From positions 331,821 to 395,820 of the forward strand of contig JABGXB010000003.1 in assembly GCA_018675975.1 (NCBI GenBank): a stretch of DNA of 64,000 nucleotides, read 5' to 3'. Below, in pieces: positions 1 to 64,000 of the stretch. The DNA comes from Candidatus Woesearchaeota archaeon. GTDB lineage: Archaea > Nanobdellota > Nanobdellia > Woesearchaeales > JABGXB01. Position 1 is the stretch's first letter. Every line of letters starts with the position of its first letter. The notes under the pieces were generated by a model, which worked only from the letters and a program-made list of their open reading frames with translations, made no database searches and had not been told where the DNA came from. Made by a program: the position numbers and the translations under genes.

Positions 1-722
1 AATTTTTTTCCAATTAAATGTGTTGAAGGTAATTGTAATACTTTTCCTGATGGTAATAATACATCAGCTGCAAAAGTAGATTCAGCGCCAGCAAATTTAT
101 CCCATTGTGGTCTTTCAAAAAAAATATGAGGTAAACTTAATTTTTTATATAATAATTTATGAGTAATTTCCATATCTTGTTTAACTTGATTTAATGAATC
201 TTCACGCGTAGCAAAAACATTATGAGCTTCAGACCAATATAATTCACGAGTTCTTAAAAATGGTCTTGTCATTTTAGTTTCATATCTATATACAGAACAA
301 GTTTGATATCGCTTAAATGGTAAGTCATTATAACTATTAATCCATTTACCATACATATCATATAATGCAGTTTCTGAAGTTGGACGTAATGCTAATTTTT
401 CATCAAAAGTTTTATCTCCCGCACCTGTAACCCAAAAAACTTCAGGCGTAAATCCGTCAATGTGTTCTGCTTCTCTAGTAAAATTACTTTCTGGAATTAA
501 TACTGGCATCAATAATGGTTCATGACCTGTATTTTCAAGTTCAGTTTCCCACATATTAGTTATTTTTTTAATACTTTTTACAGCCCATGGTAAATACACA
601 GGAAATCCTTTTATATTGTATCTAATATCAGCTAACTCAGCTTTTTGCATTAATTGTGTAAACCATTCACTAAAATCAGATTCTTTTGACACCATAATTT
701 TTTGCATTATATCTTTAGCCAT
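1..722 (-). CDS. proS: Prolyl-tRNA synthetase, N-terminal part (runs off the window edge)
   Basis: Reverse strand from ATG at 722 reads MAKDIMQKIMVSKESDFSEWFTQLMQKAELADIRYNIKGFPVYLPWAVKS...LALRPTSETALYDMYGKWINSYNDLPFKRYQTCSVYRYE; class II motif 2 and ProRS signatures. Absent from the ORF track because it is truncated. Confidence 0.93.
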   Translation of the reverse strand, partial: MAKDIMQKIMVSKESDFSEWFTQLMQKAELADIRYNIKGFPVYLPWAVKSIKKITNMWETELENTGHEPLLMPVLIPESNFTREAEHIDGFTPEVFWVTGAGDKTFDEKLALRPTSETALYDMYGKWINSYNDLPFKRYQTCSVYRYETKMTRPFLRTRELYWSEAHNVFATREDSLNQVKQDMEITHKLLYKKLSLPHIFFERPQWDKFAGAESTFAADVLLPSGKVLQLPSTHLIGKK

Positions 723-797
723 AATTGCTAAATATGTAAATTGTTTATAATAATTACTAATAATAAACTTTATTAATATAAAAATAATAACAATAAT

Positions 798-1472
798 ATG
801 AAAATATTAAATATATTATTAATTGTACTGATTGGATTATTACTAACCGCATGCGGAGAAACTATTGAGAATAAAAATAATGGTGAAAATAATAATATAA
901 ATAATAATGAATCAAAAAATAATATATTATTAACAATAGAAGATGAAAAAGAAATGGTTAAACAAAATATGTTTGATTTATTAGAAGAAAATAATAATAT
1001 GTTAATTAGAGACATTAGTGGTAAATTAATTTTAAGATGTAATTTACTTGATTGTGGAATTTCAAGTAAAGTAGAGCATGATGAATTATTTTCAGGATCA
1101 AGTCCAGAAGTAGAAATTATGACACATATTACATTTAATAAGATTATAGAAAATCAAAATAGTTTAGATGCATATAATCAAAACATTAAAAATGTAAATT
1201 TAAATCTATATTTTCCTGAACAAAAATCTGAAAATATAAGAGTACAAACTTCATTTTACGATTTAAAGGATAATTTAAGATTTACTTCATTTGAAAATGG
1301 AGTACTTAAAGGAAGTTTAGAATTTGATATTGAAACATTAACATTGTATATACAAGACTCAAAAGATGACTCTTGTATCACTGGAGATATGATGGGAATT
1401 TGTTATGAAGATTTTCCTATAACTGGAAAATATAAGTTAAATATTGAATTTAAAGAATTAGAATTAAACTAA
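798..1472 (+). CDS. Putative secreted lipoprotein of unknown function
   Basis: N-terminal hydrophobic signal with lipobox-like LLTACGE followed by Asn-rich linker. Confidence 0.6.
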   Translation: MKILNILLIVLIGLLLTACGETIENKNNGENNNINNNESKNNILLTIEDEKEMVKQNMFDLLEENNNMLIRDISGKLILRCNLLDCGISSKVEHDELFSGSSPEVEIMTHITFNKIIENQNSLDAYNQNIKNVNLNLYFPEQKSENIRVQTSFYDLKDNLRFTSFENGVLKGSLEFDIETLTLYIQDSKDDSCITGDMMGICYEDFPITGKYKLNIEFKELELN

Positions 1473-1914
1473 TATTCCAAAATAGATAAGCAATTAAAAT
1501 CCCAGAAATAATATCAATCAAAGTATGTTTTTTTAATAATTTTCTACTCAAAAAAACTAATAATAATACTAATAGATTAAAATAAATTAAAAAAATGGAA
1601 TTTACTATTGATAATGAATATAAAAATAATAAAGTTGCCAAAGTAGAATGTCCTGAAGGAAAACTATTTTTGTCTATTAAATAAAATGGATTGATTTTAT
1701 TATAATTATTATTCGGTCTTTTTTTCTTTACTAATAATCTAAATGTAATTATTAAAGATAATGAAAATATAAATGATAAAAATAATACATTTGAATATTT
1801 TATATTAAAAAAATAAGAATAGACTAAAATCAAAAAAAAGAATGGAATATCTCCAAAAACTTCAAATTTATTTAATAAATATATTAAAATTTCTTTAAAT
1901 TTCATATTAATCAA
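1450..1914 (-). CDS. PAP2-family membrane phosphatase
   Basis: KKKRPN...FPSGHS...SRKLLKKHTLIDIISG match the three PAP2 motifs; multiple TM segments. Confidence 0.8.
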   Translation of the reverse strand: MINMKFKEILIYLLNKFEVFGDIPFFFLILVYSYFFNIKYSNVLFLSFIFSLSLIITFRLLVKKKRPNNNYNKINPFYLIDKNSFPSGHSTLATLLFLYSLSIVNSIFLIYFNLLVLLLVFLSRKLLKKHTLIDIISGILIAYLFWNISLILIL

Positions 1915-1997
1915 TAAAAATTACTATTAATAAATATTTTTGAATTTTAACAAAATTTATAAAGAATAAACTTTGGATTTTGTTATAAAAAAACGAA

Positions 1998-2336
1998 ATG
2001 AGGATAATTAAAATGGAATTTTGCCCAGAAGATGGTTCTTTAATGGTACCAAAAAACGAAGACGGAAAAATTGTTACTGCATGCCCAGTTTGTAATTATC
2101 AGTCCAAGAGTAAAGATAGTAATTTAATTAAAGAAAAATTAGAAAAAACTGAAATATTAAAAATTCACAAATCAAGTGAAGAACTTGAAGCATTACCAAA
2201 AGTTGATGCTGAATGTCCTGAATGTGGACATAAAAAGGCTGCATATTGGCAAGAACAAACTAGAAGTTCAGATGAGCCTCCAACAAAATTTTTTAAGTGT
2301 ATTAAATGTAAAAAGACATGGAGAAGTTATAATTAA
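1998..2336 (+). CDS. tfs: Transcription factor S / RPB9-TFIIS-like protein
   Basis: CPEDG..C..C N-terminal zinc ribbon and C-terminal CPECGHKKAAYWQEQTRSSDEPPTKFFKCIKCKKTWRSYN. Confidence 0.92.
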   Translation: MRIIKMEFCPEDGSLMVPKNEDGKIVTACPVCNYQSKSKDSNLIKEKLEKTEILKIHKSSEELEALPKVDAECPECGHKKAAYWQEQTRSSDEPPTKFFKCIKCKKTWRSYN

Positions 2337-2569
2337 TTTAACTTTTTTAAAATCTTTTTTTTTGAATTTTTTCCACTTATAATTTCATATTGATTTTTGG
2401 TTAATTTTTTTAATAAATTTAGTACTTCAATATTTGCTTTATTATTAATTGGCTGAGATTTAACTTTAATATAAATAAGATTATTAATTTCATCATATTC
2501 AATTATTTTACTTTCATTTGAATTAGGTTTTATTTTTAATTCGAGAAATTCTTTATTAGCAAAATTCAT
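2333..2569 (-). CDS. DUF167/YggU family protein
   Basis: LELKIKPNSNESKI...IYIKVKSQPINNKANIEVLNLLKKL..ISGKNSKKKIL pattern of the DUF167 family. Confidence 0.75.
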   Translation of the reverse strand: MNFANKEFLELKIKPNSNESKIIEYDEINNLIYIKVKSQPINNKANIEVLNLLKKLTKNQYEIISGKNSKKKILKKLN

Positions 2570-4071
2570 TTTAATGAGTTCACAAATTCTTTTTTTGATT
2601 TAAATCCTTTTTCTTTTGCAAGCTTAATTATAGCTTTATCAAAATTAGAACCATATTGAGCACCTAATTTTTTTCTATTAATAAATAATTCATCTTTAAT
2701 ATATTTTCGTGCATATTTTCTTAATATTATTTTTTTTTGTTCATCATTTATCTTTAAAGACGAATCAATTAAAAAAGAATATTTAACTAAATCTTTATCT
2801 AAAAAAGGCAATCTTAATTCAATATTATTTGACATCAATATTAAATCATCCCTATACAAATCACGAAATTGAATATTCTTAAATCCTTCAATACATTCTT
2901 TATTAACATCTCCACCAGCATTTAAAATATCTAAATGTCTACTATAACCAGCAAAACACTCTTCACTTCCAAGTCCGCTAAATAAAACATCAACTGAATC
3001 TTTTTTTGCTAATTGCGAAACAAAATAAAAAGGAAGTGCAACACCCAATTTAATTGGATCAACATCTTCAATTATACTCGCAACCGTTTTTATATTTTTT
3101 TTCAAATTAAACATAGTACAAAAATTTGATTTAAATTCAATATTATTTTCCTTACAAAATGTTTGCGCAAAAGTAAAATCAGGACTAACTCGCATATCAT
3201 CACTTGCAAAACAAGAATTATAACAAACAAAATTATAACCTAAATGTTTTAATATCATAACAATAAGAGTACTATCAATACCTCCTGAGAATAAAACCCC
3301 AAATTTAATATTTTTAGGAACTCTTTTTTTTATTGAAGATACCATTAAATTATCTAATTCATTTAATATTTTATTTTCATCTTTAATATATTTTCCATTA
3401 ACTTCATATAAATTAGAATCAATTTCCTCATCACACATTTTATTATTATTTAAATCAAAACAAATAATTTTATTTCCATCCAAATTATTAATATCAAAAT
3501 TATTAATATTATTATCATCAAATATTTTTTCAATAACTTTACCTTCACTACAAATTAATAAGTTATTATTTTCAAATGCATATTTCATTGGCTTAATACC
3601 AAAAAAGTCTTTAGCAATAAAAACTAAATTATCTCTTTTATTATATAATATAAAAGAAAAAACACCATCAACTTTATTTAATTCTATTTTTAAAGCATTT
3701 AAACTTTGTTTAATTAACTCATCACGATCATTTAATTTTAATGGTAATAAACTTGAAGTTAACAAATCAAATAAAACTAAACTATCACTATTTGCATTTT
3801 GCTTTAAATTCTTATAATTATAAATTTCACAATTTGTTGCAAAATAAAAATATTTTTTTAAAATTGGTTGATTAACTTGAGATACAATCGCATGTAAATT
3901 ATGAAATATAAAATTATTTGGAACTTCATGAATTTTATCCACTTTAAAATAATTTTTAATTTCATTAAAATCAGTAATACCAAAATTATCTAATCCCCTA
4001 TTCTCTATTAATTTCAAATGTTTTTTATTTATTTTTACATTATAATTAAAATTTGCTAAAATCCCACACAT
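2566..4071 (-). CDS. asnB: Asparagine synthase (glutamine-hydrolysing)-like protein
   Basis: N-terminal MCGILANFNYN (Cys2 class II amidotransferase) and synthetase LFSGGIDSTL PP-loop. Confidence 0.85.
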   Translation of the reverse strand: MCGILANFNYNVKINKKHLKLIENRGLDNFGITDFNEIKNYFKVDKIHEVPNNFIFHNLHAIVSQVNQPILKKYFYFATNCEIYNYKNLKQNANSDSLVLFDLLTSSLLPLKLNDRDELIKQSLNALKIELNKVDGVFSFILYNKRDNLVFIAKDFFGIKPMKYAFENNNLLICSEGKVIEKIFDDNNINNFDINNLDGNKIICFDLNNNKMCDEEIDSNLYEVNGKYIKDENKILNELDNLMVSSIKKRVPKNIKFGVLFSGGIDSTLIVMILKHLGYNFVCYNSCFASDDMRVSPDFTFAQTFCKENNIEFKSNFCTMFNLKKNIKTVASIIEDVDPIKLGVALPFYFVSQLAKKDSVDVLFSGLGSEECFAGYSRHLDILNAGGDVNKECIEGFKNIQFRDLYRDDLILMSNNIELRLPFLDKDLVKYSFLIDSSLKINDEQKKIILRKYARKYIKDELFINRKKLGAQYGSNFDKAIIKLAKEKGFKSKKEFVNSLK

Positions 4072-4170
4072 AAAACAATGTTAATTTTTCTATTTAAAAA
4101 TGTGATCATAATAAATAAAAACAATATATAAATTAAACATATTTATAAAACTCAATAAATAAAATAAAAT

Positions 4171-5013
4171 ATGACATTTATTGAGATTATATTAATAATA
4201 GTTATATTTTTAATGTTTATTGGAACAATATTTGATTTTATTAAAAGGGAAGTTCCAGATACAATAAGTTATTCTATTATAGGAATATCAATATTATTTA
4301 AAATATTTGAAAGTTTTTACTATAAAGACATATATATAATATTTTATGCGGCTTTATTTGGAATAATATCATTTTCCATTTGCTATTATTTAACATATAA
4401 AAACATTTGGGGTGGTGCAGATAGCAAATTTTTAATTGGAATTTGTATTTTATTATCAGGACCAATAAATAATATTGAACATTTATTTTTAAACTATATT
4501 ACAAGTTTTTTTATTATTGGATTTATTTTTTCAACCCTATATTTAATTATTAAATCTATCATTTATTATAAAAAAATAAAAAAAGAAATTCAATCCATAT
4601 TTTTTAATAAAATAAATATAGCATTTATTTTAATCCTAATATTAACATTAATATTCACTCAAAAAATAGAATTCATATTTTTATTAATAATGATTTTGGC
4701 ATTACTAATATTAATATTTAATAAAAATAATTTTGAAAATTTAGAAAAAAAAATATTTATAAAAAATGCCAATCCAAAAACTATTACTGAAGGAGATATT
4801 TTAATTAATTCAATTACAGTAAATAATAAAACAATTAATAATAAGCCAATGGGCCTAAGTTATAATGATGTAAAATTAATCAAAAAACATTCTAAAAATA
4901 AAATATTGATAAGATGGGGAATTCCATTTATACCAGTTTTTTTAATTTCATTTATATTTTTATTAACAAAAATAAATTTATTAAAAATAATTATTTATTT
5001 CTTGATTTTTTAG
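4171..5013 (+). CDS. A24-family prepilin/preflagellin peptidase
   Basis: Polytopic membrane protein with catalytic Asp contexts DFIKREVPD and WGGADSKFL. Confidence 0.78.
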   Translation: MTFIEIILIIVIFLMFIGTIFDFIKREVPDTISYSIIGISILFKIFESFYYKDIYIIFYAALFGIISFSICYYLTYKNIWGGADSKFLIGICILLSGPINNIEHLFLNYITSFFIIGFIFSTLYLIIKSIIYYKKIKKEIQSIFFNKINIAFILILILTLIFTQKIEFIFLLIMILALLILIFNKNNFENLEKKIFIKNANPKTITEGDILINSITVNNKTINNKPMGLSYNDVKLIKKHSKNKILIRWGIPFIPVFLISFIFLLTKINLLKIIIYFLIF

Positions 5014-5896
5014 TAATTAATCTTTTTAAAAAATAATTATCAATATCTAATTTTTTATATGGAATATATTTTATAACTTCATCAACACCAAAAGTAATAT
5101 TATTCCCTAAAGATTTAAATGCAGTAATAATTTCTTTAGCAACAATACTAGATTTTTTATTACCTGATTTAAATATTATATAATCAATATTTAAATTTTC
5201 AAAAACGGACAGCGGACCCCACAAAATTAAATCATTAAATAAACCAATACCAGATTGTTGATCCATATAATTAATTGTAGTTTTTTTTCCTTTAATATAA
5301 TAACTCCCTCTTGGAAGCTTTATACCTTCTGGTGAAGTTTTTAACATTTGTTTTCTTTTAATCCAAAAAACTTCAGGATTTAATAATCCACTTTTTGCAC
5401 TTTTTGAAAAAATAGCCGTGAATAAACAAATTTCATCTAAAATTTTTTTATCATTCATTATATCATTAAAATTATTCGAATTTAATTCAAAATCAATCCC
5501 AACATCAAAATTTTTATTATTTAAAACGGCATAACCACTACCAGCTAACATTGTATGAAAAACAATATCATTTTCAGTGGTATATTTACTAATTAAAATC
5601 TCATTTGTATTAATATCAGAACCCATTAAAATAATATTTTTAGAAGATGTAATCATCATTCTAAATTGATTATACCAATTTTTTTTTATATTAATATTTT
5701 TTTTAGTATTTTGATCTAAATCATTCAATTTTTTAATTTCAACATCATTTAATTTATTTAATTTATCTAAATCTTTATCAGCTTTTTTTAAAATATCTAG
5801 AATTTTGACATTTTTTTGTTTTAATTTTTTTGATTTTTCAAAATATATATTGGCATTATTTGCTAAATCCTGTGTATAATCTAATTCAATTTCCAT
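4991..5896 (-). CDS. RqcH/NFACT family protein, C-terminal (coiled coil + NFACT-R) portion only
   Basis: MEIELDYTQDLANNANIYFEKSKKLKQK...KKNWYNQFRMMITSSKNIILMGSDINTNEILISKYTTENDIVFHTMLAGSGYAVL. Probable start at Met15 of the listed ORF. Confidence 0.8.
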   Translation of the reverse strand: MEIELDYTQDLANNANIYFEKSKKLKQKNVKILDILKKADKDLDKLNKLNDVEIKKLNDLDQNTKKNINIKKNWYNQFRMMITSSKNIILMGSDINTNEILISKYTTENDIVFHTMLAGSGYAVLNNKNFDVGIDFELNSNNFNDIMNDKKILDEICLFTAIFSKSAKSGLLNPEVFWIKRKQMLKTSPEGIKLPRGSYYIKGKKTTINYMDQQSGIGLFNDLILWGPLSVFENLNIDYIIFKSGNKKSSIVAKEIITAFKSLGNNITFGVDEVIKYIPYKKLDIDNYFLKRLITKKSRNK

Positions 5897-6203
5897 TTTT
5901 ACCTTTTGATAATAAAACAATATTGTTTCCAATAACATTAATTAATATACAATCACATTTTGATACAATTTCATTTGCTAATTCCTTTCTATCACGCAAA
6001 CTCGATATTGATTTATTCAATTTAATTTTGATTAATTTTTTTTTATTAATTAAAGACCTAATTTCATCAATTAAAGGCCTAGTAATGCCTTTTTTACCAA
6101 TATGCAATATAGGTTTTAAATTATGTGCTGTTTTTTTGATATCATCTAAGTTAAACATAATACATAACAAATTAATATATTTAAAAAAATAACTAATTTT
6201 CAA
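5886..6203 (-). CDS. YhbY-like CRM-domain RNA-binding protein
   Basis: LKPILHIGKKGITRPLIDEIRSLINKKKLIKIKLN... typical CRM domain (GKKG loop). Confidence 0.85.
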   Translation of the reverse strand: MKISYFFKYINLLCIMFNLDDIKKTAHNLKPILHIGKKGITRPLIDEIRSLINKKKLIKIKLNKSISSLRDRKELANEIVSKCDCILINVIGNNIVLLSKGKNGN

Positions 6204-7149
6204 TAATATTTACTTGTTCATTCATTATAATGTTTGAAAGATATTTGATTTCAATTATAATTAATAACAGTTCAACATATATTTTATTTAAGTAAATATT
6301 TTTCGAAACACCAAATTTATCATAAACATCTTTTTCTAATTTTTTTAAATCTTCAAATGAATCATTTGCAAGCATAAAATTTTTTGAATGATAGGAATTC
6401 ATCAAATCTGAAAATAAATTATTAATATTTTTAATATATTCTATAAAATTTTTATCCAAATAATCTGAAAGACTATAATGAAATATAGTATCTGCAGTCC
6501 TTAAACAATTTTTTAAAATTAATTTAAATTTTTTTAAAATTAAAAAAAAGTTTAATTTATCATGATTGTTTATATCAATATTAAATTCATTATTATTACA
6601 AGATAAATTAATTATTCTATTAATTAAGTATTGAATTGAATTAACTTCCTCATATCTTTCATTTATTGACTGTAAATCGGCCTTGGAATGAACTTCACTA
6701 AGAATAGAAAAAATATATTTAATTATAATTTCACAACGTTTTATCATATTATTAATAGACAATTTTGAATAATCCAATAAATCTTCAATTATAATTTTAT
6801 CCTTACCAGATTCAATAATATTTAATCCATTTAATTTAGAAATAAAAGTTTTAATTTCACTATTTTTTTTTATTATATTACTACACTTTATTTCAATTAT
6901 TTCGGCTCCTTTAACATATGCAGATAAAATTAATTTTTTTATTGCAGAAATCGGTAAATCTTCAACATTCAAATTACATATTTTTTTAATTTTTTTATTT
7001 TTCTCAATAGATTCAATTGAAATTGAAGTATCATTTTCAATTACTGAAACATAATTACCACTAGTCAAATTGTTATTTTTTAACCATTTTTTTGGTAAAG
7101 ATATAATAAAACTACTTTTACCAAAAGCAATTATTTTTCTTAATTTCAT
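6193..7149 (-). CDS. AbrB-like DNA-binding domain + PhoU-domain phosphate uptake regulator
   Basis: MKLRKIIAFGKSSFIISLPKKWLKNNNLTSGNYVSV (SpoVT/AbrB swapped hairpin) followed by helical PhoU-like region; internal Met taken as start. Confidence 0.75.
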   Translation of the reverse strand: MKLRKIIAFGKSSFIISLPKKWLKNNNLTSGNYVSVIENDTSISIESIEKNKKIKKICNLNVEDLPISAIKKLILSAYVKGAEIIEIKCSNIIKKNSEIKTFISKLNGLNIIESGKDKIIIEDLLDYSKLSINNMIKRCEIIIKYIFSILSEVHSKADLQSINERYEEVNSIQYLINRIINLSCNNNEFNIDINNHDKLNFFLILKKFKLILKNCLRTADTIFHYSLSDYLDKNFIEYIKNINNLFSDLMNSYHSKNFMLANDSFEDLKKLEKDVYDKFGVSKNIYLNKIYVELLLIIIEIKYLSNIIMNEQVNIIEN

Positions 7150-7360
7150 AAACATATAAAACATATACCCATTTATTAAACTAATTATTAAAATTAATAT
7201 AAAATAAATCAAAATAGAGCAATTTTAATTAAAAAAGTTAAAAAAAACATAAATAACATATACAACAATATAAAAACATATAGTAAGATTTATATACTAA
7301 TCAACAAACATTAAATTGTTTATAAGATTTACTTAAGTTTTATAAAAGAGGTGCAGGTTT

Positions 7361-7540
7361 ATGGCTAGAAGGCAATTTGATGTTGATCTTGATGTTTTGA
7401 ATACAATGCCGGTTACGGAAATGAATGCAGATTTGGATGATGAAGCGTCATTTGACCAACAATTGGAAAATTTTGTTCAATCTGATGTTAATGAAGATTC
7501 AAGTGAATCAATTTTTGATGAACTATTAGATTTTGAATAG
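7361..7540 (+). CDS. Small acidic protein, 59 aa, unknown function (not in supplied ORF track)
   Basis: ATG...TAG reads MARRQFDVDLDVLNTMPVTEMNADLDDEASFDQQLENFVQSDVNEDSSESIFDELLDFE; preceded by GAGGTG Shine-Dalgarno and TTTATAA-like box. Confidence 0.75.
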   Translation: MARRQFDVDLDVLNTMPVTEMNADLDDEASFDQQLENFVQSDVNEDSSESIFDELLDFE

Positions 7541-7594
7541 TTTTTAATTTTTTTTATTCATTAATTTTAAAAATAAGAATTTTTCTCATAAATC

Positions 7595-8878
7595 ATGTTA
7601 TTAAAAAATATTAGATTTATTTTAACAAATGAGCATATAATTGAAAATTGCGATATATTAATTGAAAATAATAAAATAAAATCTATTAAAAAAAATATTT
7701 CAACTATTGACAAAGAAGTAATTGATTGTTCTAATAAAATAATTCTACCAGGTCTTATTAATTTACACTTGCATGGTGGAATGAATATTCTCAGAGGAAT
7801 TTCTGATGATTTAGAATTAAATGAATGGCTTAATACAAAAATTTGGCCTGCTGAAAAAAAATTAAATGAAAAAGATATTTATTATGCAAGCCTAATTAGT
7901 TATTTTGAAAATTTATTTTCAGGAACAACAACAATAGTAGATGCATATTTTGAAATAGACAGCATGAAAAAAGCTGCAGAAAATTCAAATATAAGAGCAT
8001 TTTTATCACCAGCAATTTTCAATCAAAATGATATTGAAAAAGTTAAAAAAAATAATTTTTTTTTACAAAAAAACAATTCAAAAATAAAACCCTTTATTTT
8101 TTTACATTCAATTTATGCAACTGATAAAAAGACATTAAATGATACAATAGATTTTTGTAATAAAAATAATATAATAAAAGCAATTCACATAAGTGAAACA
8201 AGAAATGAATTAATTGAAATAAAAAATAATACTAAATTAATGCCAATTAATTATTTATTAGAAAATAATTTTTTTGAAAAAAAATCATTATTAATTCATT
8301 GTATTTGGCTAACAAAAAATGAAATAAATTTAATTAAAGAAAAAAATACTTCTATTGTACATTGCCCAAGTTCTAATATGAAACTTGCAAGTGGTGCAAC
8401 ACTACCATTAATTGAGTGTTTTAATAATAATATTAATATTGGCCTTGGAACAGATAGTGCAGTTAGTAATAATTGTTTAGATTTATTTAATGAATTAAAA
8501 TTAACTGCATTATTACAAAAACATCATAGATGGGATGCCACAGTTGCAAAAACAAATCAAATAATTAATATGCCTTTTGAAAATGGTGCAAAAGCTCTTG
8601 GAATTGACAATTTAGGTTCAATTAAAGAAAATAATTTAGCAGATTTAATTAGTTTAAATTTAAATGATTTTAATTTATTAGACACAGACAAAAATACATT
8701 AATATCAAATATAATTTATTCTGCAAATAGATCAAATGTATGTGATGTTATAGTAGATGGTAAAATATTAATTAAAAATAAAAATTTACAAACACCAATA
8801 TTAGATTTTAATGGAAATGAAATTTCATTAGAAAAATTAAAAGATATAGTTAATGAAATCAAAAATAAAATATTATAA
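7595..8878 (+). CDS. Amidohydrolase / S-adenosylhomocysteine-5'-methylthioadenosine deaminase-like
   Basis: PGLINLHLHGGMNILRG, HCIWLTKNE, VHCPSSNMKLASG, GLGTDSAVSNN signatures. Confidence 0.85.
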   Translation: MLLKNIRFILTNEHIIENCDILIENNKIKSIKKNISTIDKEVIDCSNKIILPGLINLHLHGGMNILRGISDDLELNEWLNTKIWPAEKKLNEKDIYYASLISYFENLFSGTTTIVDAYFEIDSMKKAAENSNIRAFLSPAIFNQNDIEKVKKNNFFLQKNNSKIKPFIFLHSIYATDKKTLNDTIDFCNKNNIIKAIHISETRNELIEIKNNTKLMPINYLLENNFFEKKSLLIHCIWLTKNEINLIKEKNTSIVHCPSSNMKLASGATLPLIECFNNNINIGLGTDSAVSNNCLDLFNELKLTALLQKHHRWDATVAKTNQIINMPFENGAKALGIDNLGSIKENNLADLISLNLNDFNLLDTDKNTLISNIIYSANRSNVCDVIVDGKILIKNKNLQTPILDFNGNEISLEKLKDIVNEIKNKIL

Positions 8879-9148
8879 TTTTGAAATTTGTTTTTTTAAA
8901 TTTAAATTTTTATCAATTATTAATTTTAAAACTGTTTGTAAAACATCTCTAGGTTTTACTTTACCATTAGTTTGAAGAAAAACTTTTACAATACCAACTA
9001 AAGGATGTGATTTATTATATGCAGCTGCAATTACATTTTTTTCTTTCCAAAGCATATCTACCAATAATTTTGAAAAACCATGATCGAACTTTGGTAATTC
9101 AAATTCAATAGAATTATTATCCTCAGTTAAAACTTTAAAAATATCCAT
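8873..9148 (-). CDS. rpoL: DNA-directed RNA polymerase subunit L (Rpo11)
   Basis: ELPKFDHGFSKLLVDMLWKEKNVIAAAYNKSHPLVGIVKVFLQTNG resembles the archaeal RpoL/Rpb11 D-H..L...A.Y...HPL pattern. Confidence 0.85.
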   Translation of the reverse strand: MDIFKVLTEDNNSIEFELPKFDHGFSKLLVDMLWKEKNVIAAAYNKSHPLVGIVKVFLQTNGKVKPRDVLQTVLKLIIDKNLNLKKQISKL

Positions 9149-9340
9149 TTGTAATCTGTAGTTTTACTTTTGATTTATAAGTTTATGCAAAAGAAAATAA
9201 AACCAATAAGCAAAATAATCTTTTATTACTAACTAATAGAAACATTTATATATAAATTATAAATCTAAAAAGTAAGTTTTAAATATATAGTCTGTAAACG
9301 ACATATATACGGCAAAAAAAGGGTTGAGCAATAAAATAAG

Positions 9341-9631
9341 ATGGTAAACAAAATGGAAAATACACAAATATTCAATGTTTTTTTTAGAGAAAAACCTGCA
9401 ATGATGTTAGTAAGTTTAAGAAATGCTAAAGGTGCTGTTTATGCCAGTTCATTAGCTAAGCTAATTGATTGTACATATTCACATGTAGTTAAAATATTAC
9501 AAGAAATGGAAAAATCTGAATTAATTTCATTTGAAAAAAATGGAAGATTAAAATTATTAACTTTAACTGAAAAAGGTTCAAAAATCGCAGATTCAATTGA
9601 AAATATTAGAGCTAATCTAAACTGCAATTAA
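9341..9631 (+). CDS. Winged-helix (MarR-like) transcriptional regulator
   Basis: YASSLAKLIDCTYSHVVKILQEMEKSELISFEKNGRLKLLTLTEKG: HTH plus wing. Confidence 0.75.
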   Translation: MVNKMENTQIFNVFFREKPAMMLVSLRNAKGAVYASSLAKLIDCTYSHVVKILQEMEKSELISFEKNGRLKLLTLTEKGSKIADSIENIRANLNCN

Positions 9632-9764
9632 TTTTTTATTATTATTAATTTATTATTAAAATTCTTTTTTATTATTATATAAAAACAATTCTAAACATTT
9701 TAATTATTTAAGCATAATATCATTCTAGAATTAAATATAAACCCTAACGAAAAGAGTCAACGAA

Positions 9765-9885
9765 AACAAAAAGCATTCGAGGTCTCTTCCCGCCGGGAAA
9801 AAGAGGTGATTATAATTCCTGCAGACCTAAAAGACCTTACAGGAAATTATTGATAGACAATGAGTTGTTTCTATATGGTGGTAAA
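9765..9885 (+). ncRNA. Candidate structured non-coding RNA with possible pseudoknot (family unknown; ends approximate)
   Basis: GC-richer island with no ORF. Hairpin CTCTTCCCG-CC-GGGAAAAAGAG; hairpin TTCCTG(9816-9821)/CAGGAA(9840-9845) whose loop carries AGACCT twice, complementary to AGGTCT at 9780-9785. TATA-like element upstream; next gene has its own TTTATAAA box downstream. Confidence 0.5.
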
Positions 9886-9989
9886 CAAATAAGGTTTATA
9901 AAGTTATTTATTACTATTCAATGAATTTAAAAAAATCAATTAAGTTTAAAAATTGATTAATTTTATAATTAATTTAAAAAGAGGATAAA

Positions 9990-10739
9990 ATGAACAAAAT
10001 TATACTATTTATATGCATATTTACGCTTTTAAGCTCATTTTCAATAGCATCAAATAATACTAAAATATTAATTGAAACTAATTTAGGTGAAATGCAGCTT
10101 GAATTATATGATAATAAAGCTCAAATTACAGTTAATAATTTTTTAAATTTGACTAAAGAAGGTTTTTATGATGGTCTTACATTTCATAGGGTTATAAAAA
10201 ATTTTATGATACAAGGTGGAGATCCATTAGGAAATGGCTTAGGTGGTCCAGGATATAATATTCAAGATGAATTTAGAGTTGATTTAAGGCATGATAAGCT
10301 TGGAATTTTATCAATGGCTAATAAAGGAATCAAAAATACAGGCGGAAGTCAATTTTTCATAACATTAGCCCCAACTCCTTGGCTTGATGGAAAACATACA
10401 ATTTTTGGAAAAGTCATTGATGGATACAATACACTTAGAAGAATTGGAAATATTAAAGTTGATGAAAAAAATAGTAAACCAATACAAGATGTAATTATAA
10501 AAAAAATAAAAATTCTAAATCCAGAAAATAATCAAGTGGAATCAGAAAGTAATAATTGGATAAAATATTTAATTATTTTAATAATAGTAATAATAATTGC
10601 AATTATTATATACTATAAAATAAGAGGAAAAAAAGTTGATTCTGAAAAAGAATATGTTGATTTTGAAACATTACAAGCAAAAAAAGACATAGAAGAAAAA
10701 AAAGTGGAAGAAAAAAATCCATTTGAAGAATTTAAATAA
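9990..10739 (+). CDS. Secreted, C-terminally membrane-anchored cyclophilin-type peptidyl-prolyl isomerase
   Basis: Signal peptide, FHRVIKNFMIQGGDPLGNGLGGPGY, GGSQFFITLAPTPWLDGKHTIFGKV, then C-terminal TM. Confidence 0.93.
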   Translation: MNKIILFICIFTLLSSFSIASNNTKILIETNLGEMQLELYDNKAQITVNNFLNLTKEGFYDGLTFHRVIKNFMIQGGDPLGNGLGGPGYNIQDEFRVDLRHDKLGILSMANKGIKNTGGSQFFITLAPTPWLDGKHTIFGKVIDGYNTLRRIGNIKVDEKNSKPIQDVIIKKIKILNPENNQVESESNNWIKYLIILIIVIIIAIIIYYKIRGKKVDSEKEYVDFETLQAKKDIEEKKVEEKNPFEEFK

Positions 10740-10742
10740 TTT

Positions 10743-11771
10743 TTATTTGTAAATTTCAGTATAGTTTTGTTCATCTGCAATTCCTTGATTAACAAAACCA
10801 TATAATTTTTTTTTATAATCTTCTGGTGTTTCCTTACCTTCGACTAAATGATCATAAGTTAAACCTAAATCATTTGTATCTTTAACTTGTGAAAATCCAA
10901 AAGGTAACTGCACTGATCTTTTTTCTATTTCGGTCATACCGCTTTCAGTAAGTGCTTGAGAACTTGATTTTAAACCATATTCTATTTGAGTTAAAGCTTT
11001 AGTTTTTGCCTCGGCAGTAATTTCTTTAGTTTTAATAACTTCTAATTCTAATTGTTTAGATTCTTTTGAAAAATTATTTTTTTTATGATTATCAACATCA
11101 TAATGTTTTCCTGTAAATAAATCTCTATTTTTATTAGAATCGTCATATAATTCAAAAAAATTATCTTTTACTGATTCTAAATGAAAATAAGAATTTGGTT
11201 CTGAAACTCTCCAGTTTTCTTTTTTAAAATCTTCTTCTCTCTTAGGCCTTACTCCACCATATAAATTTGGATTTGTTTCATCATAAGAATTTAAAGCTTG
11301 TTTTTCAATAAGACTATCCAAACCTTCTACAACATTATTACCGTCTTTTTCAATTTTTAATAATGTACTTTCATATTTTTTTTGTAAATTTTCTTCTATA
11401 TAACCAATTTTATCTTCTGAATATTTTTTAAAATCTTCACATTTTGTTTCTAATTCATCAATTTTTTTTTCAAATGCTTTTTTTTGTTTTTTATTTAATT
11501 TTTTACCAAATTCTTTTTCTTTTAATTCTAAAGTATATTTACTTGGATTTTCAATATATTCTAAAAATTCTGGTGCATTTATTTCAAATTCTTTTAATTT
11601 AGAATTTAAATCTTCATCAAATCTTAAAATCCCATCAGTGATTGAATATTTCATAGCATCTAAGGGTTTAAATTCAAATTTACTTCTAAATTCAAAATCA
11701 GATTGATTTTTTAAATAAGCCAATAAAAATACCATATTATTAAGCATTAAATCCATAAAAGAACAATACAA
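10743..11771 (-). CDS. Hypothetical coiled-coil protein
   Basis: Long ORF with charged helical region; no family recognised. Confidence 0.6.
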   Translation of the reverse strand: MYCSFMDLMLNNMVFLLAYLKNQSDFEFRSKFEFKPLDAMKYSITDGILRFDEDLNSKLKEFEINAPEFLEYIENPSKYTLELKEKEFGKKLNKKQKKAFEKKIDELETKCEDFKKYSEDKIGYIEENLQKKYESTLLKIEKDGNNVVEGLDSLIEKQALNSYDETNPNLYGGVRPKREEDFKKENWRVSEPNSYFHLESVKDNFFELYDDSNKNRDLFTGKHYDVDNHKKNNFSKESKQLELEVIKTKEITAEAKTKALTQIEYGLKSSSQALTESGMTEIEKRSVQLPFGFSQVKDTNDLGLTYDHLVEGKETPEDYKKKLYGFVNQGIADEQNYTEIYK

Positions 11772-11819
11772 TTAACATTTATAAAAGTTGGTTTTTGTTG
11801 TCACTAAATGATGGTTAAA

Positions 11820-13199
11820 TTAAAAATTGGAATTTAAAATATTTTCATCTATTTGTTTAATTTTTTTAATAATTTCCTCTTCATGTTCTTTTTTGGTAAC
11901 TGCACCTGAGGCTTGTTTATGCCCGCCGGCTTCACCACCATAATTTTCTACTAATTTTCTTGCTAAATTATTTAGGTTATAATTACTTTTATTATGAACT
12001 CTAAAAGATAACTTAAAATTATTTTTTTGATAGGCTGAAATAATTACAATTTTTTTAGTTTGTTCTATTCCACCTTTAGTTAACATAGAACTTAAAATGC
12101 CAACTAAATTAGGATTTAATTTATCTTTATAATTAATATAAATTATTAAATCATTTTCAAAAACAGTTCCATTAGCTCTCATATCATAATAAATTTTCAT
12201 TGCATTTGATATTTGACTTTTATATTTTTTATTTTCAATTTTAACTTCAGTTAAATTATTACACAAATCTAAACAAAAATCAATACCAAGTTTGACATTA
12301 AATAATCTTGAAAGTCCATTTAAATAAGTAGAAATTTCTTTTGCTTCATATAATTTACCCTCATCATTTAATAAATTAGGATGAATTAAAATATGATATG
12401 AAAATAAATATTTTCTTAAATGAAATGGAGTGATTTTTTTTATTGCATTCACTAATTTTTTTTGTTGATTTCCATCAATTTGTGAAAATGTTTTTTTTCC
12501 GTCTATATTTAATTTTTTTAAAAATTCATAAACATAACTTTCTTTTCTATATAATTTAGGAATTTTAAAATCTCCACTAAATGTCAATGTAAAAGAAAGT
12601 GGTTGACTATTAAGTCTAAAAATATTTAATTCTTTTCTAACAATAACAATTTTGTTATCAACTGCTTCTTGTTGTAAAATTCTATTCAAATATAAAAAAT
12701 TATTTTGATATTGATAATCCCCAAATGCACCTATTAATGATAAATAAATAAATTTTTTAATTTCAGGATTTAATTCTTTTAAAATTAAATATGAAATCCC
12801 TGCAGTAGAAATTTCTTTACTTCCATTTATACCAAATAAAAAAGGATTAATGAAAATAATATTTTCAGGAAGTTGACAATCATCTTCTATTTCATGATGA
12901 TCAATAATTATCACCCTATTTTTATTTGATAATTTTTTTTTAATACTATTTAATTTTAAACTACCTGAATCTAAAATAATTACATTTTTTTGAGGCATAT
13001 TACTTATTTCATCAATACATTCGTCGTCCAATTGTTGTATTATTTTTAAATGTGGATTTTTATCTTCATAGAATTTCTTAAAAAGAGATAATGAAGTAAC
13101 ACCATCAGTATCTAGATGTGAAACTACTAAAATGTCATCCATATTAAAATAAGGTTGATTTTTTTCTAAAAAAGAAAAAAAAGATTCGTAATCATTCAT
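11820..13199 (-). CDS. DHH-family phosphoesterase / RecJ-like nuclease (paralog 1)
   Basis: VVSHLDTDGVTS, ILDSGS, VIIIDHHEIED, GAFGDY, C-terminal GGEAGGHKQASGA. Confidence 0.9.
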   Translation of the reverse strand: MNDYESFFSFLEKNQPYFNMDDILVVSHLDTDGVTSLSLFKKFYEDKNPHLKIIQQLDDECIDEISNMPQKNVIILDSGSLKLNSIKKKLSNKNRVIIIDHHEIEDDCQLPENIIFINPFLFGINGSKEISTAGISYLILKELNPEIKKFIYLSLIGAFGDYQYQNNFLYLNRILQQEAVDNKIVIVRKELNIFRLNSQPLSFTLTFSGDFKIPKLYRKESYVYEFLKKLNIDGKKTFSQIDGNQQKKLVNAIKKITPFHLRKYLFSYHILIHPNLLNDEGKLYEAKEISTYLNGLSRLFNVKLGIDFCLDLCNNLTEVKIENKKYKSQISNAMKIYYDMRANGTVFENDLIIYINYKDKLNPNLVGILSSMLTKGGIEQTKKIVIISAYQKNNFKLSFRVHNKSNYNLNNLARKLVENYGGEAGGHKQASGAVTKKEHEEEIIKKIKQIDENILNSNF

Positions 13200-13228
13200 A
13201 AAATAAAAATAAATTCTTAAATTAAAAA

Positions 13229-13684
13229 TTATTCTGTTAAGAATCTAATTTTGTCTATATCATATGTCCAATCAGATGATAATCTTTTTTTATTTTTATA
13301 ATAAGTAACTAACCTTGCAATTTTTGACTCTGTAAGTCTTAAACCTCTTTTTGCCGGTTGATCTTTCTTATTTTTTTCCAAATGTTTCTTTAAAAAAACA
13401 ATTTTTTTTAATAGACATAGTAAATCTTCTGGAATTTCACCAGCTGTATTATTATTTAATAAGAATTTTACAATTGGCATCCCAATAATAGTCTTTACAC
13501 AAGGAATACCATAAGTATCTCTTAATACTAAACCCACTTGACTTGGTGAAATACCTTCTTTTGTAAATTTTAAAATTAATGCTTCTAACTCTTCTTTAGA
13601 ATAATTTACCCATTTTGGATTTTCCATACCAAATGGCTTTTTTGACTTGGATTTACCCTTATCTCTTGAAAACATTCGTGACAT
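13229..13684 (-). CDS. rps15: 30S ribosomal protein S15
   Basis: MSRMFSRDKGKSKSKKPFG...PSQVGLVLRDTYGIPCVKTIIG...LTESKIARLVTYYKNKKRLSSDWTYD. Confidence 0.95.
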   Translation of the reverse strand: MSRMFSRDKGKSKSKKPFGMENPKWVNYSKEELEALILKFTKEGISPSQVGLVLRDTYGIPCVKTIIGMPIVKFLLNNNTAGEIPEDLLCLLKKIVFLKKHLEKNKKDQPAKRGLRLTESKIARLVTYYKNKKRLSSDWTYDIDKIRFLTE

Positions 13685-13754
13685 TTTTTTTCTCCAGTAT
13701 AAATTAGCAATTAAACCAATTTACCCTATTTCAGAAATTTTTAGTTAATTTATA

Positions 13755-13940
13755 AATATATGGTTGGATCTCTCCAACCAAACACCTCTTTCCCGAAAGA
13801 ATATAAATAAATTGGTTGGACAATTCTAAAGGGGTAGTTTGAGAAAAGGCATCCAACCAATTTGAAATCCCTAAAAATTTATACATTTTTAGGGGAATAG
13901 CTGATTTATGATAACACATTTTCATGTGTTGCTTATAATA
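13755..13940 (-). ncRNA. Candidate structured RNA / structured leader upstream of rps15 (ends approximate)
   Basis: On the minus strand: AACACAT-GAAA-ATGTGTT and TGGTTGGA-GAGA-TCCAACCA hairpins (both GNRA loops only on this strand), CCCCTAAAAA...TTTTTAGGG, and long-range AATTGGTTGGA...TCCAACCAATT. Confidence 0.55.
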
Positions 13941-13986
13941 AATATTAGATAAAAAAAAGATTTAAAATTAATGCAAATACATAACG

Positions 13987-15933
13987 TTATTTAATTTTGA
14001 AAAAAGAATTTACCAATTCAGTATATTCTTTTGAAATTTTTATATGCCAATCATTTGGAAAACAAGAATAATAATTTGAATGAATATATCTCTCATCTAT
14101 AAAAATTATTACTCCCCTATCAGACTCAGTCCTTATACACCTACCTGCACTTTGAATTGTTTTTGACATTGCTGGATAAATATATCCATAATTCCAACCC
14201 TGTCCATATTTTTTTTGATAAAAATCAATTGTACGTTTAGTAATTAAATTGGGTGTACCTAAAGGCAATCCAACTATTATAACACCTTGTAATTGATCAC
14301 CTGGCAAATCAATCCCTTCTGCAAAACTTCCATTTGAAACGGCTAATAAAACTGCACCAATTTCTTTATATGAAATAAAATTTTTAATCAAATCACTTCT
14401 ATCAACCTTAGTCATACCAGGAAATTCATTAAAAATTGTTTTATTATTTTTATATTGAAAATAAGGTGCCACCATATCTTTAAATTTATAAGATGGGAAA
14501 AAAATTGAGACATTACCTGGAATATTGTTTAACAAATTTGAAATATGTTCACCTATTTTTTTAAAATTAGTTTCAGTTCTCATTGTATAACGAGAACTTG
14601 TTTCTGGTATAATTAAATTAAGTCTATTATTATTTGAAAAAGTTGTTTCATATTCTTTTAATATCACATCATCAGAAAACCCCAATAAATCTTTATACAT
14701 TGAAGTAGGATTTAATGTTGCACTCATCATCAATGTACTATGAACTGAATTTATTAATTCTTTACAAATAATTGAAGAATCTAAACACGCAAAAGAAAAT
14801 TTAAATAATTTTTTTGAACCAAGTTCACTATAATTTAAAATACGTATATAACCTTGTTTATCGATTTCCCATTCCAATAAAAAATCAATTAAATTTTGTA
14901 ATACAGATTTATGTTTAGGTTCATCAAATTTTTTGTCTAATTCAATTAAGGTATCTATTATTTGATCATAAGATAATTTTGTTGATTTTTCTATTAAATC
15001 ATATAAATCATTTTTTGTTATTTCTAATTCTTCAATTCTATGTCTTATTAAATTGTGTTCCATATAATTTTGTAATCCAGTGAATATATTGTCAACTAAT
15101 TCTAATTCAGAATTAAACAATTTTTGAGCTAAAATTTTTTGTAATCTACTAAGAGATAATCCATTTAATGAAAAACTACCTAAATCCTTAATTCTACTCG
15201 GTAAATTGTGAGCTTCATCAACTATTACTAATAAATCATCAATATCTATTTTAGATTTTTTTAATAATTTTGAACAAATTGAGGGATTAAATAAATGAAA
15301 ATAATCACCTATTACAACATTTGCATCAGAACCTAATAAAGTAGAAACTTCATAATTACATAAATTATATCCATAAATTATTTTAATGGATTCATTAACA
15401 TCTAATGGACTTTTTTGTTTTAATTCAGTTAATGCATTTTTAGTTAAATTAGAAAACTCACTTTTATTTTTTAAATTAGTGAAATATTTACAACTTCCAG
15501 TTTCCCTATGTAATTTACAAAAATTAGAAAATTCACCATTATTCATTATTTGTGCATTAGGTTGATTACACATCCATTTTTTTCCAATTAAATCTAAAAC
15601 TATAATTTTTTTTCCAAATTTATTTTGAATTAATTTAATTGTATCAATAACTGCTTTATGTTGAGTAGTCCTACTAGTCAAAAAAAACACTTTTTTTTTA
15701 TTTTCTAATGCATAAGTAATTGCAGGAGATAATGCTGCTACTGTTTTTCCAACACCCGTTGGTGCACTGATAATTAAATTTTTTTTATTTTTTAATGCAT
15801 CAAAATAAGTATTCATAAAATCGGTTTGACATGTTCTTAAATTATCAAAAGGAAATAGAAATTTATTCATATTATTTTCAGTACCAATTTTAGTATCTTT
15901 ATTCAATTTATCTGCACTTTTAAAATCCTTCAT
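13987..15933 (-). CDS. XPD/Rad3/DinG-like superfamily 2 DNA helicase
   Basis: NLIISAPTGVGKTVAAL, VDEAHNL, MSATL, SFAEGIDLPGDQLQGVIIVGLPLGTP, QSAGRCIR; Cys residues between motifs I and II as for an FeS domain. Confidence 0.88.
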   Translation of the reverse strand: MKDFKSADKLNKDTKIGTENNMNKFLFPFDNLRTCQTDFMNTYFDALKNKKNLIISAPTGVGKTVAALSPAITYALENKKKVFFLTSRTTQHKAVIDTIKLIQNKFGKKIIVLDLIGKKWMCNQPNAQIMNNGEFSNFCKLHRETGSCKYFTNLKNKSEFSNLTKNALTELKQKSPLDVNESIKIIYGYNLCNYEVSTLLGSDANVVIGDYFHLFNPSICSKLLKKSKIDIDDLLVIVDEAHNLPSRIKDLGSFSLNGLSLSRLQKILAQKLFNSELELVDNIFTGLQNYMEHNLIRHRIEELEITKNDLYDLIEKSTKLSYDQIIDTLIELDKKFDEPKHKSVLQNLIDFLLEWEIDKQGYIRILNYSELGSKKLFKFSFACLDSSIICKELINSVHSTLMMSATLNPTSMYKDLLGFSDDVILKEYETTFSNNNRLNLIIPETSSRYTMRTETNFKKIGEHISNLLNNIPGNVSIFFPSYKFKDMVAPYFQYKNNKTIFNEFPGMTKVDRSDLIKNFISYKEIGAVLLAVSNGSFAEGIDLPGDQLQGVIIVGLPLGTPNLITKRTIDFYQKKYGQGWNYGYIYPAMSKTIQSAGRCIRTESDRGVIIFIDERYIHSNYYSCFPNDWHIKISKEYTELVNSFFKIK

Positions 15934-16005
15934 AAATATAAAAAAAAGAATTTGTTTAAAAGAATAATGTATAATTGTCCAGTGACTAATTTTAATTAAT
16001 CAATA

Positions 16006-18558
16006 TCAATTAAATTTTTCTTTATTTTTCCCTTCCATTTCCACTAAATCTAACATAAATCGTTTTGCAGTATTTATTATTTTATCATGTGAAACTCTAT
16101 ATAATTCAGATATTTTACTAACTGGATCATCATTTGATTGATGTGTACTATTTAATATAAATAAATCTAAATCTAATTTTTTATTATTAAAATTTTTCTT
16201 AACTTTTTTCCATTTAATAAAAAGTTCTTCACAACGACTAATTATTAAATCAACTGAGCAATCAAATAAATCACATATATCATTAACTAATTGATCATTT
16301 TTTGAATCAATATTTTTCGCTAAATTTCCAGTAATAAATGTAATTCTTACAATTCCGTCTTGAATTTTATTTGTTTTTAAAATTTTTATATTTTCAATTT
16401 CTGAAGTATTATGAACATGCGTACCACCACAAGCTTCTATATCAATTCCATTAATATTAACTAATCTTAAAACATCTCCAGGAACTGCACCACCTTGATA
16501 AATTTCCATACCAAATTTATTTTCTGCATCATTTCTATTTAAAAAAATTGATTCTACATAAATATTTTGTTTTATTATTTCATTTGCTAAATTTTCAATA
16601 TTATTTTCTTCTTCTTTAGTTAATGCCTTAAAATGTGTAATGTCTAAATGTGCCTTTTCAACAGTTTTTTTTGCACCTGCTTGATTAATATGAGAACCTA
16701 ATATTTTTTTTGCCGCTGCATTTAATACATGTGCACCACTATGATTTTGTGCTAATTGCATTCGTCTATCTTTATCAATATTACAATCAACTACATCACC
16801 TACATTTAAATTATAAACATTATCCAATTTGTGAATAATATATTTTTCAAATTTCATTACATCAATTACATTTTTATCCTCAATAGAACCTAAATCATGT
16901 AATTGACCACCTGACGTAGGATAAAAATATGTTTTGTCTAATATAATATAATTATCTATTATTTTTAATATCTTAGATTGAAAAGTTAATGTTTTATAGT
17001 CATCATAATATAGGATTTCAGTATGATTAATATTAGTTAAATCTAAATTAATATCTGTTTTTGTGGAATGAATTTGTTTAACAATTTCATTTTTTTGCGA
17101 AACTTTAAAAAAAAAATCTGATGGAATTTCAATACTATGTCCATATTGTTTTGCTATGTGTTGTATTAATGAAGGCGAAATACCATTTGAATCATAGAGT
17201 TCAATTAATTTATCTTCACCTAAAAAATTAATTTGTCCAGAATCAATAAGTCGCTTAATAATTGAATTTGCTTTAATTTTATTTTGATTATATTTTTCAA
17301 TTTCAATATTGATTATTTTATGTACAATCTCTAAATTATTTTTCAATTCAGGAAATAATGGTTCTAATATTTTTGCATGCAAGTCTATTATTTCATTTAA
17401 TTTTATATTCCAATTGTATTTTTCAATAAAATCTAAACTTCTTCTCAATATTACTCTCAACATATAACTTCCACCAGAATTTGACGGTAAACCTCCATCA
17501 GATAAAACAAATAATAATGTTCTTGTATGATCAGCTATTGAATAAATACCACTCATTTTTATTATTTCACTTTTTAACTTATTTTTTTCAATACCAGATA
17601 AACTTGAAACTTCATCCCATACTAATTCTATATCATCGACTTCATCTAAATTTAATTTAGAACTAAACGGCACATATTTCATTTGTAATTCTTTATCAAT
17701 TTTATAATTTGCTTTTTCACATAAAAAATTAATTACTTCAGGATAAATGGCATCATAAATTGTAGGGGTAGCTTGAGAAAACCATGCTATTCGCTCCATC
17801 CCCATCCCCATATCTAATACTTTTATTTTTAAGTCTTGTACTCCTTTTTCAGTTTGTTCAGATAACATATATACTTGATTTCCTAATTCTACACCTTTTG
17901 AAAAAAATTCAACACAACAACCTACATTTCCCCCTCCTGCCCAAGCATCTTCGTGAAATATAATTTCAGTTTTATCTATTCCTAATCCTTTTGTTAAATA
18001 ATCATAAATATCCTCAAAAACTTTTTCTTGATTCCATTCATTTGCTTTAACAAATTGATGTTGACCAATCATAATAAAACCAGTACAATGTTGTCCACTA
18101 ATTCCCACATTATCTAAATCAGGAAATCTTACACAAAATTGTGGAATTATTAAAGGATTTGCAGGTGGCTTAACTTCACCTGAAATGACATATGGTTGAA
18201 ATGCTGCAATACTTGAATTTGTAAATTCCATAGTTGGATTCCATCTGGCAACAGTTGGATATCTATTAATTGCAGTATAATTTTTTTGTTCAAATATGGT
18301 TTTAAAATTATTCCAAACATCAATAAAAGATAAATTTTCTTTTGTATTTTTTTTTCCAATAAATTCGCTAATAACGCCAGCTTGAGGATCACCAGATATT
18401 TTTCTATTTGGATCAGTACTCCAAAAAGGAAGTCCAGTTTTTATACAAATATTTCTATGATAACCTTCAGATGTTAAAAATTTAGCAGGATAAAATTGTC
18501 CATAATTGTCTTTATAAAATGGCTTCAATTTATTTTTTAATTCTTTATCCGATAACAT
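16006..18558 (-). CDS. alaS: Alanyl-tRNA synthetase
   Basis: Archaeal-type AlaRS N-terminus (SEGYHRNICIKTGLPFWSTD), HSGAHVLNAA and CGGTHVHNTSEI editing motifs. Confidence 0.97.
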   Translation of the reverse strand: MLSDKELKNKLKPFYKDNYGQFYPAKFLTSEGYHRNICIKTGLPFWSTDPNRKISGDPQAGVISEFIGKKNTKENLSFIDVWNNFKTIFEQKNYTAINRYPTVARWNPTMEFTNSSIAAFQPYVISGEVKPPANPLIIPQFCVRFPDLDNVGISGQHCTGFIMIGQHQFVKANEWNQEKVFEDIYDYLTKGLGIDKTEIIFHEDAWAGGGNVGCCVEFFSKGVELGNQVYMLSEQTEKGVQDLKIKVLDMGMGMERIAWFSQATPTIYDAIYPEVINFLCEKANYKIDKELQMKYVPFSSKLNLDEVDDIELVWDEVSSLSGIEKNKLKSEIIKMSGIYSIADHTRTLLFVLSDGGLPSNSGGSYMLRVILRRSLDFIEKYNWNIKLNEIIDLHAKILEPLFPELKNNLEIVHKIINIEIEKYNQNKIKANSIIKRLIDSGQINFLGEDKLIELYDSNGISPSLIQHIAKQYGHSIEIPSDFFFKVSQKNEIVKQIHSTKTDINLDLTNINHTEILYYDDYKTLTFQSKILKIIDNYIILDKTYFYPTSGGQLHDLGSIEDKNVIDVMKFEKYIIHKLDNVYNLNVGDVVDCNIDKDRRMQLAQNHSGAHVLNAAAKKILGSHINQAGAKKTVEKAHLDITHFKALTKEEENNIENLANEIIKQNIYVESIFLNRNDAENKFGMEIYQGGAVPGDVLRLVNINGIDIEACGGTHVHNTSEIENIKILKTNKIQDGIVRITFITGNLAKNIDSKNDQLVNDICDLFDCSVDLIISRCEELFIKWKKVKKNFNNKKLDLDLFILNSTHQSNDDPVSKISELYRVSHDKIINTAKRFMLDLVEMEGKNKEKFN

Positions 18559-18662
18559 GATAATATTTTTATACTTTGATATTTAAATTTAACTATTAAA
18601 TGAAATTTATTAAAAAAAAATATAGTTAAATTATTAAATAATGCACAATCTCCCTCAATAAT

Positions 18663-20741
18663 ATGGGTAAAATAGAGGTATTAGATAAAAATCTTATTAA
18701 TCAAATAGCTGCTGGAGAAGTTATTGAAAGACCAAGTTCTGTCATTAAAGAATTAGTGGAAAATAGTATTGATAGTGGTGCTAATAATATTATAATTGAA
18801 ATTGAAAATGCAGGTAAAGATAAAATTTCTATTATGGATAATGGATGTGGTATGAGTATTGAAGATGCAAAAAAATCTATAATTAAACATGCCACTAGTA
18901 AAATTAAAACAAATGAAGATTTATTTAATATTTATACTATGGGATTTCGAGGAGAAGCTTTAGCTTCCATTGCCAGTATATCAAAACTTCAAATAATTAC
19001 AAAAGATAATAATCATACTGGAATTAAATTATATATTGAAGATAGTAAAATAAAAAATAGTGAAGAATTTCCAAGAGAAAATGGGACTAGTATTATTGTT
19101 AAAGATTTATTTTACAATACTCCTGCAAGATTAAAATATATGAGAGATAATTATTTAGAAAATTCATCGATTATTAAAATAATACAAAATTATGTTTTAA
19201 TACACCCAGAAATAAATTTTGAATTAAAAATAAATAATAAAGAAATAATAAAGGCACCAAAAAATAATTTTAAAAATAATTTACTTAGTATTTTTGATTT
19301 AGATATAGCAAAACAATTTTTAATTATCAATTATAATGATGAAGAAAAAAAATTAAAAATTGATGGTTGCATTTCGAAACCCAATATAAATCGAAATAAT
19401 AAAAATGAAATTTATATTTATTTTAATAAAAGACCAGTTAAAAATTCAATTGTTTATAGAGCCATTATGGATGCATATCATAATTTATTATTTAATAAAA
19501 AATATCCAATTTGTATTTTAAATATAGAAATCGATAATGAATTAATAGATGTTAATGTCCATCCACAAAAAAAAGAAATCAGAGTTAAAAATGAAAATGA
19601 ATTATATGAATTAGTTTATACTTCCATAAGAAATAAATTAGAAAAAAGTAATTTAACTCAAGATTTAGATGAAGAAAAAGAAAAAAATCAATTGCGGATG
19701 GATGGAACAAAAATAAAAACAAAAAATTATGAAAAATATACTTATGAGTCAATAAATAAAGATTTTGATTTAAGCAATGAGAAAGGATCAGAGATTAAAA
19801 AAGAAAATCTTCAAGATAGTTTAAAATTAAAAAAGAATATTAAGGAAAGATTTAATCCTGAATTACACAATACACAAGAAGAATTATCATATAATACTTT
19901 TGAAGAAGAAGAAGATTTTGAATATGAATTTCAAAGTGAAAATAAATTTAGTGATAATAATACAGATAAAAATTATATTGTGGGTCAAAATGATCATTTA
20001 TATTCAAAATTACAAAATGATGAAGAATTTGAAAAAGAATTTATTAAATATATTAATACAAATAATAAATTGAAAAATAAAGAGAATTATAATTTTCAAA
20101 AAGGTATTAAAGTTATTGGACAATTTCATAATTCTTTTATATTAGCTCAAGATGAAAAAGGCCTATTAGTTATTGATCAACATGTTGCAGAAGAAAGATA
20201 TTATTATGAACAATTTATGGAAAAATATTTTAATAAAAATATTGAAGTTCAAGAAATATTAAATCCTATTGCAATTAATTTAACCCCAGAAGAATATAAT
20301 TTTACAATAAATAATATAGAAAATTTTGAAAAACTTGGAATGAATATAGAAGAATTTGGAAACAATCAAATAAAGGTAAGAACATTGCCTATAATATTTA
20401 ATCGATTACAAGATACAAATTTCTTTTTTTCATTACTTGAAAATTTACAAAAAGAAAATATATTTAAAATAAATAGAAAAAAACATAAACATATTTTTAA
20501 TGAAGAAATTGAAAATAATGAAAATTATAATATAATTGATGAAATTAAAGAAAAAATAATAACTAAAATGGCTTGTATGACTAGTTTAAAGGCAGGTGAA
20601 CAATTAACCATTAGTAAAATGCAATCAATTGTCGATAAATGGGCATTAACTAAAAATAAAAATACCTGTCCTCATGGAAGACCAATTCAAATAAGATTAA
20701 ATTTTGCCCATATATGGAAACAATTTAAAAGAGATGGATAA
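18663..20741 (+). CDS. mutL: DNA mismatch repair protein MutL (endonuclease-motif type)
   Basis: LDKNLINQIAAGEVIERPSSVIKELVENSIDS, GFRGEALASIASIS, C-terminal DQHVAEERYYYE, ACMTSLKAGE, CPHGRP. Confidence 0.96.
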   Translation: MGKIEVLDKNLINQIAAGEVIERPSSVIKELVENSIDSGANNIIIEIENAGKDKISIMDNGCGMSIEDAKKSIIKHATSKIKTNEDLFNIYTMGFRGEALASIASISKLQIITKDNNHTGIKLYIEDSKIKNSEEFPRENGTSIIVKDLFYNTPARLKYMRDNYLENSSIIKIIQNYVLIHPEINFELKINNKEIIKAPKNNFKNNLLSIFDLDIAKQFLIINYNDEEKKLKIDGCISKPNINRNNKNEIYIYFNKRPVKNSIVYRAIMDAYHNLLFNKKYPICILNIEIDNELIDVNVHPQKKEIRVKNENELYELVYTSIRNKLEKSNLTQDLDEEKEKNQLRMDGTKIKTKNYEKYTYESINKDFDLSNEKGSEIKKENLQDSLKLKKNIKERFNPELHNTQEELSYNTFEEEEDFEYEFQSENKFSDNNTDKNYIVGQNDHLYSKLQNDEEFEKEFIKYINTNNKLKNKENYNFQKGIKVIGQFHNSFILAQDEKGLLVIDQHVAEERYYYEQFMEKYFNKNIEVQEILNPIAINLTPEEYNFTINNIENFEKLGMNIEEFGNNQIKVRTLPIIFNRLQDTNFFFSLLENLQKENIFKINRKKHKHIFNEEIENNENYNIIDEIKEKIITKMACMTSLKAGEQLTISKMQSIVDKWALTKNKNTCPHGRPIQIRLNFAHIWKQFKRDG

Positions 20742-20772
20742 TATTTATAATTAAACAATTTTTATTTTAAAT

Positions 20773-21261
20773 ATGATAAGAAATTTAAAAAAATTAAATT
20801 CAAAAGAAAAAAAAAACATATTAAATTTATTAAAAGAAAATTATGGTTTTAATAAAGATTTGAATGAATATACTTTTTTCATTAATAAAAATGATAAAAT
20901 AAATTTAATAAATACAGAAACATATGAATTAATTGATTTTGACGATTATAGAGTTGATTCTATTGGTGTTTATTTTGGAGAATTAATAAATAATACAATT
21001 CGTTTATCTATAGAAGGATCTCAATTAATAGGACCATCTTGTAATAGAAATATAATTGAATTGAATGAAAATCAGTTAAATTTATGGATTAGAGGAAAAG
21101 ATGTTGAAATAGATAAAGAAGGAAATGATTTTTTTTTAATTAAATACAAAGAAGATTATATTGCTTGTGGAAAATTAAAAAATAAAATATTATTAAATTT
21201 TGTTTCTAAAGCAAGAACAATTAGCGCAAAAATTGAAGATGAGTGTAAAGCAAAAATTTAA
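20773..21261 (+). CDS. PUA-domain-like protein (Nip7 / NOL1 C-terminal-like)
   Basis: Short protein with IRGKDVEID...DYIACGKLKNKILLNFVSKARTI, PUA-like pattern. Confidence 0.55.
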   Translation: MIRNLKKLNSKEKKNILNLLKENYGFNKDLNEYTFFINKNDKINLINTETYELIDFDDYRVDSIGVYFGELINNTIRLSIEGSQLIGPSCNRNIIELNENQLNLWIRGKDVEIDKEGNDFFLIKYKEDYIACGKLKNKILLNFVSKARTISAKIEDECKAKI

Positions 21262-21698
21262 TTATTAAAAGACCAAATTTTATCCCCAATATGATGAATA
21301 TTTTTTAAAACTTTTCCAGAAGACATATTTTTTATATCATTACTTGAAAACAGAGCTATACAAATAGAAATTGCTTTTTTATTTTTCTCATCAATAATGG
21401 CAACAAATTCATCTTTTTCAAAATCGTCTAATTCTACTATGCCTGGTTTCATTAAATCAGCACCCTTACATATAAATGGAACTGCTGGCATATCAATTGT
21501 TACTGTTTTTAAATTCATTAAATCAGATTTCAAACTCGGTATAAAATTATTATTATATTTAAAAAATAAAATATTATTGTCAACAGATAAATAAAAATCA
21601 TCAATTAATTTAACTAATGATTTTAAATTTATATTTAAATTATTTTCTAAATTAATTTTTTTAATTTCTTTTTTTGATAAAGTTAATAATTTAACCAT
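21258..21698 (-). CDS. PUA-domain RNA-binding protein (MCT-1/Tma20-like)
   Basis: TVTIDMPAVPFICKGADLMKPGIVELDDFEKDEFVAIIDEKNKKAISICIAL. Confidence 0.85.
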   Translation of the reverse strand: MVKLLTLSKKEIKKINLENNLNINLKSLVKLIDDFYLSVDNNILFFKYNNNFIPSLKSDLMNLKTVTIDMPAVPFICKGADLMKPGIVELDDFEKDEFVAIIDEKNKKAISICIALFSSNDIKNMSSGKVLKNIHHIGDKIWSFNN

Positions 21699-21756
21699 AA
21701 AAAGAGAAAAATAAAATACTTAATAAACTTAAGTAGAGTTAATTAACTATTGTTAT

Positions 21757-22152
21757 TTATTTTATTCCCCTTAAAATAATTTTTAATTTGGCACTAGTAT
21801 TTTTAATTTTTAATATTAATTTTTTATTTATATCACTAGCAGCTTTTTCACTAAAAGTTCCAAAAGTATTATCACTTTCAAAATAACTTTTTCTAAAAGT
21901 TAAAACATCTTTTGATATAAAATAGGGATTAATATTACACATAAAACTATCTTCCACATCATCACATATCAAAATTACATTCATTAAATTATAATTTAAA
22001 AATTCTTTTAATTTTTCAAATTCAAATGTTGCCTTTAAACCCAATATTGAAGTTTCATCTAATGAAACAAAATCTTTCGTTACAAATTTAATAACTCTTT
22101 GATTAGTAGCTAATATATTTGGATTTCCAATACAAGTAAATATATAGTCCAT
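21757..22152 (-). CDS. DUF371 family protein
   Basis: GNPNILATNQRVIKFVTKDFVSLDETSILGLKATFE resembles DUF371. Confidence 0.75.
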   Translation of the reverse strand: MDYIFTCIGNPNILATNQRVIKFVTKDFVSLDETSILGLKATFEFEKLKEFLNYNLMNVILICDDVEDSFMCNINPYFISKDVLTFRKSYFESDNTFGTFSEKAASDINKKLILKIKNTSAKLKIILRGIK

Positions 22153-22206
22153 ATTTTAATTAATCAAATTTTGTTTAAAAACATTTATTGGTTAAAAAAC
22201 AATTGT

Positions 22207-23565
22207 TTAAATAGATTTAAGTTGTTTTCTTAATTCATTTAATATATCATCTTCAAAATTTTCAGAAAAAGAGTAAGTTCCAGCTTTCGGATGTCCTCCA
22301 CCCATAAAAAAACCATTTGGAAATTTTAGTTTTATTTGTTCAAAAAATTCATTAATTGAAAAATTAATTTCTTCTGAAACTCTAAATGTAAAACCATTAG
22401 CACCCTTACAAACCACTATACTTTTTTTAGAAGTCATTTCATCTCTTATAAGACTTGCAATTTTTGAGGCACCAAAACCAAGTTTTTTTGGCATTATATT
22501 CAAAGTATTTAAATATACAAAATTAAAATTATTAAATTCTTCTTCTTTAATATAAGATTTTAATTTTTCTTTTACAAATAATTTTTTTTTATTTTGTTCA
22601 TCTAAAACCATTTTAAAAATAGTTAAATATTTTTTAGGTTTAATAAAAAAATCATTAAAAAAAATTGAATTTGTATTTGACCTTGTTAAATATGTAAAAT
22701 AATCAACACCTTTTGAATAAATTTCTAAATCATCGCCAAACGTATTATAAAAATTAATTATTTCTGCAGGACATTTATCAGCCATTGCGGGAATTGCAGG
22801 GACATGATCTAATTTATTATAACCCATTTTTTTAATTAATTCATATGTTAAAACCCCGGTACATAAAGAACTATCACCACCTTCTAAATAAGGATTAATA
22901 TGACAATCAACAATTTTATCAACTTCATTTTCACCTATAAAACAATGATGATCAATAACTCCTATAATACAATTAAATTGTTTTAAATATTTTATTGCAA
23001 GTAAATCTTGTTCAGAAGAACCATGATCCAATACTAAAACTAAAGGATTACAAAACCTATTATTTTTAGAAACATCAAAAAAAGCATCTTCTATAGTATA
23101 ATAAGGATCCATCATTAAAGAACGTGTAATTTTTTGTGAATTTGATTCATCATATTTTTTTTTTAAAGAATTTAATACAATTTCAAATTGAACACCAGAA
23201 CTAAATCCATCACAATCATTATCATGTTTAATAAAGATATTCCTACCCTCTATTAAATTAGTTAAAACTACATTAAAAAAAGTTTCAAAACGTTTTTGTA
23301 ATAAATTTAAATGTTCATGTTTTAAAACAAAATGCTCATTATATTTTATATTTTTGTTTATTATTTTATTATATTCTAAAAATGATGTAATTTTTGCAAA
23401 TGATAGATTTCTACCATCATATTTAATATCATAAAACTCTTCTAATTTAATTTCATTAAAAAGATTATTATTTCTACATATTAAATCAAAATTTTTATTT
23501 CCATCACAAAATTTTATTAATTTAATTTTTTCTAAATCAAATTTCGAAATTACTTTAACTTTCAT
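22207..23565 (-). CDS. DHH-family phosphoesterase / RecJ-like nuclease (paralog 2)
   Basis: IKHDNDCDGFSSG, LVLDHGS, VIDHHCFIG, ADKCPAE, GGGHPKAGTYSF. Start taken at the ATGA overlapping the upstream stop. Confidence 0.87.
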   Translation of the reverse strand: MKVKVISKFDLEKIKLIKFCDGNKNFDLICRNNNLFNEIKLEEFYDIKYDGRNLSFAKITSFLEYNKIINKNIKYNEHFVLKHEHLNLLQKRFETFFNVVLTNLIEGRNIFIKHDNDCDGFSSGVQFEIVLNSLKKKYDESNSQKITRSLMMDPYYTIEDAFFDVSKNNRFCNPLVLVLDHGSSEQDLLAIKYLKQFNCIIGVIDHHCFIGENEVDKIVDCHINPYLEGGDSSLCTGVLTYELIKKMGYNKLDHVPAIPAMADKCPAEIINFYNTFGDDLEIYSKGVDYFTYLTRSNTNSIFFNDFFIKPKKYLTIFKMVLDEQNKKKLFVKEKLKSYIKEEEFNNFNFVYLNTLNIMPKKLGFGASKIASLIRDEMTSKKSIVVCKGANGFTFRVSEEINFSINEFFEQIKLKFPNGFFMGGGHPKAGTYSFSENFEDDILNELRKQLKSI

Positions 23566-23834
23566 TGATATACCCATTCACTATGACCAAATGTAATAAT
23601 TAAATCTACGCCCAATTTTTGAGTAAAAAATGGCACATCACAAGCACCATAATTACTTCCAGACCAAAAAACTATTTTTGCATCACTTACTTCCTCAATA
23701 GCTTTTTTAATTTCCATTGAGTTTGGCTTCAAACCACAAGGTAAATGAACTAATATTCTTCTTGGTTTCTTCAATTTTAACTGTTCTTTTAAATTATCTA
23801 ATTCTAAATCATACATAATAGACCTAAAATTCAA
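23562..23834 (-). CDS. Dph2-like protein, N-terminal domain 1 only
   Basis: KPRRILVHLPCGLKP...IVFWSGSNYGACDVPFFTQKLGVDLIITFGHSEWVYQ then TGA; matches only the first domain of archaeal diphthamide synthase Dph2. Confidence 0.78.
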   Translation of the reverse strand: MNFRSIMYDLELDNLKEQLKLKKPRRILVHLPCGLKPNSMEIKKAIEEVSDAKIVFWSGSNYGACDVPFFTQKLGVDLIITFGHSEWVYQ

Positions 23835-23868
23835 AATATTTTTAAACCTTACTCTATATTTTTGATTA

Positions 23869-24627
23869 ATGATTGATTTATTAAAAAAAATTTATGAATT
23901 AAAAAAATGTCATAATATACCAAAACATATAGCAATAATTATGGATGGTAATAGAAGATATGCAATAAATAATAATTTAAATAAAATTGAAGGACACGGA
24001 ATTGCCATTAAAATGATGCAAAATGTCCTATTTCCTACTATTTTTGATAAATTAAAAATTCCAGTAAAAGAATTTTCTTTTTTTGCATTATCCTATGATA
24101 ATTATTATAAGAGAACTAAAGAAGAAATTGAAATTTTAATGAATCACATTAAAAATTTCATACCAAATTTTGCAAAATCTGAATTAGTTAAAAAATGTGG
24201 TATAAAAATTAATATAATTGGAGATATTGAATTATTAGATGAGGATATTCAAAAAGTGTTAAAAAGTGCAGAAGAGGAAACTCAAAATAATAATAATTAT
24301 ATTCTTAATTTTTTAATTATGTATGATGGACAAGAAGAAATTGTTAATGCAACTAAAAAAATTGTAAAAGATTCTATTAAAAATAAAATAAAGATTGAAG
24401 ATATTAACTCAGATTTAATAAGATCATATTGTGTAACTAGTAGAACTAGTAAACCAGATTTAATTATTAGAACAAGTAATGAAAAAAGATTGAGTGGCTT
24501 TTTTCTTTTTGATTCATATTATTCAGAATTTATATTCTTAGAAAAAAATTGGCCAGAAGTTAATGCAAGTGATTTAATAGATTGCATAATTGAATATACA
24601 AAGAGAGAGATAAGAAACGGTAAATAA
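23869..24627 (+). CDS. uppS: cis-prenyltransferase (undecaprenyl diphosphate synthase family)
   Basis: IPKHIAIIMDGNRRYA...GH..., FFALSYDNYYKRTKEE, PDLIIRTSNEKRLSGFFLFDSYYSEFIF. Confidence 0.94.
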   Translation: MIDLLKKIYELKKCHNIPKHIAIIMDGNRRYAINNNLNKIEGHGIAIKMMQNVLFPTIFDKLKIPVKEFSFFALSYDNYYKRTKEEIEILMNHIKNFIPNFAKSELVKKCGIKINIIGDIELLDEDIQKVLKSAEEETQNNNNYILNFLIMYDGQEEIVNATKKIVKDSIKNKIKIEDINSDLIRSYCVTSRTSKPDLIIRTSNEKRLSGFFLFDSYYSEFIFLEKNWPEVNASDLIDCIIEYTKREIRNGK

Positions 24628-24648
24628 AGTAACCACTGTTTAGTTAAA

Positions 24649-24656
24649 TTTATAAA
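24649..24656 (+). promoter_or_regulatory. TATA box upstream of orphan A
   Basis: TTTATAAA about 25 nt upstream of the ATG at 24678. Confidence 0.55.
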
Positions 24657-24677
24657 AAACAAATTAGACAAAACCCC

Positions 24678-26606
24678 ATGAAATGGTTAACTAAAGCTCT
24701 AGTTTCACTATATTGTATTTTTCCGACTTTTGGACAAAATTGTAAAATATATGAAGGTAATAGTAAAAATATTTATAATAATATTTTAAAAGTAAAAAAA
24801 CCATATGAAATTAAAGATGCATTTTCTGACATTAAAAAATGTCAAATTAAATCTGAAGAAAAATTAAAAGGAATCGCAACCTATTTTCTAGAAGAAAAAA
24901 AAACTGAAAATCCTTTTTCAATATTATCCATATTAAATTATCGTCAAGGCGCAAGTAATTATCAAAAATTAAATGATCGAATTGTTAAATCAGTTATGAA
25001 TTTTATAACGGCATTAAATTATTATGATACATCAAATCATAATTTAGAATCACAAATTCTCACTACCGATGTTAATTTAACTGTTGAAGAATCTGAAAAT
25101 GCAAAATGGCAAAACAGTGAATTTAATTTACAGGAAGAAGCAAAAAAAATACCTGAAAAATTAATTGACATTGTTAATTCATTTGAATCTGAAGAAAGAT
25201 TAATTTTTATTCAAACATTGTCTGCATTAAGAACATATTTTTGTGATTTTTATAATACACGACAAAGTAATACTAATAATATAAATTTTGAAAATAATAG
25301 TGAATTATCAGGTACAATAATTAATTTAAATTATATTCAAAATAATTTTGGAAATAATAATATACTATTTTATTCTTTGAGTAATTTATACCAAGGATTA
25401 AGTATATTAAGACAAAGCGATATGAATTTAAATTCTGATGAGGTTTATAGTACAACTGGAAATAAATTAAAAGATTTTTATAGTGAATTATTATTAACTG
25501 ATTTAAAAGGATTAGAAGAATTATCAAAAGAATTTGATCACATTTACAAAGAAAGTGCAAAAGAATATATGAAAACTTTAAGTTTACTTGAAACAAGTAA
25601 AAATAAATTTCAAACAAGACATGCAAAACAAATTAATAAAAAATTTTCACAATTAAAAGGCAATGAATTATTTAATTTATATGGACAAAATAATTCCAAA
25701 ACAAAAGACATATTATTTACAGATGCAAGTCAAATTAGTGATTATGTAGCTGTAAGTTCTGTTATTTTAAATATATTAAATGATTTTGAAGTATTTGATA
25801 GATTAATAACAAGCAGTATAAGATTTAGAGTTCATTATGATCAATCCAAATATACTTCAATTGATATTGATACAAATGACTTATCAAAATTATTTTTAAA
25901 TAATGATATTTTAAAAATTAAACAATCAAATTTATTATTTCAAAAAGGAGTAAAAGTATTAGAAAAATTTGTAAAAGAAAAAAAATTAGAAAATATTTTA
26001 GGTGAAGATGAAAAATTAAATAACCCTAGAGAATATTTAAATGCAATTAAAGAATATAATAAGTACAATTTAAGGTTAAAAAATCAAAGATTAAATTGGA
26101 GAGACACAATTTTTAAAAGTTTAATTCAAATGCCTAAAAATTATATTAAATCAATATTTGGATTAGCACAAATTCCAAATGAAATACTTAGAGTTTTAAG
26201 AGGAAAACAAAATTTAACTAATGGTATAATTAATAGTTTAAATAAATATTTTAATTTTCAAATGAATAGAGCTTATTTACAAACACCAGAAAAATTATTA
26301 TTAAATACTTCAATACATAGAGCCATTGAATCTGATAAAAATCCATTAAAAGATCATTTTCAAAATGACATATTATCAACTATTTTAAATATGACTTTAC
26401 CTATTTATTCACAAATTAATTTTGATATAAAACAAACAGTTAATCAAATAAGGTCAAATTTTAGTAAATTAATAAAAAATCCAAAAAAAGAAAGTAAACG
26501 AATATTACCAATATTATATAATTCATTTTTAGTTAAACAATCAATAACTGATAATAATAGTAATATTAAAGATCAAATAGATTCAGATATTGAAAGATTT
26601 AAATAA
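24678..26606 (+). CDS. Hypothetical secreted protein (orphan A)
   Basis: Signal-peptide-like MKWLTKALVSLYCIFPTFGQN; long helical protein, no family recognised. Confidence 0.7.
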   Translation: MKWLTKALVSLYCIFPTFGQNCKIYEGNSKNIYNNILKVKKPYEIKDAFSDIKKCQIKSEEKLKGIATYFLEEKKTENPFSILSILNYRQGASNYQKLNDRIVKSVMNFITALNYYDTSNHNLESQILTTDVNLTVEESENAKWQNSEFNLQEEAKKIPEKLIDIVNSFESEERLIFIQTLSALRTYFCDFYNTRQSNTNNINFENNSELSGTIINLNYIQNNFGNNNILFYSLSNLYQGLSILRQSDMNLNSDEVYSTTGNKLKDFYSELLLTDLKGLEELSKEFDHIYKESAKEYMKTLSLLETSKNKFQTRHAKQINKKFSQLKGNELFNLYGQNNSKTKDILFTDASQISDYVAVSSVILNILNDFEVFDRLITSSIRFRVHYDQSKYTSIDIDTNDLSKLFLNNDILKIKQSNLLFQKGVKVLEKFVKEKKLENILGEDEKLNNPREYLNAIKEYNKYNLRLKNQRLNWRDTIFKSLIQMPKNYIKSIFGLAQIPNEILRVLRGKQNLTNGIINSLNKYFNFQMNRAYLQTPEKLLLNTSIHRAIESDKNPLKDHFQNDILSTILNMTLPIYSQINFDIKQTVNQIRSNFSKLIKNPKKESKRILPILYNSFLVKQSITDNNSNIKDQIDSDIERFK

Positions 26607-26704
26607 TGTATAATAATTGTAAAATAAGACAAAAAAATCACAAAATCAAAAGAAAAATTTATAAATAACCACAAATCAGTGGTAACTGATAAAAAGGTAT
26701 AAAT

Positions 26705-28573
26705 ATGTCAGAAGAAAACACTCAAATTACAAAATCACAGGAAACATCACAGTTACCAGGAATTCTTAAAAGCTTTGGTAAAAGATTTAAAGGAATGGAA
26801 AGTCAATTAATGAATAGTGGAATTCGTGAAATATTAAGCCGAGATAATACATTATTAAAATTATTTTTAACAGAATATGAAACAAGTGATAGATTTGCAC
26901 CACAAGGTGTTGAAACTTTAGAAAATGTTGATTTTTTAAAAGCAATTTTAGCACAAACAATTCTTCCCGGTTTTGAAACTTTATATATTAAAAGACCAGT
27001 ACAATCCAAATCAAATGAAAGTAATTTAGAAAGAGTATTAAGTGTAGATTATGGAACTTGTTTTTCAATTCACAAAACAAATAGTCAATCTGAAAACAAT
27101 CAAAATGGACAATTAAAACAATTATATAAATTTGATAATAATAGTGGTGAATTAAATGATATTATACCTAGTATTGTAAATGCTTCATTTGAATCTCAAT
27201 TAAATATATTAGATTTATTTTTAGATAATTATAAATTACAAATGAAATCTATTGAAGGTGGTTTATTAAGTTTTAAAAGTAAAGATCAAACACCAGAACA
27301 AGATGCATTAGAAGATTTTGTTTCTGAAAATTTAATTGGAAATGTTAGTTTTGACAAAAAATATAATAATAATATTCAAAAAATTATAGATGCAATTGAT
27401 TCAAAATTAGAAGATATTTATTCAATAACTGAAAGTTTAAATCAAGCATTAAATTTAGATCCATATAAATTAAATGAATTATTCGCATCCAAAGATGAGT
27501 CTGCATTAAATACTGGAGAAACATTAAAATCTATTTTAAATAAAAACTCTTTTGTTTTTAATGAAGAAAATGAACATCTACAAATTGGTGAATATCAAAC
27601 AATTTTAGCAGAACAAATAAAAGAAACAATTAAAGGTTACAAATCAGATTTAGAAAAAATTGAAAGTAAATTTGAATCACGTAAAAAAGATTATGAAGTA
27701 TTAAGAGAAAGTTTAAATCAGAGTTCTCAAAATAAAAAGAATACTGCATACTTCGTTAGTCTTGGTTTAGCAGCAACGCTAGGTTGTAGTTTTTTATATC
27801 ATCAAAATTCACAAACTCAAGACGCCCAAGAAACACTTTCTGATCAAGTTATAATATTAGGTGATAATGCAAATGATGCAGCAAATAATGCAGGAAATGC
27901 AGCAAAGTATGCAAGGGATGCAGCTAACAATGCAGACAAGTCATTAATAGCCGCTAACAATATTTATGTAGATTCACAAAAACAAATGACAATAGCAAGT
28001 AATGTTTTAGGTCAAGGAAAAACATTAGTTGAAAATTCAAATACACAAACTAAAGAAGCAAAAAGAATAGCTAAGGCAGCAGAAGAAAAAGTAAAATTAG
28101 CAATAAAACTCGCTAAATTAGCAGAAGATAACGCTAAAAAAGAAAGACAAGATAGAATAAAGGCACAAAAATTATACAAATCATCTTTAAAAGATTTAAA
28201 TGATTCTAGAAGTCAAAATCAATCTACAGTAACTAGTTTGAATAATTTGTTTGAAAGATTAAAAAATTATAGAATTCAAAATGAATCAAGTTCTTTTCAA
28301 ACAAATTATGGAAGTCAAGAAGAACCTATATATCAATCAGAAGAAACAGCTCCAATATATTCACCACAACCTCAAGCACAGAGCGGTGATTTATTAACTG
28401 GTAAATGGATTACTGGACCAACTAATATATATAAAAATTCTTTAAGTTCATTTGTAAAAGGAAAATTGTATACATGTTCAAAAGAGCAAAATGGTGGTGC
28501 AGAAGAAGTAACTATTTTTAGAATAAATAAGATCTTAGAAGCTTGTGGTTCACAACCAATAAAAATCAAATAG
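26705..28573 (+). CDS. Hypothetical protein with central TM and Ala-rich coiled coil (orphan B)
   Basis: AYFVSLGLAATLGCSFLYH TM-like segment then ANDAANNAGNAAKYARDAANNADKSLIAANN...; SD AAGGT before ATG. Confidence 0.7.
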   Translation: MSEENTQITKSQETSQLPGILKSFGKRFKGMESQLMNSGIREILSRDNTLLKLFLTEYETSDRFAPQGVETLENVDFLKAILAQTILPGFETLYIKRPVQSKSNESNLERVLSVDYGTCFSIHKTNSQSENNQNGQLKQLYKFDNNSGELNDIIPSIVNASFESQLNILDLFLDNYKLQMKSIEGGLLSFKSKDQTPEQDALEDFVSENLIGNVSFDKKYNNNIQKIIDAIDSKLEDIYSITESLNQALNLDPYKLNELFASKDESALNTGETLKSILNKNSFVFNEENEHLQIGEYQTILAEQIKETIKGYKSDLEKIESKFESRKKDYEVLRESLNQSSQNKKNTAYFVSLGLAATLGCSFLYHQNSQTQDAQETLSDQVIILGDNANDAANNAGNAAKYARDAANNADKSLIAANNIYVDSQKQMTIASNVLGQGKTLVENSNTQTKEAKRIAKAAEEKVKLAIKLAKLAEDNAKKERQDRIKAQKLYKSSLKDLNDSRSQNQSTVTSLNNLFERLKNYRIQNESSSFQTNYGSQEEPIYQSEETAPIYSPQPQAQSGDLLTGKWITGPTNIYKNSLSSFVKGKLYTCSKEQNGGAEEVTIFRINKILEACGSQPIKIK

Positions 28574-28600
28574 AATTTTAACTAAATAGGTAAAACCAAA

Positions 28601-31111
28601 ATGAAATTTTTCAATTTTTTTAGTGAGAATTTAAAAAAATTAAAAAACCTATATTTTTCTTTAAATCAAAAAGAAGAATTACTTATGCCCAATAAAATAT
28701 ATTTTAATAATACTAGAAAAACTAATGCACATTTAGAAGAAATGTTAAGTTCTGGTATTTCTGCAAAATTAATAGAAGGTCCACAATTATATGTAGTTCC
28801 AAAACCATTGAATTATTTTAGTGAAGAAATACAAACTTATGGAAGTGCACTTACACAATCAATTGGAATTGTATCCGACATTCAACAATTTTGTAATATT
28901 GCAAAAAAATTAGAAAAAATATTTGTAAAAAGAGAAGATATGATAACAATTGAAGATACAATTGATATTGAACCAAATTTAGAATTAGTTAGTGAAAGTG
29001 ATTATGATATTGTTAAATATTTACAAAATGTATTAAAAACGAGTCAAAATTATGCAGAAGATAAAATTGTAGAATTTTTTTTTCCAAATTATAAATCAGA
29101 AAAAAAATCACCTGAAAAATTATTAGAAGAAAAAGTAAAAGAATATGAAAGTTTACCTGTTGATTATGATAAAACTAAAAATATAATTCGTGAGCTTTCA
29201 AATACAAGTAATATATTTTTATTTGGGAGAAATTTACTGCAATCAAGTAAATATAATAAATTAGATGAAAAAGAAAAAAAAATAGTAAAAAACAAATTTT
29301 ACAATCACATTCCAAATTTATTAAAATTTTTAAAATCACCAAAAGTATATTTAGTTAATGAATTAAATATAAATGAAAAATATGTAAATGAAAACTTCAA
29401 TTCTAAAATTAATAGCGAAAATTTAAAACAAAATTTGGCAGAATATTTTAATTTGCAAAACATAAGAATGAGTTTGTTTGGTGAAAGAGAAAGAGAGAAA
29501 AAAAGCGAAATTGTAGTTGAAAATAAAAATCATGAACAAAATAAATTAAGTAAAAATGAATGGAAAGAAATATTATTAGATTTTTCATACTTTATTTTGG
29601 GAGAAGAATATGGTTCTTCAGAATGTGTGTCTGAAAATTTAAAAAGTATTGCAAATGTTCAAGCAGAAAGTTCAATGCTTTTACAAGCAATATATAAAAC
29701 ATTTGAAGGGGGAGAAGAAATTAATCCCACATTATTAAATATATTTTGGCCAAAATATATTTCAGAATTAGGAAATAAAAATAGTTCTGGTAATAAAATA
29801 ATTAACTTGAATAAAGAATCAAATGTGGGAGATGAATTCATTAATAGTATAATAAATGAATATAAGAGTGCAAAAAAAAGATCAATAACTCTTTCAGATT
29901 TAGTTAAGACAATCCCAGAATCAAACATAGAAAAAAAAGATGAATATAAACAATTAATTTATCAAACTTCAATGACAGTACTATATGGTTCATTATTAGA
30001 ATTAAAAAGAAGAAATATAACTATTGAAAGTAATTATATGATTACGAATTATATTAATACAATATTGCAAAGCTCAGGGTTACCATTATTATATGAAATT
30101 ACAAATAAAAATGGAACTGGAGAAACAAATACAGAAATAGAAAAAAAACAAGCCATATTAGATAAAATTAATGAAAATTTAAAAATCTTATTTTGTGAAT
30201 CAAAAACAAATAACCATCATGGAAGAATATCAAGATCAACTATTGATTATATTTTTATTAATGGTGTCAAAAGTGACCATAATCAAATGGAATCATTAAG
30301 AACATTACCACAAAATGCTTATACAAGCTCACAAAAAAATAATACAGAAATATTTAAATTATTATTTAACTCAGATTTGTCAACTGTAATTTTTAACTTT
30401 ATAAGATTTTTATCTAAATATAAAAATAATGCATTAGAAAAATTAAAAGATGAAGTTAAAAAGAAAAAATATGAAAGATTTTACAAATTAAATGAACATC
30501 TTGCATTAGCAACACTTAATTCAAAATTTTTAAATGAACAATTATTTACAATAGAAGATAATAGTGAAGAGTTTAATGAATTTAAATCTTTATTCAAAAT
30601 TGATGAAAATGAAACACCATATGTAAGAGATGGATTAATTAATGGACAAATAATTGATTTAATTAGAAGACCATTAACAAAAGAAGATTTAATTGTTAAA
30701 AACATATTAAATACAGATAAAAATTTTATTGGAATAGATGTTAATGATGATGAATATAAAAAATTATTAAAAGAAGGAACATTAGGTCTATTACAAACTA
30801 CATTTCCCCAAACACATTTTATAAAAAAATCACAATTAGAAGAAATATCAAAAAGAAAAATAAGTCAAAGTGAAATTGAAAAATTAAAAAGAAAAAATAA
30901 AAAAATAAATTTAAGTGCAGTAAAAAAAAACATAAAAAAAAAGAAAAAAGAACAAAAAAAAGCAACTCAAGAATTAAAAGAAGAAAACAATATTGCTGAA
31001 AGTCAAAATATTCTTAAAAGACTTTCAAAATTAACAGATTCTGAAAAAGTATTATTAGAAATGGGTAAAAGTGAAACTCAAAATTTAATTACTTTTAATC
31101 AACAAAACTAG
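28601..31111 (+). CDS. Hypothetical 836-aa protein with Lys-rich C-terminal region (orphan C)
   Basis: Long ORF starting 28 bp after orphan B; no family recognised. Confidence 0.7.
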   Translation: MKFFNFFSENLKKLKNLYFSLNQKEELLMPNKIYFNNTRKTNAHLEEMLSSGISAKLIEGPQLYVVPKPLNYFSEEIQTYGSALTQSIGIVSDIQQFCNIAKKLEKIFVKREDMITIEDTIDIEPNLELVSESDYDIVKYLQNVLKTSQNYAEDKIVEFFFPNYKSEKKSPEKLLEEKVKEYESLPVDYDKTKNIIRELSNTSNIFLFGRNLLQSSKYNKLDEKEKKIVKNKFYNHIPNLLKFLKSPKVYLVNELNINEKYVNENFNSKINSENLKQNLAEYFNLQNIRMSLFGEREREKKSEIVVENKNHEQNKLSKNEWKEILLDFSYFILGEEYGSSECVSENLKSIANVQAESSMLLQAIYKTFEGGEEINPTLLNIFWPKYISELGNKNSSGNKIINLNKESNVGDEFINSIINEYKSAKKRSITLSDLVKTIPESNIEKKDEYKQLIYQTSMTVLYGSLLELKRRNITIESNYMITNYINTILQSSGLPLLYEITNKNGTGETNTEIEKKQAILDKINENLKILFCESKTNNHHGRISRSTIDYIFINGVKSDHNQMESLRTLPQNAYTSSQKNNTEIFKLLFNSDLSTVIFNFIRFLSKYKNNALEKLKDEVKKKKYERFYKLNEHLALATLNSKFLNEQLFTIEDNSEEFNEFKSLFKIDENETPYVRDGLINGQIIDLIRRPLTKEDLIVKNILNTDKNFIGIDVNDDEYKKLLKEGTLGLLQTTFPQTHFIKKSQLEEISKRKISQSEIEKLKRKNKKINLSAVKKNIKKKKKEQKKATQELKEENNIAESQNILKRLSKLTDSEKVLLEMGKSETQNLITFNQQN

Positions 31112-31261
31112 AACATATACATTACAAAACCAGATGTTTTAAAATTATTTAAAAGACTCTATAAAATCTATATTTTTTGAAATACAAAGTTATTCAAATA
31201 AATATTTATAAAAGTAATAATAACACTAAAAAGATAATTATACTATAATATAGTAAAATTT

Positions 31262-31696
31262 ATGGGGTTAAATATGATAAATAAAAAAAGTTTATTGGCA
31301 TTATGTACATATACACTAATTTCAAGTTCAAACCTTTATACTAAAGAAGAAGCTATTGTAGACTATAAAACACCTATTACAAATGCTCAAACAGAATCAA
31401 TTAAATTTAAATTACCGTTATTTTATGGTTTAAATCCAAATACTAATAGAAATTTATATGGATCAAATATAAATAATGTAGGACGATCAACAGAAGAACA
31501 TAAAAACTCTATTGGAGATTTTTTAAAAAAACATGAAAAATCAATTTATACAGGATTAGGAGTTGCAGCGTTATTTTGTCTAAAAAATAAATGTTGGAAA
31601 ACTAAGACTGTTAAACCTCCAATAAATGAATCAGAAATACTTACAGAAACGGGTAGCGGACCAGATTTTGTTCCAACAGGAACTCATAGGTTTTGA
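31262..31696 (+). CDS. Hypothetical secreted/membrane protein (orphan D)
   Basis: N-terminal signal-like segment and a second hydrophobic segment SIYTGLGVAALFCLKNKCW. Confidence 0.6.
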   Translation: MGLNMINKKSLLALCTYTLISSSNLYTKEEAIVDYKTPITNAQTESIKFKLPLFYGLNPNTNRNLYGSNINNVGRSTEEHKNSIGDFLKKHEKSIYTGLGVAALFCLKNKCWKTKTVKPPINESEILTETGSGPDFVPTGTHRF

Positions 31697-31757
31697 ATAT
31701 AGTTATTATAATATATAATTGTTTTTAAACCCAATAAAATACTTTAAAACATAACAT

Positions 31758-33842
31758 ATGAGATATAAAATGAGGACGAAAAAAACTTTAATATTTGCAT
31801 TATTATTAATAGTCTGTTTAGGATTAGTTAATGCAATTCAATATAATTTTGAAGTAAGAGATCAAATAACTAATGACTTAATTCAAGATGAAATAAAAGT
31901 ATTGACTTTTGAATGTTTAAATTCAGATTGTTCACAAACTATTCAACATAATATAGTAAAACATTTTTTCACAGGACAAGTTGAATATAAATTTCCAATA
32001 ACACCATTAGGAAATAAAAAATTTAAATTAAAAATTCTCAATAAAAATTATTTACCAGAAAATCTAGATATTACAATAAGAAATGATGTAGATTTAGGTT
32101 TAGACATTTCAATAGATAGAAAAAATGGACCTGTTTTATTAAAAAATGCATTAAATTGTTATGCACCAGTTATTAGATTAGATGAAATAAATTCATTAGG
32201 AAAAGGTGCACCATTAATAATAAAATATCAAACAAATATTCAATCCGATATTGGTTCACCATTTGAATTTACAAAAAAATTATCAGATGCAGAATTACAA
32301 AGTAATGATTATTTAGAATATTTAAAATCAAAAGTAGATCTAACTTTACAAATTAATAGAAATGGCCAGGAAGTAAAAGAATTTGAAACAGTATTAGAAA
32401 TGATTCCTGATGAAATTTCAGAATTTGAATTTGCATACACTCCACAAACAGCTGGAATTTATACTTTTGAAATGCAATCTCATATTGAAAATAGTGGAAT
32501 TTGTTTATCTACAAGTCAATCAAATCACGAAAGCACTGTAAGTATTGAAGAAAATGCACCTGAAGAAAATTCATGTAGTTCAAGAATTCATAATTTACAA
32601 TTTACAAGACCAGTAATTGGTGCTGATAATACAGTTATTGTTTCTGGTGAAGTATATTCAAGAAAATCAACTGGAGATAATTTAGAAACAAATTTTGTAC
32701 CAGTTCCAACTCAAGTTACTTTAACAACACCTGGAAGTAATAATCCATTAATTGTTAATTTAGATGAAAATGAAAATAATTTATTACAAACAATTACATT
32801 TCCAAACTCATTAAATGATATTGAAATTTATAATTTAGAAGTTGTTGCAGAACCAAATGATGTTTCATGTATTAGAAAAACAAGTCAAACAAAAAGTTTA
32901 GATGTAAAAAGAGATATAAGTTTAGTTAGTACAACAAATGGTTTAATCTTTAAATCAATTCCTGATGCAATTATATCCATTACAAATCCAAATTACATTG
33001 TGGACTTAACTGAAAGAACAGTTGATTTTGAAGGAGACATAGTTACATATAAAGCAACTGCAACTGGTTTTAATTATGAAAAATTTGAATTAAAATTAGA
33101 AAATAATAATTTAATTATTAGTCTTAAAAATTCAAATGATTACTTTGATTCATATTTAACAAATGTACAAGTAACAGCTAATGATGGTACTAATAAAGTG
33201 ACTCGAACATTTAGAGTAAGAACACCATCAGCAAGAGGAGATACAGTAGCAATTGCAAAATTCCCAAATAAAATATATGAAGGAGTACCAGCAATATTTG
33301 ATGCAAGTGAAACAATTACAAGAACTGGTATTCAAATTACAGAATATGAATGGGATTTTGGCGACAATACACCTATCCAAAGAGGAAGAACTGTAGTTCA
33401 CACATATGAAGACTCTGGATTTAAAATATTAAAATTAACTGTAAGAGACAGTGCAAGAAATATTGACATTGCACAATATCCTATAAACATATTAGATTCA
33501 TTTGAAAATGTTGATATCGAACCAATGGATTTTGAGGTTAATAAATTTATATTTAGAAACCAAGAAGTTAAACCTGGAAATAAAATATCAACAATATTAT
33601 CATTTACAAATGATGCAGAAAAAGACTTAGATAATATAAGAATAGTACTTATAATTAAAGAACTTGGCTTACACAAAACAATTGGACCAATTTCAATTGA
33701 CAATAAAGAAACTTGGACAAGACAAGTTGATTTAGATGTACCAAAAAATACAATGCCTGGAGAATATTATGCTTCATTAATAATTAGTAATGGAGAGTTT
33801 TCAAGACACAAGTATAACTTTGTAAGATTATTAGAAAATTAA
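31758..33842 (+). CDS. Secreted surface protein with PKD domain and CARDB-like C-terminus
   Basis: Signal peptide; ITEYEWDFGDNTPIQRGRTVVHTYEDSGFKILKLTVRDS (PKD); beta-rich C-terminal domain. Confidence 0.8.
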   Translation: MRYKMRTKKTLIFALLLIVCLGLVNAIQYNFEVRDQITNDLIQDEIKVLTFECLNSDCSQTIQHNIVKHFFTGQVEYKFPITPLGNKKFKLKILNKNYLPENLDITIRNDVDLGLDISIDRKNGPVLLKNALNCYAPVIRLDEINSLGKGAPLIIKYQTNIQSDIGSPFEFTKKLSDAELQSNDYLEYLKSKVDLTLQINRNGQEVKEFETVLEMIPDEISEFEFAYTPQTAGIYTFEMQSHIENSGICLSTSQSNHESTVSIEENAPEENSCSSRIHNLQFTRPVIGADNTVIVSGEVYSRKSTGDNLETNFVPVPTQVTLTTPGSNNPLIVNLDENENNLLQTITFPNSLNDIEIYNLEVVAEPNDVSCIRKTSQTKSLDVKRDISLVSTTNGLIFKSIPDAIISITNPNYIVDLTERTVDFEGDIVTYKATATGFNYEKFELKLENNNLIISLKNSNDYFDSYLTNVQVTANDGTNKVTRTFRVRTPSARGDTVAIAKFPNKIYEGVPAIFDASETITRTGIQITEYEWDFGDNTPIQRGRTVVHTYEDSGFKILKLTVRDSARNIDIAQYPINILDSFENVDIEPMDFEVNKFIFRNQEVKPGNKISTILSFTNDAEKDLDNIRIVLIIKELGLHKTIGPISIDNKETWTRQVDLDVPKNTMPGEYYASLIISNGEFSRHKYNFVRLLEN

Positions 33843-33915
33843 CAATACCAATCAAAAACACTTCAAAAAAAAACACTACAAAAAATAAGAAATATATGTG
33901 GGGTAAGCATAAAAA

Positions 33916-35187
33916 ATGAAAAGCAAAAAAATGTTGTTATTAACTATGTTAGTATTCGTAACTTTATTAGCATCAATTAGTTTTGCAAGCGCAGCTGTAA
34001 TTCCAGTAAGCGATGTAAGAGTTGAAATTAATGATCACGATGTAAGTAAAAAAGGCGAAAGCGAAATAGTTTTGAACTTAAAAAGAGATAGAACAATTGA
34101 AGTTGAAGTTGAGTTTGAAGCAGACGAAAATGCAGATGATGTAAGAATTAGAGCAGAAATCGTAGGTTATGAACACGACCGAAGAGACAGATTAGTTGAT
34201 ATGACTAATTACTTCAATTTAAGAGAAAACAATAGATATGTAAGAACATTACAATTAAATCTACCAACACTAATGGATAAAGGTGACTATACAATAGATG
34301 TACAGTTATTAAAAAGAAATGCTGATACAAAAACATTTAGTTTCCCAGTTGTTATTGATACACAAGATGACGCTATGGAAATACGAGATGTTATTTTTAC
34401 ACCAGGTAACTCCATTAAAGCTGGAACTAGTTTTATTACTAATGTTAGACTTAGAAATATCGGTAATGAAGAACAAGATAATGTTAAAGTAACTGTTGCA
34501 ATTCCTGAATTAGGAAGAGTTGATGCAATCTATATTGATGAAATTGAAGAAGAAGAATACAAAACTTCAGAAGGTTTAGTAATTAATGTACCATTATGTG
34601 CTGATGAAAAAAAATATGAAGTATTAGTATTGGTAGATTATAATGCTTTTGAACAAGAAGAACAAAAACATTTTATCACAGTTACTAAAAATGATGCTTG
34701 TAATGCAGACAGTAGTTTAACAGGTGTAAAAAGTTTTAATGCACAAGCTGTTGTTGGTTCTGCAAATTCAATTGCTGGAAACAAAGTAAGTTTTCCTGTA
34801 ATCTTATCAAATCCAAGTGATAATTCAAAAACTGTAATTTTATCACCACAAGGAGCTGATGATTTAGGAAATGTTAAAGTTTCACCAAATTGGGTTGTAG
34901 ATTTAGCACCATTTTCAACTATGACAGCATATGTTGAAGTAACACCAGCTAATAATGTTGCAGAAGGTGAACATTCATTCACAATTTCAGCAACAGATGG
35001 AACTAACACTAAATTACTAAATTTTGCAGTAAATGTAAAACCTGGATCTGCTAGTACAGCAAGTTCATCAAGTAATTGGGTATTAATTTCAGTAGTAATT
35101 GTAGCAGTATTATTAATCATAATCATAATTATCGTTTTATTTAATAAAATGAATAATGATGATGAAGATGAAGAAGACTATTACTAA
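33916..35187 (+). CDS. Putative S-layer-like surface protein with C-terminal TM anchor
   Basis: Signal peptide, tandem CARDB/NEW3-like beta domains, C-terminal WVLISVVIVAVLLIIIIIIVLFNK + acidic tail; relatively less AT-rich coding. Confidence 0.65.
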   Translation: MKSKKMLLLTMLVFVTLLASISFASAAVIPVSDVRVEINDHDVSKKGESEIVLNLKRDRTIEVEVEFEADENADDVRIRAEIVGYEHDRRDRLVDMTNYFNLRENNRYVRTLQLNLPTLMDKGDYTIDVQLLKRNADTKTFSFPVVIDTQDDAMEIRDVIFTPGNSIKAGTSFITNVRLRNIGNEEQDNVKVTVAIPELGRVDAIYIDEIEEEEYKTSEGLVINVPLCADEKKYEVLVLVDYNAFEQEEQKHFITVTKNDACNADSSLTGVKSFNAQAVVGSANSIAGNKVSFPVILSNPSDNSKTVILSPQGADDLGNVKVSPNWVVDLAPFSTMTAYVEVTPANNVAEGEHSFTISATDGTNTKLLNFAVNVKPGSASTASSSSNWVLISVVIVAVLLIIIIIIVLFNKMNNDDEDEEDYY

Positions 35188-35236
35188 ATTTTTTAATTTT
35201 TTTTTAATTTTTTTTATAATTTAAAAAGAGAAGAAC

Positions 35237-36436
35237 ATGAAAAGAAAATATTTAATATTATTAATGATCGTAATTTGTATAAATTTAATTAGTGCTTATT
35301 CTATTGAATATCAAAGTCAAGAATATGAAATGTGTAATATAGTAAAAGGTAATTTTACAATTTTTAATTCAGACTTAGAAAATAGTGAATTTGAAATAAT
35401 TAATAATAATGACAAAATTAAAATTGCAAAAAATCATAATATTAAAAATAATAAAACAATTAACTTCGAATATGAACCAATATGTGAGTTCACAGGCGAA
35501 GTAAGAATAAATGTTTTAATTAAAAATAATGAAAATACAAAACAATTAACATTCCCAATCAAATTAATTTCAAAATCAAAAGAAAGTATAAGTTTTAATA
35601 ATCAAAAATCAGAAACAAATAATTTAAAATTAAATTTATGTAATACAACAAATTTGAAATTCGATTTTAATAATGATAATAATTATGATACAGCATATTT
35701 AATTGAAATAAAAGATACAGATTTCGAAAATTTAAATCGAAGTCAAGTTATAAAAATAAATGCAGAGAATTCTGAAGAGTTTAATTTTGAATTAAATAAT
35801 CAAACAAAAAGAACTCAATTCAAATTAGAACATACAAATGTTTTAACAAATCAATTAGAAGAAATATATTTTAATGTAAATATAAATTCAAATCAAAATT
35901 GCACTAGTGAATTAATTAATTTAAGTCCAAGAGAATTTAATTATTATGGATATGGATTATTAATATTAATATTTATTTTATTATTAATATCATTATTTGG
36001 AAACCATAAATCAAAAATTAATTTAAGAAAAAATAAAAAAGAACCAGTATTAATATTAAATAAACCCGAAAAACACAAATTTCTAAAATATCAAAATAAA
36101 ATTGAACAAATAAATAATATTAATGAAAAATTAAAAGAATTAAAACAAACATTAAGTAAACAAGTAAAAGAAATAGAAAAAATCAAAAGTAATGAAGATA
36201 AAAAACCAGATATTAAAATCAAACCATCAGAAATATTAGATAAATATAAAGAAAAGAAAATAATAGAAAAGCCAAAAAAAACAATTAAAAAAATTGTTAA
36301 AAAAGTAAATAAAAAAATAGTAAAGAAAACAATAAAAACAAAACCAGTAATTAAAAAATCAGCAAAAATAGTTAAAAAAACAAATAAAAAAGTAGTGAAA
36401 AAAGCAATTAAAAAAAAAAGTAATAAAAAAAAATAA
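35237..36436 (+). CDS. Secreted/membrane protein with cytoplasmic Lys-rich tail
   Basis: Signal peptide, TM YGYGLLILIFILLLISLFG, tail rich in KK repeats (IKKIVKKVNKKIVKKTIKTKPVIKKSAKIVKK). Confidence 0.65.
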   Translation: MKRKYLILLMIVICINLISAYSIEYQSQEYEMCNIVKGNFTIFNSDLENSEFEIINNNDKIKIAKNHNIKNNKTINFEYEPICEFTGEVRINVLIKNNENTKQLTFPIKLISKSKESISFNNQKSETNNLKLNLCNTTNLKFDFNNDNNYDTAYLIEIKDTDFENLNRSQVIKINAENSEEFNFELNNQTKRTQFKLEHTNVLTNQLEEIYFNVNINSNQNCTSELINLSPREFNYYGYGLLILIFILLLISLFGNHKSKINLRKNKKEPVLILNKPEKHKFLKYQNKIEQINNINEKLKELKQTLSKQVKEIEKIKSNEDKKPDIKIKPSEILDKYKEKKIIEKPKKTIKKIVKKVNKKIVKKTIKTKPVIKKSAKIVKKTNKKVVKKAIKKKSNKKK

Positions 36437-36483
36437 TTTATATTTAACATATCTTTAAAAATAAATTTTATTTCTTATATATT

Positions 36484-36756
36484 ATGAATATAATGGATTA
36501 TGCTCAAAATTTGTTAAATTATGCAAAAGAAATGAGCAGATTAGATCAAAAATTAGCAAAAAAATACATAAAATCAGCAATAACCCTATTGAAAAAAAAA
36601 ACAATAAATGTACCAAATGAATGGAAAATATATTATTGTAAAAAATGTTTTTATGTACTAAATCCAAATAATACTAAATTTAGAACACATAATAAAAAAT
36701 TAACCATCAAATGTAATAATTGTGGCAATATAAAAAGAAAAATTCTAAAAAAATAA
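36484..36756 (+). CDS. rnp4: RNase P protein subunit, Rpr2/Rpp21 family (Rnp4)
   Basis: Helical N-terminus then YYCKKCFYVLNPNNTKFRTHNKKLTIKCNNCGNIKR zinc ribbon. Confidence 0.8.
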   Translation: MNIMDYAQNLLNYAKEMSRLDQKLAKKYIKSAITLLKKKTINVPNEWKIYYCKKCFYVLNPNNTKFRTHNKKLTIKCNNCGNIKRKILKK

Positions 36757-36809
36757 TAACTACTGTGAAGTAAATAAAAATTTATAAATAAAAATTTACA
36801 TTTATAATT

Positions 36810-37358
36810 ATGAATAAAATATTTACATTATTAGTATTATTTACATTAATTAATGGAGTTAATGCATATAATTCACCATGGTCTTTTTCATATGAAGAAG
36901 CAGAAGGTGACTATTTTGATAATTTTGGAAATCAAAAATATCAATATAGACAAAATGAACAATATGGATATGGTATTGTAAACTCAAATTATGATTATAG
37001 TGATGATTATATAGATTATAGTAAACAATATAATCAAGGATATGGAAGATATCAAGATTATTATAATAGAAATATTAATAGATTTTTACCACAAACTATT
37101 TGTTTAGATTTTTGTAATAAACCAAAATATGAAAAAACCACATATAATAAAGATTTAACAAGAGAACAATTAAATCAAGAAACTATATTTGGATCAAATA
37201 ATGATTTAAGTTTTAATAAATTAGGATTTTATACAAGACAAAGAAAAACAGTAAGCTCTGGATTAGGATATAATTCCAGACCAATTATACAAAATAAATT
37301 TGAAATTTATAATATTAAAAAGAATAATGGATACATAAACAGTTTTTATTTAAAATGA
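36810..37358 (+). CDS. Tyr-rich secreted protein 1
   Basis: Signal peptide followed by NSPWSFSYEEAEGDYF... with many Tyr/Asn. Confidence 0.65.
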   Translation: MNKIFTLLVLFTLINGVNAYNSPWSFSYEEAEGDYFDNFGNQKYQYRQNEQYGYGIVNSNYDYSDDYIDYSKQYNQGYGRYQDYYNRNINRFLPQTICLDFCNKPKYEKTTYNKDLTREQLNQETIFGSNNDLSFNKLGFYTRQRKTVSSGLGYNSRPIIQNKFEIYNIKKNNGYINSFYLK

Positions 37359-37993
37359 TAAACAAAAAATATATAATAATTATAGCATTAATGGCATTAT
37401 TATTAATTAATAATTCATATGCATACAATTTAGAAAGAAATTCACCTTGGTCTTATAGCAATACATTTAGTAATAGTCAATATGAAAATGCATGGGGAAC
37501 ACAATCTTCAAGTTATAATTATGATAATAAATATGCATATGGAGATTATTCTAGAAAAATAAATTATGAAGATAATTATAGACAATCAGGTTTAAATTAT
37601 AAAGCCGGATATGGAAATTACGGCAGTTATGATGATAATCGATATTTAAGAGGAGACAATAGATATTATGATTGTAAAAATTGTATAACTAGAGACAGAT
37701 ATGATGGATTTTATTGGGATTATATTAATAGTTATTCAGATTATCATTTAGATGAAAAAAGTATATATTATCAAGAAACTGACAATTATAAAAAATATAT
37801 AAAACCACATCAAACATATACAGGACCAGGAGTTTTTTACAAATATACATATAATCGAAATTATAATTCCGGTTTAAATGAAAATTATGAATATCAATAT
37901 AGTAGAGATAATAATAATTTTTATAATACAAATTTATTTGTAAGGCCATTTGGACAAAGTTATAGAGAATATAACAATTGGTTGTGGAATTAA
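37355..37993 (+). CDS. Tyr-rich secreted protein 2
   Basis: Signal peptide followed by NSPWSYSNTFSNSQYENAWG...; overlaps the preceding stop by 4 bp (ATGA). Confidence 0.65.
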   Translation: MINKKYIIIIALMALLLINNSYAYNLERNSPWSYSNTFSNSQYENAWGTQSSSYNYDNKYAYGDYSRKINYEDNYRQSGLNYKAGYGNYGSYDDNRYLRGDNRYYDCKNCITRDRYDGFYWDYINSYSDYHLDEKSIYYQETDNYKKYIKPHQTYTGPGVFYKYTYNRNYNSGLNENYEYQYSRDNNNFYNTNLFVRPFGQSYREYNNWLWN

Positions 37994-38000
37994 TTAAAAG

Positions 38001-38008
38001 TTTATAAA
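38001..38008 (+). promoter_or_regulatory. TATA box of aRF1 gene
   Basis: TTTATAAA about 26 nt upstream of the ATG at 38031, implying a near-leaderless transcript. Confidence 0.6.
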
Positions 38009-38030
38009 TTCTTTAAAATTATTAAAACTA

Positions 38031-39143
38031 ATGGAAAAAAAAATTCAAAAGTTAGATCCTACAACAAAAGTAAAATTAAAAAAACTTCTAAAACAATTAG
38101 ATTCAATTAGAGCAAGACATACAGAACTAATTACAGTATATATTCCAGCAGGTTATGAAATAACTAAAAAAATTCAACACTTACAAGATGAACAAGGAAC
38201 TGCCACTAATATTAAATCTTCATCAACTAGAAAAAATGTAATTAATGCAATTGAAAAAATGATACAAGCATTAAAAATAGTTGGAAGAACACCAGCAAAT
38301 GGATTAGCAATATTTGCAGGAAACATAAGTGAAAAAGAAGGTTTTGAAGACTATAAAGTATTTTCTTATGAACCAACAATACCAATGAATCAAAATTTAT
38401 ATAGATGTGATAAAATATTTATTACAGATGTTTTACATGATTTCATTGATGACGATGAATTATTTGGACTGGTTGTCTTAGATAGAAGAGATGCCACAAT
38501 TGCATTATTAAAAGGAAAATCCATTCAAGTTTTAAAAAAAACACATTCAGATATACCAGGAAAAACAAAAGCAGGTGGACAATCTGCAATGAGATTTCAA
38601 AGATTAAGAGTTGATGCAACTGATCAACACTATAAAAAAATTGCAGAATATATGAAAAATGAATTTCTATTTAAAGAAAATTTAAAAGGTATTTTAGTTG
38701 GTGGACCAGGAGTTACAATAAATGATTTCTTAACAAAAGGATTCATAACAGGAGATGTTCAAAAAAAAATAATAGGTACTGCAGATTTAAGTTATACAGA
38801 TGAATGGGGCCTAAAAGAATTATTAGAAAAATCCCAAGACATACTTTCAAATGAAATTATCATTGAAGAAAAAAAATTAGTAGATGAAATTTTAACCTTA
38901 TTAAGAGATCAATTTAATAAAGTTGCATATGGAATTGATGATGTAAAAAAAGCACTAGAAATGGGTGCAGTTGCTAGATTATTAATATTAGAATCAATTG
39001 ATGAAAATTTAAGTGAAGAATTAGAAAATATTTGCCTTAATTTTAAAGGAGAAGTTAAATATATAACTGACGACACAGAACACGGTGCACAGTTAAAAGC
39101 ATTAGGTGGAGTTGTTGCAAAATTAAGATATCCAATTGAATAA
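38031..39143 (+). CDS. prf1: Archaeal peptide chain release factor aRF1
   Basis: NIKSSSTRKNV, KTKAGGQSAMRFQRLR, DEWGLKELLEKS. Confidence 0.96.
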   Translation: MEKKIQKLDPTTKVKLKKLLKQLDSIRARHTELITVYIPAGYEITKKIQHLQDEQGTATNIKSSSTRKNVINAIEKMIQALKIVGRTPANGLAIFAGNISEKEGFEDYKVFSYEPTIPMNQNLYRCDKIFITDVLHDFIDDDELFGLVVLDRRDATIALLKGKSIQVLKKTHSDIPGKTKAGGQSAMRFQRLRVDATDQHYKKIAEYMKNEFLFKENLKGILVGGPGVTINDFLTKGFITGDVQKKIIGTADLSYTDEWGLKELLEKSQDILSNEIIIEEKKLVDEILTLLRDQFNKVAYGIDDVKKALEMGAVARLLILESIDENLSEELENICLNFKGEVKYITDDTEHGAQLKALGGVVAKLRYPIE

Positions 39144-39144
39144 A

Positions 39145-40434
39145 TTATTTAATATTAAAATTTCCTAAAAGACAATATTTATTTTTATGTTTTACCAAAA
39201 TCCCAATTTTATTTAAATGATCCAAATCCGATTTAATAAGAGTTATATGATATTTTTTTGTAATATTTTTATATTTAGGATATTTTTTAATTAAATTAAT
39301 TACATCACCAACTTCCAAAATCCCATTTTTATAAAAAATATCAACAATTTTTTTTCTTCTTTTTGTTGCTTCTAAACTAGAACCATATATATTAGAATTT
39401 AAAATAAATTTAACTAAACTATTTTTAAAACCATTATTAATTTCATTTTCAAATTCAAAAAATAAAAAAATATTAAAATCTTTAGTTTTATCAACAAAAT
39501 CAAATTTAGATTTAAAATAATTCTCTGAAAAATACTTATACAATTTCAATGCATATGTAGCATAATAAGAAGTATAAATTTGAATTTTTTTATCAGACTT
39601 AATTAAACCCCAACCTCCTGATTTAAGAGAATGTTTAATTAAAAAATTAAATGCTTTTTTAACATTAGAATTAAAAGGATCGGCTTTTAAAACTAATAAA
39701 CAAATTAAAGATAATGAAGTAGCATAAACTGTGGATTGATCATTAATTGTAGTATCAGAAGATGAAAAACCGCCATCCGAATTTTGATTACTAATTAAAA
39801 AATCAAGCGCCTCATCAATAATTTCCCAATTATAATTTTGATTGGTTCTTAAAATAGAAAATAAGACATTTGCAGTATATGAATTTTGACTTTTTTCACT
39901 ATTTTGATTATAACCCCAACCCAATTTATCTTTTGCTCGATTCATATAAAACCATTTTACTAATTTCAATAAAGAAGCATTTATTTTTTGAGAATTATAT
40001 AAATATAATGGATCAACAATAGAAAAATTAAGTAAATTATAAGTATCAGGAAAAACTCCCCAATATCCACCAATACATTGTTTATCTAAAATTAAATCAA
40101 TAATTTTTTTTTGTCTTTTTTTAACAAAACTATTATCTAAAAATCTAATTACTTTTAATTTTGAACATAAAAAATTAATTTCTGTATCAGCAGAAAAGTT
40201 AAAATTAAGACAATATAATAAAGATTTATTTATATGAGGCAAGTAATCAATATTTTGCGAATATATTAAAATTCTAATTGCCTCACTAGTCCTTACAAGA
40301 GTATGATCAAAAAAAGGAGGTATATTTATATTAGGATCCTTATTAAAAATAAAAGAACCATCTTCATTTGAAAATTTCACAATTTCCTTACACGTTTTAT
40401 TAATTAAATTATCTATAATCTCAATTTCATTCAT
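39145..40434 (-). CDS. Prenyltransferase/squalene-cyclase-repeat (alpha/alpha barrel) protein
   Basis: Repeats such as DFLISNQNSDGGFSSSD and SGGWGLIKSDKK; C-terminal possible winged helix. Confidence 0.75.
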   Translation of the reverse strand: MNEIEIIDNLINKTCKEIVKFSNEDGSFIFNKDPNINIPPFFDHTLVRTSEAIRILIYSQNIDYLPHINKSLLYCLNFNFSADTEINFLCSKLKVIRFLDNSFVKKRQKKIIDLILDKQCIGGYWGVFPDTYNLLNFSIVDPLYLYNSQKINASLLKLVKWFYMNRAKDKLGWGYNQNSEKSQNSYTANVLFSILRTNQNYNWEIIDEALDFLISNQNSDGGFSSSDTTINDQSTVYATSLSLICLLVLKADPFNSNVKKAFNFLIKHSLKSGGWGLIKSDKKIQIYTSYYATYALKLYKYFSENYFKSKFDFVDKTKDFNIFLFFEFENEINNGFKNSLVKFILNSNIYGSSLEATKRRKKIVDIFYKNGILEVGDVINLIKKYPKYKNITKKYHITLIKSDLDHLNKIGILVKHKNKYCLLGNFNIK

Positions 40435-40532
40435 AAATATACAATAAATTAAATATTTTTAAAAATGTGTGAATTCCAGAAGTAATAATAAAAAAAAGCT
40501 ATCTTTATAAAAGGTAAAAAATAACTCAAAAT

Positions 40533-40748
40533 ATGAGTGATACTAAGTTAACTAAATACGAAAAAACAAAAATTATATCTGCAAGAGCATTAGCAATTTC
40601 CGAAGGGGCTGTCCCAAAGGTTGAATTAACTGAAGAAGATCTTAAAAGAATTAATTATTCACCAGTAAAAATAGCACTATTAGAATTTGAAAAAGATGTA
40701 ATCCCTATTATTATTGAAAAAACTTGGCCAGAAAGAAAAAGTTATTAA
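40533..40748 (+). CDS. rpoK: DNA-directed RNA polymerase subunit K (Rpo6)
   Basis: LTKYEKTKIISARALAISEGAVPKVELTEED..SPVKIALLEFEKDVIPIIIEKTWPERK. Confidence 0.9.
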   Translation: MSDTKLTKYEKTKIISARALAISEGAVPKVELTEEDLKRINYSPVKIALLEFEKDVIPIIIEKTWPERKSY

Positions 40749-40751
40749 AAA

Positions 40752-41405
40752 ATGCCATGGCGAGACAATTATAATCAAATAAAATTTGATTTTTTACTTT
40801 TCCACAACAAAAAAATAAATATAAATGAAATAATTTCTAATTTAAACAAAAATTCTAAAGAATATATACTAAATTGTAATATTAAAATTAATGAATGTGA
40901 AAATAATAAATTAAATGAATTATTTAATGAAAAAAAATTAATAACAAAATTAAAAATCGAAACTATATTTAATAAAAAAACATTTGAATTAAGCCCAGAA
41001 AGTTATTATTATTTAGAATATATAGATGAATTTTTATACAATATAAAAGAAAAATACAATATTAAAATATTTGATTTAATTCAATCAAAAGAAATCGAAA
41101 TTAATAAATTAAAACCGAATTTCCCCAATTTTAAAAATAGAATTGAAATACACAAAATAAAAAAAAAAGACAGATACCAACTTCACACACATGGATTAAA
41201 TAAATTTTCCATACCAGACTTACAAATAAATAATATAAAAAAAGAAGAAATAAATGATTTTAAAAAAATAATTATTGAAACTGCAACTAATTTATTAATA
41301 AGCAATAAAACTAAATTAAAAATATTAAATAAATATATAATATTAGAATTTATGAGTAATTCAAAAGAACATTTTGACAAACCACAATTAAAAATAATTT
41401 ATTAA
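40752..41405 (+). CDS. Hypothetical protein in rpoK-radical SAM operon
   Basis: ORF with 3-bp spacing on both sides; contains RYQLHTHGLNKFSIPDLQI; no family recognised. Confidence 0.65.
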   Translation: MPWRDNYNQIKFDFLLFHNKKININEIISNLNKNSKEYILNCNIKINECENNKLNELFNEKKLITKLKIETIFNKKTFELSPESYYYLEYIDEFLYNIKEKYNIKIFDLIQSKEIEINKLKPNFPNFKNRIEIHKIKKKDRYQLHTHGLNKFSIPDLQINNIKKEEINDFKKIIIETATNLLISNKTKLKILNKYIILEFMSNSKEHFDKPQLKIIY

Positions 41406-41408
41406 AAA

Positions 41409-42623
41409 ATGATAAAAACAAACATAAAAGAATATTCATTTCAAGAGATTAATAATAAAATTAGAGTAATTTTTAAACAAAATAATTATTTTGAAATCGA
41501 TAAAGACTTTACAGATATAGAATATGAAATTAAAGATAATCAATTATGTTTTAATACTGAAAATGAAAAAAAAATAAAAAAAATAATGCATAAAATTTTA
41601 TCTTACGCAGAATATAAAAACATATTTACAAATAAAAAAATATATTATATTAATGAACAAAGTCAAATACCATTAATTGGAAGTATTGCATATGGGTTAA
41701 TTGACAGGGGTAGCAATATAATTGAAATCAGACCCAATACAGGTTGTAATATGAACTGTCCATTTTGTAGTGTAGATGAAGGTTTAAGTTCTAAAAAAAA
41801 AGTAGAATATTATGTTGAACCACATTATCTTGCAAAAGAATTTCAAAAACTATGCGAATTAAAAAATACAGATTATATAGAAGCGCACATAGGCCCACAA
41901 GGTGAGCCAGTAGCTTATGACGATTTAGAATTATTTATTTCATTAATTAAAAAAATACCCAATGTAAAAATAATTTCCATAAATACAAATGGAACATTAA
42001 TTACAAAAGAACTTGCAGATAAATTAATTAAAGCAGGCCTTAATAGAGTAAATTTATCTTTACACACTATGGACACATTAAATTCTAAAAAAATGTTTGG
42101 TAGTGGAAAATACGACATAGAACAAATAAAAGAAATTTCACAATATCTTGCAAATAAAATTGAATTAGTTATTGCACCAGTCTTAGTCAAAGGATATAAT
42201 GAAGAAGATTTAATTGAAGTAATTAATTTTGCAAAAAAAATAAGTAAAAATATAAAATTTCCTAAAATTTGCATACAAAATTTTTTAAGATATAAATTTG
42301 GAAGAAATCCAGTAAAAGAAATTAAATGGGATGAGTTTTACAAACAATTAGATTATTATGAAAAAAGTACAAATACTAATATGAAAATAACTGAATCAGA
42401 TTTTAATATTAAACCATGCAATTCACCAGAAAAAACAATAAAAAAAAATGAAATATTAAAAGTCAAAATTGTACTACCAGGAAGACTTCAAGGAGAAAAA
42501 ATTGCAATGGCAAAAAAAAGATCAATTAGTATATTTAATGCCGAAAATTTACAAATTGGAAAAGAATATAAAATAAAAATAATAAAAGATAAACATAATT
42601 TATATACAGCCGTACCAAATTAA
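41409..42623 (+). CDS. Radical SAM protein with C-terminal TRAM-like domain
   Basis: RPNTGCNMNCPFCSVDEG (CxxxCxxC), GPQGEPVAY, C-terminal beta domain VKIVLPGRLQGEKIAMAKKRSISIF. Confidence 0.87.
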   Translation: MIKTNIKEYSFQEINNKIRVIFKQNNYFEIDKDFTDIEYEIKDNQLCFNTENEKKIKKIMHKILSYAEYKNIFTNKKIYYINEQSQIPLIGSIAYGLIDRGSNIIEIRPNTGCNMNCPFCSVDEGLSSKKKVEYYVEPHYLAKEFQKLCELKNTDYIEAHIGPQGEPVAYDDLELFISLIKKIPNVKIISINTNGTLITKELADKLIKAGLNRVNLSLHTMDTLNSKKMFGSGKYDIEQIKEISQYLANKIELVIAPVLVKGYNEEDLIEVINFAKKISKNIKFPKICIQNFLRYKFGRNPVKEIKWDEFYKQLDYYEKSTNTNMKITESDFNIKPCNSPEKTIKKNEILKVKIVLPGRLQGEKIAMAKKRSISIFNAENLQIGKEYKIKIIKDKHNLYTAVPN

Positions 42624-42638
42624 AATAAAATTATAAAA

Positions 42639-43784
42639 TTAAAACAATAAATTAAAAATAAAATAAATTATAACTATAATAAATATAATTAACAGAAACC
42701 ACAATATATTTTTAAAAATTGAACTACCATCATCAACAGTTCTATTTTCAACAATTTTATCAACATCAAAAGAAAGTGATTTATTATTAGAATCTACATT
42801 ATTATTAACATCATTTTTATCATCAGTAGTTTCAATTAAAATATCTGAATCATTATCAATTGGATTCAAATCGTCAACTGTCTCAACAATATCATTTTCA
42901 ATTACATCATCATCTGAATTATCATTAACATCTAATTCACCAGATTCTTTTTTTGCTAACCAGTCCTTATAATTAATACCACAACCTTCTCTTTTCAATA
43001 ATAATTTTTCAGTTCTATCAGTTTTAATACCAGCTCTAGATTTTAAAGGACTTGGAGTAACTTCAAAAATAAAACTTCCATCAAATAATTTATCTCTTGG
43101 TAATTCAAGTTCAATAAAACCAGAATCAGTATACCCATTGTCACCTTTAATTGAATGATAAGCCACTCCAAATATATTTAAAATTCTATTAGTAATTCTA
43201 ACTTCAGCAGCATCCAAGTCTGATTCTCCATTATTCATAATAGTATAAAAAACTTTAACAGAATTTTCATTACATTGAATTATTTTTGAATCCATCCTTG
43301 CATCTTTAATTAATACATCTTTTCTATTTTGATTAAATTTTAAATTCACAATAAAAGGTTCACTATTAACAAAAGTTCTATTAACCCCATATTCACCTTT
43401 AGCAGTAATATTTAATTTATAATCACCTGAATTTAATTCATAAGGAGCTCTATTATCATTTTCAAAAATTAATTCTAAAGTTTCACAATCATTTTTTTTA
43501 ATATCAATTTTTTCATTATCTTCTAATTTAAAGCTACTCCCATCATCCAAATTAGGAATATTTGCAAAAATTTCCACATCCTCTAAATCTTCAGCAAAAT
43601 CATTACAAATATTAATTTCAAAAAATAATTTTTGCCCAGATCTAATTACTTCATTATATTTTTCATTATTTTCAACAGATTGCTCATCATTATTAATAAC
43701 TATTGAAGTTTCATCAATATATAATAAACTAGATGCAAATACTGAACACAATAATAATAATACAATAAATATATTTAACTTCAT
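42639..43784 (-). CDS. Surface protein with CARDB-like domains, acidic linker and C-terminal TM
   Basis: Signal peptide, beta domains, Asp/Asn-rich linker, WFLLIIFIIVIIYFIFNLLF anchor. Confidence 0.65.
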   Translation of the reverse strand: MKLNIFIVLLLLCSVFASSLLYIDETSIVINNDEQSVENNEKYNEVIRSGQKLFFEINICNDFAEDLEDVEIFANIPNLDDGSSFKLEDNEKIDIKKNDCETLELIFENDNRAPYELNSGDYKLNITAKGEYGVNRTFVNSEPFIVNLKFNQNRKDVLIKDARMDSKIIQCNENSVKVFYTIMNNGESDLDAAEVRITNRILNIFGVAYHSIKGDNGYTDSGFIELELPRDKLFDGSFIFEVTPSPLKSRAGIKTDRTEKLLLKREGCGINYKDWLAKKESGELDVNDNSDDDVIENDIVETVDDLNPIDNDSDILIETTDDKNDVNNNVDSNNKSLSFDVDKIVENRTVDDGSSIFKNILWFLLIIFIIVIIYFIFNLLF

Positions 43785-43869
43785 ATTTAATATAAAAACC
43801 TTTAATTTTTAAAAACTATTGTATTAAAACAGACAATAATTTTATAATAATTAATAAAAACACACAAAT

Positions 43870-44550
43870 ATGCAAAATATCATTTCTTTTTCATATCTTT
43901 ATGACATATTAAGAAAAGAAAAAGTCAACAATGGATTAACTAAATTAGAATATGATTTATTTGACAATATAGAAGATTATTTGAAAATAAAAAAAGAAAT
44001 ATTGCAAAATGCAAAAAATTCAAATAATAATAAAAAAATTGAACAAATCGAAGAAGAATTAAAAACAATTATAGACATTGTAAAACAAGTATATAAAACT
44101 AGACTTTCTAAGACTATTGAATTAGCAAAAAATGCACTTGAATATGATAATATTAATGAAGAAGTATTAGAAAATTTATCAAAATTTGAAAAAGAATATT
44201 TTTTATCAATTATAAAAATATTTTCAAAACAAAAAAAGTGGCTATTTGATCAATTTCTTTTTAATGAAAAAGAAATAGAAACAAAAAATATAGATAATAT
44301 AGAAAAATCACAAAATATAGATTCCAATATAAATACAAATATAGAAAATATACAAGAAAACAAAAAAGATGAAGAAAATGAAATTATTGAAGAAATTGAC
44401 TTAATTGAAGTTATTTTTAATAAAGACGTACCAAAATTTATTGGTTTAGATTTAAAATTTAAAGGTCCATTTAAAAAAGGTGATAAGGTTAAAATGGATA
44501 AAAAACAAACAAATTTTTTATTAAAAAAAGGCATAATAACCCTCAATTAA
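43870..44550 (+). CDS. Archaeal GINS complex subunit (Gins15/51-like)
   Basis: N-terminal helical A-domain and C-terminal VIFNKDVPKFIGLDLKFKGPFKKGDKVKMDKKQTNFLLKKGIITLN B-domain. Confidence 0.78.
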   Translation: MQNIISFSYLYDILRKEKVNNGLTKLEYDLFDNIEDYLKIKKEILQNAKNSNNNKKIEQIEEELKTIIDIVKQVYKTRLSKTIELAKNALEYDNINEEVLENLSKFEKEYFLSIIKIFSKQKKWLFDQFLFNEKEIETKNIDNIEKSQNIDSNINTNIENIQENKKDEENEIIEEIDLIEVIFNKDVPKFIGLDLKFKGPFKKGDKVKMDKKQTNFLLKKGIITLN

Positions 44551-44598
44551 AACCCATTCATAGTTAGTTTTATAAATTGCTTTAAAATTCTGTACCTT

Positions 44599-44904
44599 AT
44601 GAAAAAACCAAAAATCATGAGAAAATTTTGCCCTAATTGTAAAACTCATACAGAACATAAAATAAGTTCTACTAAAAAGAAAAATAAAAATGTATTATCA
44701 AGAGGTTCTAAAAGTAGAGTAAAAAAAAGAGGTTCAATGGGAATGGGGAATCATGGAAGAATATCTAGACCTCCTGTAGCTAAAAGGAAAAGAGTAGGAG
44801 CAAAATTAGCTAAAAGAACAGACATTAGATATGAATGCTCAGAATGTAAAAAGCAATGGTGTCAAAGATTCGGTATTAAAACAAAAAGATTAGAATTTAT
44901 ATGA
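44599..44904 (+). CDS. rpl44e: 50S ribosomal protein L44e
   Basis: FCPNCKTHTEHK...RGSMGMGNHGRISRPPVAKRKRVGAK...YECSECKKQWCQRFGIKTKRLEFI. Confidence 0.93.
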   Translation: MKKPKIMRKFCPNCKTHTEHKISSTKKKNKNVLSRGSKSRVKKRGSMGMGNHGRISRPPVAKRKRVGAKLAKRTDIRYECSECKKQWCQRFGIKTKRLEFI

Positions 44905-46424
44905 TTCTAATAATTTATCCGCCTTTTTCAAATCCATTTGGCCCAAGTTTAGGCCCAGCATTTCTAAAATCGTATATTGAAGCGAATAGTGATTTTAATA
45001 TTAATTTTTATGATTTTAATATAAAATTACATAATAAAATAGTAAATGAAGAATTATCTGAAATTGCAGAAAAATTAAAAAATAAAAATATTAAATCAAA
45101 TTATTTTAGAAAATATTCAAACACATACTATAAAAGATTACAAAACATTTATACAAAATATAATAAAAAAATAATTGAATTATTTAAAAAAAATCAATTT
45201 GATTATTTTGATAAAGAATTTAAAGAAATTTTTGATATGGTTGAAAAAAATAATATAAAAGTTATTGGATTTTCACATTTATTTAATCAACAAATATTTA
45301 TGTCTAGATATTTAGCAGTAAGACTTAAACAAAAATATAATATAACTACAGTATTTGGAGGACACCCCATTGCACACGCCAAAAAAGAATATATTAACAA
45401 AGATGAAATAGACTTCATTATTTTTCAAGATGGTGAAGAAGCCTTTTTACAATTATTAAATCACATTAAAAAAAATAATTATAATTTAAAAAAAATTATT
45501 GAAGATAAACAAATAGAACACATTCCAAATTTAATATATAAAAAACAAAATGAAATTAAAATAAATCAAGCCGAAAAATTTAATTTAGACAAACAAATCA
45601 TCCCTGATTACTCAGATATAAATTTTGATGAATATTTAAGTCCAGAACCAGTAATTAATTTAGTACTCGGAAGAGGATGCTTCTGGAATAAATGTACATT
45701 TTGTACAAGTCCAATTAATAGTGAAGAATTTAGAATCCGCCAAATAGATGATTTTGTAAATGAAATAAAATATTTACAAAAAAAATATAATATAAATTAT
45801 TTTACATTTGAAGATGAAATGATTATGCCTAGCATAATGAAGTTAATTGCAAATAAATTAATTGAACAAAAAATAAATATAAAATATGCATTTCTTGCAA
45901 AACCAAGTCATAAAAAAATGTGGGACTTTAAATTATTAAAAAAAAGCGGCTGTGTAAATATATATTGGGGAGTAGAAACTGGAAATCAAATGATTAGTAA
46001 TTTAATGGACAAAGGAACTAATATACCAGAAGTTAAACAAATATTAAAAAATTCACATGATGCAGGAATATCCAATTGTGTTTTTATTATGTTTGGATTC
46101 CCAGGAGAAACAAAAAAAAGTTTTGAAGATACAATAGAATTAATAAAACAAGATTATATAGATTTTATTTCTTGTAGTACATTTGGATTACAAAAAGATA
46201 CCAGAATAGAAAAAAATCCAGAACAATTTAAAATAAAAAAAATAATTAAAAAAAGAACAATTCTCTCAGATAACTATTCATTTGAAAATTTAGATAATAA
46301 TTCATTATCTAAAACTGAGTTAGAACAAATAAAATTAAAATATAGTCCATTATTAAATGCAAAAAATAAATGGACTGACAAAATTAATTTTTATAGAAAT
46401 CATATATTAGTATTAAATGAATAA
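44901..46424 (+). CDS. B12-binding-domain radical SAM protein
   Basis: N-terminal cobalamin-binding-like region, VLGRGCFWNKCTFCTSP radical SAM motif, later SNCVFIMFGFPGET. Confidence 0.87.
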   Translation: MILIIYPPFSNPFGPSLGPAFLKSYIEANSDFNINFYDFNIKLHNKIVNEELSEIAEKLKNKNIKSNYFRKYSNTYYKRLQNIYTKYNKKIIELFKKNQFDYFDKEFKEIFDMVEKNNIKVIGFSHLFNQQIFMSRYLAVRLKQKYNITTVFGGHPIAHAKKEYINKDEIDFIIFQDGEEAFLQLLNHIKKNNYNLKKIIEDKQIEHIPNLIYKKQNEIKINQAEKFNLDKQIIPDYSDINFDEYLSPEPVINLVLGRGCFWNKCTFCTSPINSEEFRIRQIDDFVNEIKYLQKKYNINYFTFEDEMIMPSIMKLIANKLIEQKINIKYAFLAKPSHKKMWDFKLLKKSGCVNIYWGVETGNQMISNLMDKGTNIPEVKQILKNSHDAGISNCVFIMFGFPGETKKSFEDTIELIKQDYIDFISCSTFGLQKDTRIEKNPEQFKIKKIIKKRTILSDNYSFENLDNNSLSKTELEQIKLKYSPLLNAKNKWTDKINFYRNHILVLNE

Positions 46425-46425
46425 A

Positions 46426-47091
46426 TTAATCAAAGAAATCCACTTTACCATCTAAATAAATTCCCTTATGTAATTTAACTGGACGCCAATTATCACTAAC
46501 TAAATTTGCATCAAGCCAATCCGATAGTTCTTTAGCATTACCAATGGTTGCACTTAATCCAATCAATTGAATACCAGGTAATTTAATTTTTAATAAAGTT
46601 ATTAAAACCTCTAATGTAGGACCACGACTTGTATCATTTAATAAATGAATTTCATCAATTATTATTGTCGCAATATATTTCAACCAAGAAAATCCATGTC
46701 TTATCATACTATCTAATTTTTCACTCGTACAAAATAAAATATCACAATCACTAAATTTATCACCACTCTCATCCATATCACTAGTAGCAATTCCAATTTT
46801 TAAATCCGGATAACATTTTTTAAATTCATCAAATTTTTCATTAGCTAAAGCCTTTAATGGCACAATATAAATTGCTCTCCCCTTATAATTATAAATAGAA
46901 TTTAACATTACTAATTCAGCAATAAGAGTTTTACCTGATGCAGTAGGAGTACAAACTAATAAATTTTTTCCCTCTAATAATCCAGCCTCAATTGATTTTG
47001 TCTGACTCGGCCTTAAAATTTCAATACCGCGATTAATTAAATGATCATATACATTTTTATGTACTATATTTTTAATAGATTCAAGATTCAT
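46426..47091 (-). CDS. Hel308-like helicase, RecA1 domain only
   Basis: LRPSQTKSIEAGLLEGKNLLVCTPTASGKTLIAELVML, IIIDEIHLL, GLSATIGNAKELSDWLDANLVSDNWRPVKLHKGIYLDG then stop. Confidence 0.88.
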   Translation of the reverse strand: MNLESIKNIVHKNVYDHLINRGIEILRPSQTKSIEAGLLEGKNLLVCTPTASGKTLIAELVMLNSIYNYKGRAIYIVPLKALANEKFDEFKKCYPDLKIGIATSDMDESGDKFSDCDILFCTSEKLDSMIRHGFSWLKYIATIIIDEIHLLNDTSRGPTLEVLITLLKIKLPGIQLIGLSATIGNAKELSDWLDANLVSDNWRPVKLHKGIYLDGKVDFFD

Positions 47092-47197
47092 AATAAAACT
47101 CAAACTCAATAATTTATTAAATTATTGAAACAAAGAATACAATAATATTTATAAAAAAAATGTATTAATAGCTATTGTCAAATAAAAAAAGGTGTCA

Positions 47198-48841
47198 ATG
47201 AATAAAAAAGAAGTCTCATTTACAAGTATTGAAAATATAAAAAAAGAAATAGATAAAGCTACCTCAAAACAAGGAATTAGTGATGAAATTAATGACATTA
47301 GTAAAATAATTGATATTGACACCTGGGTTAAAATTCAAGATAATTTTGCAACAGCAATAAATTTACCAGTATTTCTAATTGAAGAAAGTGGAACTGAGAT
47401 AGCAGTTTCAAATGACTTCCCATATTTTTGTAAATTAATTAATTCAAAAGAAAAAGGAAGAAAAGCATGTATTAATTGTAGAAAAAAAAATTATAAAGAA
47501 TTAAAAGAAGAAGATACAAATATAAAATATTTTGAATGTCATGCAGGATTATTTAATATAATGACACCAATTAAAATCAATAATAAAATGGTTGGTGCAA
47601 TTAATTGTTCCTCCATTCTTAAAAGTTCCAGAAATATTGCAAAAGTAATAAGGGTCGCAGAAGAATTAAATATTGAAAGTGTTGAACTAATCGATGCAGT
47701 AAATGAATTACCAATTAAACAAAGAGAAGATTTAGTTTTTAATGGAACTCTACTATATGTTTTATCTCAAACAATACCAGGTCTAGTAAATGAACATAAA
47801 ACCAATATAGAAAAAATAAATGAATTAGAAATAATTAATAAATTTTCAAATGAAATTCAATCCACATTACAATTAAATGAAACATTAAAAATAATATTAA
47901 ATAAAATAGTAAAATTAACTAATGCCATAGAATCTTCAATTACAATATACAAAGAAGACAAAGATAATAAAATCCTAGAAAGATATACAAATTCAAAAAA
48001 TGATTTACAATTATTTCAAAATATTGAAAAACAAATAATAAATAAAATTACTAATGAAAAAAATTTAAAAAAAATATATGAATTTGAAAAAATAGAAGAT
48101 GAATTTAATATAAAAACTACATTTATTAAAAAAATAAAAACCATTCCATTATTAATGAGACAAAAAATAATAGGTTTTATTTTTATCTACTTAGATAATA
48201 TAGAAAAAGATAAAAATTTAGAATTATTACAAATTATTTCTAGTCAGTCTGCATTTGGAATAATAAATGCACAACAATTCAAAGAAATTAATACACTAGC
48301 CATAATGGATAAATTAACAAATTTATATAATAGACGATATATAATGGAAAAATTAGATGATGAACTTAAAAGAGCACAAAGAACTGAAAGATTTTTATCT
48401 ATAATATTAATGGACATAGATCATTTTTCAAATTATAATAATAATAATGGACACCCTGAAGGAGATAAATTATTAACAAAAATATCCGCTTTAATTAAAG
48501 AAAATACAAGAGAAATTGATATAATTGGAAGATATGGTGGTGAAGAAATCATAGTACTATTACCAGATGCAAATATAAATGAAGCCTTGCCAGTAGCTGA
48601 AAGAATAAGAAAAGCAATAGAAAACTATCCATTTGCAAACAGAGAAAAACAACCACTAGGAAAAGTAACAACATGCATCGGTCTTGTAAGCCACAGAGGA
48701 AAAAATAAAACAAAAGATGATTTAATAAAACTTTCAGATGATTTATTATATAAATCCAAAAAAGCAGGCCGAAATAAAACAAGTTATAGAATAATAGATG
48801 AAAAAAGTAGTGAAATATTACAATCTCAAACCCATCAATAA
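47198..48841 (+). CDS. PocR-GAF-GGDEF protein (putative diguanylate cyclase)
   Basis: PocR-like region (FCKLINSKEKGRKACINCR...FECHAGLFNIMTPI), GAF-like region, GGDEF domain: MDIDHFSNYNNNNGHPEGDKLL, REIDIIGRYGGEEI. Listed GTG start 47192; ATG 47198 preferred after AAGGTG. Confidence 0.9.
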   Translation: MNKKEVSFTSIENIKKEIDKATSKQGISDEINDISKIIDIDTWVKIQDNFATAINLPVFLIEESGTEIAVSNDFPYFCKLINSKEKGRKACINCRKKNYKELKEEDTNIKYFECHAGLFNIMTPIKINNKMVGAINCSSILKSSRNIAKVIRVAEELNIESVELIDAVNELPIKQREDLVFNGTLLYVLSQTIPGLVNEHKTNIEKINELEIINKFSNEIQSTLQLNETLKIILNKIVKLTNAIESSITIYKEDKDNKILERYTNSKNDLQLFQNIEKQIINKITNEKNLKKIYEFEKIEDEFNIKTTFIKKIKTIPLLMRQKIIGFIFIYLDNIEKDKNLELLQIISSQSAFGIINAQQFKEINTLAIMDKLTNLYNRRYIMEKLDDELKRAQRTERFLSIILMDIDHFSNYNNNNGHPEGDKLLTKISALIKENTREIDIIGRYGGEEIIVLLPDANINEALPVAERIRKAIENYPFANREKQPLGKVTTCIGLVSHRGKNKTKDDLIKLSDDLLYKSKKAGRNKTSYRIIDEKSSEILQSQTHQ

Positions 48842-48843
48842 AA

Positions 48844-49338
48844 TTAATCTGGCAATAATTTTTTATATTTTTCTAGAGATGACATAACTGCACCATACCC
48901 ATCCATAAATTTTTGTTCATTATTAAGTATTAAAGTTAAAAAATGTTCAACATCACCAAGGGATTCAAATGAACCTCTACCAATTGCCGAAAAATAATAA
49001 TCTGAATTATCAACGAATGGTACAAAAATTCCAGCAGTTAATTCATATAAACTCAAGACAGAATTGTCTTTAACAAACTGATTAGCTACACCCATATAAT
49101 CTTTTAAACCTTTAACATATTCTTCAAGACTAGCAATAGTTTCATTTGTAGATATTTTCAAATGCGGAATTTGTCTCCAATCATCATGTTTAAAAAGAGA
49201 ATAAAATAATCCACCTTGATCACCAACTGAAAGCCTTCTAAACGTATCTTTTTGAAAAGAACATCTTGTATTTTCTAAACAACCTGTTAAAAATTTTTTA
49301 TTATTAAACCCCAACTTAACAAATTTTTGATCACTCAT
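48844..49338 (-). CDS. Hypothetical protein
   Basis: ORF with clear coding composition; no family recognised. Confidence 0.55.
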   Translation of the reverse strand: MSDQKFVKLGFNNKKFLTGCLENTRCSFQKDTFRRLSVGDQGGLFYSLFKHDDWRQIPHLKISTNETIASLEEYVKGLKDYMGVANQFVKDNSVLSLYELTAGIFVPFVDNSDYYFSAIGRGSFESLGDVEHFLTLILNNEQKFMDGYGAVMSSLEKYKKLLPD

Positions 49339-49412
49339 GAAAATAAGTCAACAAGGGTATTTTTAAACATTTATATAAATAAAAATATAAATAGCAAAAT
49401 CAAACATAAACT

Positions 49413-50021
49413 ATGGAACATTATTTTATTCAAGACCCAAAAAGTGAAAGTAAAGAAAATAAAATAGAAATAAAAATATTTGACAAAAAATTAGAATTTT
49501 ATACAAATTCAGGAGTTTTTAGTAAAACTAAATTAGATGACAGATCAGAATTATTAATAAAAAATTGTATAATTCAACCAAATTGGAAAATATTAGATTA
49601 TGGATGCGGATGGGGTCCAATTGGAATAATACTTTTAAAAAAATACAATATAAATTGCACATTTATAGACACAAATCAAAGAGCAATTGAACTCACAAAA
49701 AAAAATATAGAATTAAATAATATAAAAAATAAATTTCAAATATTAAAATGTGACATAGAAGACAACACAATAAATAATAATAAAATAAAATTTGACAGCA
49801 TATTATTAAATCCACCATTAAAAAGTGGACTTAAAAACTGTAAAAGAATGTTTCTAAATGCATATAATAATTTAAAATTAAATGGAATACTTCAAATTGT
49901 TTATAGAAATAAAGTAGAAGGAAATGAATTTGAAAAATATATTAATAAAATATTTGGAAATTTTAATGTAATTACACAAAAAAGTAGAATTAAAGTAACA
50001 ATATGCAGAAAGTTAGAATAA
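49413..50021 (+). CDS. Class I SAM methyltransferase (MTS/RsmC-like)
   Basis: ILDYGCGWGPIGIILLKK and FDSILLNPPLKSG. Confidence 0.88.
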   Translation: MEHYFIQDPKSESKENKIEIKIFDKKLEFYTNSGVFSKTKLDDRSELLIKNCIIQPNWKILDYGCGWGPIGIILLKKYNINCTFIDTNQRAIELTKKNIELNNIKNKFQILKCDIEDNTINNNKIKFDSILLNPPLKSGLKNCKRMFLNAYNNLKLNGILQIVYRNKVEGNEFEKYINKIFGNFNVITQKSRIKVTICRKLE

Positions 50022-50081
50022 TTTAATTATTTTTATTTAAAAAAGCATTATATTTAAAAATGAAAAACATATAAAAGTTAT

Positions 50082-50702
50082 ATGGCACAAGTATTAGACT
50101 TATCATTAATTCAATATTTTTTACCAATTTTATTATTTTTAATAATTTGGGCAGTATTATATTCATTATTAAAAAATAAACAATACATTTCAGATAAAGA
50201 CTCAATAAACAGTTTAATAGCATTTATTGCATCATTATTAATTGTAATAGAATCAAATAGTGTATTATTTTTAGGAACACTTTTACCAATATTTCTTTTT
50301 ATTGCAGTAGCCACAATATTTTTCTTATTAATATTTTCATTTATAGGTTGGGAATCAAAAAGTTTAAATGAAGAAGTTGAAAGTAATAGCATAATTACTT
50401 GGGTAGTTGTAGTAATTGGATTTTTAATCGTTGCATATTCAGCAGGACAAATATTCGGTCAACAACTATTAGAATCCAGAAACCCAGATGGAGTTCCAAG
50501 CGACATAAAAAATGAATACGGTTTAAATGAAAAAAATAATATAATAAATTCCAATAATAATGAAATTAAAAGTACAGGAACAGGCGATTTTTTTTCAAAC
50601 TTAACAAATACATTATTTAATCCAAAAGTACTCGGGATGCTTTTAATTTTAATAGTGGGTGCATTAGTAATAATAATGTTAAGTATACCAGAAGATGACT
50701 AG
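50082..50702 (+). CDS. Membrane protein near pilus locus (paralog 1)
   Basis: Four hydrophobic segments; shares layout and NTLFNPKVLG motif with the next ORF. Confidence 0.7.
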   Translation: MAQVLDLSLIQYFLPILLFLIIWAVLYSLLKNKQYISDKDSINSLIAFIASLLIVIESNSVLFLGTLLPIFLFIAVATIFFLLIFSFIGWESKSLNEEVESNSIITWVVVVIGFLIVAYSAGQIFGQQLLESRNPDGVPSDIKNEYGLNEKNNIINSNNNEIKSTGTGDFFSNLTNTLFNPKVLGMLLILIVGALVIIMLSIPEDD

Positions 50703-50710
50703 GTGATTTT

Positions 50711-51238
50711 TTGTCAATAGACATCACATTAATTAACTATTTTGCCCCAATAATTTTAATCATATTTTTATGGTCATTAATATTCGCATTATTACAAAAA
50801 TCAAAATATTTAACAGACAATTCTAATTTAAATAGTATAATTGCACTAACACTATCAATAATAACACTACAAGCAACCTCAGTAAGTAATTTCATTACAA
50901 ATTTAATACCATTTTTTGTTTTTGCAGTATTTGTAGTTTTTATATTAACATTTTTAATGTATGGAGCAGGAATCAAAAAACTCCAAATCGAAAATTATCC
51001 CACAACTATATGGATTATAATAATTGTATTTGCACTAATCATATTATGGGTAGGCGGAAATGTCTGGGGAAATACATTAATTGAAGATGATGAGGGTGGA
51101 CTAATTAAAAACAGATTAACAAATACAACTGATTTTAATACAAATATAATAAATACATTATTTAACCCAAAAGTAGCAGGAGCAATATTATTAATAGCAG
51201 CAATAGCATTAATTATAGTTTTTATAAAAGAAGATTAA
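50711..51238 (+). CDS. Membrane protein near pilus locus (paralog 2, TTG start)
   Basis: AGGTGAT SD at 50701 then TTG at 50711; NTLFNPKVAG motif shared with paralog 1. Confidence 0.65.
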   Translation: MSIDITLINYFAPIILIIFLWSLIFALLQKSKYLTDNSNLNSIIALTLSIITLQATSVSNFITNLIPFFVFAVFVVFILTFLMYGAGIKKLQIENYPTTIWIIIIVFALIILWVGGNVWGNTLIEDDEGGLIKNRLTNTTDFNTNIINTLFNPKVAGAILLIAAIALIIVFIKED

Positions 51239-51257
51239 AAATAAAATAAACAAAAAT

Positions 51258-51992
51258 TTAAAACATATTATCTATTGACTCATCAGAATCATTCTGTGAA
51301 AAAATATCATCATTTTTATTTTTGACTTCTTTCTTTTTAACTGGTTTATTATCATCAACTTTTTTCACAGATTTAATTTCAGATTTTGTAGAAGAATTTT
51401 TAATTTGAGAAAGTTCCTTTGTAATTCTATCTAAAGAATGCATATTATCAATAAAACCTGGTAAAATTTTTTCAAAAACAGTTGTTAATGCCTTTAAATC
51501 CACACCAACATTTTTTACAGCAGATTCACTATCATGCATTCTATCAGTTAAAGCATTATGAATTTTTTCAAAATCATGTTGAACCACATTTAAATCATTT
51601 TCAATTTTATTAATTTTAATTTCCATCGATTCCTTCCATGTAATAATTTTATTAACATTATCCAAAAGTGCCTTCCATTTTTCTTCAATAATAGCTTCTG
51701 CAATTTGTGAAATTTGAATTGAAGAATTTTGATAAACATTTTGCTGTCTCTGTTGCATCGGAGGCGGCATATTTGGAGCTCCTGAAGGGGGGACATTTGG
51801 TGGCATACTGCCCATATTCATATTCGGTTGATTAACCATATTACCTACCTGTTCATTTAATTCTATTCGTCTTAAAGCCTCACTTATTTGTTCAGGCTTA
51901 AAACCTTGTTTCATTAACATTTGAAATATAACTTGATTTTCAAGTCCTTGTTTTTTTAACTTAATCAGCTGCTCAATTGGTAAATTATTCAT
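51258..51992 (-). CDS. Coiled-coil protein with Pro/Met-rich linker (archaellum/pilus accessory-like)
   Basis: N-terminal helical hairpin, MPPNVPPSGAPNMPPPMQQRQ linker, central coiled coil; adjacent to the pilus ATPase. Confidence 0.6.
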   Translation of the reverse strand: MNNLPIEQLIKLKKQGLENQVIFQMLMKQGFKPEQISEALRRIELNEQVGNMVNQPNMNMGSMPPNVPPSGAPNMPPPMQQRQQNVYQNSSIQISQIAEAIIEEKWKALLDNVNKIITWKESMEIKINKIENDLNVVQHDFEKIHNALTDRMHDSESAVKNVGVDLKALTTVFEKILPGFIDNMHSLDRITKELSQIKNSSTKSEIKSVKKVDDNKPVKKKEVKNKNDDIFSQNDSDESIDNMF

Positions 51993-52377
51993 CCTCTACC
52001 TTTTCTAATCTCGCATTAACAAACATATTATCAAATCTATTATTCATTTCAGACACCGTAACAAAATTTACTGGATTAAAAAACTCCAAATATTTAGTTA
52101 AGTATCTGATTTCATTCTCATCAGCTAATGATTTTAATTCTTTATTTACTAAACTTAATTTATCATTAATATTAATAAATTCTTTTTTAATTGAAATCAT
52201 CTCCATTTCAACAGATTTCAATTCATTTGATATAGATTTTTTATGTAAAATTTGATTTTGTTCAATAACAAGTGATTTTTTACGTAAATTACTATATCTC
52301 TCCTCCAAAATACGAATTCTTCTAAGTAAAGAAACCATATCTGTCGGATTCGAATCTAAACTAATTTTATTATCCAT
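51985..52377 (-). CDS. Coiled-coil protein, possibly FlaC/E-like
   Basis: Coiled coil then LTKYLEFFNPVNFVTVSEMNNRFDNMF; overlaps 51258..51992. Confidence 0.5.
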   Translation of the reverse strand: MDNKISLDSNPTDMVSLLRRIRILEERYSNLRKKSLVIEQNQILHKKSISNELKSVEMEMISIKKEFININDKLSLVNKELKSLADENEIRYLTKYLEFFNPVNFVTVSEMNNRFDNMFVNARLEKVEDE

Positions 52378-52498
52378 AGATAAAAATTAGAAAATCATGT
52401 TTATAAAACTTACTCGAGAAATATAATAAAATTAACAAAATAACATTAAATTTATTAAGCGACAAAAATAAAATACTTTAGGGGTGAGTATAGTCTAA

Positions 52499-54826
52499 AT
52501 GGCCGACTTTAATTTTGATATTAATAAAGCATCAAATAAAATTCAAAAAGTAAATAACTATCCTTTTGAAATTATAAGAGAAGGTGAAGAAGTAATAGTT
52601 AGAATAGATTATGAAAAAGCACCCTTTACTCCATCAATTGAAGATTCTTCTGACTGCATGGCAAATGTAATAGAAATATTAGCAGGAGTTAAAAATGCCA
52701 CAAAAATTTTATTTTTTCAAAAAAGAGATTATGAATATGATTATCAAACGGTACATTATTTAACACAGGTAGCTAGTGTACACAATAATATTCAAAAAAA
52801 TAAAGAATTATTTTCATATAATAATTTAGGACAAAAAAAAGAAGCAAGTGATTTTTATAATCAATGGTTTTACAATATTCAAAAAATAATTAATTCCAAA
52901 ATAAAATCTGATCCAGTTGGAGCATATGTAGAATTAATTAGATTATTAAGACAAGAAGAAACAATATATGTAAACAGAATTGGAATTAGAAATACAATAT
53001 TTAATCAAAATTACAAATATTTACTAAATTATATAAAAAAAGAATTAGAAAAAACAGATCTAATTCAAAGTTGTCAAAAAAAATTAGCAGGATATGATCC
53101 AAAATCCAGAACGTTCTATAGAGAAATATTCAAACCAACCATCAAACCAGATTTTATGTTCTCAAAATTAATGGGAAATTATCCAAAAGATGGAATTGAA
53201 GTTGAAAATTATATAATTGATAAAAATATTGATGTAAGTATATTTCAATTTGAAGATTCTATAAAATATTTATATCATATCACACCACCTGAATTCAAAT
53301 TAGATGAAGATAAATATGACTTATTAGATGTTGCTAGAAAAATAATGGCCGAACACAAACCAACAAAAGATGATTTTGTTCAACCCGAAAGATTAAGAGA
53401 AGTATTTAGCAATATTGGAATGGACTTAATAGAAGAACTTGCCAAATATAAAAAAATAAAATTAAAAGAAGGTGAAACAAAATTATTATCAGAAATTCTA
53501 ATAAGATATTCAGTTGGATTTGGACTATTAGAAGTACTATTAAAAGATCCCAATATACAAGATATAGCAGTTAACTCACCACTTGGAAATTTACCAATAT
53601 TTCTTGTACATTCAAAATTTGATGAATGTGAAACCAATATAATCCCAATGAAAAATGAAGCAGATAATTGGGCCTCCAAATTAAGAATGATTTCTGGAAG
53701 ACCATTAGATGAATCAAATCCAATTTTAGATACTGAATTAGAATTACCAGGAGTTAGTACAAGAGTTTCAGTAATATCACAACCGATTGACCCAACTGGA
53801 CTAGCCTTTTCATTAAGAAAGCATAGACCAAAACCTTGGACATTACCACTATTTGTAGAAAATGGAATGCTTACCTCTCTCGCAGCAGGATTTTTGAGTT
53901 TTTGTATTGATGGAACTAGATCAATGTTTATATGCGGAACAAGAGGATCAGGTAAAACAAGTTTACTAAATTCAATTATAACAGAAATGACAAGAAGAAA
54001 TAGAATTATTACAATTGAAGATACATTAGAACTCCCATTCACATCTTATAGAAAATTAGGTTATAATATAGTTCAAATGAAAGTAAGTAGTGCACTCTCA
54101 CAAAATAAAGGAGGAGAATTTACTGCAACTGAAGGTATAAGATCAACATTAAGACTTGGAGATTCATCATTAATTGTAGGTGAAGTTAGAAGTAAAGAAG
54201 CTGTAGCACTTTTTGAAGCAATGAGAGTTGGTGCAGGTGCAAATGTAACTGCAGGAACATTTCACGCAGATAATCCATTTGGTGTATTTGACAGAGTTGT
54301 AAATGCATTAAAAATTCCCCCAAGTTCATTTAAAGCATTAGATTTAATTGTAATAGCAAATCCAATTAAAAGTGCTGATGGTATGAAAAAAGTAAGAAGA
54401 GTTACACAAATAACAGAAGTAAGAAAAGATTGGTATTCAGATCCACTAAAAGAAGGAGGATTTGTAGATTTGTTCAAATATGATTCTAAATTAGATAAAT
54501 TAATTCCAACTGATGATTTATTAAATGGAAATAGTGAAATTTTAAAAACAATTGCAAGTAAAATAAGTGATTTTGTTGGTAATTGGGATTTAATGTGGGA
54601 AAATATTCAATTAAGATCTAAAACCAAAGAAACACTTGTAAATTACTCAAAAAAAATAAATGACAAATCAATTCTTGAAGCAGATTTTGTAATAGAATCT
54701 AATGATAAATTACACAAAGTCATTCAAGAAGTGAAATTAAAAAAAGGAATTATTGATTCCGAATTAGTTTTTGTAACGTGGGAAAATTGGCTAAGAAAAA
54801 AAATAAGATTAAAATATATTAAATAA
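52499..54826 (+). CDS. Type II/IV secretion system ATPase (archaellum/pilus assembly, FlaI/TadA-like)
   Basis: FICGTRGSGKTSLLNSII (Walker A), RIITIEDTLELPF, SLIVGEVRSKEAVALFEAMRVGAGANVTAGTFHAD. Confidence 0.93.
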   Translation: MADFNFDINKASNKIQKVNNYPFEIIREGEEVIVRIDYEKAPFTPSIEDSSDCMANVIEILAGVKNATKILFFQKRDYEYDYQTVHYLTQVASVHNNIQKNKELFSYNNLGQKKEASDFYNQWFYNIQKIINSKIKSDPVGAYVELIRLLRQEETIYVNRIGIRNTIFNQNYKYLLNYIKKELEKTDLIQSCQKKLAGYDPKSRTFYREIFKPTIKPDFMFSKLMGNYPKDGIEVENYIIDKNIDVSIFQFEDSIKYLYHITPPEFKLDEDKYDLLDVARKIMAEHKPTKDDFVQPERLREVFSNIGMDLIEELAKYKKIKLKEGETKLLSEILIRYSVGFGLLEVLLKDPNIQDIAVNSPLGNLPIFLVHSKFDECETNIIPMKNEADNWASKLRMISGRPLDESNPILDTELELPGVSTRVSVISQPIDPTGLAFSLRKHRPKPWTLPLFVENGMLTSLAAGFLSFCIDGTRSMFICGTRGSGKTSLLNSIITEMTRRNRIITIEDTLELPFTSYRKLGYNIVQMKVSSALSQNKGGEFTATEGIRSTLRLGDSSLIVGEVRSKEAVALFEAMRVGAGANVTAGTFHADNPFGVFDRVVNALKIPPSSFKALDLIVIANPIKSADGMKKVRRVTQITEVRKDWYSDPLKEGGFVDLFKYDSKLDKLIPTDDLLNGNSEILKTIASKISDFVGNWDLMWENIQLRSKTKETLVNYSKKINDKSILEADFVIESNDKLHKVIQEVKLKKGIIDSELVFVTWENWLRKKIRLKYIK

Positions 54827-57063
54827 TGGCAGGAATAAGTGTAGAAGAATTAATGCAAAAGTATAAGAGTAAATTAGATTCAAATCTGACAAATGAAGAA
54901 CAAAATCAAAAATCTGAATATATAAAATCAGTTGATTATGAAACATTTAAAAAAGACAACATCCCAAAATCATTTTCATATTATGAAAAAGCATGTAATT
55001 TTGCAAAAAAAATATTACCAATTGGAGTAGATAAAAAAACACAAGAAAAATATGAAAAAGCAATACATACTGCTCACCTAAATTTAGATTCAACAGGAAT
55101 TGTAAGTTTAAGTTTATTAATACCATTTTTAGTATTATTATTAATAATCCCAATTGGATTTCTATTAAATGATATTATATTTTTTACATTTGCAGCATTA
55201 TTATGTGCAAGTGTAATTTATTTTTTATTAAACAAATTAATATTTAACTTAGCCAGAAATTGGAGACAAGAAGCAGGGAATCAAATGGTGCTTTCAGTTT
55301 TTTATATGGTTACATATATGAGACAAAATTCTAATTTTGAAAATGCATTATATTTTGCAGCAACACATATTGAAGGACCATTAGCACTAGATTTTAAAAA
55401 AATTATATGGGATGTACAAAGTGGAAAATATTTTACTTTAAATCAATCAATGGATGCATATTTAGAAACATGGCGTGACTATAATATGGAATTTATTGAA
55501 AGTGTACAATTAATACAATCATCACTTTTAGAAACTGATGAATCTAGAAGAGTTTTAATTTTAGAAAAATCATTATCAGTAATATTAGAAGAAACATATG
55601 AAAAAATGTTACATTACGCTCACGATTTACAAGGACCAATTCAAATTTTAAATATGCTTGGAATTGTTTTACCAATAATGGGATTAGTAATATTACCATT
55701 AGTTGTATCATTTTTTGAAAATGTACAATGGTATTATTTAGCTTTTGGATATAATATTTTAATACCATTTGGAGTTTACATATTAGGAAATAGATTATTT
55801 GAAAAAAGACCAGTTGGTTATGGATCACAAGATTATTCTAAATATTTAGATGCAACCCCAGACAAAGTTTCATTTTTAAAAATATTTAAAAATATTTCAT
55901 TAGTTGGAATATGTGTATTTGTTTTATTTTCAGGAATAATTTTTACATTAATGCCACAAATAATTCATACAACAACATTAGTTGGTGCACAAGATCCTGA
56001 CACAGGAGTTGAAGGCGTAACAATTTGGAGAAATGAATTTGGAGAAGTAGAAAATGATGACATTGAATTATATCCCTCCAATAATATAAAAAAAACAGGT
56101 ATTTATTTATTAGAATATAAATCATCCACATCAACACCACCAAAATTAGTAGGGCCATATGGACTCGGTGCAAGCATATTCTCATTTGGATTACCAATTG
56201 GTTTAGCATTAGCAATTGGAATATTTTTTTATTTTAAAACAAGATATGTTGTAAAAATTAGAGATAATGCAAAAGTAGTTGAAAAAGAATTTTCATCAGC
56301 ATTATTCCAATTAGGAAATAGATTAGGAGATGGAATTCCACTAGAAATTGCATTTGCAAAAGTTTCCAATAATATGCGCGGGACTATAAGTGGAAAACTA
56401 TTTCAAACAATTGCAACTAATGCAAGTGTCAGAGGACAAGATATAAAAACAGCAATATTTGATAGAAAAACAGGAGCAATCAAAGAATTTCCATCTAATA
56501 TAATTGAATCAAGTCTAAAAGTATTAGTTGAATCAGTAAGAAAAGGACCAAAAATTGCATCAATTGCCATAATGAATATATCTACATATATTAAAGAAAT
56601 ACATAAAGTTCATGAAAGGCTAAGAGATTTATTAACAGAAGTAATTTCAGGAATGAAAAGTCAAACAAAATTCTTAGCCCCAGTTATCGCATCCATAGTA
56701 GTTGGAATAACTTCAATGATTAATGCAATCATTTCACAATTAAATAATTCATTTCAAGAATTTAAAGGAGAAGGAACTAGTTCATTTGGTGCCGCAGGAC
56801 AAGGAGATGCAATTAGTACATTCATTAAAGATGGACTCCCAACCTATTATTTTCAAGTTATCGTAGGAATATATGTAGTTCAATTAATTTTCATTTTATC
56901 AGACATAATAAGCCAAATTGAAGACGGTAGTGATACGATATCACGCCAATATAATATTGGACAGAATTTAATAAAAGGTGGAATAACCTATACAGTATTG
57001 TCTTCTACTATGATAATTATATTTAATATTGTAGCAATTATAGTTATATCCCAAGTTGGATAG
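54826..57063 (+). CDS. Type II secretion F / FlaJ/TadC-like polytopic membrane protein
   Basis: Two similar membrane halves; overlaps the ATPase stop (TAATG); GDGIPLEIAFAKVSNNM. Confidence 0.88.
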   Translation: MAGISVEELMQKYKSKLDSNLTNEEQNQKSEYIKSVDYETFKKDNIPKSFSYYEKACNFAKKILPIGVDKKTQEKYEKAIHTAHLNLDSTGIVSLSLLIPFLVLLLIIPIGFLLNDIIFFTFAALLCASVIYFLLNKLIFNLARNWRQEAGNQMVLSVFYMVTYMRQNSNFENALYFAATHIEGPLALDFKKIIWDVQSGKYFTLNQSMDAYLETWRDYNMEFIESVQLIQSSLLETDESRRVLILEKSLSVILEETYEKMLHYAHDLQGPIQILNMLGIVLPIMGLVILPLVVSFFENVQWYYLAFGYNILIPFGVYILGNRLFEKRPVGYGSQDYSKYLDATPDKVSFLKIFKNISLVGICVFVLFSGIIFTLMPQIIHTTTLVGAQDPDTGVEGVTIWRNEFGEVENDDIELYPSNNIKKTGIYLLEYKSSTSTPPKLVGPYGLGASIFSFGLPIGLALAIGIFFYFKTRYVVKIRDNAKVVEKEFSSALFQLGNRLGDGIPLEIAFAKVSNNMRGTISGKLFQTIATNASVRGQDIKTAIFDRKTGAIKEFPSNIIESSLKVLVESVRKGPKIASIAIMNISTYIKEIHKVHERLRDLLTEVISGMKSQTKFLAPVIASIVVGITSMINAIISQLNNSFQEFKGEGTSSFGAAGQGDAISTFIKDGLPTYYFQVIVGIYVVQLIFILSDIISQIEDGSDTISRQYNIGQNLIKGGITYTVLSSTMIIIFNIVAIIVISQVG

Positions 57064-57546
57064 CTAAAGAAAACGGTCAGATTTTTTTTTTTTTTTTGGT
57101 TTTTTAGGATTTTTATTTCTCTGTTTCATTGAAACTAAAACATCATCATATTTTATTATATTTGCCTTTAATTTTTCTAACTCTTTTAATGCACTTTTAA
57201 CTATTATTTCTTTAATTACTTTTACTTCTTTTTTTGAAATAAATTCCTCTTTTAATAATCGATCATCATTAACAAAGTTAGTTTCTTCTACAATATAAAT
57301 AGAAGCTACATTATCTAAAAGTTTTAATTTACCTTTTTCTAATTCATCAATATAAAATTCTTTTTCTTTAGTTTTAGTATTACAATGATAACCAACAGCA
57401 ATATCATTACCAGTTCCATAAGCCATTGAAAGTGCAAACATAATATCATTAGTTGCAAAAACAGCTTTTTCACCATCCATTGCATTATGTGAAAATGGTT
57501 TTAATACTTTTAAACCAGAGATTTTAGATACATGATATAATACCAC
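57064..57546 (-). CDS. Hypothetical protein, possible ADP-ribosyltransferase-like fold
   Basis: LYHVSKISGLKVLKP...KAVFATNDIMFALSMAYGTG layout; assignment tentative. Confidence 0.5.
   Translation of the reverse strand: MVLYHVSKISGLKVLKPFSHNAMDGEKAVFATNDIMFALSMAYGTGNDIAVGYHCNTKTKEKEFYIDELEKGKLKLLDNVASIYIVEETNFVNDDRLLKEEFISKKEVKVIKEIIVKSALKELEKLKANIIKYDDVLVSMKQRNKNPKKPKKKKKSDRFL
57082..57097 (+). repeat. Homopolymer T16 tract (A16 in the coding strand of 57064..57546)
   Basis: Sixteen consecutive T in the plus strand. Confidence 0.9.
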
Positions 57547-57597
57547 ATAATAAAAAGAAGTTTAATACTTATAAAAATATAATAAAAAATAAAAAAA

Positions 57598-57671
57598 TGG
57601 GTCCTCTGGGATTTGAACCCAGGACACACCGGTCTTCAGCCGGACGCTCTGCCAGTCTGAGCTAAGGACCC
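57598..57671 (-). tRNA. tRNA-Phe (anticodon GAA)
   Basis: Reverse complement GGGTCCTTAGCTCAGACTGGCAGAGCGTCCGGCTGAAGACCGGTGTGTCCTGGGTTCAAATCCCAGAGGACCCA; 7-bp acceptor, anticodon loop CTGAAGA, T-loop TTCAAAT; no encoded CCA; followed by T-run. Confidence 0.97.
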
Positions 57672-57750
57672 AATAAAACACAAAAATATAATTAGTTTAT
57701 AAAATTTATTGGCTTAAAAGTAATAAAAAATAATTAAAAAAAATTAAAAA

Positions 57751-58317
57751 TTAACGCCATACTAAATAAGGTAGAAAACTATTTTGAACAAAATTACTAT
57801 TATCAAAATCTCTTAAACTTTTGTCTAATGCTAATTTTGCATTATTAGTTCCATAAAAACTAGTTAAAAAGCAATTAGAATTTCCATTTATAGTTTCTAA
57901 AAATTTCACTTTATAATCCAACTGCTCCCTTGAAGGAGTTCCACAAATAATATTTACAAAATCATCTTTTTTTATCATCTTACATAAATGATTTATATGT
58001 TCATCAATTTGACTAAGATCATTATTTGCAGAAAAACCCATATATTTTAAACGCCTAGTCATAGATTCAAATTCAATACCCTTTTGAGCATAATCAGTTA
58101 ATAAAAAAATTTCATCAACCATATCTTCATCTAATAAACTTATAGTAGTAACTTTTTTAGGATTATATTGTTTAATTTTCCACCAAAGTCCATTACCCTT
58201 TATATTTGATTCAAACATCATATACAATTTTTTAAATTCACATATTGACGTAAAATCAACTCCTTCAAAAATACCACATTCTTTACTAGTTTCTATTCTT
58301 CCTTCATATTTTTCCAT
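57751..58317 (-). CDS. Hypothetical protein
   Basis: ORF with coding composition; no family recognised. Confidence 0.55.
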   Translation of the reverse strand: MEKYEGRIETSKECGIFEGVDFTSICEFKKLYMMFESNIKGNGLWWKIKQYNPKKVTTISLLDEDMVDEIFLLTDYAQKGIEFESMTRRLKYMGFSANNDLSQIDEHINHLCKMIKKDDFVNIICGTPSREQLDYKVKFLETINGNSNCFLTSFYGTNNAKLALDKSLRDFDNSNFVQNSFLPYLVWR

Positions 58318-58384
58318 AATATCACTTAAAAGAATAAAACAAAAAGTTTATATAAAATCTAACTACTATAAAAATTAGTAGCAA

Positions 58385-59140
58385 ATGGAACAATTAATTG
58401 AATCATTAAAATCTGCAGGGTTAAATAATAGAGAAGCTATTACTTATTTAGATTTACAAGAATATGGAGAAAGTCAAACTGGTAATATTTGTAAAAGAAC
58501 TAAAATTCCAAGTTCACAAATATATACAATATTAAATAATTTATTAGAAAAAGGACTTGTGAATTATAAAATAATAAATAATATTAAAATGTATAGAGCT
58601 TCAAATCCAGATACATTAGCAATATTATTTGAAGAAAAAGAAAATAGAATTGAAGAAGAAAAAAATAAATTATTAAATTTTATATCCAAATTAAAACAAA
58701 AACCAGAAGGAATATCTAAATATAGTGATTATAAATATTTTTATGGAATTCGAGGAATTAAATCTTTATATACAGAAATAATTAATTCATGGAAAAAAGG
58801 AGATGAATATTATATTGCCTCTGCACCATTAGAATCATTTAGTAAACTCGAAGGATTCTTTTTAGAAATAGTCCATAAAAAAAGAATAAAAGATAAAGTA
58901 AAATTAAAAATTCTATTAAATAAAAATAGTAAAAAATGGGGAGATATTAGAAAAAAAATGCCATTAACACAAGTTAAATATTTAGAAAGTGAAACAAAAA
59001 CTGAATACGGTGTTGTAAATGAATATTTTTTTATAATTTCATATGGAAAACAACCATATGGACTTTTAATAAAAGATAAGAACTTTTCAGAAACATATAA
59101 AGCATTATTTGAAATGTTATGGAATAATGCAAAAAAATAA
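58385..59140 (+). CDS. TrmB-family transcriptional regulator
   Basis: N-terminal wHTH (GLNNREAITYLDLQEYGESQTGNICKRTKIPSSQIYTILNNLLEKGLV) followed by PLD-like sensor domain. Confidence 0.87.
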   Translation: MEQLIESLKSAGLNNREAITYLDLQEYGESQTGNICKRTKIPSSQIYTILNNLLEKGLVNYKIINNIKMYRASNPDTLAILFEEKENRIEEEKNKLLNFISKLKQKPEGISKYSDYKYFYGIRGIKSLYTEIINSWKKGDEYYIASAPLESFSKLEGFFLEIVHKKRIKDKVKLKILLNKNSKKWGDIRKKMPLTQVKYLESETKTEYGVVNEYFFIISYGKQPYGLLIKDKNFSETYKALFEMLWNNAKK

Positions 59141-59157
59141 TTAAAAAAAATTAAAAA

Positions 59158-59502
59158 TTAACGCATATCTTCTTCTTGTACTAAATCATCAGATTTACTT
59201 GAATCAGAAGAACTACCAGCTTGTCCTTTTTTTTCAATAGTTAAAATTCCAAACTTTCCTGCACTAATTTGTAATTGATTATTAAATGCACTACACCAGC
59301 CTTTTTCAATTTTAATAACATCGCCAACATTTACTTTGTCAACATCGTCATTCCATAATGTTATTTTAACTGAACCAGTATCATCTTTTCCAGTACAATT
59401 ACATAATCGTCCAGAATGAAACTCTCTTGGTTCCTCTTTTTCAACCACTTCTAATTCTATAAAGTCAATTGGTGCTTTATCTTTCAATTCATTTGTTTTC
59501 AT
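59158..59502 (-). CDS. OB-fold single-stranded nucleic-acid-binding protein (RPA/SSB-like)
   Basis: REFHSGRLCNCTGKDDTGSVKITLWNDDVDKVNVGDVIKIEKGWCSAFNNQLQISAGKFG. Confidence 0.82.
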   Translation of the reverse strand: MKTNELKDKAPIDFIELEVVEKEEPREFHSGRLCNCTGKDDTGSVKITLWNDDVDKVNVGDVIKIEKGWCSAFNNQLQISAGKFGILTIEKKGQAGSSSDSSKSDDLVQEEDMR

Positions 59503-61010
59503 ATTAAATACTCTCCGTAATCTTTAAATGATTTTTTTTTATTAATTAAAAAATCTAAAATTTCTGACATTTTACCTATAGGAATTTTAATTTGACTTTC
59601 ACTATCACGATCTCTTATTGTAATTGAATTTTTTTCAACAGAATCAAAATCAATTGTAATACAAAAAGGAGTCCCAATTTCATCTTGCCTCAAATAACGT
59701 TTTCCAATAGAACCACCTTTATCATAATAACAAATATAATCATTTTTTAACTGACTATAAATTTCCTTTGATAAATTAATAATAGAATCCTTATTCATTA
59801 AAGGAAGTATAGCAATTTTTATTGGTGCAATATCATAGGGTATTTTTAATATATTTTTACCTTCATTTTTATTATTAAAAGTTAAATAATTATCAAGTAA
59901 ACAATATATTGGTCTATCTATACCAAATGCAATTTCAATTATGTGAGGTACAATTTTCTTACCATCATCACACACAGCTTCTAATTTTCTACCACTGTGT
60001 TTTGAATGTTGATTTAAATCATAATTTCCTCTATCATGAATACCACAAACTTCAATCCAACCATGAGTATTTGTAAAAATCTCAATATCCCATGCATCGT
60101 TTGCATAAAATGCTTTTTCATTATCCAAATGTTGACGTAATCTAATTTTATCTGAATCAAATCCAAATGACAAAAATAAATCATAAGCCACATATAATGC
60201 CCAAGCATAAGCTTGACTTTTAATATTATTATTTTTTAAAACAGAATTAATTGTTAATAATGAAACTGCTTTTTTATTAATTTGATCATCTGCAGACCAA
60301 AAAGGTAATTTATTTTTACTAATACTATTAAATTTGTCAAAATTTATTTTATTATTAGCCTCAATAAATAATTGACCTTCTGCTTGAGTAAATTCTCTCA
60401 TTCTTAATAAATGTTGACGAGGTGAAATTTCATTTCTAAATGCCTTACCTATTTGAAATACACCAAATGGTAATTTATTTCTAAAATGTTCTAAATAATT
60501 TAAAAAAGGTAAATATGTAGATGTTGCAGTTTCTGGTCTATTATAAGCCAATTGAGAAACTCCTAATGTTGTTTTCATCATTAAAATATGTCTTTTAATT
60601 TCCAAAATTAATTCTTCACCATTAGGTGCAACAATTTTATTTTTTTTAATAAAATCAATTAATTCATCATCACTCATATTTCCAGCATTCACATCAGGAA
60701 AATTTTCTTCAATTAATTTATCAACTCTAAAATTACTCTTAGAATTTTTTGTTACAATTAATGGATCTGAAAAATTACCAGCATGACCACTTGCAACCCA
60801 AACACTTTCTGGACTAACTATTGGACATTCAACTTCCCAAAAATCTGAAAATGAAAATGTTTTTCTAATTTTTGCTTCAATATTATTTTTTAATAACTTC
60901 CCATTAGGCCCATATTCATAAAAACCAGCTACACCACCATACAGTTCAGGACTAGGTCCCCATACAAACCCCCTAGATGACATATAATTAATTAATTGCT
61001 TTTGTTCCAT
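59499..61010 (-). CDS. glyS: Glycyl-tRNA synthetase
   Basis: SSRGFVWGPSPELYGGVAGFYEYGPNGKLLKNNIE, FQIGKAFRNEISPRQHLLRMREFTQAEGQLF. Confidence 0.97.
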   Translation of the reverse strand: MEQKQLINYMSSRGFVWGPSPELYGGVAGFYEYGPNGKLLKNNIEAKIRKTFSFSDFWEVECPIVSPESVWVASGHAGNFSDPLIVTKNSKSNFRVDKLIEENFPDVNAGNMSDDELIDFIKKNKIVAPNGEELILEIKRHILMMKTTLGVSQLAYNRPETATSTYLPFLNYLEHFRNKLPFGVFQIGKAFRNEISPRQHLLRMREFTQAEGQLFIEANNKINFDKFNSISKNKLPFWSADDQINKKAVSLLTINSVLKNNNIKSQAYAWALYVAYDLFLSFGFDSDKIRLRQHLDNEKAFYANDAWDIEIFTNTHGWIEVCGIHDRGNYDLNQHSKHSGRKLEAVCDDGKKIVPHIIEIAFGIDRPIYCLLDNYLTFNNKNEGKNILKIPYDIAPIKIAILPLMNKDSIINLSKEIYSQLKNDYICYYDKGGSIGKRYLRQDEIGTPFCITIDFDSVEKNSITIRDRDSESQIKIPIGKMSEILDFLINKKKSFKDYGEYLI

Positions 61011-61116
61011 AACAAACCAGAATTGTAAAACATTATAAATTTTTGCAAAAATAAAAGAATTTAGTATTTAAATAAGAGTGACATAAACTTATAAAATAAA
61101 ATTATAAGAAATTAAT

Positions 61117-62322
61117 ATGACTTGGAGTGTAAAATATAAATTAAAAGAAATTGAAGATATAGTTGGACAAGATTTAATTGTAGAAAAATTAAAAGATTAT
61201 ATAAAAAATTTCTCAGTTCATAAAGGAAAAGCAATTTTATTATATGGACCAACAGGTAGTGGAAAAACTTCCATTGTACACGCACTTGCAAATCATTTTA
61301 ATAATGAATTATTTGAAATTAATAGTAGTGATATTAGAAATAAAGAAAAAATAGAAGAATTAGTTGGAGCTGCAGCAACACAAATGAGTTTATTTGGTAC
61401 AAAAAAAATTATTCTTTTAGATGAAGTTGATAACTTAAGTGGAACAAAAGATAGAGGCGGAGCAATTGCAATTGCAAAAATCATACCTAAAAGTGTATTT
61501 CCAATAATAATGACTGCAAATGATGCCTATGCATCAAAATTAAAGGAAGTTAGAAAAAAATCTTTAGTTTTAGAATTAGAAGAAATAAATTATAATATAA
61601 TAAAAAATATATTTAAAAAAATATTAGAAAAAGAAAAAATTGAATATGAAGAAACTGCTATATCACAATTAGCAAGAAGTTCATCAGGCGATATAAGAAG
61701 TGCAATTAATGATCTTGAATCTATAGCAATTATGCATAAAAAAATAACTCAAAAAACAATATATTCAATATTTGAAAGAGAAAGAAAAAAAAGTATAGAA
61801 AATGCATTAATGAAAGTTTTTAAAACAACAGATATTAACATATCACTTAATTCCTTTAATAATATTGACGAAAATCTTGATGAAACCATATTGTGGTTAG
61901 AATATAATTTGCCAAAAGAATATGAAAAAATAGGTGATCTATACAGAGCATATGAATCTCTGTCTAAATCAGATCTATTCAATAGTCGAATAAGAAGAAG
62001 ACAAAATTGGAGATATTTAGTATATGTCAATTTTTATCAAACAGTTGGAATAAGTCTTTCAAAAAAAGAAAAATACAAAAAAGTAAATGAATATAAAAGA
62101 ACAACAAGATTATTAAAAATGTGGCAAGCAAATATAAGTAATGCAAAAAGAAAAGCATTTTCATCTAGAATGAAAACTTATTTTCATGTATCAAGTAAAA
62201 AATTTAATTTTGAGTATACCCCATATTTTAAATATTTATATAATAAAGATGAAATATTTTGTCAACGATCAAATGAATTCTATGAAATAAATGAAGATGA
62301 AATTAAATTTTTAAAAAAATGA
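61117..62322 (+). CDS. rfcL: Replication factor C large subunit
   Basis: ILLYGPTGSGKTSIVHALA, IILLDEVDNLSG, SSGDIRSAINDLE. Confidence 0.93.
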   Translation: MTWSVKYKLKEIEDIVGQDLIVEKLKDYIKNFSVHKGKAILLYGPTGSGKTSIVHALANHFNNELFEINSSDIRNKEKIEELVGAAATQMSLFGTKKIILLDEVDNLSGTKDRGGAIAIAKIIPKSVFPIIMTANDAYASKLKEVRKKSLVLELEEINYNIIKNIFKKILEKEKIEYEETAISQLARSSSGDIRSAINDLESIAIMHKKITQKTIYSIFERERKKSIENALMKVFKTTDINISLNSFNNIDENLDETILWLEYNLPKEYEKIGDLYRAYESLSKSDLFNSRIRRRQNWRYLVYVNFYQTVGISLSKKEKYKKVNEYKRTTRLLKMWQANISNAKRKAFSSRMKTYFHVSSKKFNFEYTPYFKYLYNKDEIFCQRSNEFYEINEDEIKFLKK

Positions 62323-62909
62323 AGTACAATAATAATAATAAACTAAAAAAACATAAATTTAATATTAAAACTATAAATGAAGAAATAGAAGAATATGAAG
62401 AAAGTCATTATGAAAAATATAAACATATATATGGAATATCAATAACAATTTTATTAATAATAATTATAATATTTTCATTTGTGCTAAGTCCAAATATATC
62501 TTTAAAATTTGCAAGTAATATATTAAGTGGAAATTTAAAAAATAATACATTTACAGTAAATAGTACATTAAAAATAATTTTAAGTGAAAATATAAAAAAA
62601 GAATTAATCCAAAGCTATAAACAAAATAAACCATATGAAATTAAATTATGCTTAATAGGACAAATAATTAATGGTGATTATATAATAAATAAAATATTTC
62701 ACCCTAAAATTATAGAACAATCTGTAGTACATGTAATCAGTCAAGGATGTCCAGAAACTACATTAATTGACATACACTCCCATCCATTTGATAATTGTTT
62801 ATTTAGTAATACTGATTTTAATACATATAAAAGAGCTAAAAAAACAAATGAAAAACTTTTAATGGGTGTAATGTGTAGTGAAAATAAATTTTTGTTTGTT
62901 AATGAATAA
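62319..62909 (+). CDS. Membrane-anchored JAMM/MPN-domain putative metalloprotease
   Basis: N-terminal TM then IDIHSHPFDNCLFSNTD (HxHPx6SxxD). Confidence 0.75.
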   Translation: MKYNNNNKLKKHKFNIKTINEEIEEYEESHYEKYKHIYGISITILLIIIIIFSFVLSPNISLKFASNILSGNLKNNTFTVNSTLKIILSENIKKELIQSYKQNKPYEIKLCLIGQIINGDYIINKIFHPKIIEQSVVHVISQGCPETTLIDIHSHPFDNCLFSNTDFNTYKRAKKTNEKLLMGVMCSENKFLFVNE

Positions 62910-62982
62910 TATATAATCAAATAATATACAATAAAAGCATAATAATAATTATTTTTATAAATAAACCTTTTATTTCAAATTT

Positions 62983-64000
62983 ATGAAAGAGTTTGCAAAA
63001 AAATACCAACCACATGAAATTGAAATAAAGTGGCAAAAATTCTGGCAAGATGAAAAAATATTTGAATTTGATATAAATAAAGAAGGAAAAATATACTCAG
63101 TTGATACACCACCACCTACAATGTCAGGTAAAATGCATATTGGACATTTTGGTTCATATGCACAACAAGATTTTATTGTAAGATATAAAAGACAAAAAGG
63201 ATTTAATGTATTATTTCCATTTGGAACTGATGATAATGGACTCCCAACTGAAAAATTAGTTGAAAAAGAAAAAAAAATAAGTTCAGCTCACATGCCAAGA
63301 GCAGATTTCATAAAAAAATGTAATGAATACATAAATGAAAATAGAAATGAATTTACAAATGATTGGATTAATGCAGGAATATCTTGTGATTTTAATTCTT
63401 CATATTCAACAATAAGTCCTTATTGTCAAAAACAATCACAATTATCATTTATTGAATTATATAATAAAAATTTAATATATCAAAAAGAAGCCCCAGCAGT
63501 ATGGTGTCCAAAATGTACTACAGCAATTGCTCAGGCAGAAATGAATGATATTCAAAAAGAATCAAAATTTAATAATATAATATTTAAAGTAGAAAATCAA
63601 GAAAATTTAATAATTGGAACAACCAGACCAGAATTACTTTTTGCATGCGTTACACTTTTTGTAAATCCAAAAGATAAAAGATATAAAAAATATATTGGCC
63701 TTGAAGCCGAAATTCCATTATTTAAAAGAAAAATAAAAATTATGGCAGATGAATCTGCACAAATGGATAAAGGAACAGGAGTTTTAATGATCTGTACATT
63801 TGGAGATTATAGTGATGTTGAAGCAGTACAAAAACACAATTTAGAACCAATTGATGCAATAACAAAAGATGGAAAATTAACTGAAAATGCAAAAGAATTT
63901 GCAAACTTAAAAGTAAATGAAGGAAGAGAAAAAATATTAGAAAAATTAAAAAAAGAAAATTTATTAGTTGATCAAAAAAATATTATCCATAATACTAATG
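62983..64000 (+). CDS. valS: Valyl-tRNA synthetase, N-terminal part (runs off window)
   Basis: MKEFAKKYQPHEIEIKWQKFWQDEKIFEFD...YSVDTPPPTMSGKMHIGHFGSYAQQDFIVRYKRQKGFNVLFPFGTDDNGLPTEKLVEK. Confidence 0.92.
   Translation, partial: MKEFAKKYQPHEIEIKWQKFWQDEKIFEFDINKEGKIYSVDTPPPTMSGKMHIGHFGSYAQQDFIVRYKRQKGFNVLFPFGTDDNGLPTEKLVEKEKKISSAHMPRADFIKKCNEYINENRNEFTNDWINAGISCDFNSSYSTISPYCQKQSQLSFIELYNKNLIYQKEAPAVWCPKCTTAIAQAEMNDIQKESKFNNIIFKVENQENLIIGTTRPELLFACVTLFVNPKDKRYKKYIGLEAEIPLFKRKIKIMADESAQMDKGTGVLMICTFGDYSDVEAVQKHNLEPIDAITKDGKLTENAKEFANLKVNEGREKILEKLKKENLLVDQKNIIHNTN

Follow-up and report, generated by a model that had tools for sequence, protein, structure and literature searches.

A predicted PocR–GAF–GGDEF diguanylate cyclase is an inherited archaeal gene in the order Woesearchaeales

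Introduction

To our knowledge, c-di-GMP is described as a bacterial messenger that is almost absent from archaea. The steps that lead from a cyclase dimer to the product are established for PleD, WspR, and PadC, and we infer them below for the protein analyzed here. An RxxD I-site placed five residues before the GGDEF signature is common in diguanylate cyclases without being obligatory, and in a functioning c-di-GMP circuit it would be unusual to have a lone cyclase with neither a recognized phosphodiesterase nor a recognized receptor.

From an archaeal perspective, a signaling census of 2018 accepted one archaeal GGDEF protein and noted REC–GGDEF fusions in DPANN bins with a warning of contamination (PMC5847659), more than 300 archaeal GGDEF BLAST hits, many of them from DPANN and Asgard, were counted in 2021 (PMC8646023), and as late as 2022 a review called for such hits to be confirmed on archaeal contigs (PMC10086821). 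The 2021 hits represent the same general observation as the one made here, in the form of counts only. We add to them evidence of orthology and of a conserved site, together with a check of the active site and a census of potential partners. A literature search, which reached few subscription papers, returned no paper on PocR–GGDEF proteins or on c-di-GMP in this lineage.

Here, we analyzed a 64-kb stretch of DNA (the window) from a Candidatus Woesearchaeota archaeon, corresponding to positions 331821-395820 of a 397668-base contig in a three-contig genome of 1.03 Mb that is rated 100% complete and 0.16% contaminated. The size of this genome and its relatives suggest that the archaeon belongs to DPANN. 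The GGDEF protein that it encodes has in common with PleD- and WspR-type cyclases (PF00990, TIGR00254) the metal, base, GGEE(F/I), K/R, and I-site residues, but differs from them by PocR and GAF domains in place of the receiver domain, by its archaeal host, by a GGEEI signature, and by the lack of known partners in its genome. The PadC-type cyclase of Idiomarina (PDB 5llw/5llx), its best Foldseek match, has the same succession of sensor, GAF, coiled coil, and GGDEF, although the PadC sensor is a phytochrome light sensor instead of PocR and the global TM is about 0.3, so that the layout alone agrees. As for the sensor, a homologous domain is found in the PocR transcriptional regulator (NF047788/PF10114), which binds DNA whereas the output of the window protein is GGDEF, and the NF047788 match, at 48 bits, stays below the equivalog cut-off of 500. 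Finally, a Nitrospirota protein (L085, PocR–GAF–GAF–GGDEF) shares with the window protein an N-terminal four-Cys PocR, a GAF, and a C-terminal GGDEF with an I-site, and the N-terminal region of another one (L127) resembles that of L085; these Nitrospirota PocR proteins nonetheless have two GAF domains, are about 30% identical to the window protein, and lie outside the archaeal clade.

Results

Domain Architecture

The product of the ORF at 47198-48841 (+) consists of PocR, a signaling helix, a weak GAF, and GGDEF, with the following features:

47198..48841, + strand: PocR–GAF–GGDEF protein, predicted diguanylate cyclase, 547 aa from the ATG (ORF list; Pfam; NCBIfam TIGR00254, 166 bits)
47306..47776, + strand: PocR sensor domain, residues 39-195, with the four-Cys motif C80, C93, C96, C116 (PF10114, E 9e-29; model pLDDT 88)
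47723..47863, + strand: long helix from PocR to GAF, signaling-helix-like, residues 178-224, 47 residues (AlphaFold secondary structure)
47870..48262, + strand: GAF-like domain, residues 227-357 (PF13185 [GAF_2], E 0.007, below cut-off; predicted fold)
48299..48778, + strand: GGDEF catalytic domain, residues 370-529 (PF00990, 144 bits, E 3e-42; PleD alignment; motif census)

The frame is open from a GTG at 47192, from which residues are numbered throughout, and the ATG at 47198, the start taken in the original prediction, appears to be the likelier start because AAGGTG, a Shine-Dalgarno-like sequence that includes the GTG, is found directly upstream of it. The profile matches lie well over their curated cut-offs for GGDEF (PF00990, 144.4 vs. 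23.8 bits; TIGR00254, 166.3 vs. 37.4 bits) as well as for PocR (PF10114, 100.7 vs. 23.9 bits), when the GAF assignment is weak and consists of a sub-threshold Pfam match combined with a predicted fold. A chance origin of the ORF match is excluded by the E-values and by a full-length alignment with eleven relatives. In the AlphaFold model of the whole protein, PocR, the 47-residue helix, GAF, a coiled coil, and GGDEF follow one another in this order, and the best fold matches of this model are sensor–GAF–GGDEF cyclases, namely the PadC-type 5llw/5llx, PleD, and WspR (Foldseek).

An Intact Predicted Active Site

The GGDEF domain aligns with that of PleD (1w25) over 162 residues with zero gaps, which places the metal Asp, the Asn, GHxxGD, RxxD, and GGEE(I/F) in register between the two proteins. 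The catalytic set of the window protein comprises the metal D408, N416, D425, GGEEI 449-453, K523, and R527, in which N416 and D425 are the guanine-recognition residues. All the motifs listed in the original prediction are thus found in place: the metal Asp of MDIDHF (D408), NGHPEGD, and GGEEI, preceded by the REID I-site (R440xxD443), whose distance of exactly five residues to GGEEI was also correctly given. On the basis of the profiles, the PleD alignment, and these intact motifs, the proposed identity as a c-di-GMP synthase is retained in the form of a predicted diguanylate cyclase.

In the 12 PocR–GAF–GGDEF orthologues, where the mean column identity is 47%, D408, N416, G420-H421, D425, D443, and GGEE 449-452 are all invariant, and so are E452 and K523, which are needed for catalysis beyond binding. 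The variable residue of the signature is I453, an Ile in place of the Phe found in most members, and 11 of the 12 proteins retain the I-site. Since these catalytic residues are invariant among proteins that are no more than 24-40% identical to that of the window, the active site is under selection. At the scale of the order, a motif census found the metal D and GG[DE]E kept in 40/41 and the I-site in 34/41 GGDEF domains, these being the best-scoring, full-length domains, a set biased toward intact ones that provides no unbiased rate.

The PocR Sensor

The original prediction had described a CxxC and a Cys/His pair in PocR and proposed small-ligand or metal sensing. A sensor domain is indeed supported by the PF10114 match, and the motifs are present, but what they form is a four-Cys motif (C80, C93, C96, and C116) that is not special to the window protein because the two Nitrospirota PocR–GAF–GGDEF proteins (L085 and L127) carry the same one. 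These four cysteines occur together in 4 of the 12 orthologues and are essentially gone from the other 8, an all-or-none pattern that suggests one metal or redox site in PocR. The model of this domain (pLDDT 88) has a PAS/GAF-like topology with no close solved relative in a fold search of the PDB; searched on its own, PocR returned only weak PAS/GAF-type matches (CodY and IclR types, TM about 0.4), and therefore no ligand can be named from the fold.

A Native Archaeal Gene

The cyclase gene is surrounded by archaeal genes, as originally predicted and as confirmed here by profiles, which also recognized a Gins51-type protein, an archaeal-type T2SSE (secretion) ATPase, and GlyRS in the window, in addition to:

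38031..39143, + strand: archaeal release factor aRF1 (TIGR03676, 378 bits), also found near the orthologous cyclase in two relatives
44599..44904, + strand: ribosomal protein L44e, archaeal/eukaryotic-type (PF00935)

The GC content of the cyclase gene is 0.230 against a window mean of 0.228. In a comparison of 40 genes, it also ranks with those of more typical codon usage. Elsewhere in the window, the minus strand encodes at 46426-47109 a 227-aa DEAD-box helicase reduced to the N-terminal helicase half, a short form that is conserved rather than broken because a 222-aa counterpart with 57% identity is present in a relative (G004; L075 17025-17693). Also on the minus strand, at 6193-7212, lies an AbrB/MazE-type plus PhoU-like regulator, whose homologues directly adjoin the PocR–GGDEF gene in six relatives when 40 kb separate the two genes in the window.

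Distribution and Phylogeny

GGDEF proteins had been presumed rare in archaea, which does not hold for this lineage, in which they are present in 106 of the 193 genomes of the order and in 111 of the 236 genomes of the phylum. PocR is found in 12 of these 193 genomes, every time in the same open frame as GGDEF. The twelve resulting PocR–GAF–GGDEF proteins align over their full length and are 24-40% identical to that of the window. Pairwise BLAST of the window protein against those of G010, G084, and G082 yields 38-42% across some 500 aa, and the orthologues extend to three other families of the order with a colinear architecture. A plain protein query of genome contigs found no relative, and an alignment query of genome contigs found bacterial homologues only and no archaeal relative.

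Because a GGDEF-only tree was poorly resolved, we inferred an unrooted phylogeny from GAF plus GGDEF, in which 16 archaeal copies (the 12 with PocR and another 4 that lack it but occupy the same chromosomal site) form one clade against 25 bacterial homologues, with a support of 96/94 and in 98% of bootstrap trees. Bacteria were sampled as the best 80 matches, such that a closer bacterial sister may exist; among these matches, PocR was seen only in the Nitrospirota proteins, which are placed elsewhere in the tree. The phylogeny that had been suggested as a way to find a bacterial donor thus returned the archaeal copies as one native clade, with the Nitrospirota PocR proteins outside it. We infer that the gene was acquired from bacteria once, long ago, and has since descended vertically. 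In this order, it is a genuine, inherited archaeal gene.

A Conserved Site in Relatives

The cyclase of eleven relatives (G010, G082, G084, G174, G126, G163, G030, G099, G182, G136, and G138) adjoins, or is one gene away from, a YGR210-type Obg GTPase (PF08438), mostly in convergent orientation. Eight relatives (G010, G082, G174, G080, G126, G163, G030, and G136) have, no farther than about 7 kb from the cyclase, a small GTPase in the arvA/oapA position, usually together with OapB (PF09846) and OapC (PF09845). Both arvA and arvB fall within this distance in seven relatives besides G010. In Haloferax, arvABC is an operon needed for normal extracellular-vesicle formation (PMC10927574). The relative G010, whose 1.30-Mb genome is assembled as one contig and rated 100% complete, displays a co-directional run (L056 5127-10784) of arvA, arvC, an HD hydrolase, a PfkB kinase, GAF–GGDEF, and PocR–GAF–GGDEF genes, separated by gaps of -4 to about 120 bases, in which the GAF–GGDEF paralogue is degenerate (YAGDEF). 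Two arrangements were observed besides: a PfkB-like part and a GAF–GGDEF that are apparently fused into one 786-aa protein in G084 (L061), and four GGDEF-family ORFs within 13 kb of an archaeal contig, amid arvABC-like and core genes (L060; G174:C59 9001-29000).

A search of the 146 kb that surround the cyclase gene of the window revealed neither arvABC nor the YGR210 GTPase, and the synteny of the relatives is therefore not kept in this genome. Only looser neighbors are shared: aRF1 is 9 kb from the cyclase in the window and lies on the cyclase-bearing fragments of G099 and G182, and in G163 the contig of the cyclase also carries GlyRS and the T2SSE ATPase with its partner. A functional tie of the cyclase to vesiculation is on this basis a lead and not a result, and the synteny is accounted for just as well by an ancestral insertion next to core genes.

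Partners and Receptors

The original prediction had noted that no EAL, HD-GYP, or PilZ partner was present in the window and had proposed a genome-wide search for these domains and for c-di-GMP riboswitches. This absence extends to the whole 1.03-Mb genome, in which profile searches, which miss very divergent receptors, recovered no EAL, HD-GYP, PilZ, or MshEN match and no second GGDEF. Neither class of riboswitch was found in this genome: the search for c-di-GMP-I matched one relative and none of 14 control genomes, and the one for c-di-GMP-II, which had no positive control, matched nothing, including in the 14 control genomes. A complete c-di-GMP circuit of the known type is accordingly not recognizable in the window genome, where neither a phosphodiesterase nor a known receptor was found.

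Across the 193 genomes of the order, we counted HD_5/HD-GYP in 55, EAL in 4, and PilZ, MshEN, and the c-di-GMP-I riboswitch in 1 each, such that known c-di-GMP receptors are almost missing. An intact HD-GYP protein with HDIGK and HHExxNGxGYP motifs is encoded in G011 (L178 6058-6714), within an archaeal block that shares four genes with the window (around 9.3-15.9 kb), and the same genome has a REC–GAF–GGDEF cyclase. HD-GYP is thus native in at least this relative and, with cyclases and HD-GYP both present in relatives, synthesis and breakdown would therefore exist in parts of the order.

Several candidates were set aside. The c-di-GMP-I riboswitch of G084 (L064; G084:C38 8950-9045, 60 bits) is a likely contaminant, being located on a contig with one giant protein whose secretion signal looks bacterial, as judged from sequence, and an HD-GYP gene on G084:C60 falls under the same suspicion of a bacterial contig in the bin. 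We also weighed whether the HD-domain protein that adjoins the cyclase in G010 and G084 could be a partner phosphodiesterase, and rejected it, as it is absent from the window's own genome and, in five other genomes, shows no linkage with arv or GGDEF genes. Separately, open frames of about 725 aa in G069:C5 (L159) and G004:C1 (L160) encode a GGDEF followed by an EAL, a domain otherwise almost absent in the order, and a degenerate HD-GYP-like protein adjoins a 1104-aa protein and an ORF resembling a class III nucleotide cyclase in G010 (L058 4016-8998).

Discussion

In the reading that we consider likely, the product of the window gene is a soluble diguanylate cyclase, probably a dimer, the gene is an old archaeal one inherited vertically, and its c-di-GMP acts via a receptor outside the known families. 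According to this model, the PAS/GAF-like PocR and the GAF would sense an intracellular ligand or a redox/metal state, with a four-cysteine site in PocR that is probably metal-binding, and the long helix and the coiled coil would relay the signal to the GGDEF domains by rearranging a parallel dimer. Two GTP-loaded GGDEF domains would then meet and join two GTP into c-di-GMP, a product that may in turn shut the enzyme off through the RxxD I-site. The protein is probably active as a c-di-GMP synthase and, since searches of the window's own genome found neither PilZ nor MshEN nor c-di-GMP-I/II riboswitches, its product would have to act on a receptor of another family. The ultimate kinship of the gene would be bacterial.

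Of the other explanations, the one that survives best, albeit as an unlikely one, is that GGDEF, rather than making c-di-GMP, serves in regulation, binding GTP or nucleotides and operating by protein–protein contact, for instance on the neighboring GTPase in relatives. Indeed, no phosphodiesterase or receptor was found in the window's own genome, relatives keep the cyclase gene adjoining GTPase genes, and some neighboring GGDEF paralogues are degenerate, as exemplified by YAGDEF in G010. Yet every catalytic residue, with the catalysis-specific E452 and K523 among them, is the same in all 12 orthologues, and the I-site is kept in all of them except one, which is more in line with an active synthase. 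More doubtful still is the extended proposal that a c-di-GMP circuit with a novel receptor class is tied, in this order, to arvABC and/or to the YGR210-type Obg GTPase.

It is very unlikely that the cyclase is a relic, that is, the last enzyme of a pathway that decayed in a 1-Mb genome and is now drifting, as could be evoked by the single GGDEF gene, by the absence of partners found in this genome, and by the GGEEI variant, for the ORF is full-length and intact with all key residues in spite of a genome at 22.8% GC, is preceded by a likely ribosome-binding site, and is colinear with its orthologues. Similarly improbable is a different cyclic dinucleotide product such as 3',3'-cGAMP, made by Hypr-type GGDEF proteins, with which the failure to find c-di-GMP receptors in the window's own genome would also be compatible. 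The Hypr enzymes described reportedly have a Ser at the base-specificity position, when this position, D425, is an Asp in 12/12 orthologues, in register with the Asp of the PleD GHxxGD motif. As to bacterial contamination, a chimera, or a very recent transfer, suspected because GGDEF is mainly bacterial, because published censuses raised the doubt (PMC5847659, PMC10086821), and because the bin of at least one relative (G084) has bacterial-looking contigs, this explanation is already refuted, unless several independent assemblies share the same error, by the position of the gene, which lies 47 kb inside the archaeal 64-kb window on a contig of 398 kb, by a GC content and codon usage that match those of neighboring genes, and by a complete one-contig genome and 10 other genomes that carry the gene in one archaeal clade at a conserved archaeal site.

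The favored reading remains that of a native and probably active cyclase. Relatives, among them one with a complete genome in a single contig, carry the gene at a conserved archaeal site, and all these copies form a single clade, which answers the doubt of contamination expressed in the literature, along with the concern, voiced in the original prediction, that the contig could be a bacterial–archaeal chimera. Overall, our observations show that GGDEF proteins with intact catalytic residues are native and common in one archaeal order, where one family of them occupies a conserved archaeal site. If these cyclases are active, c-di-GMP signaling would be a normal archaeal trait in this order, and the near absence of PilZ, EAL, MshEN, and riboswitches would call for a receptor of a new type. 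The question of c-di-GMP signaling in archaea thereby becomes directly testable with recombinant proteins.
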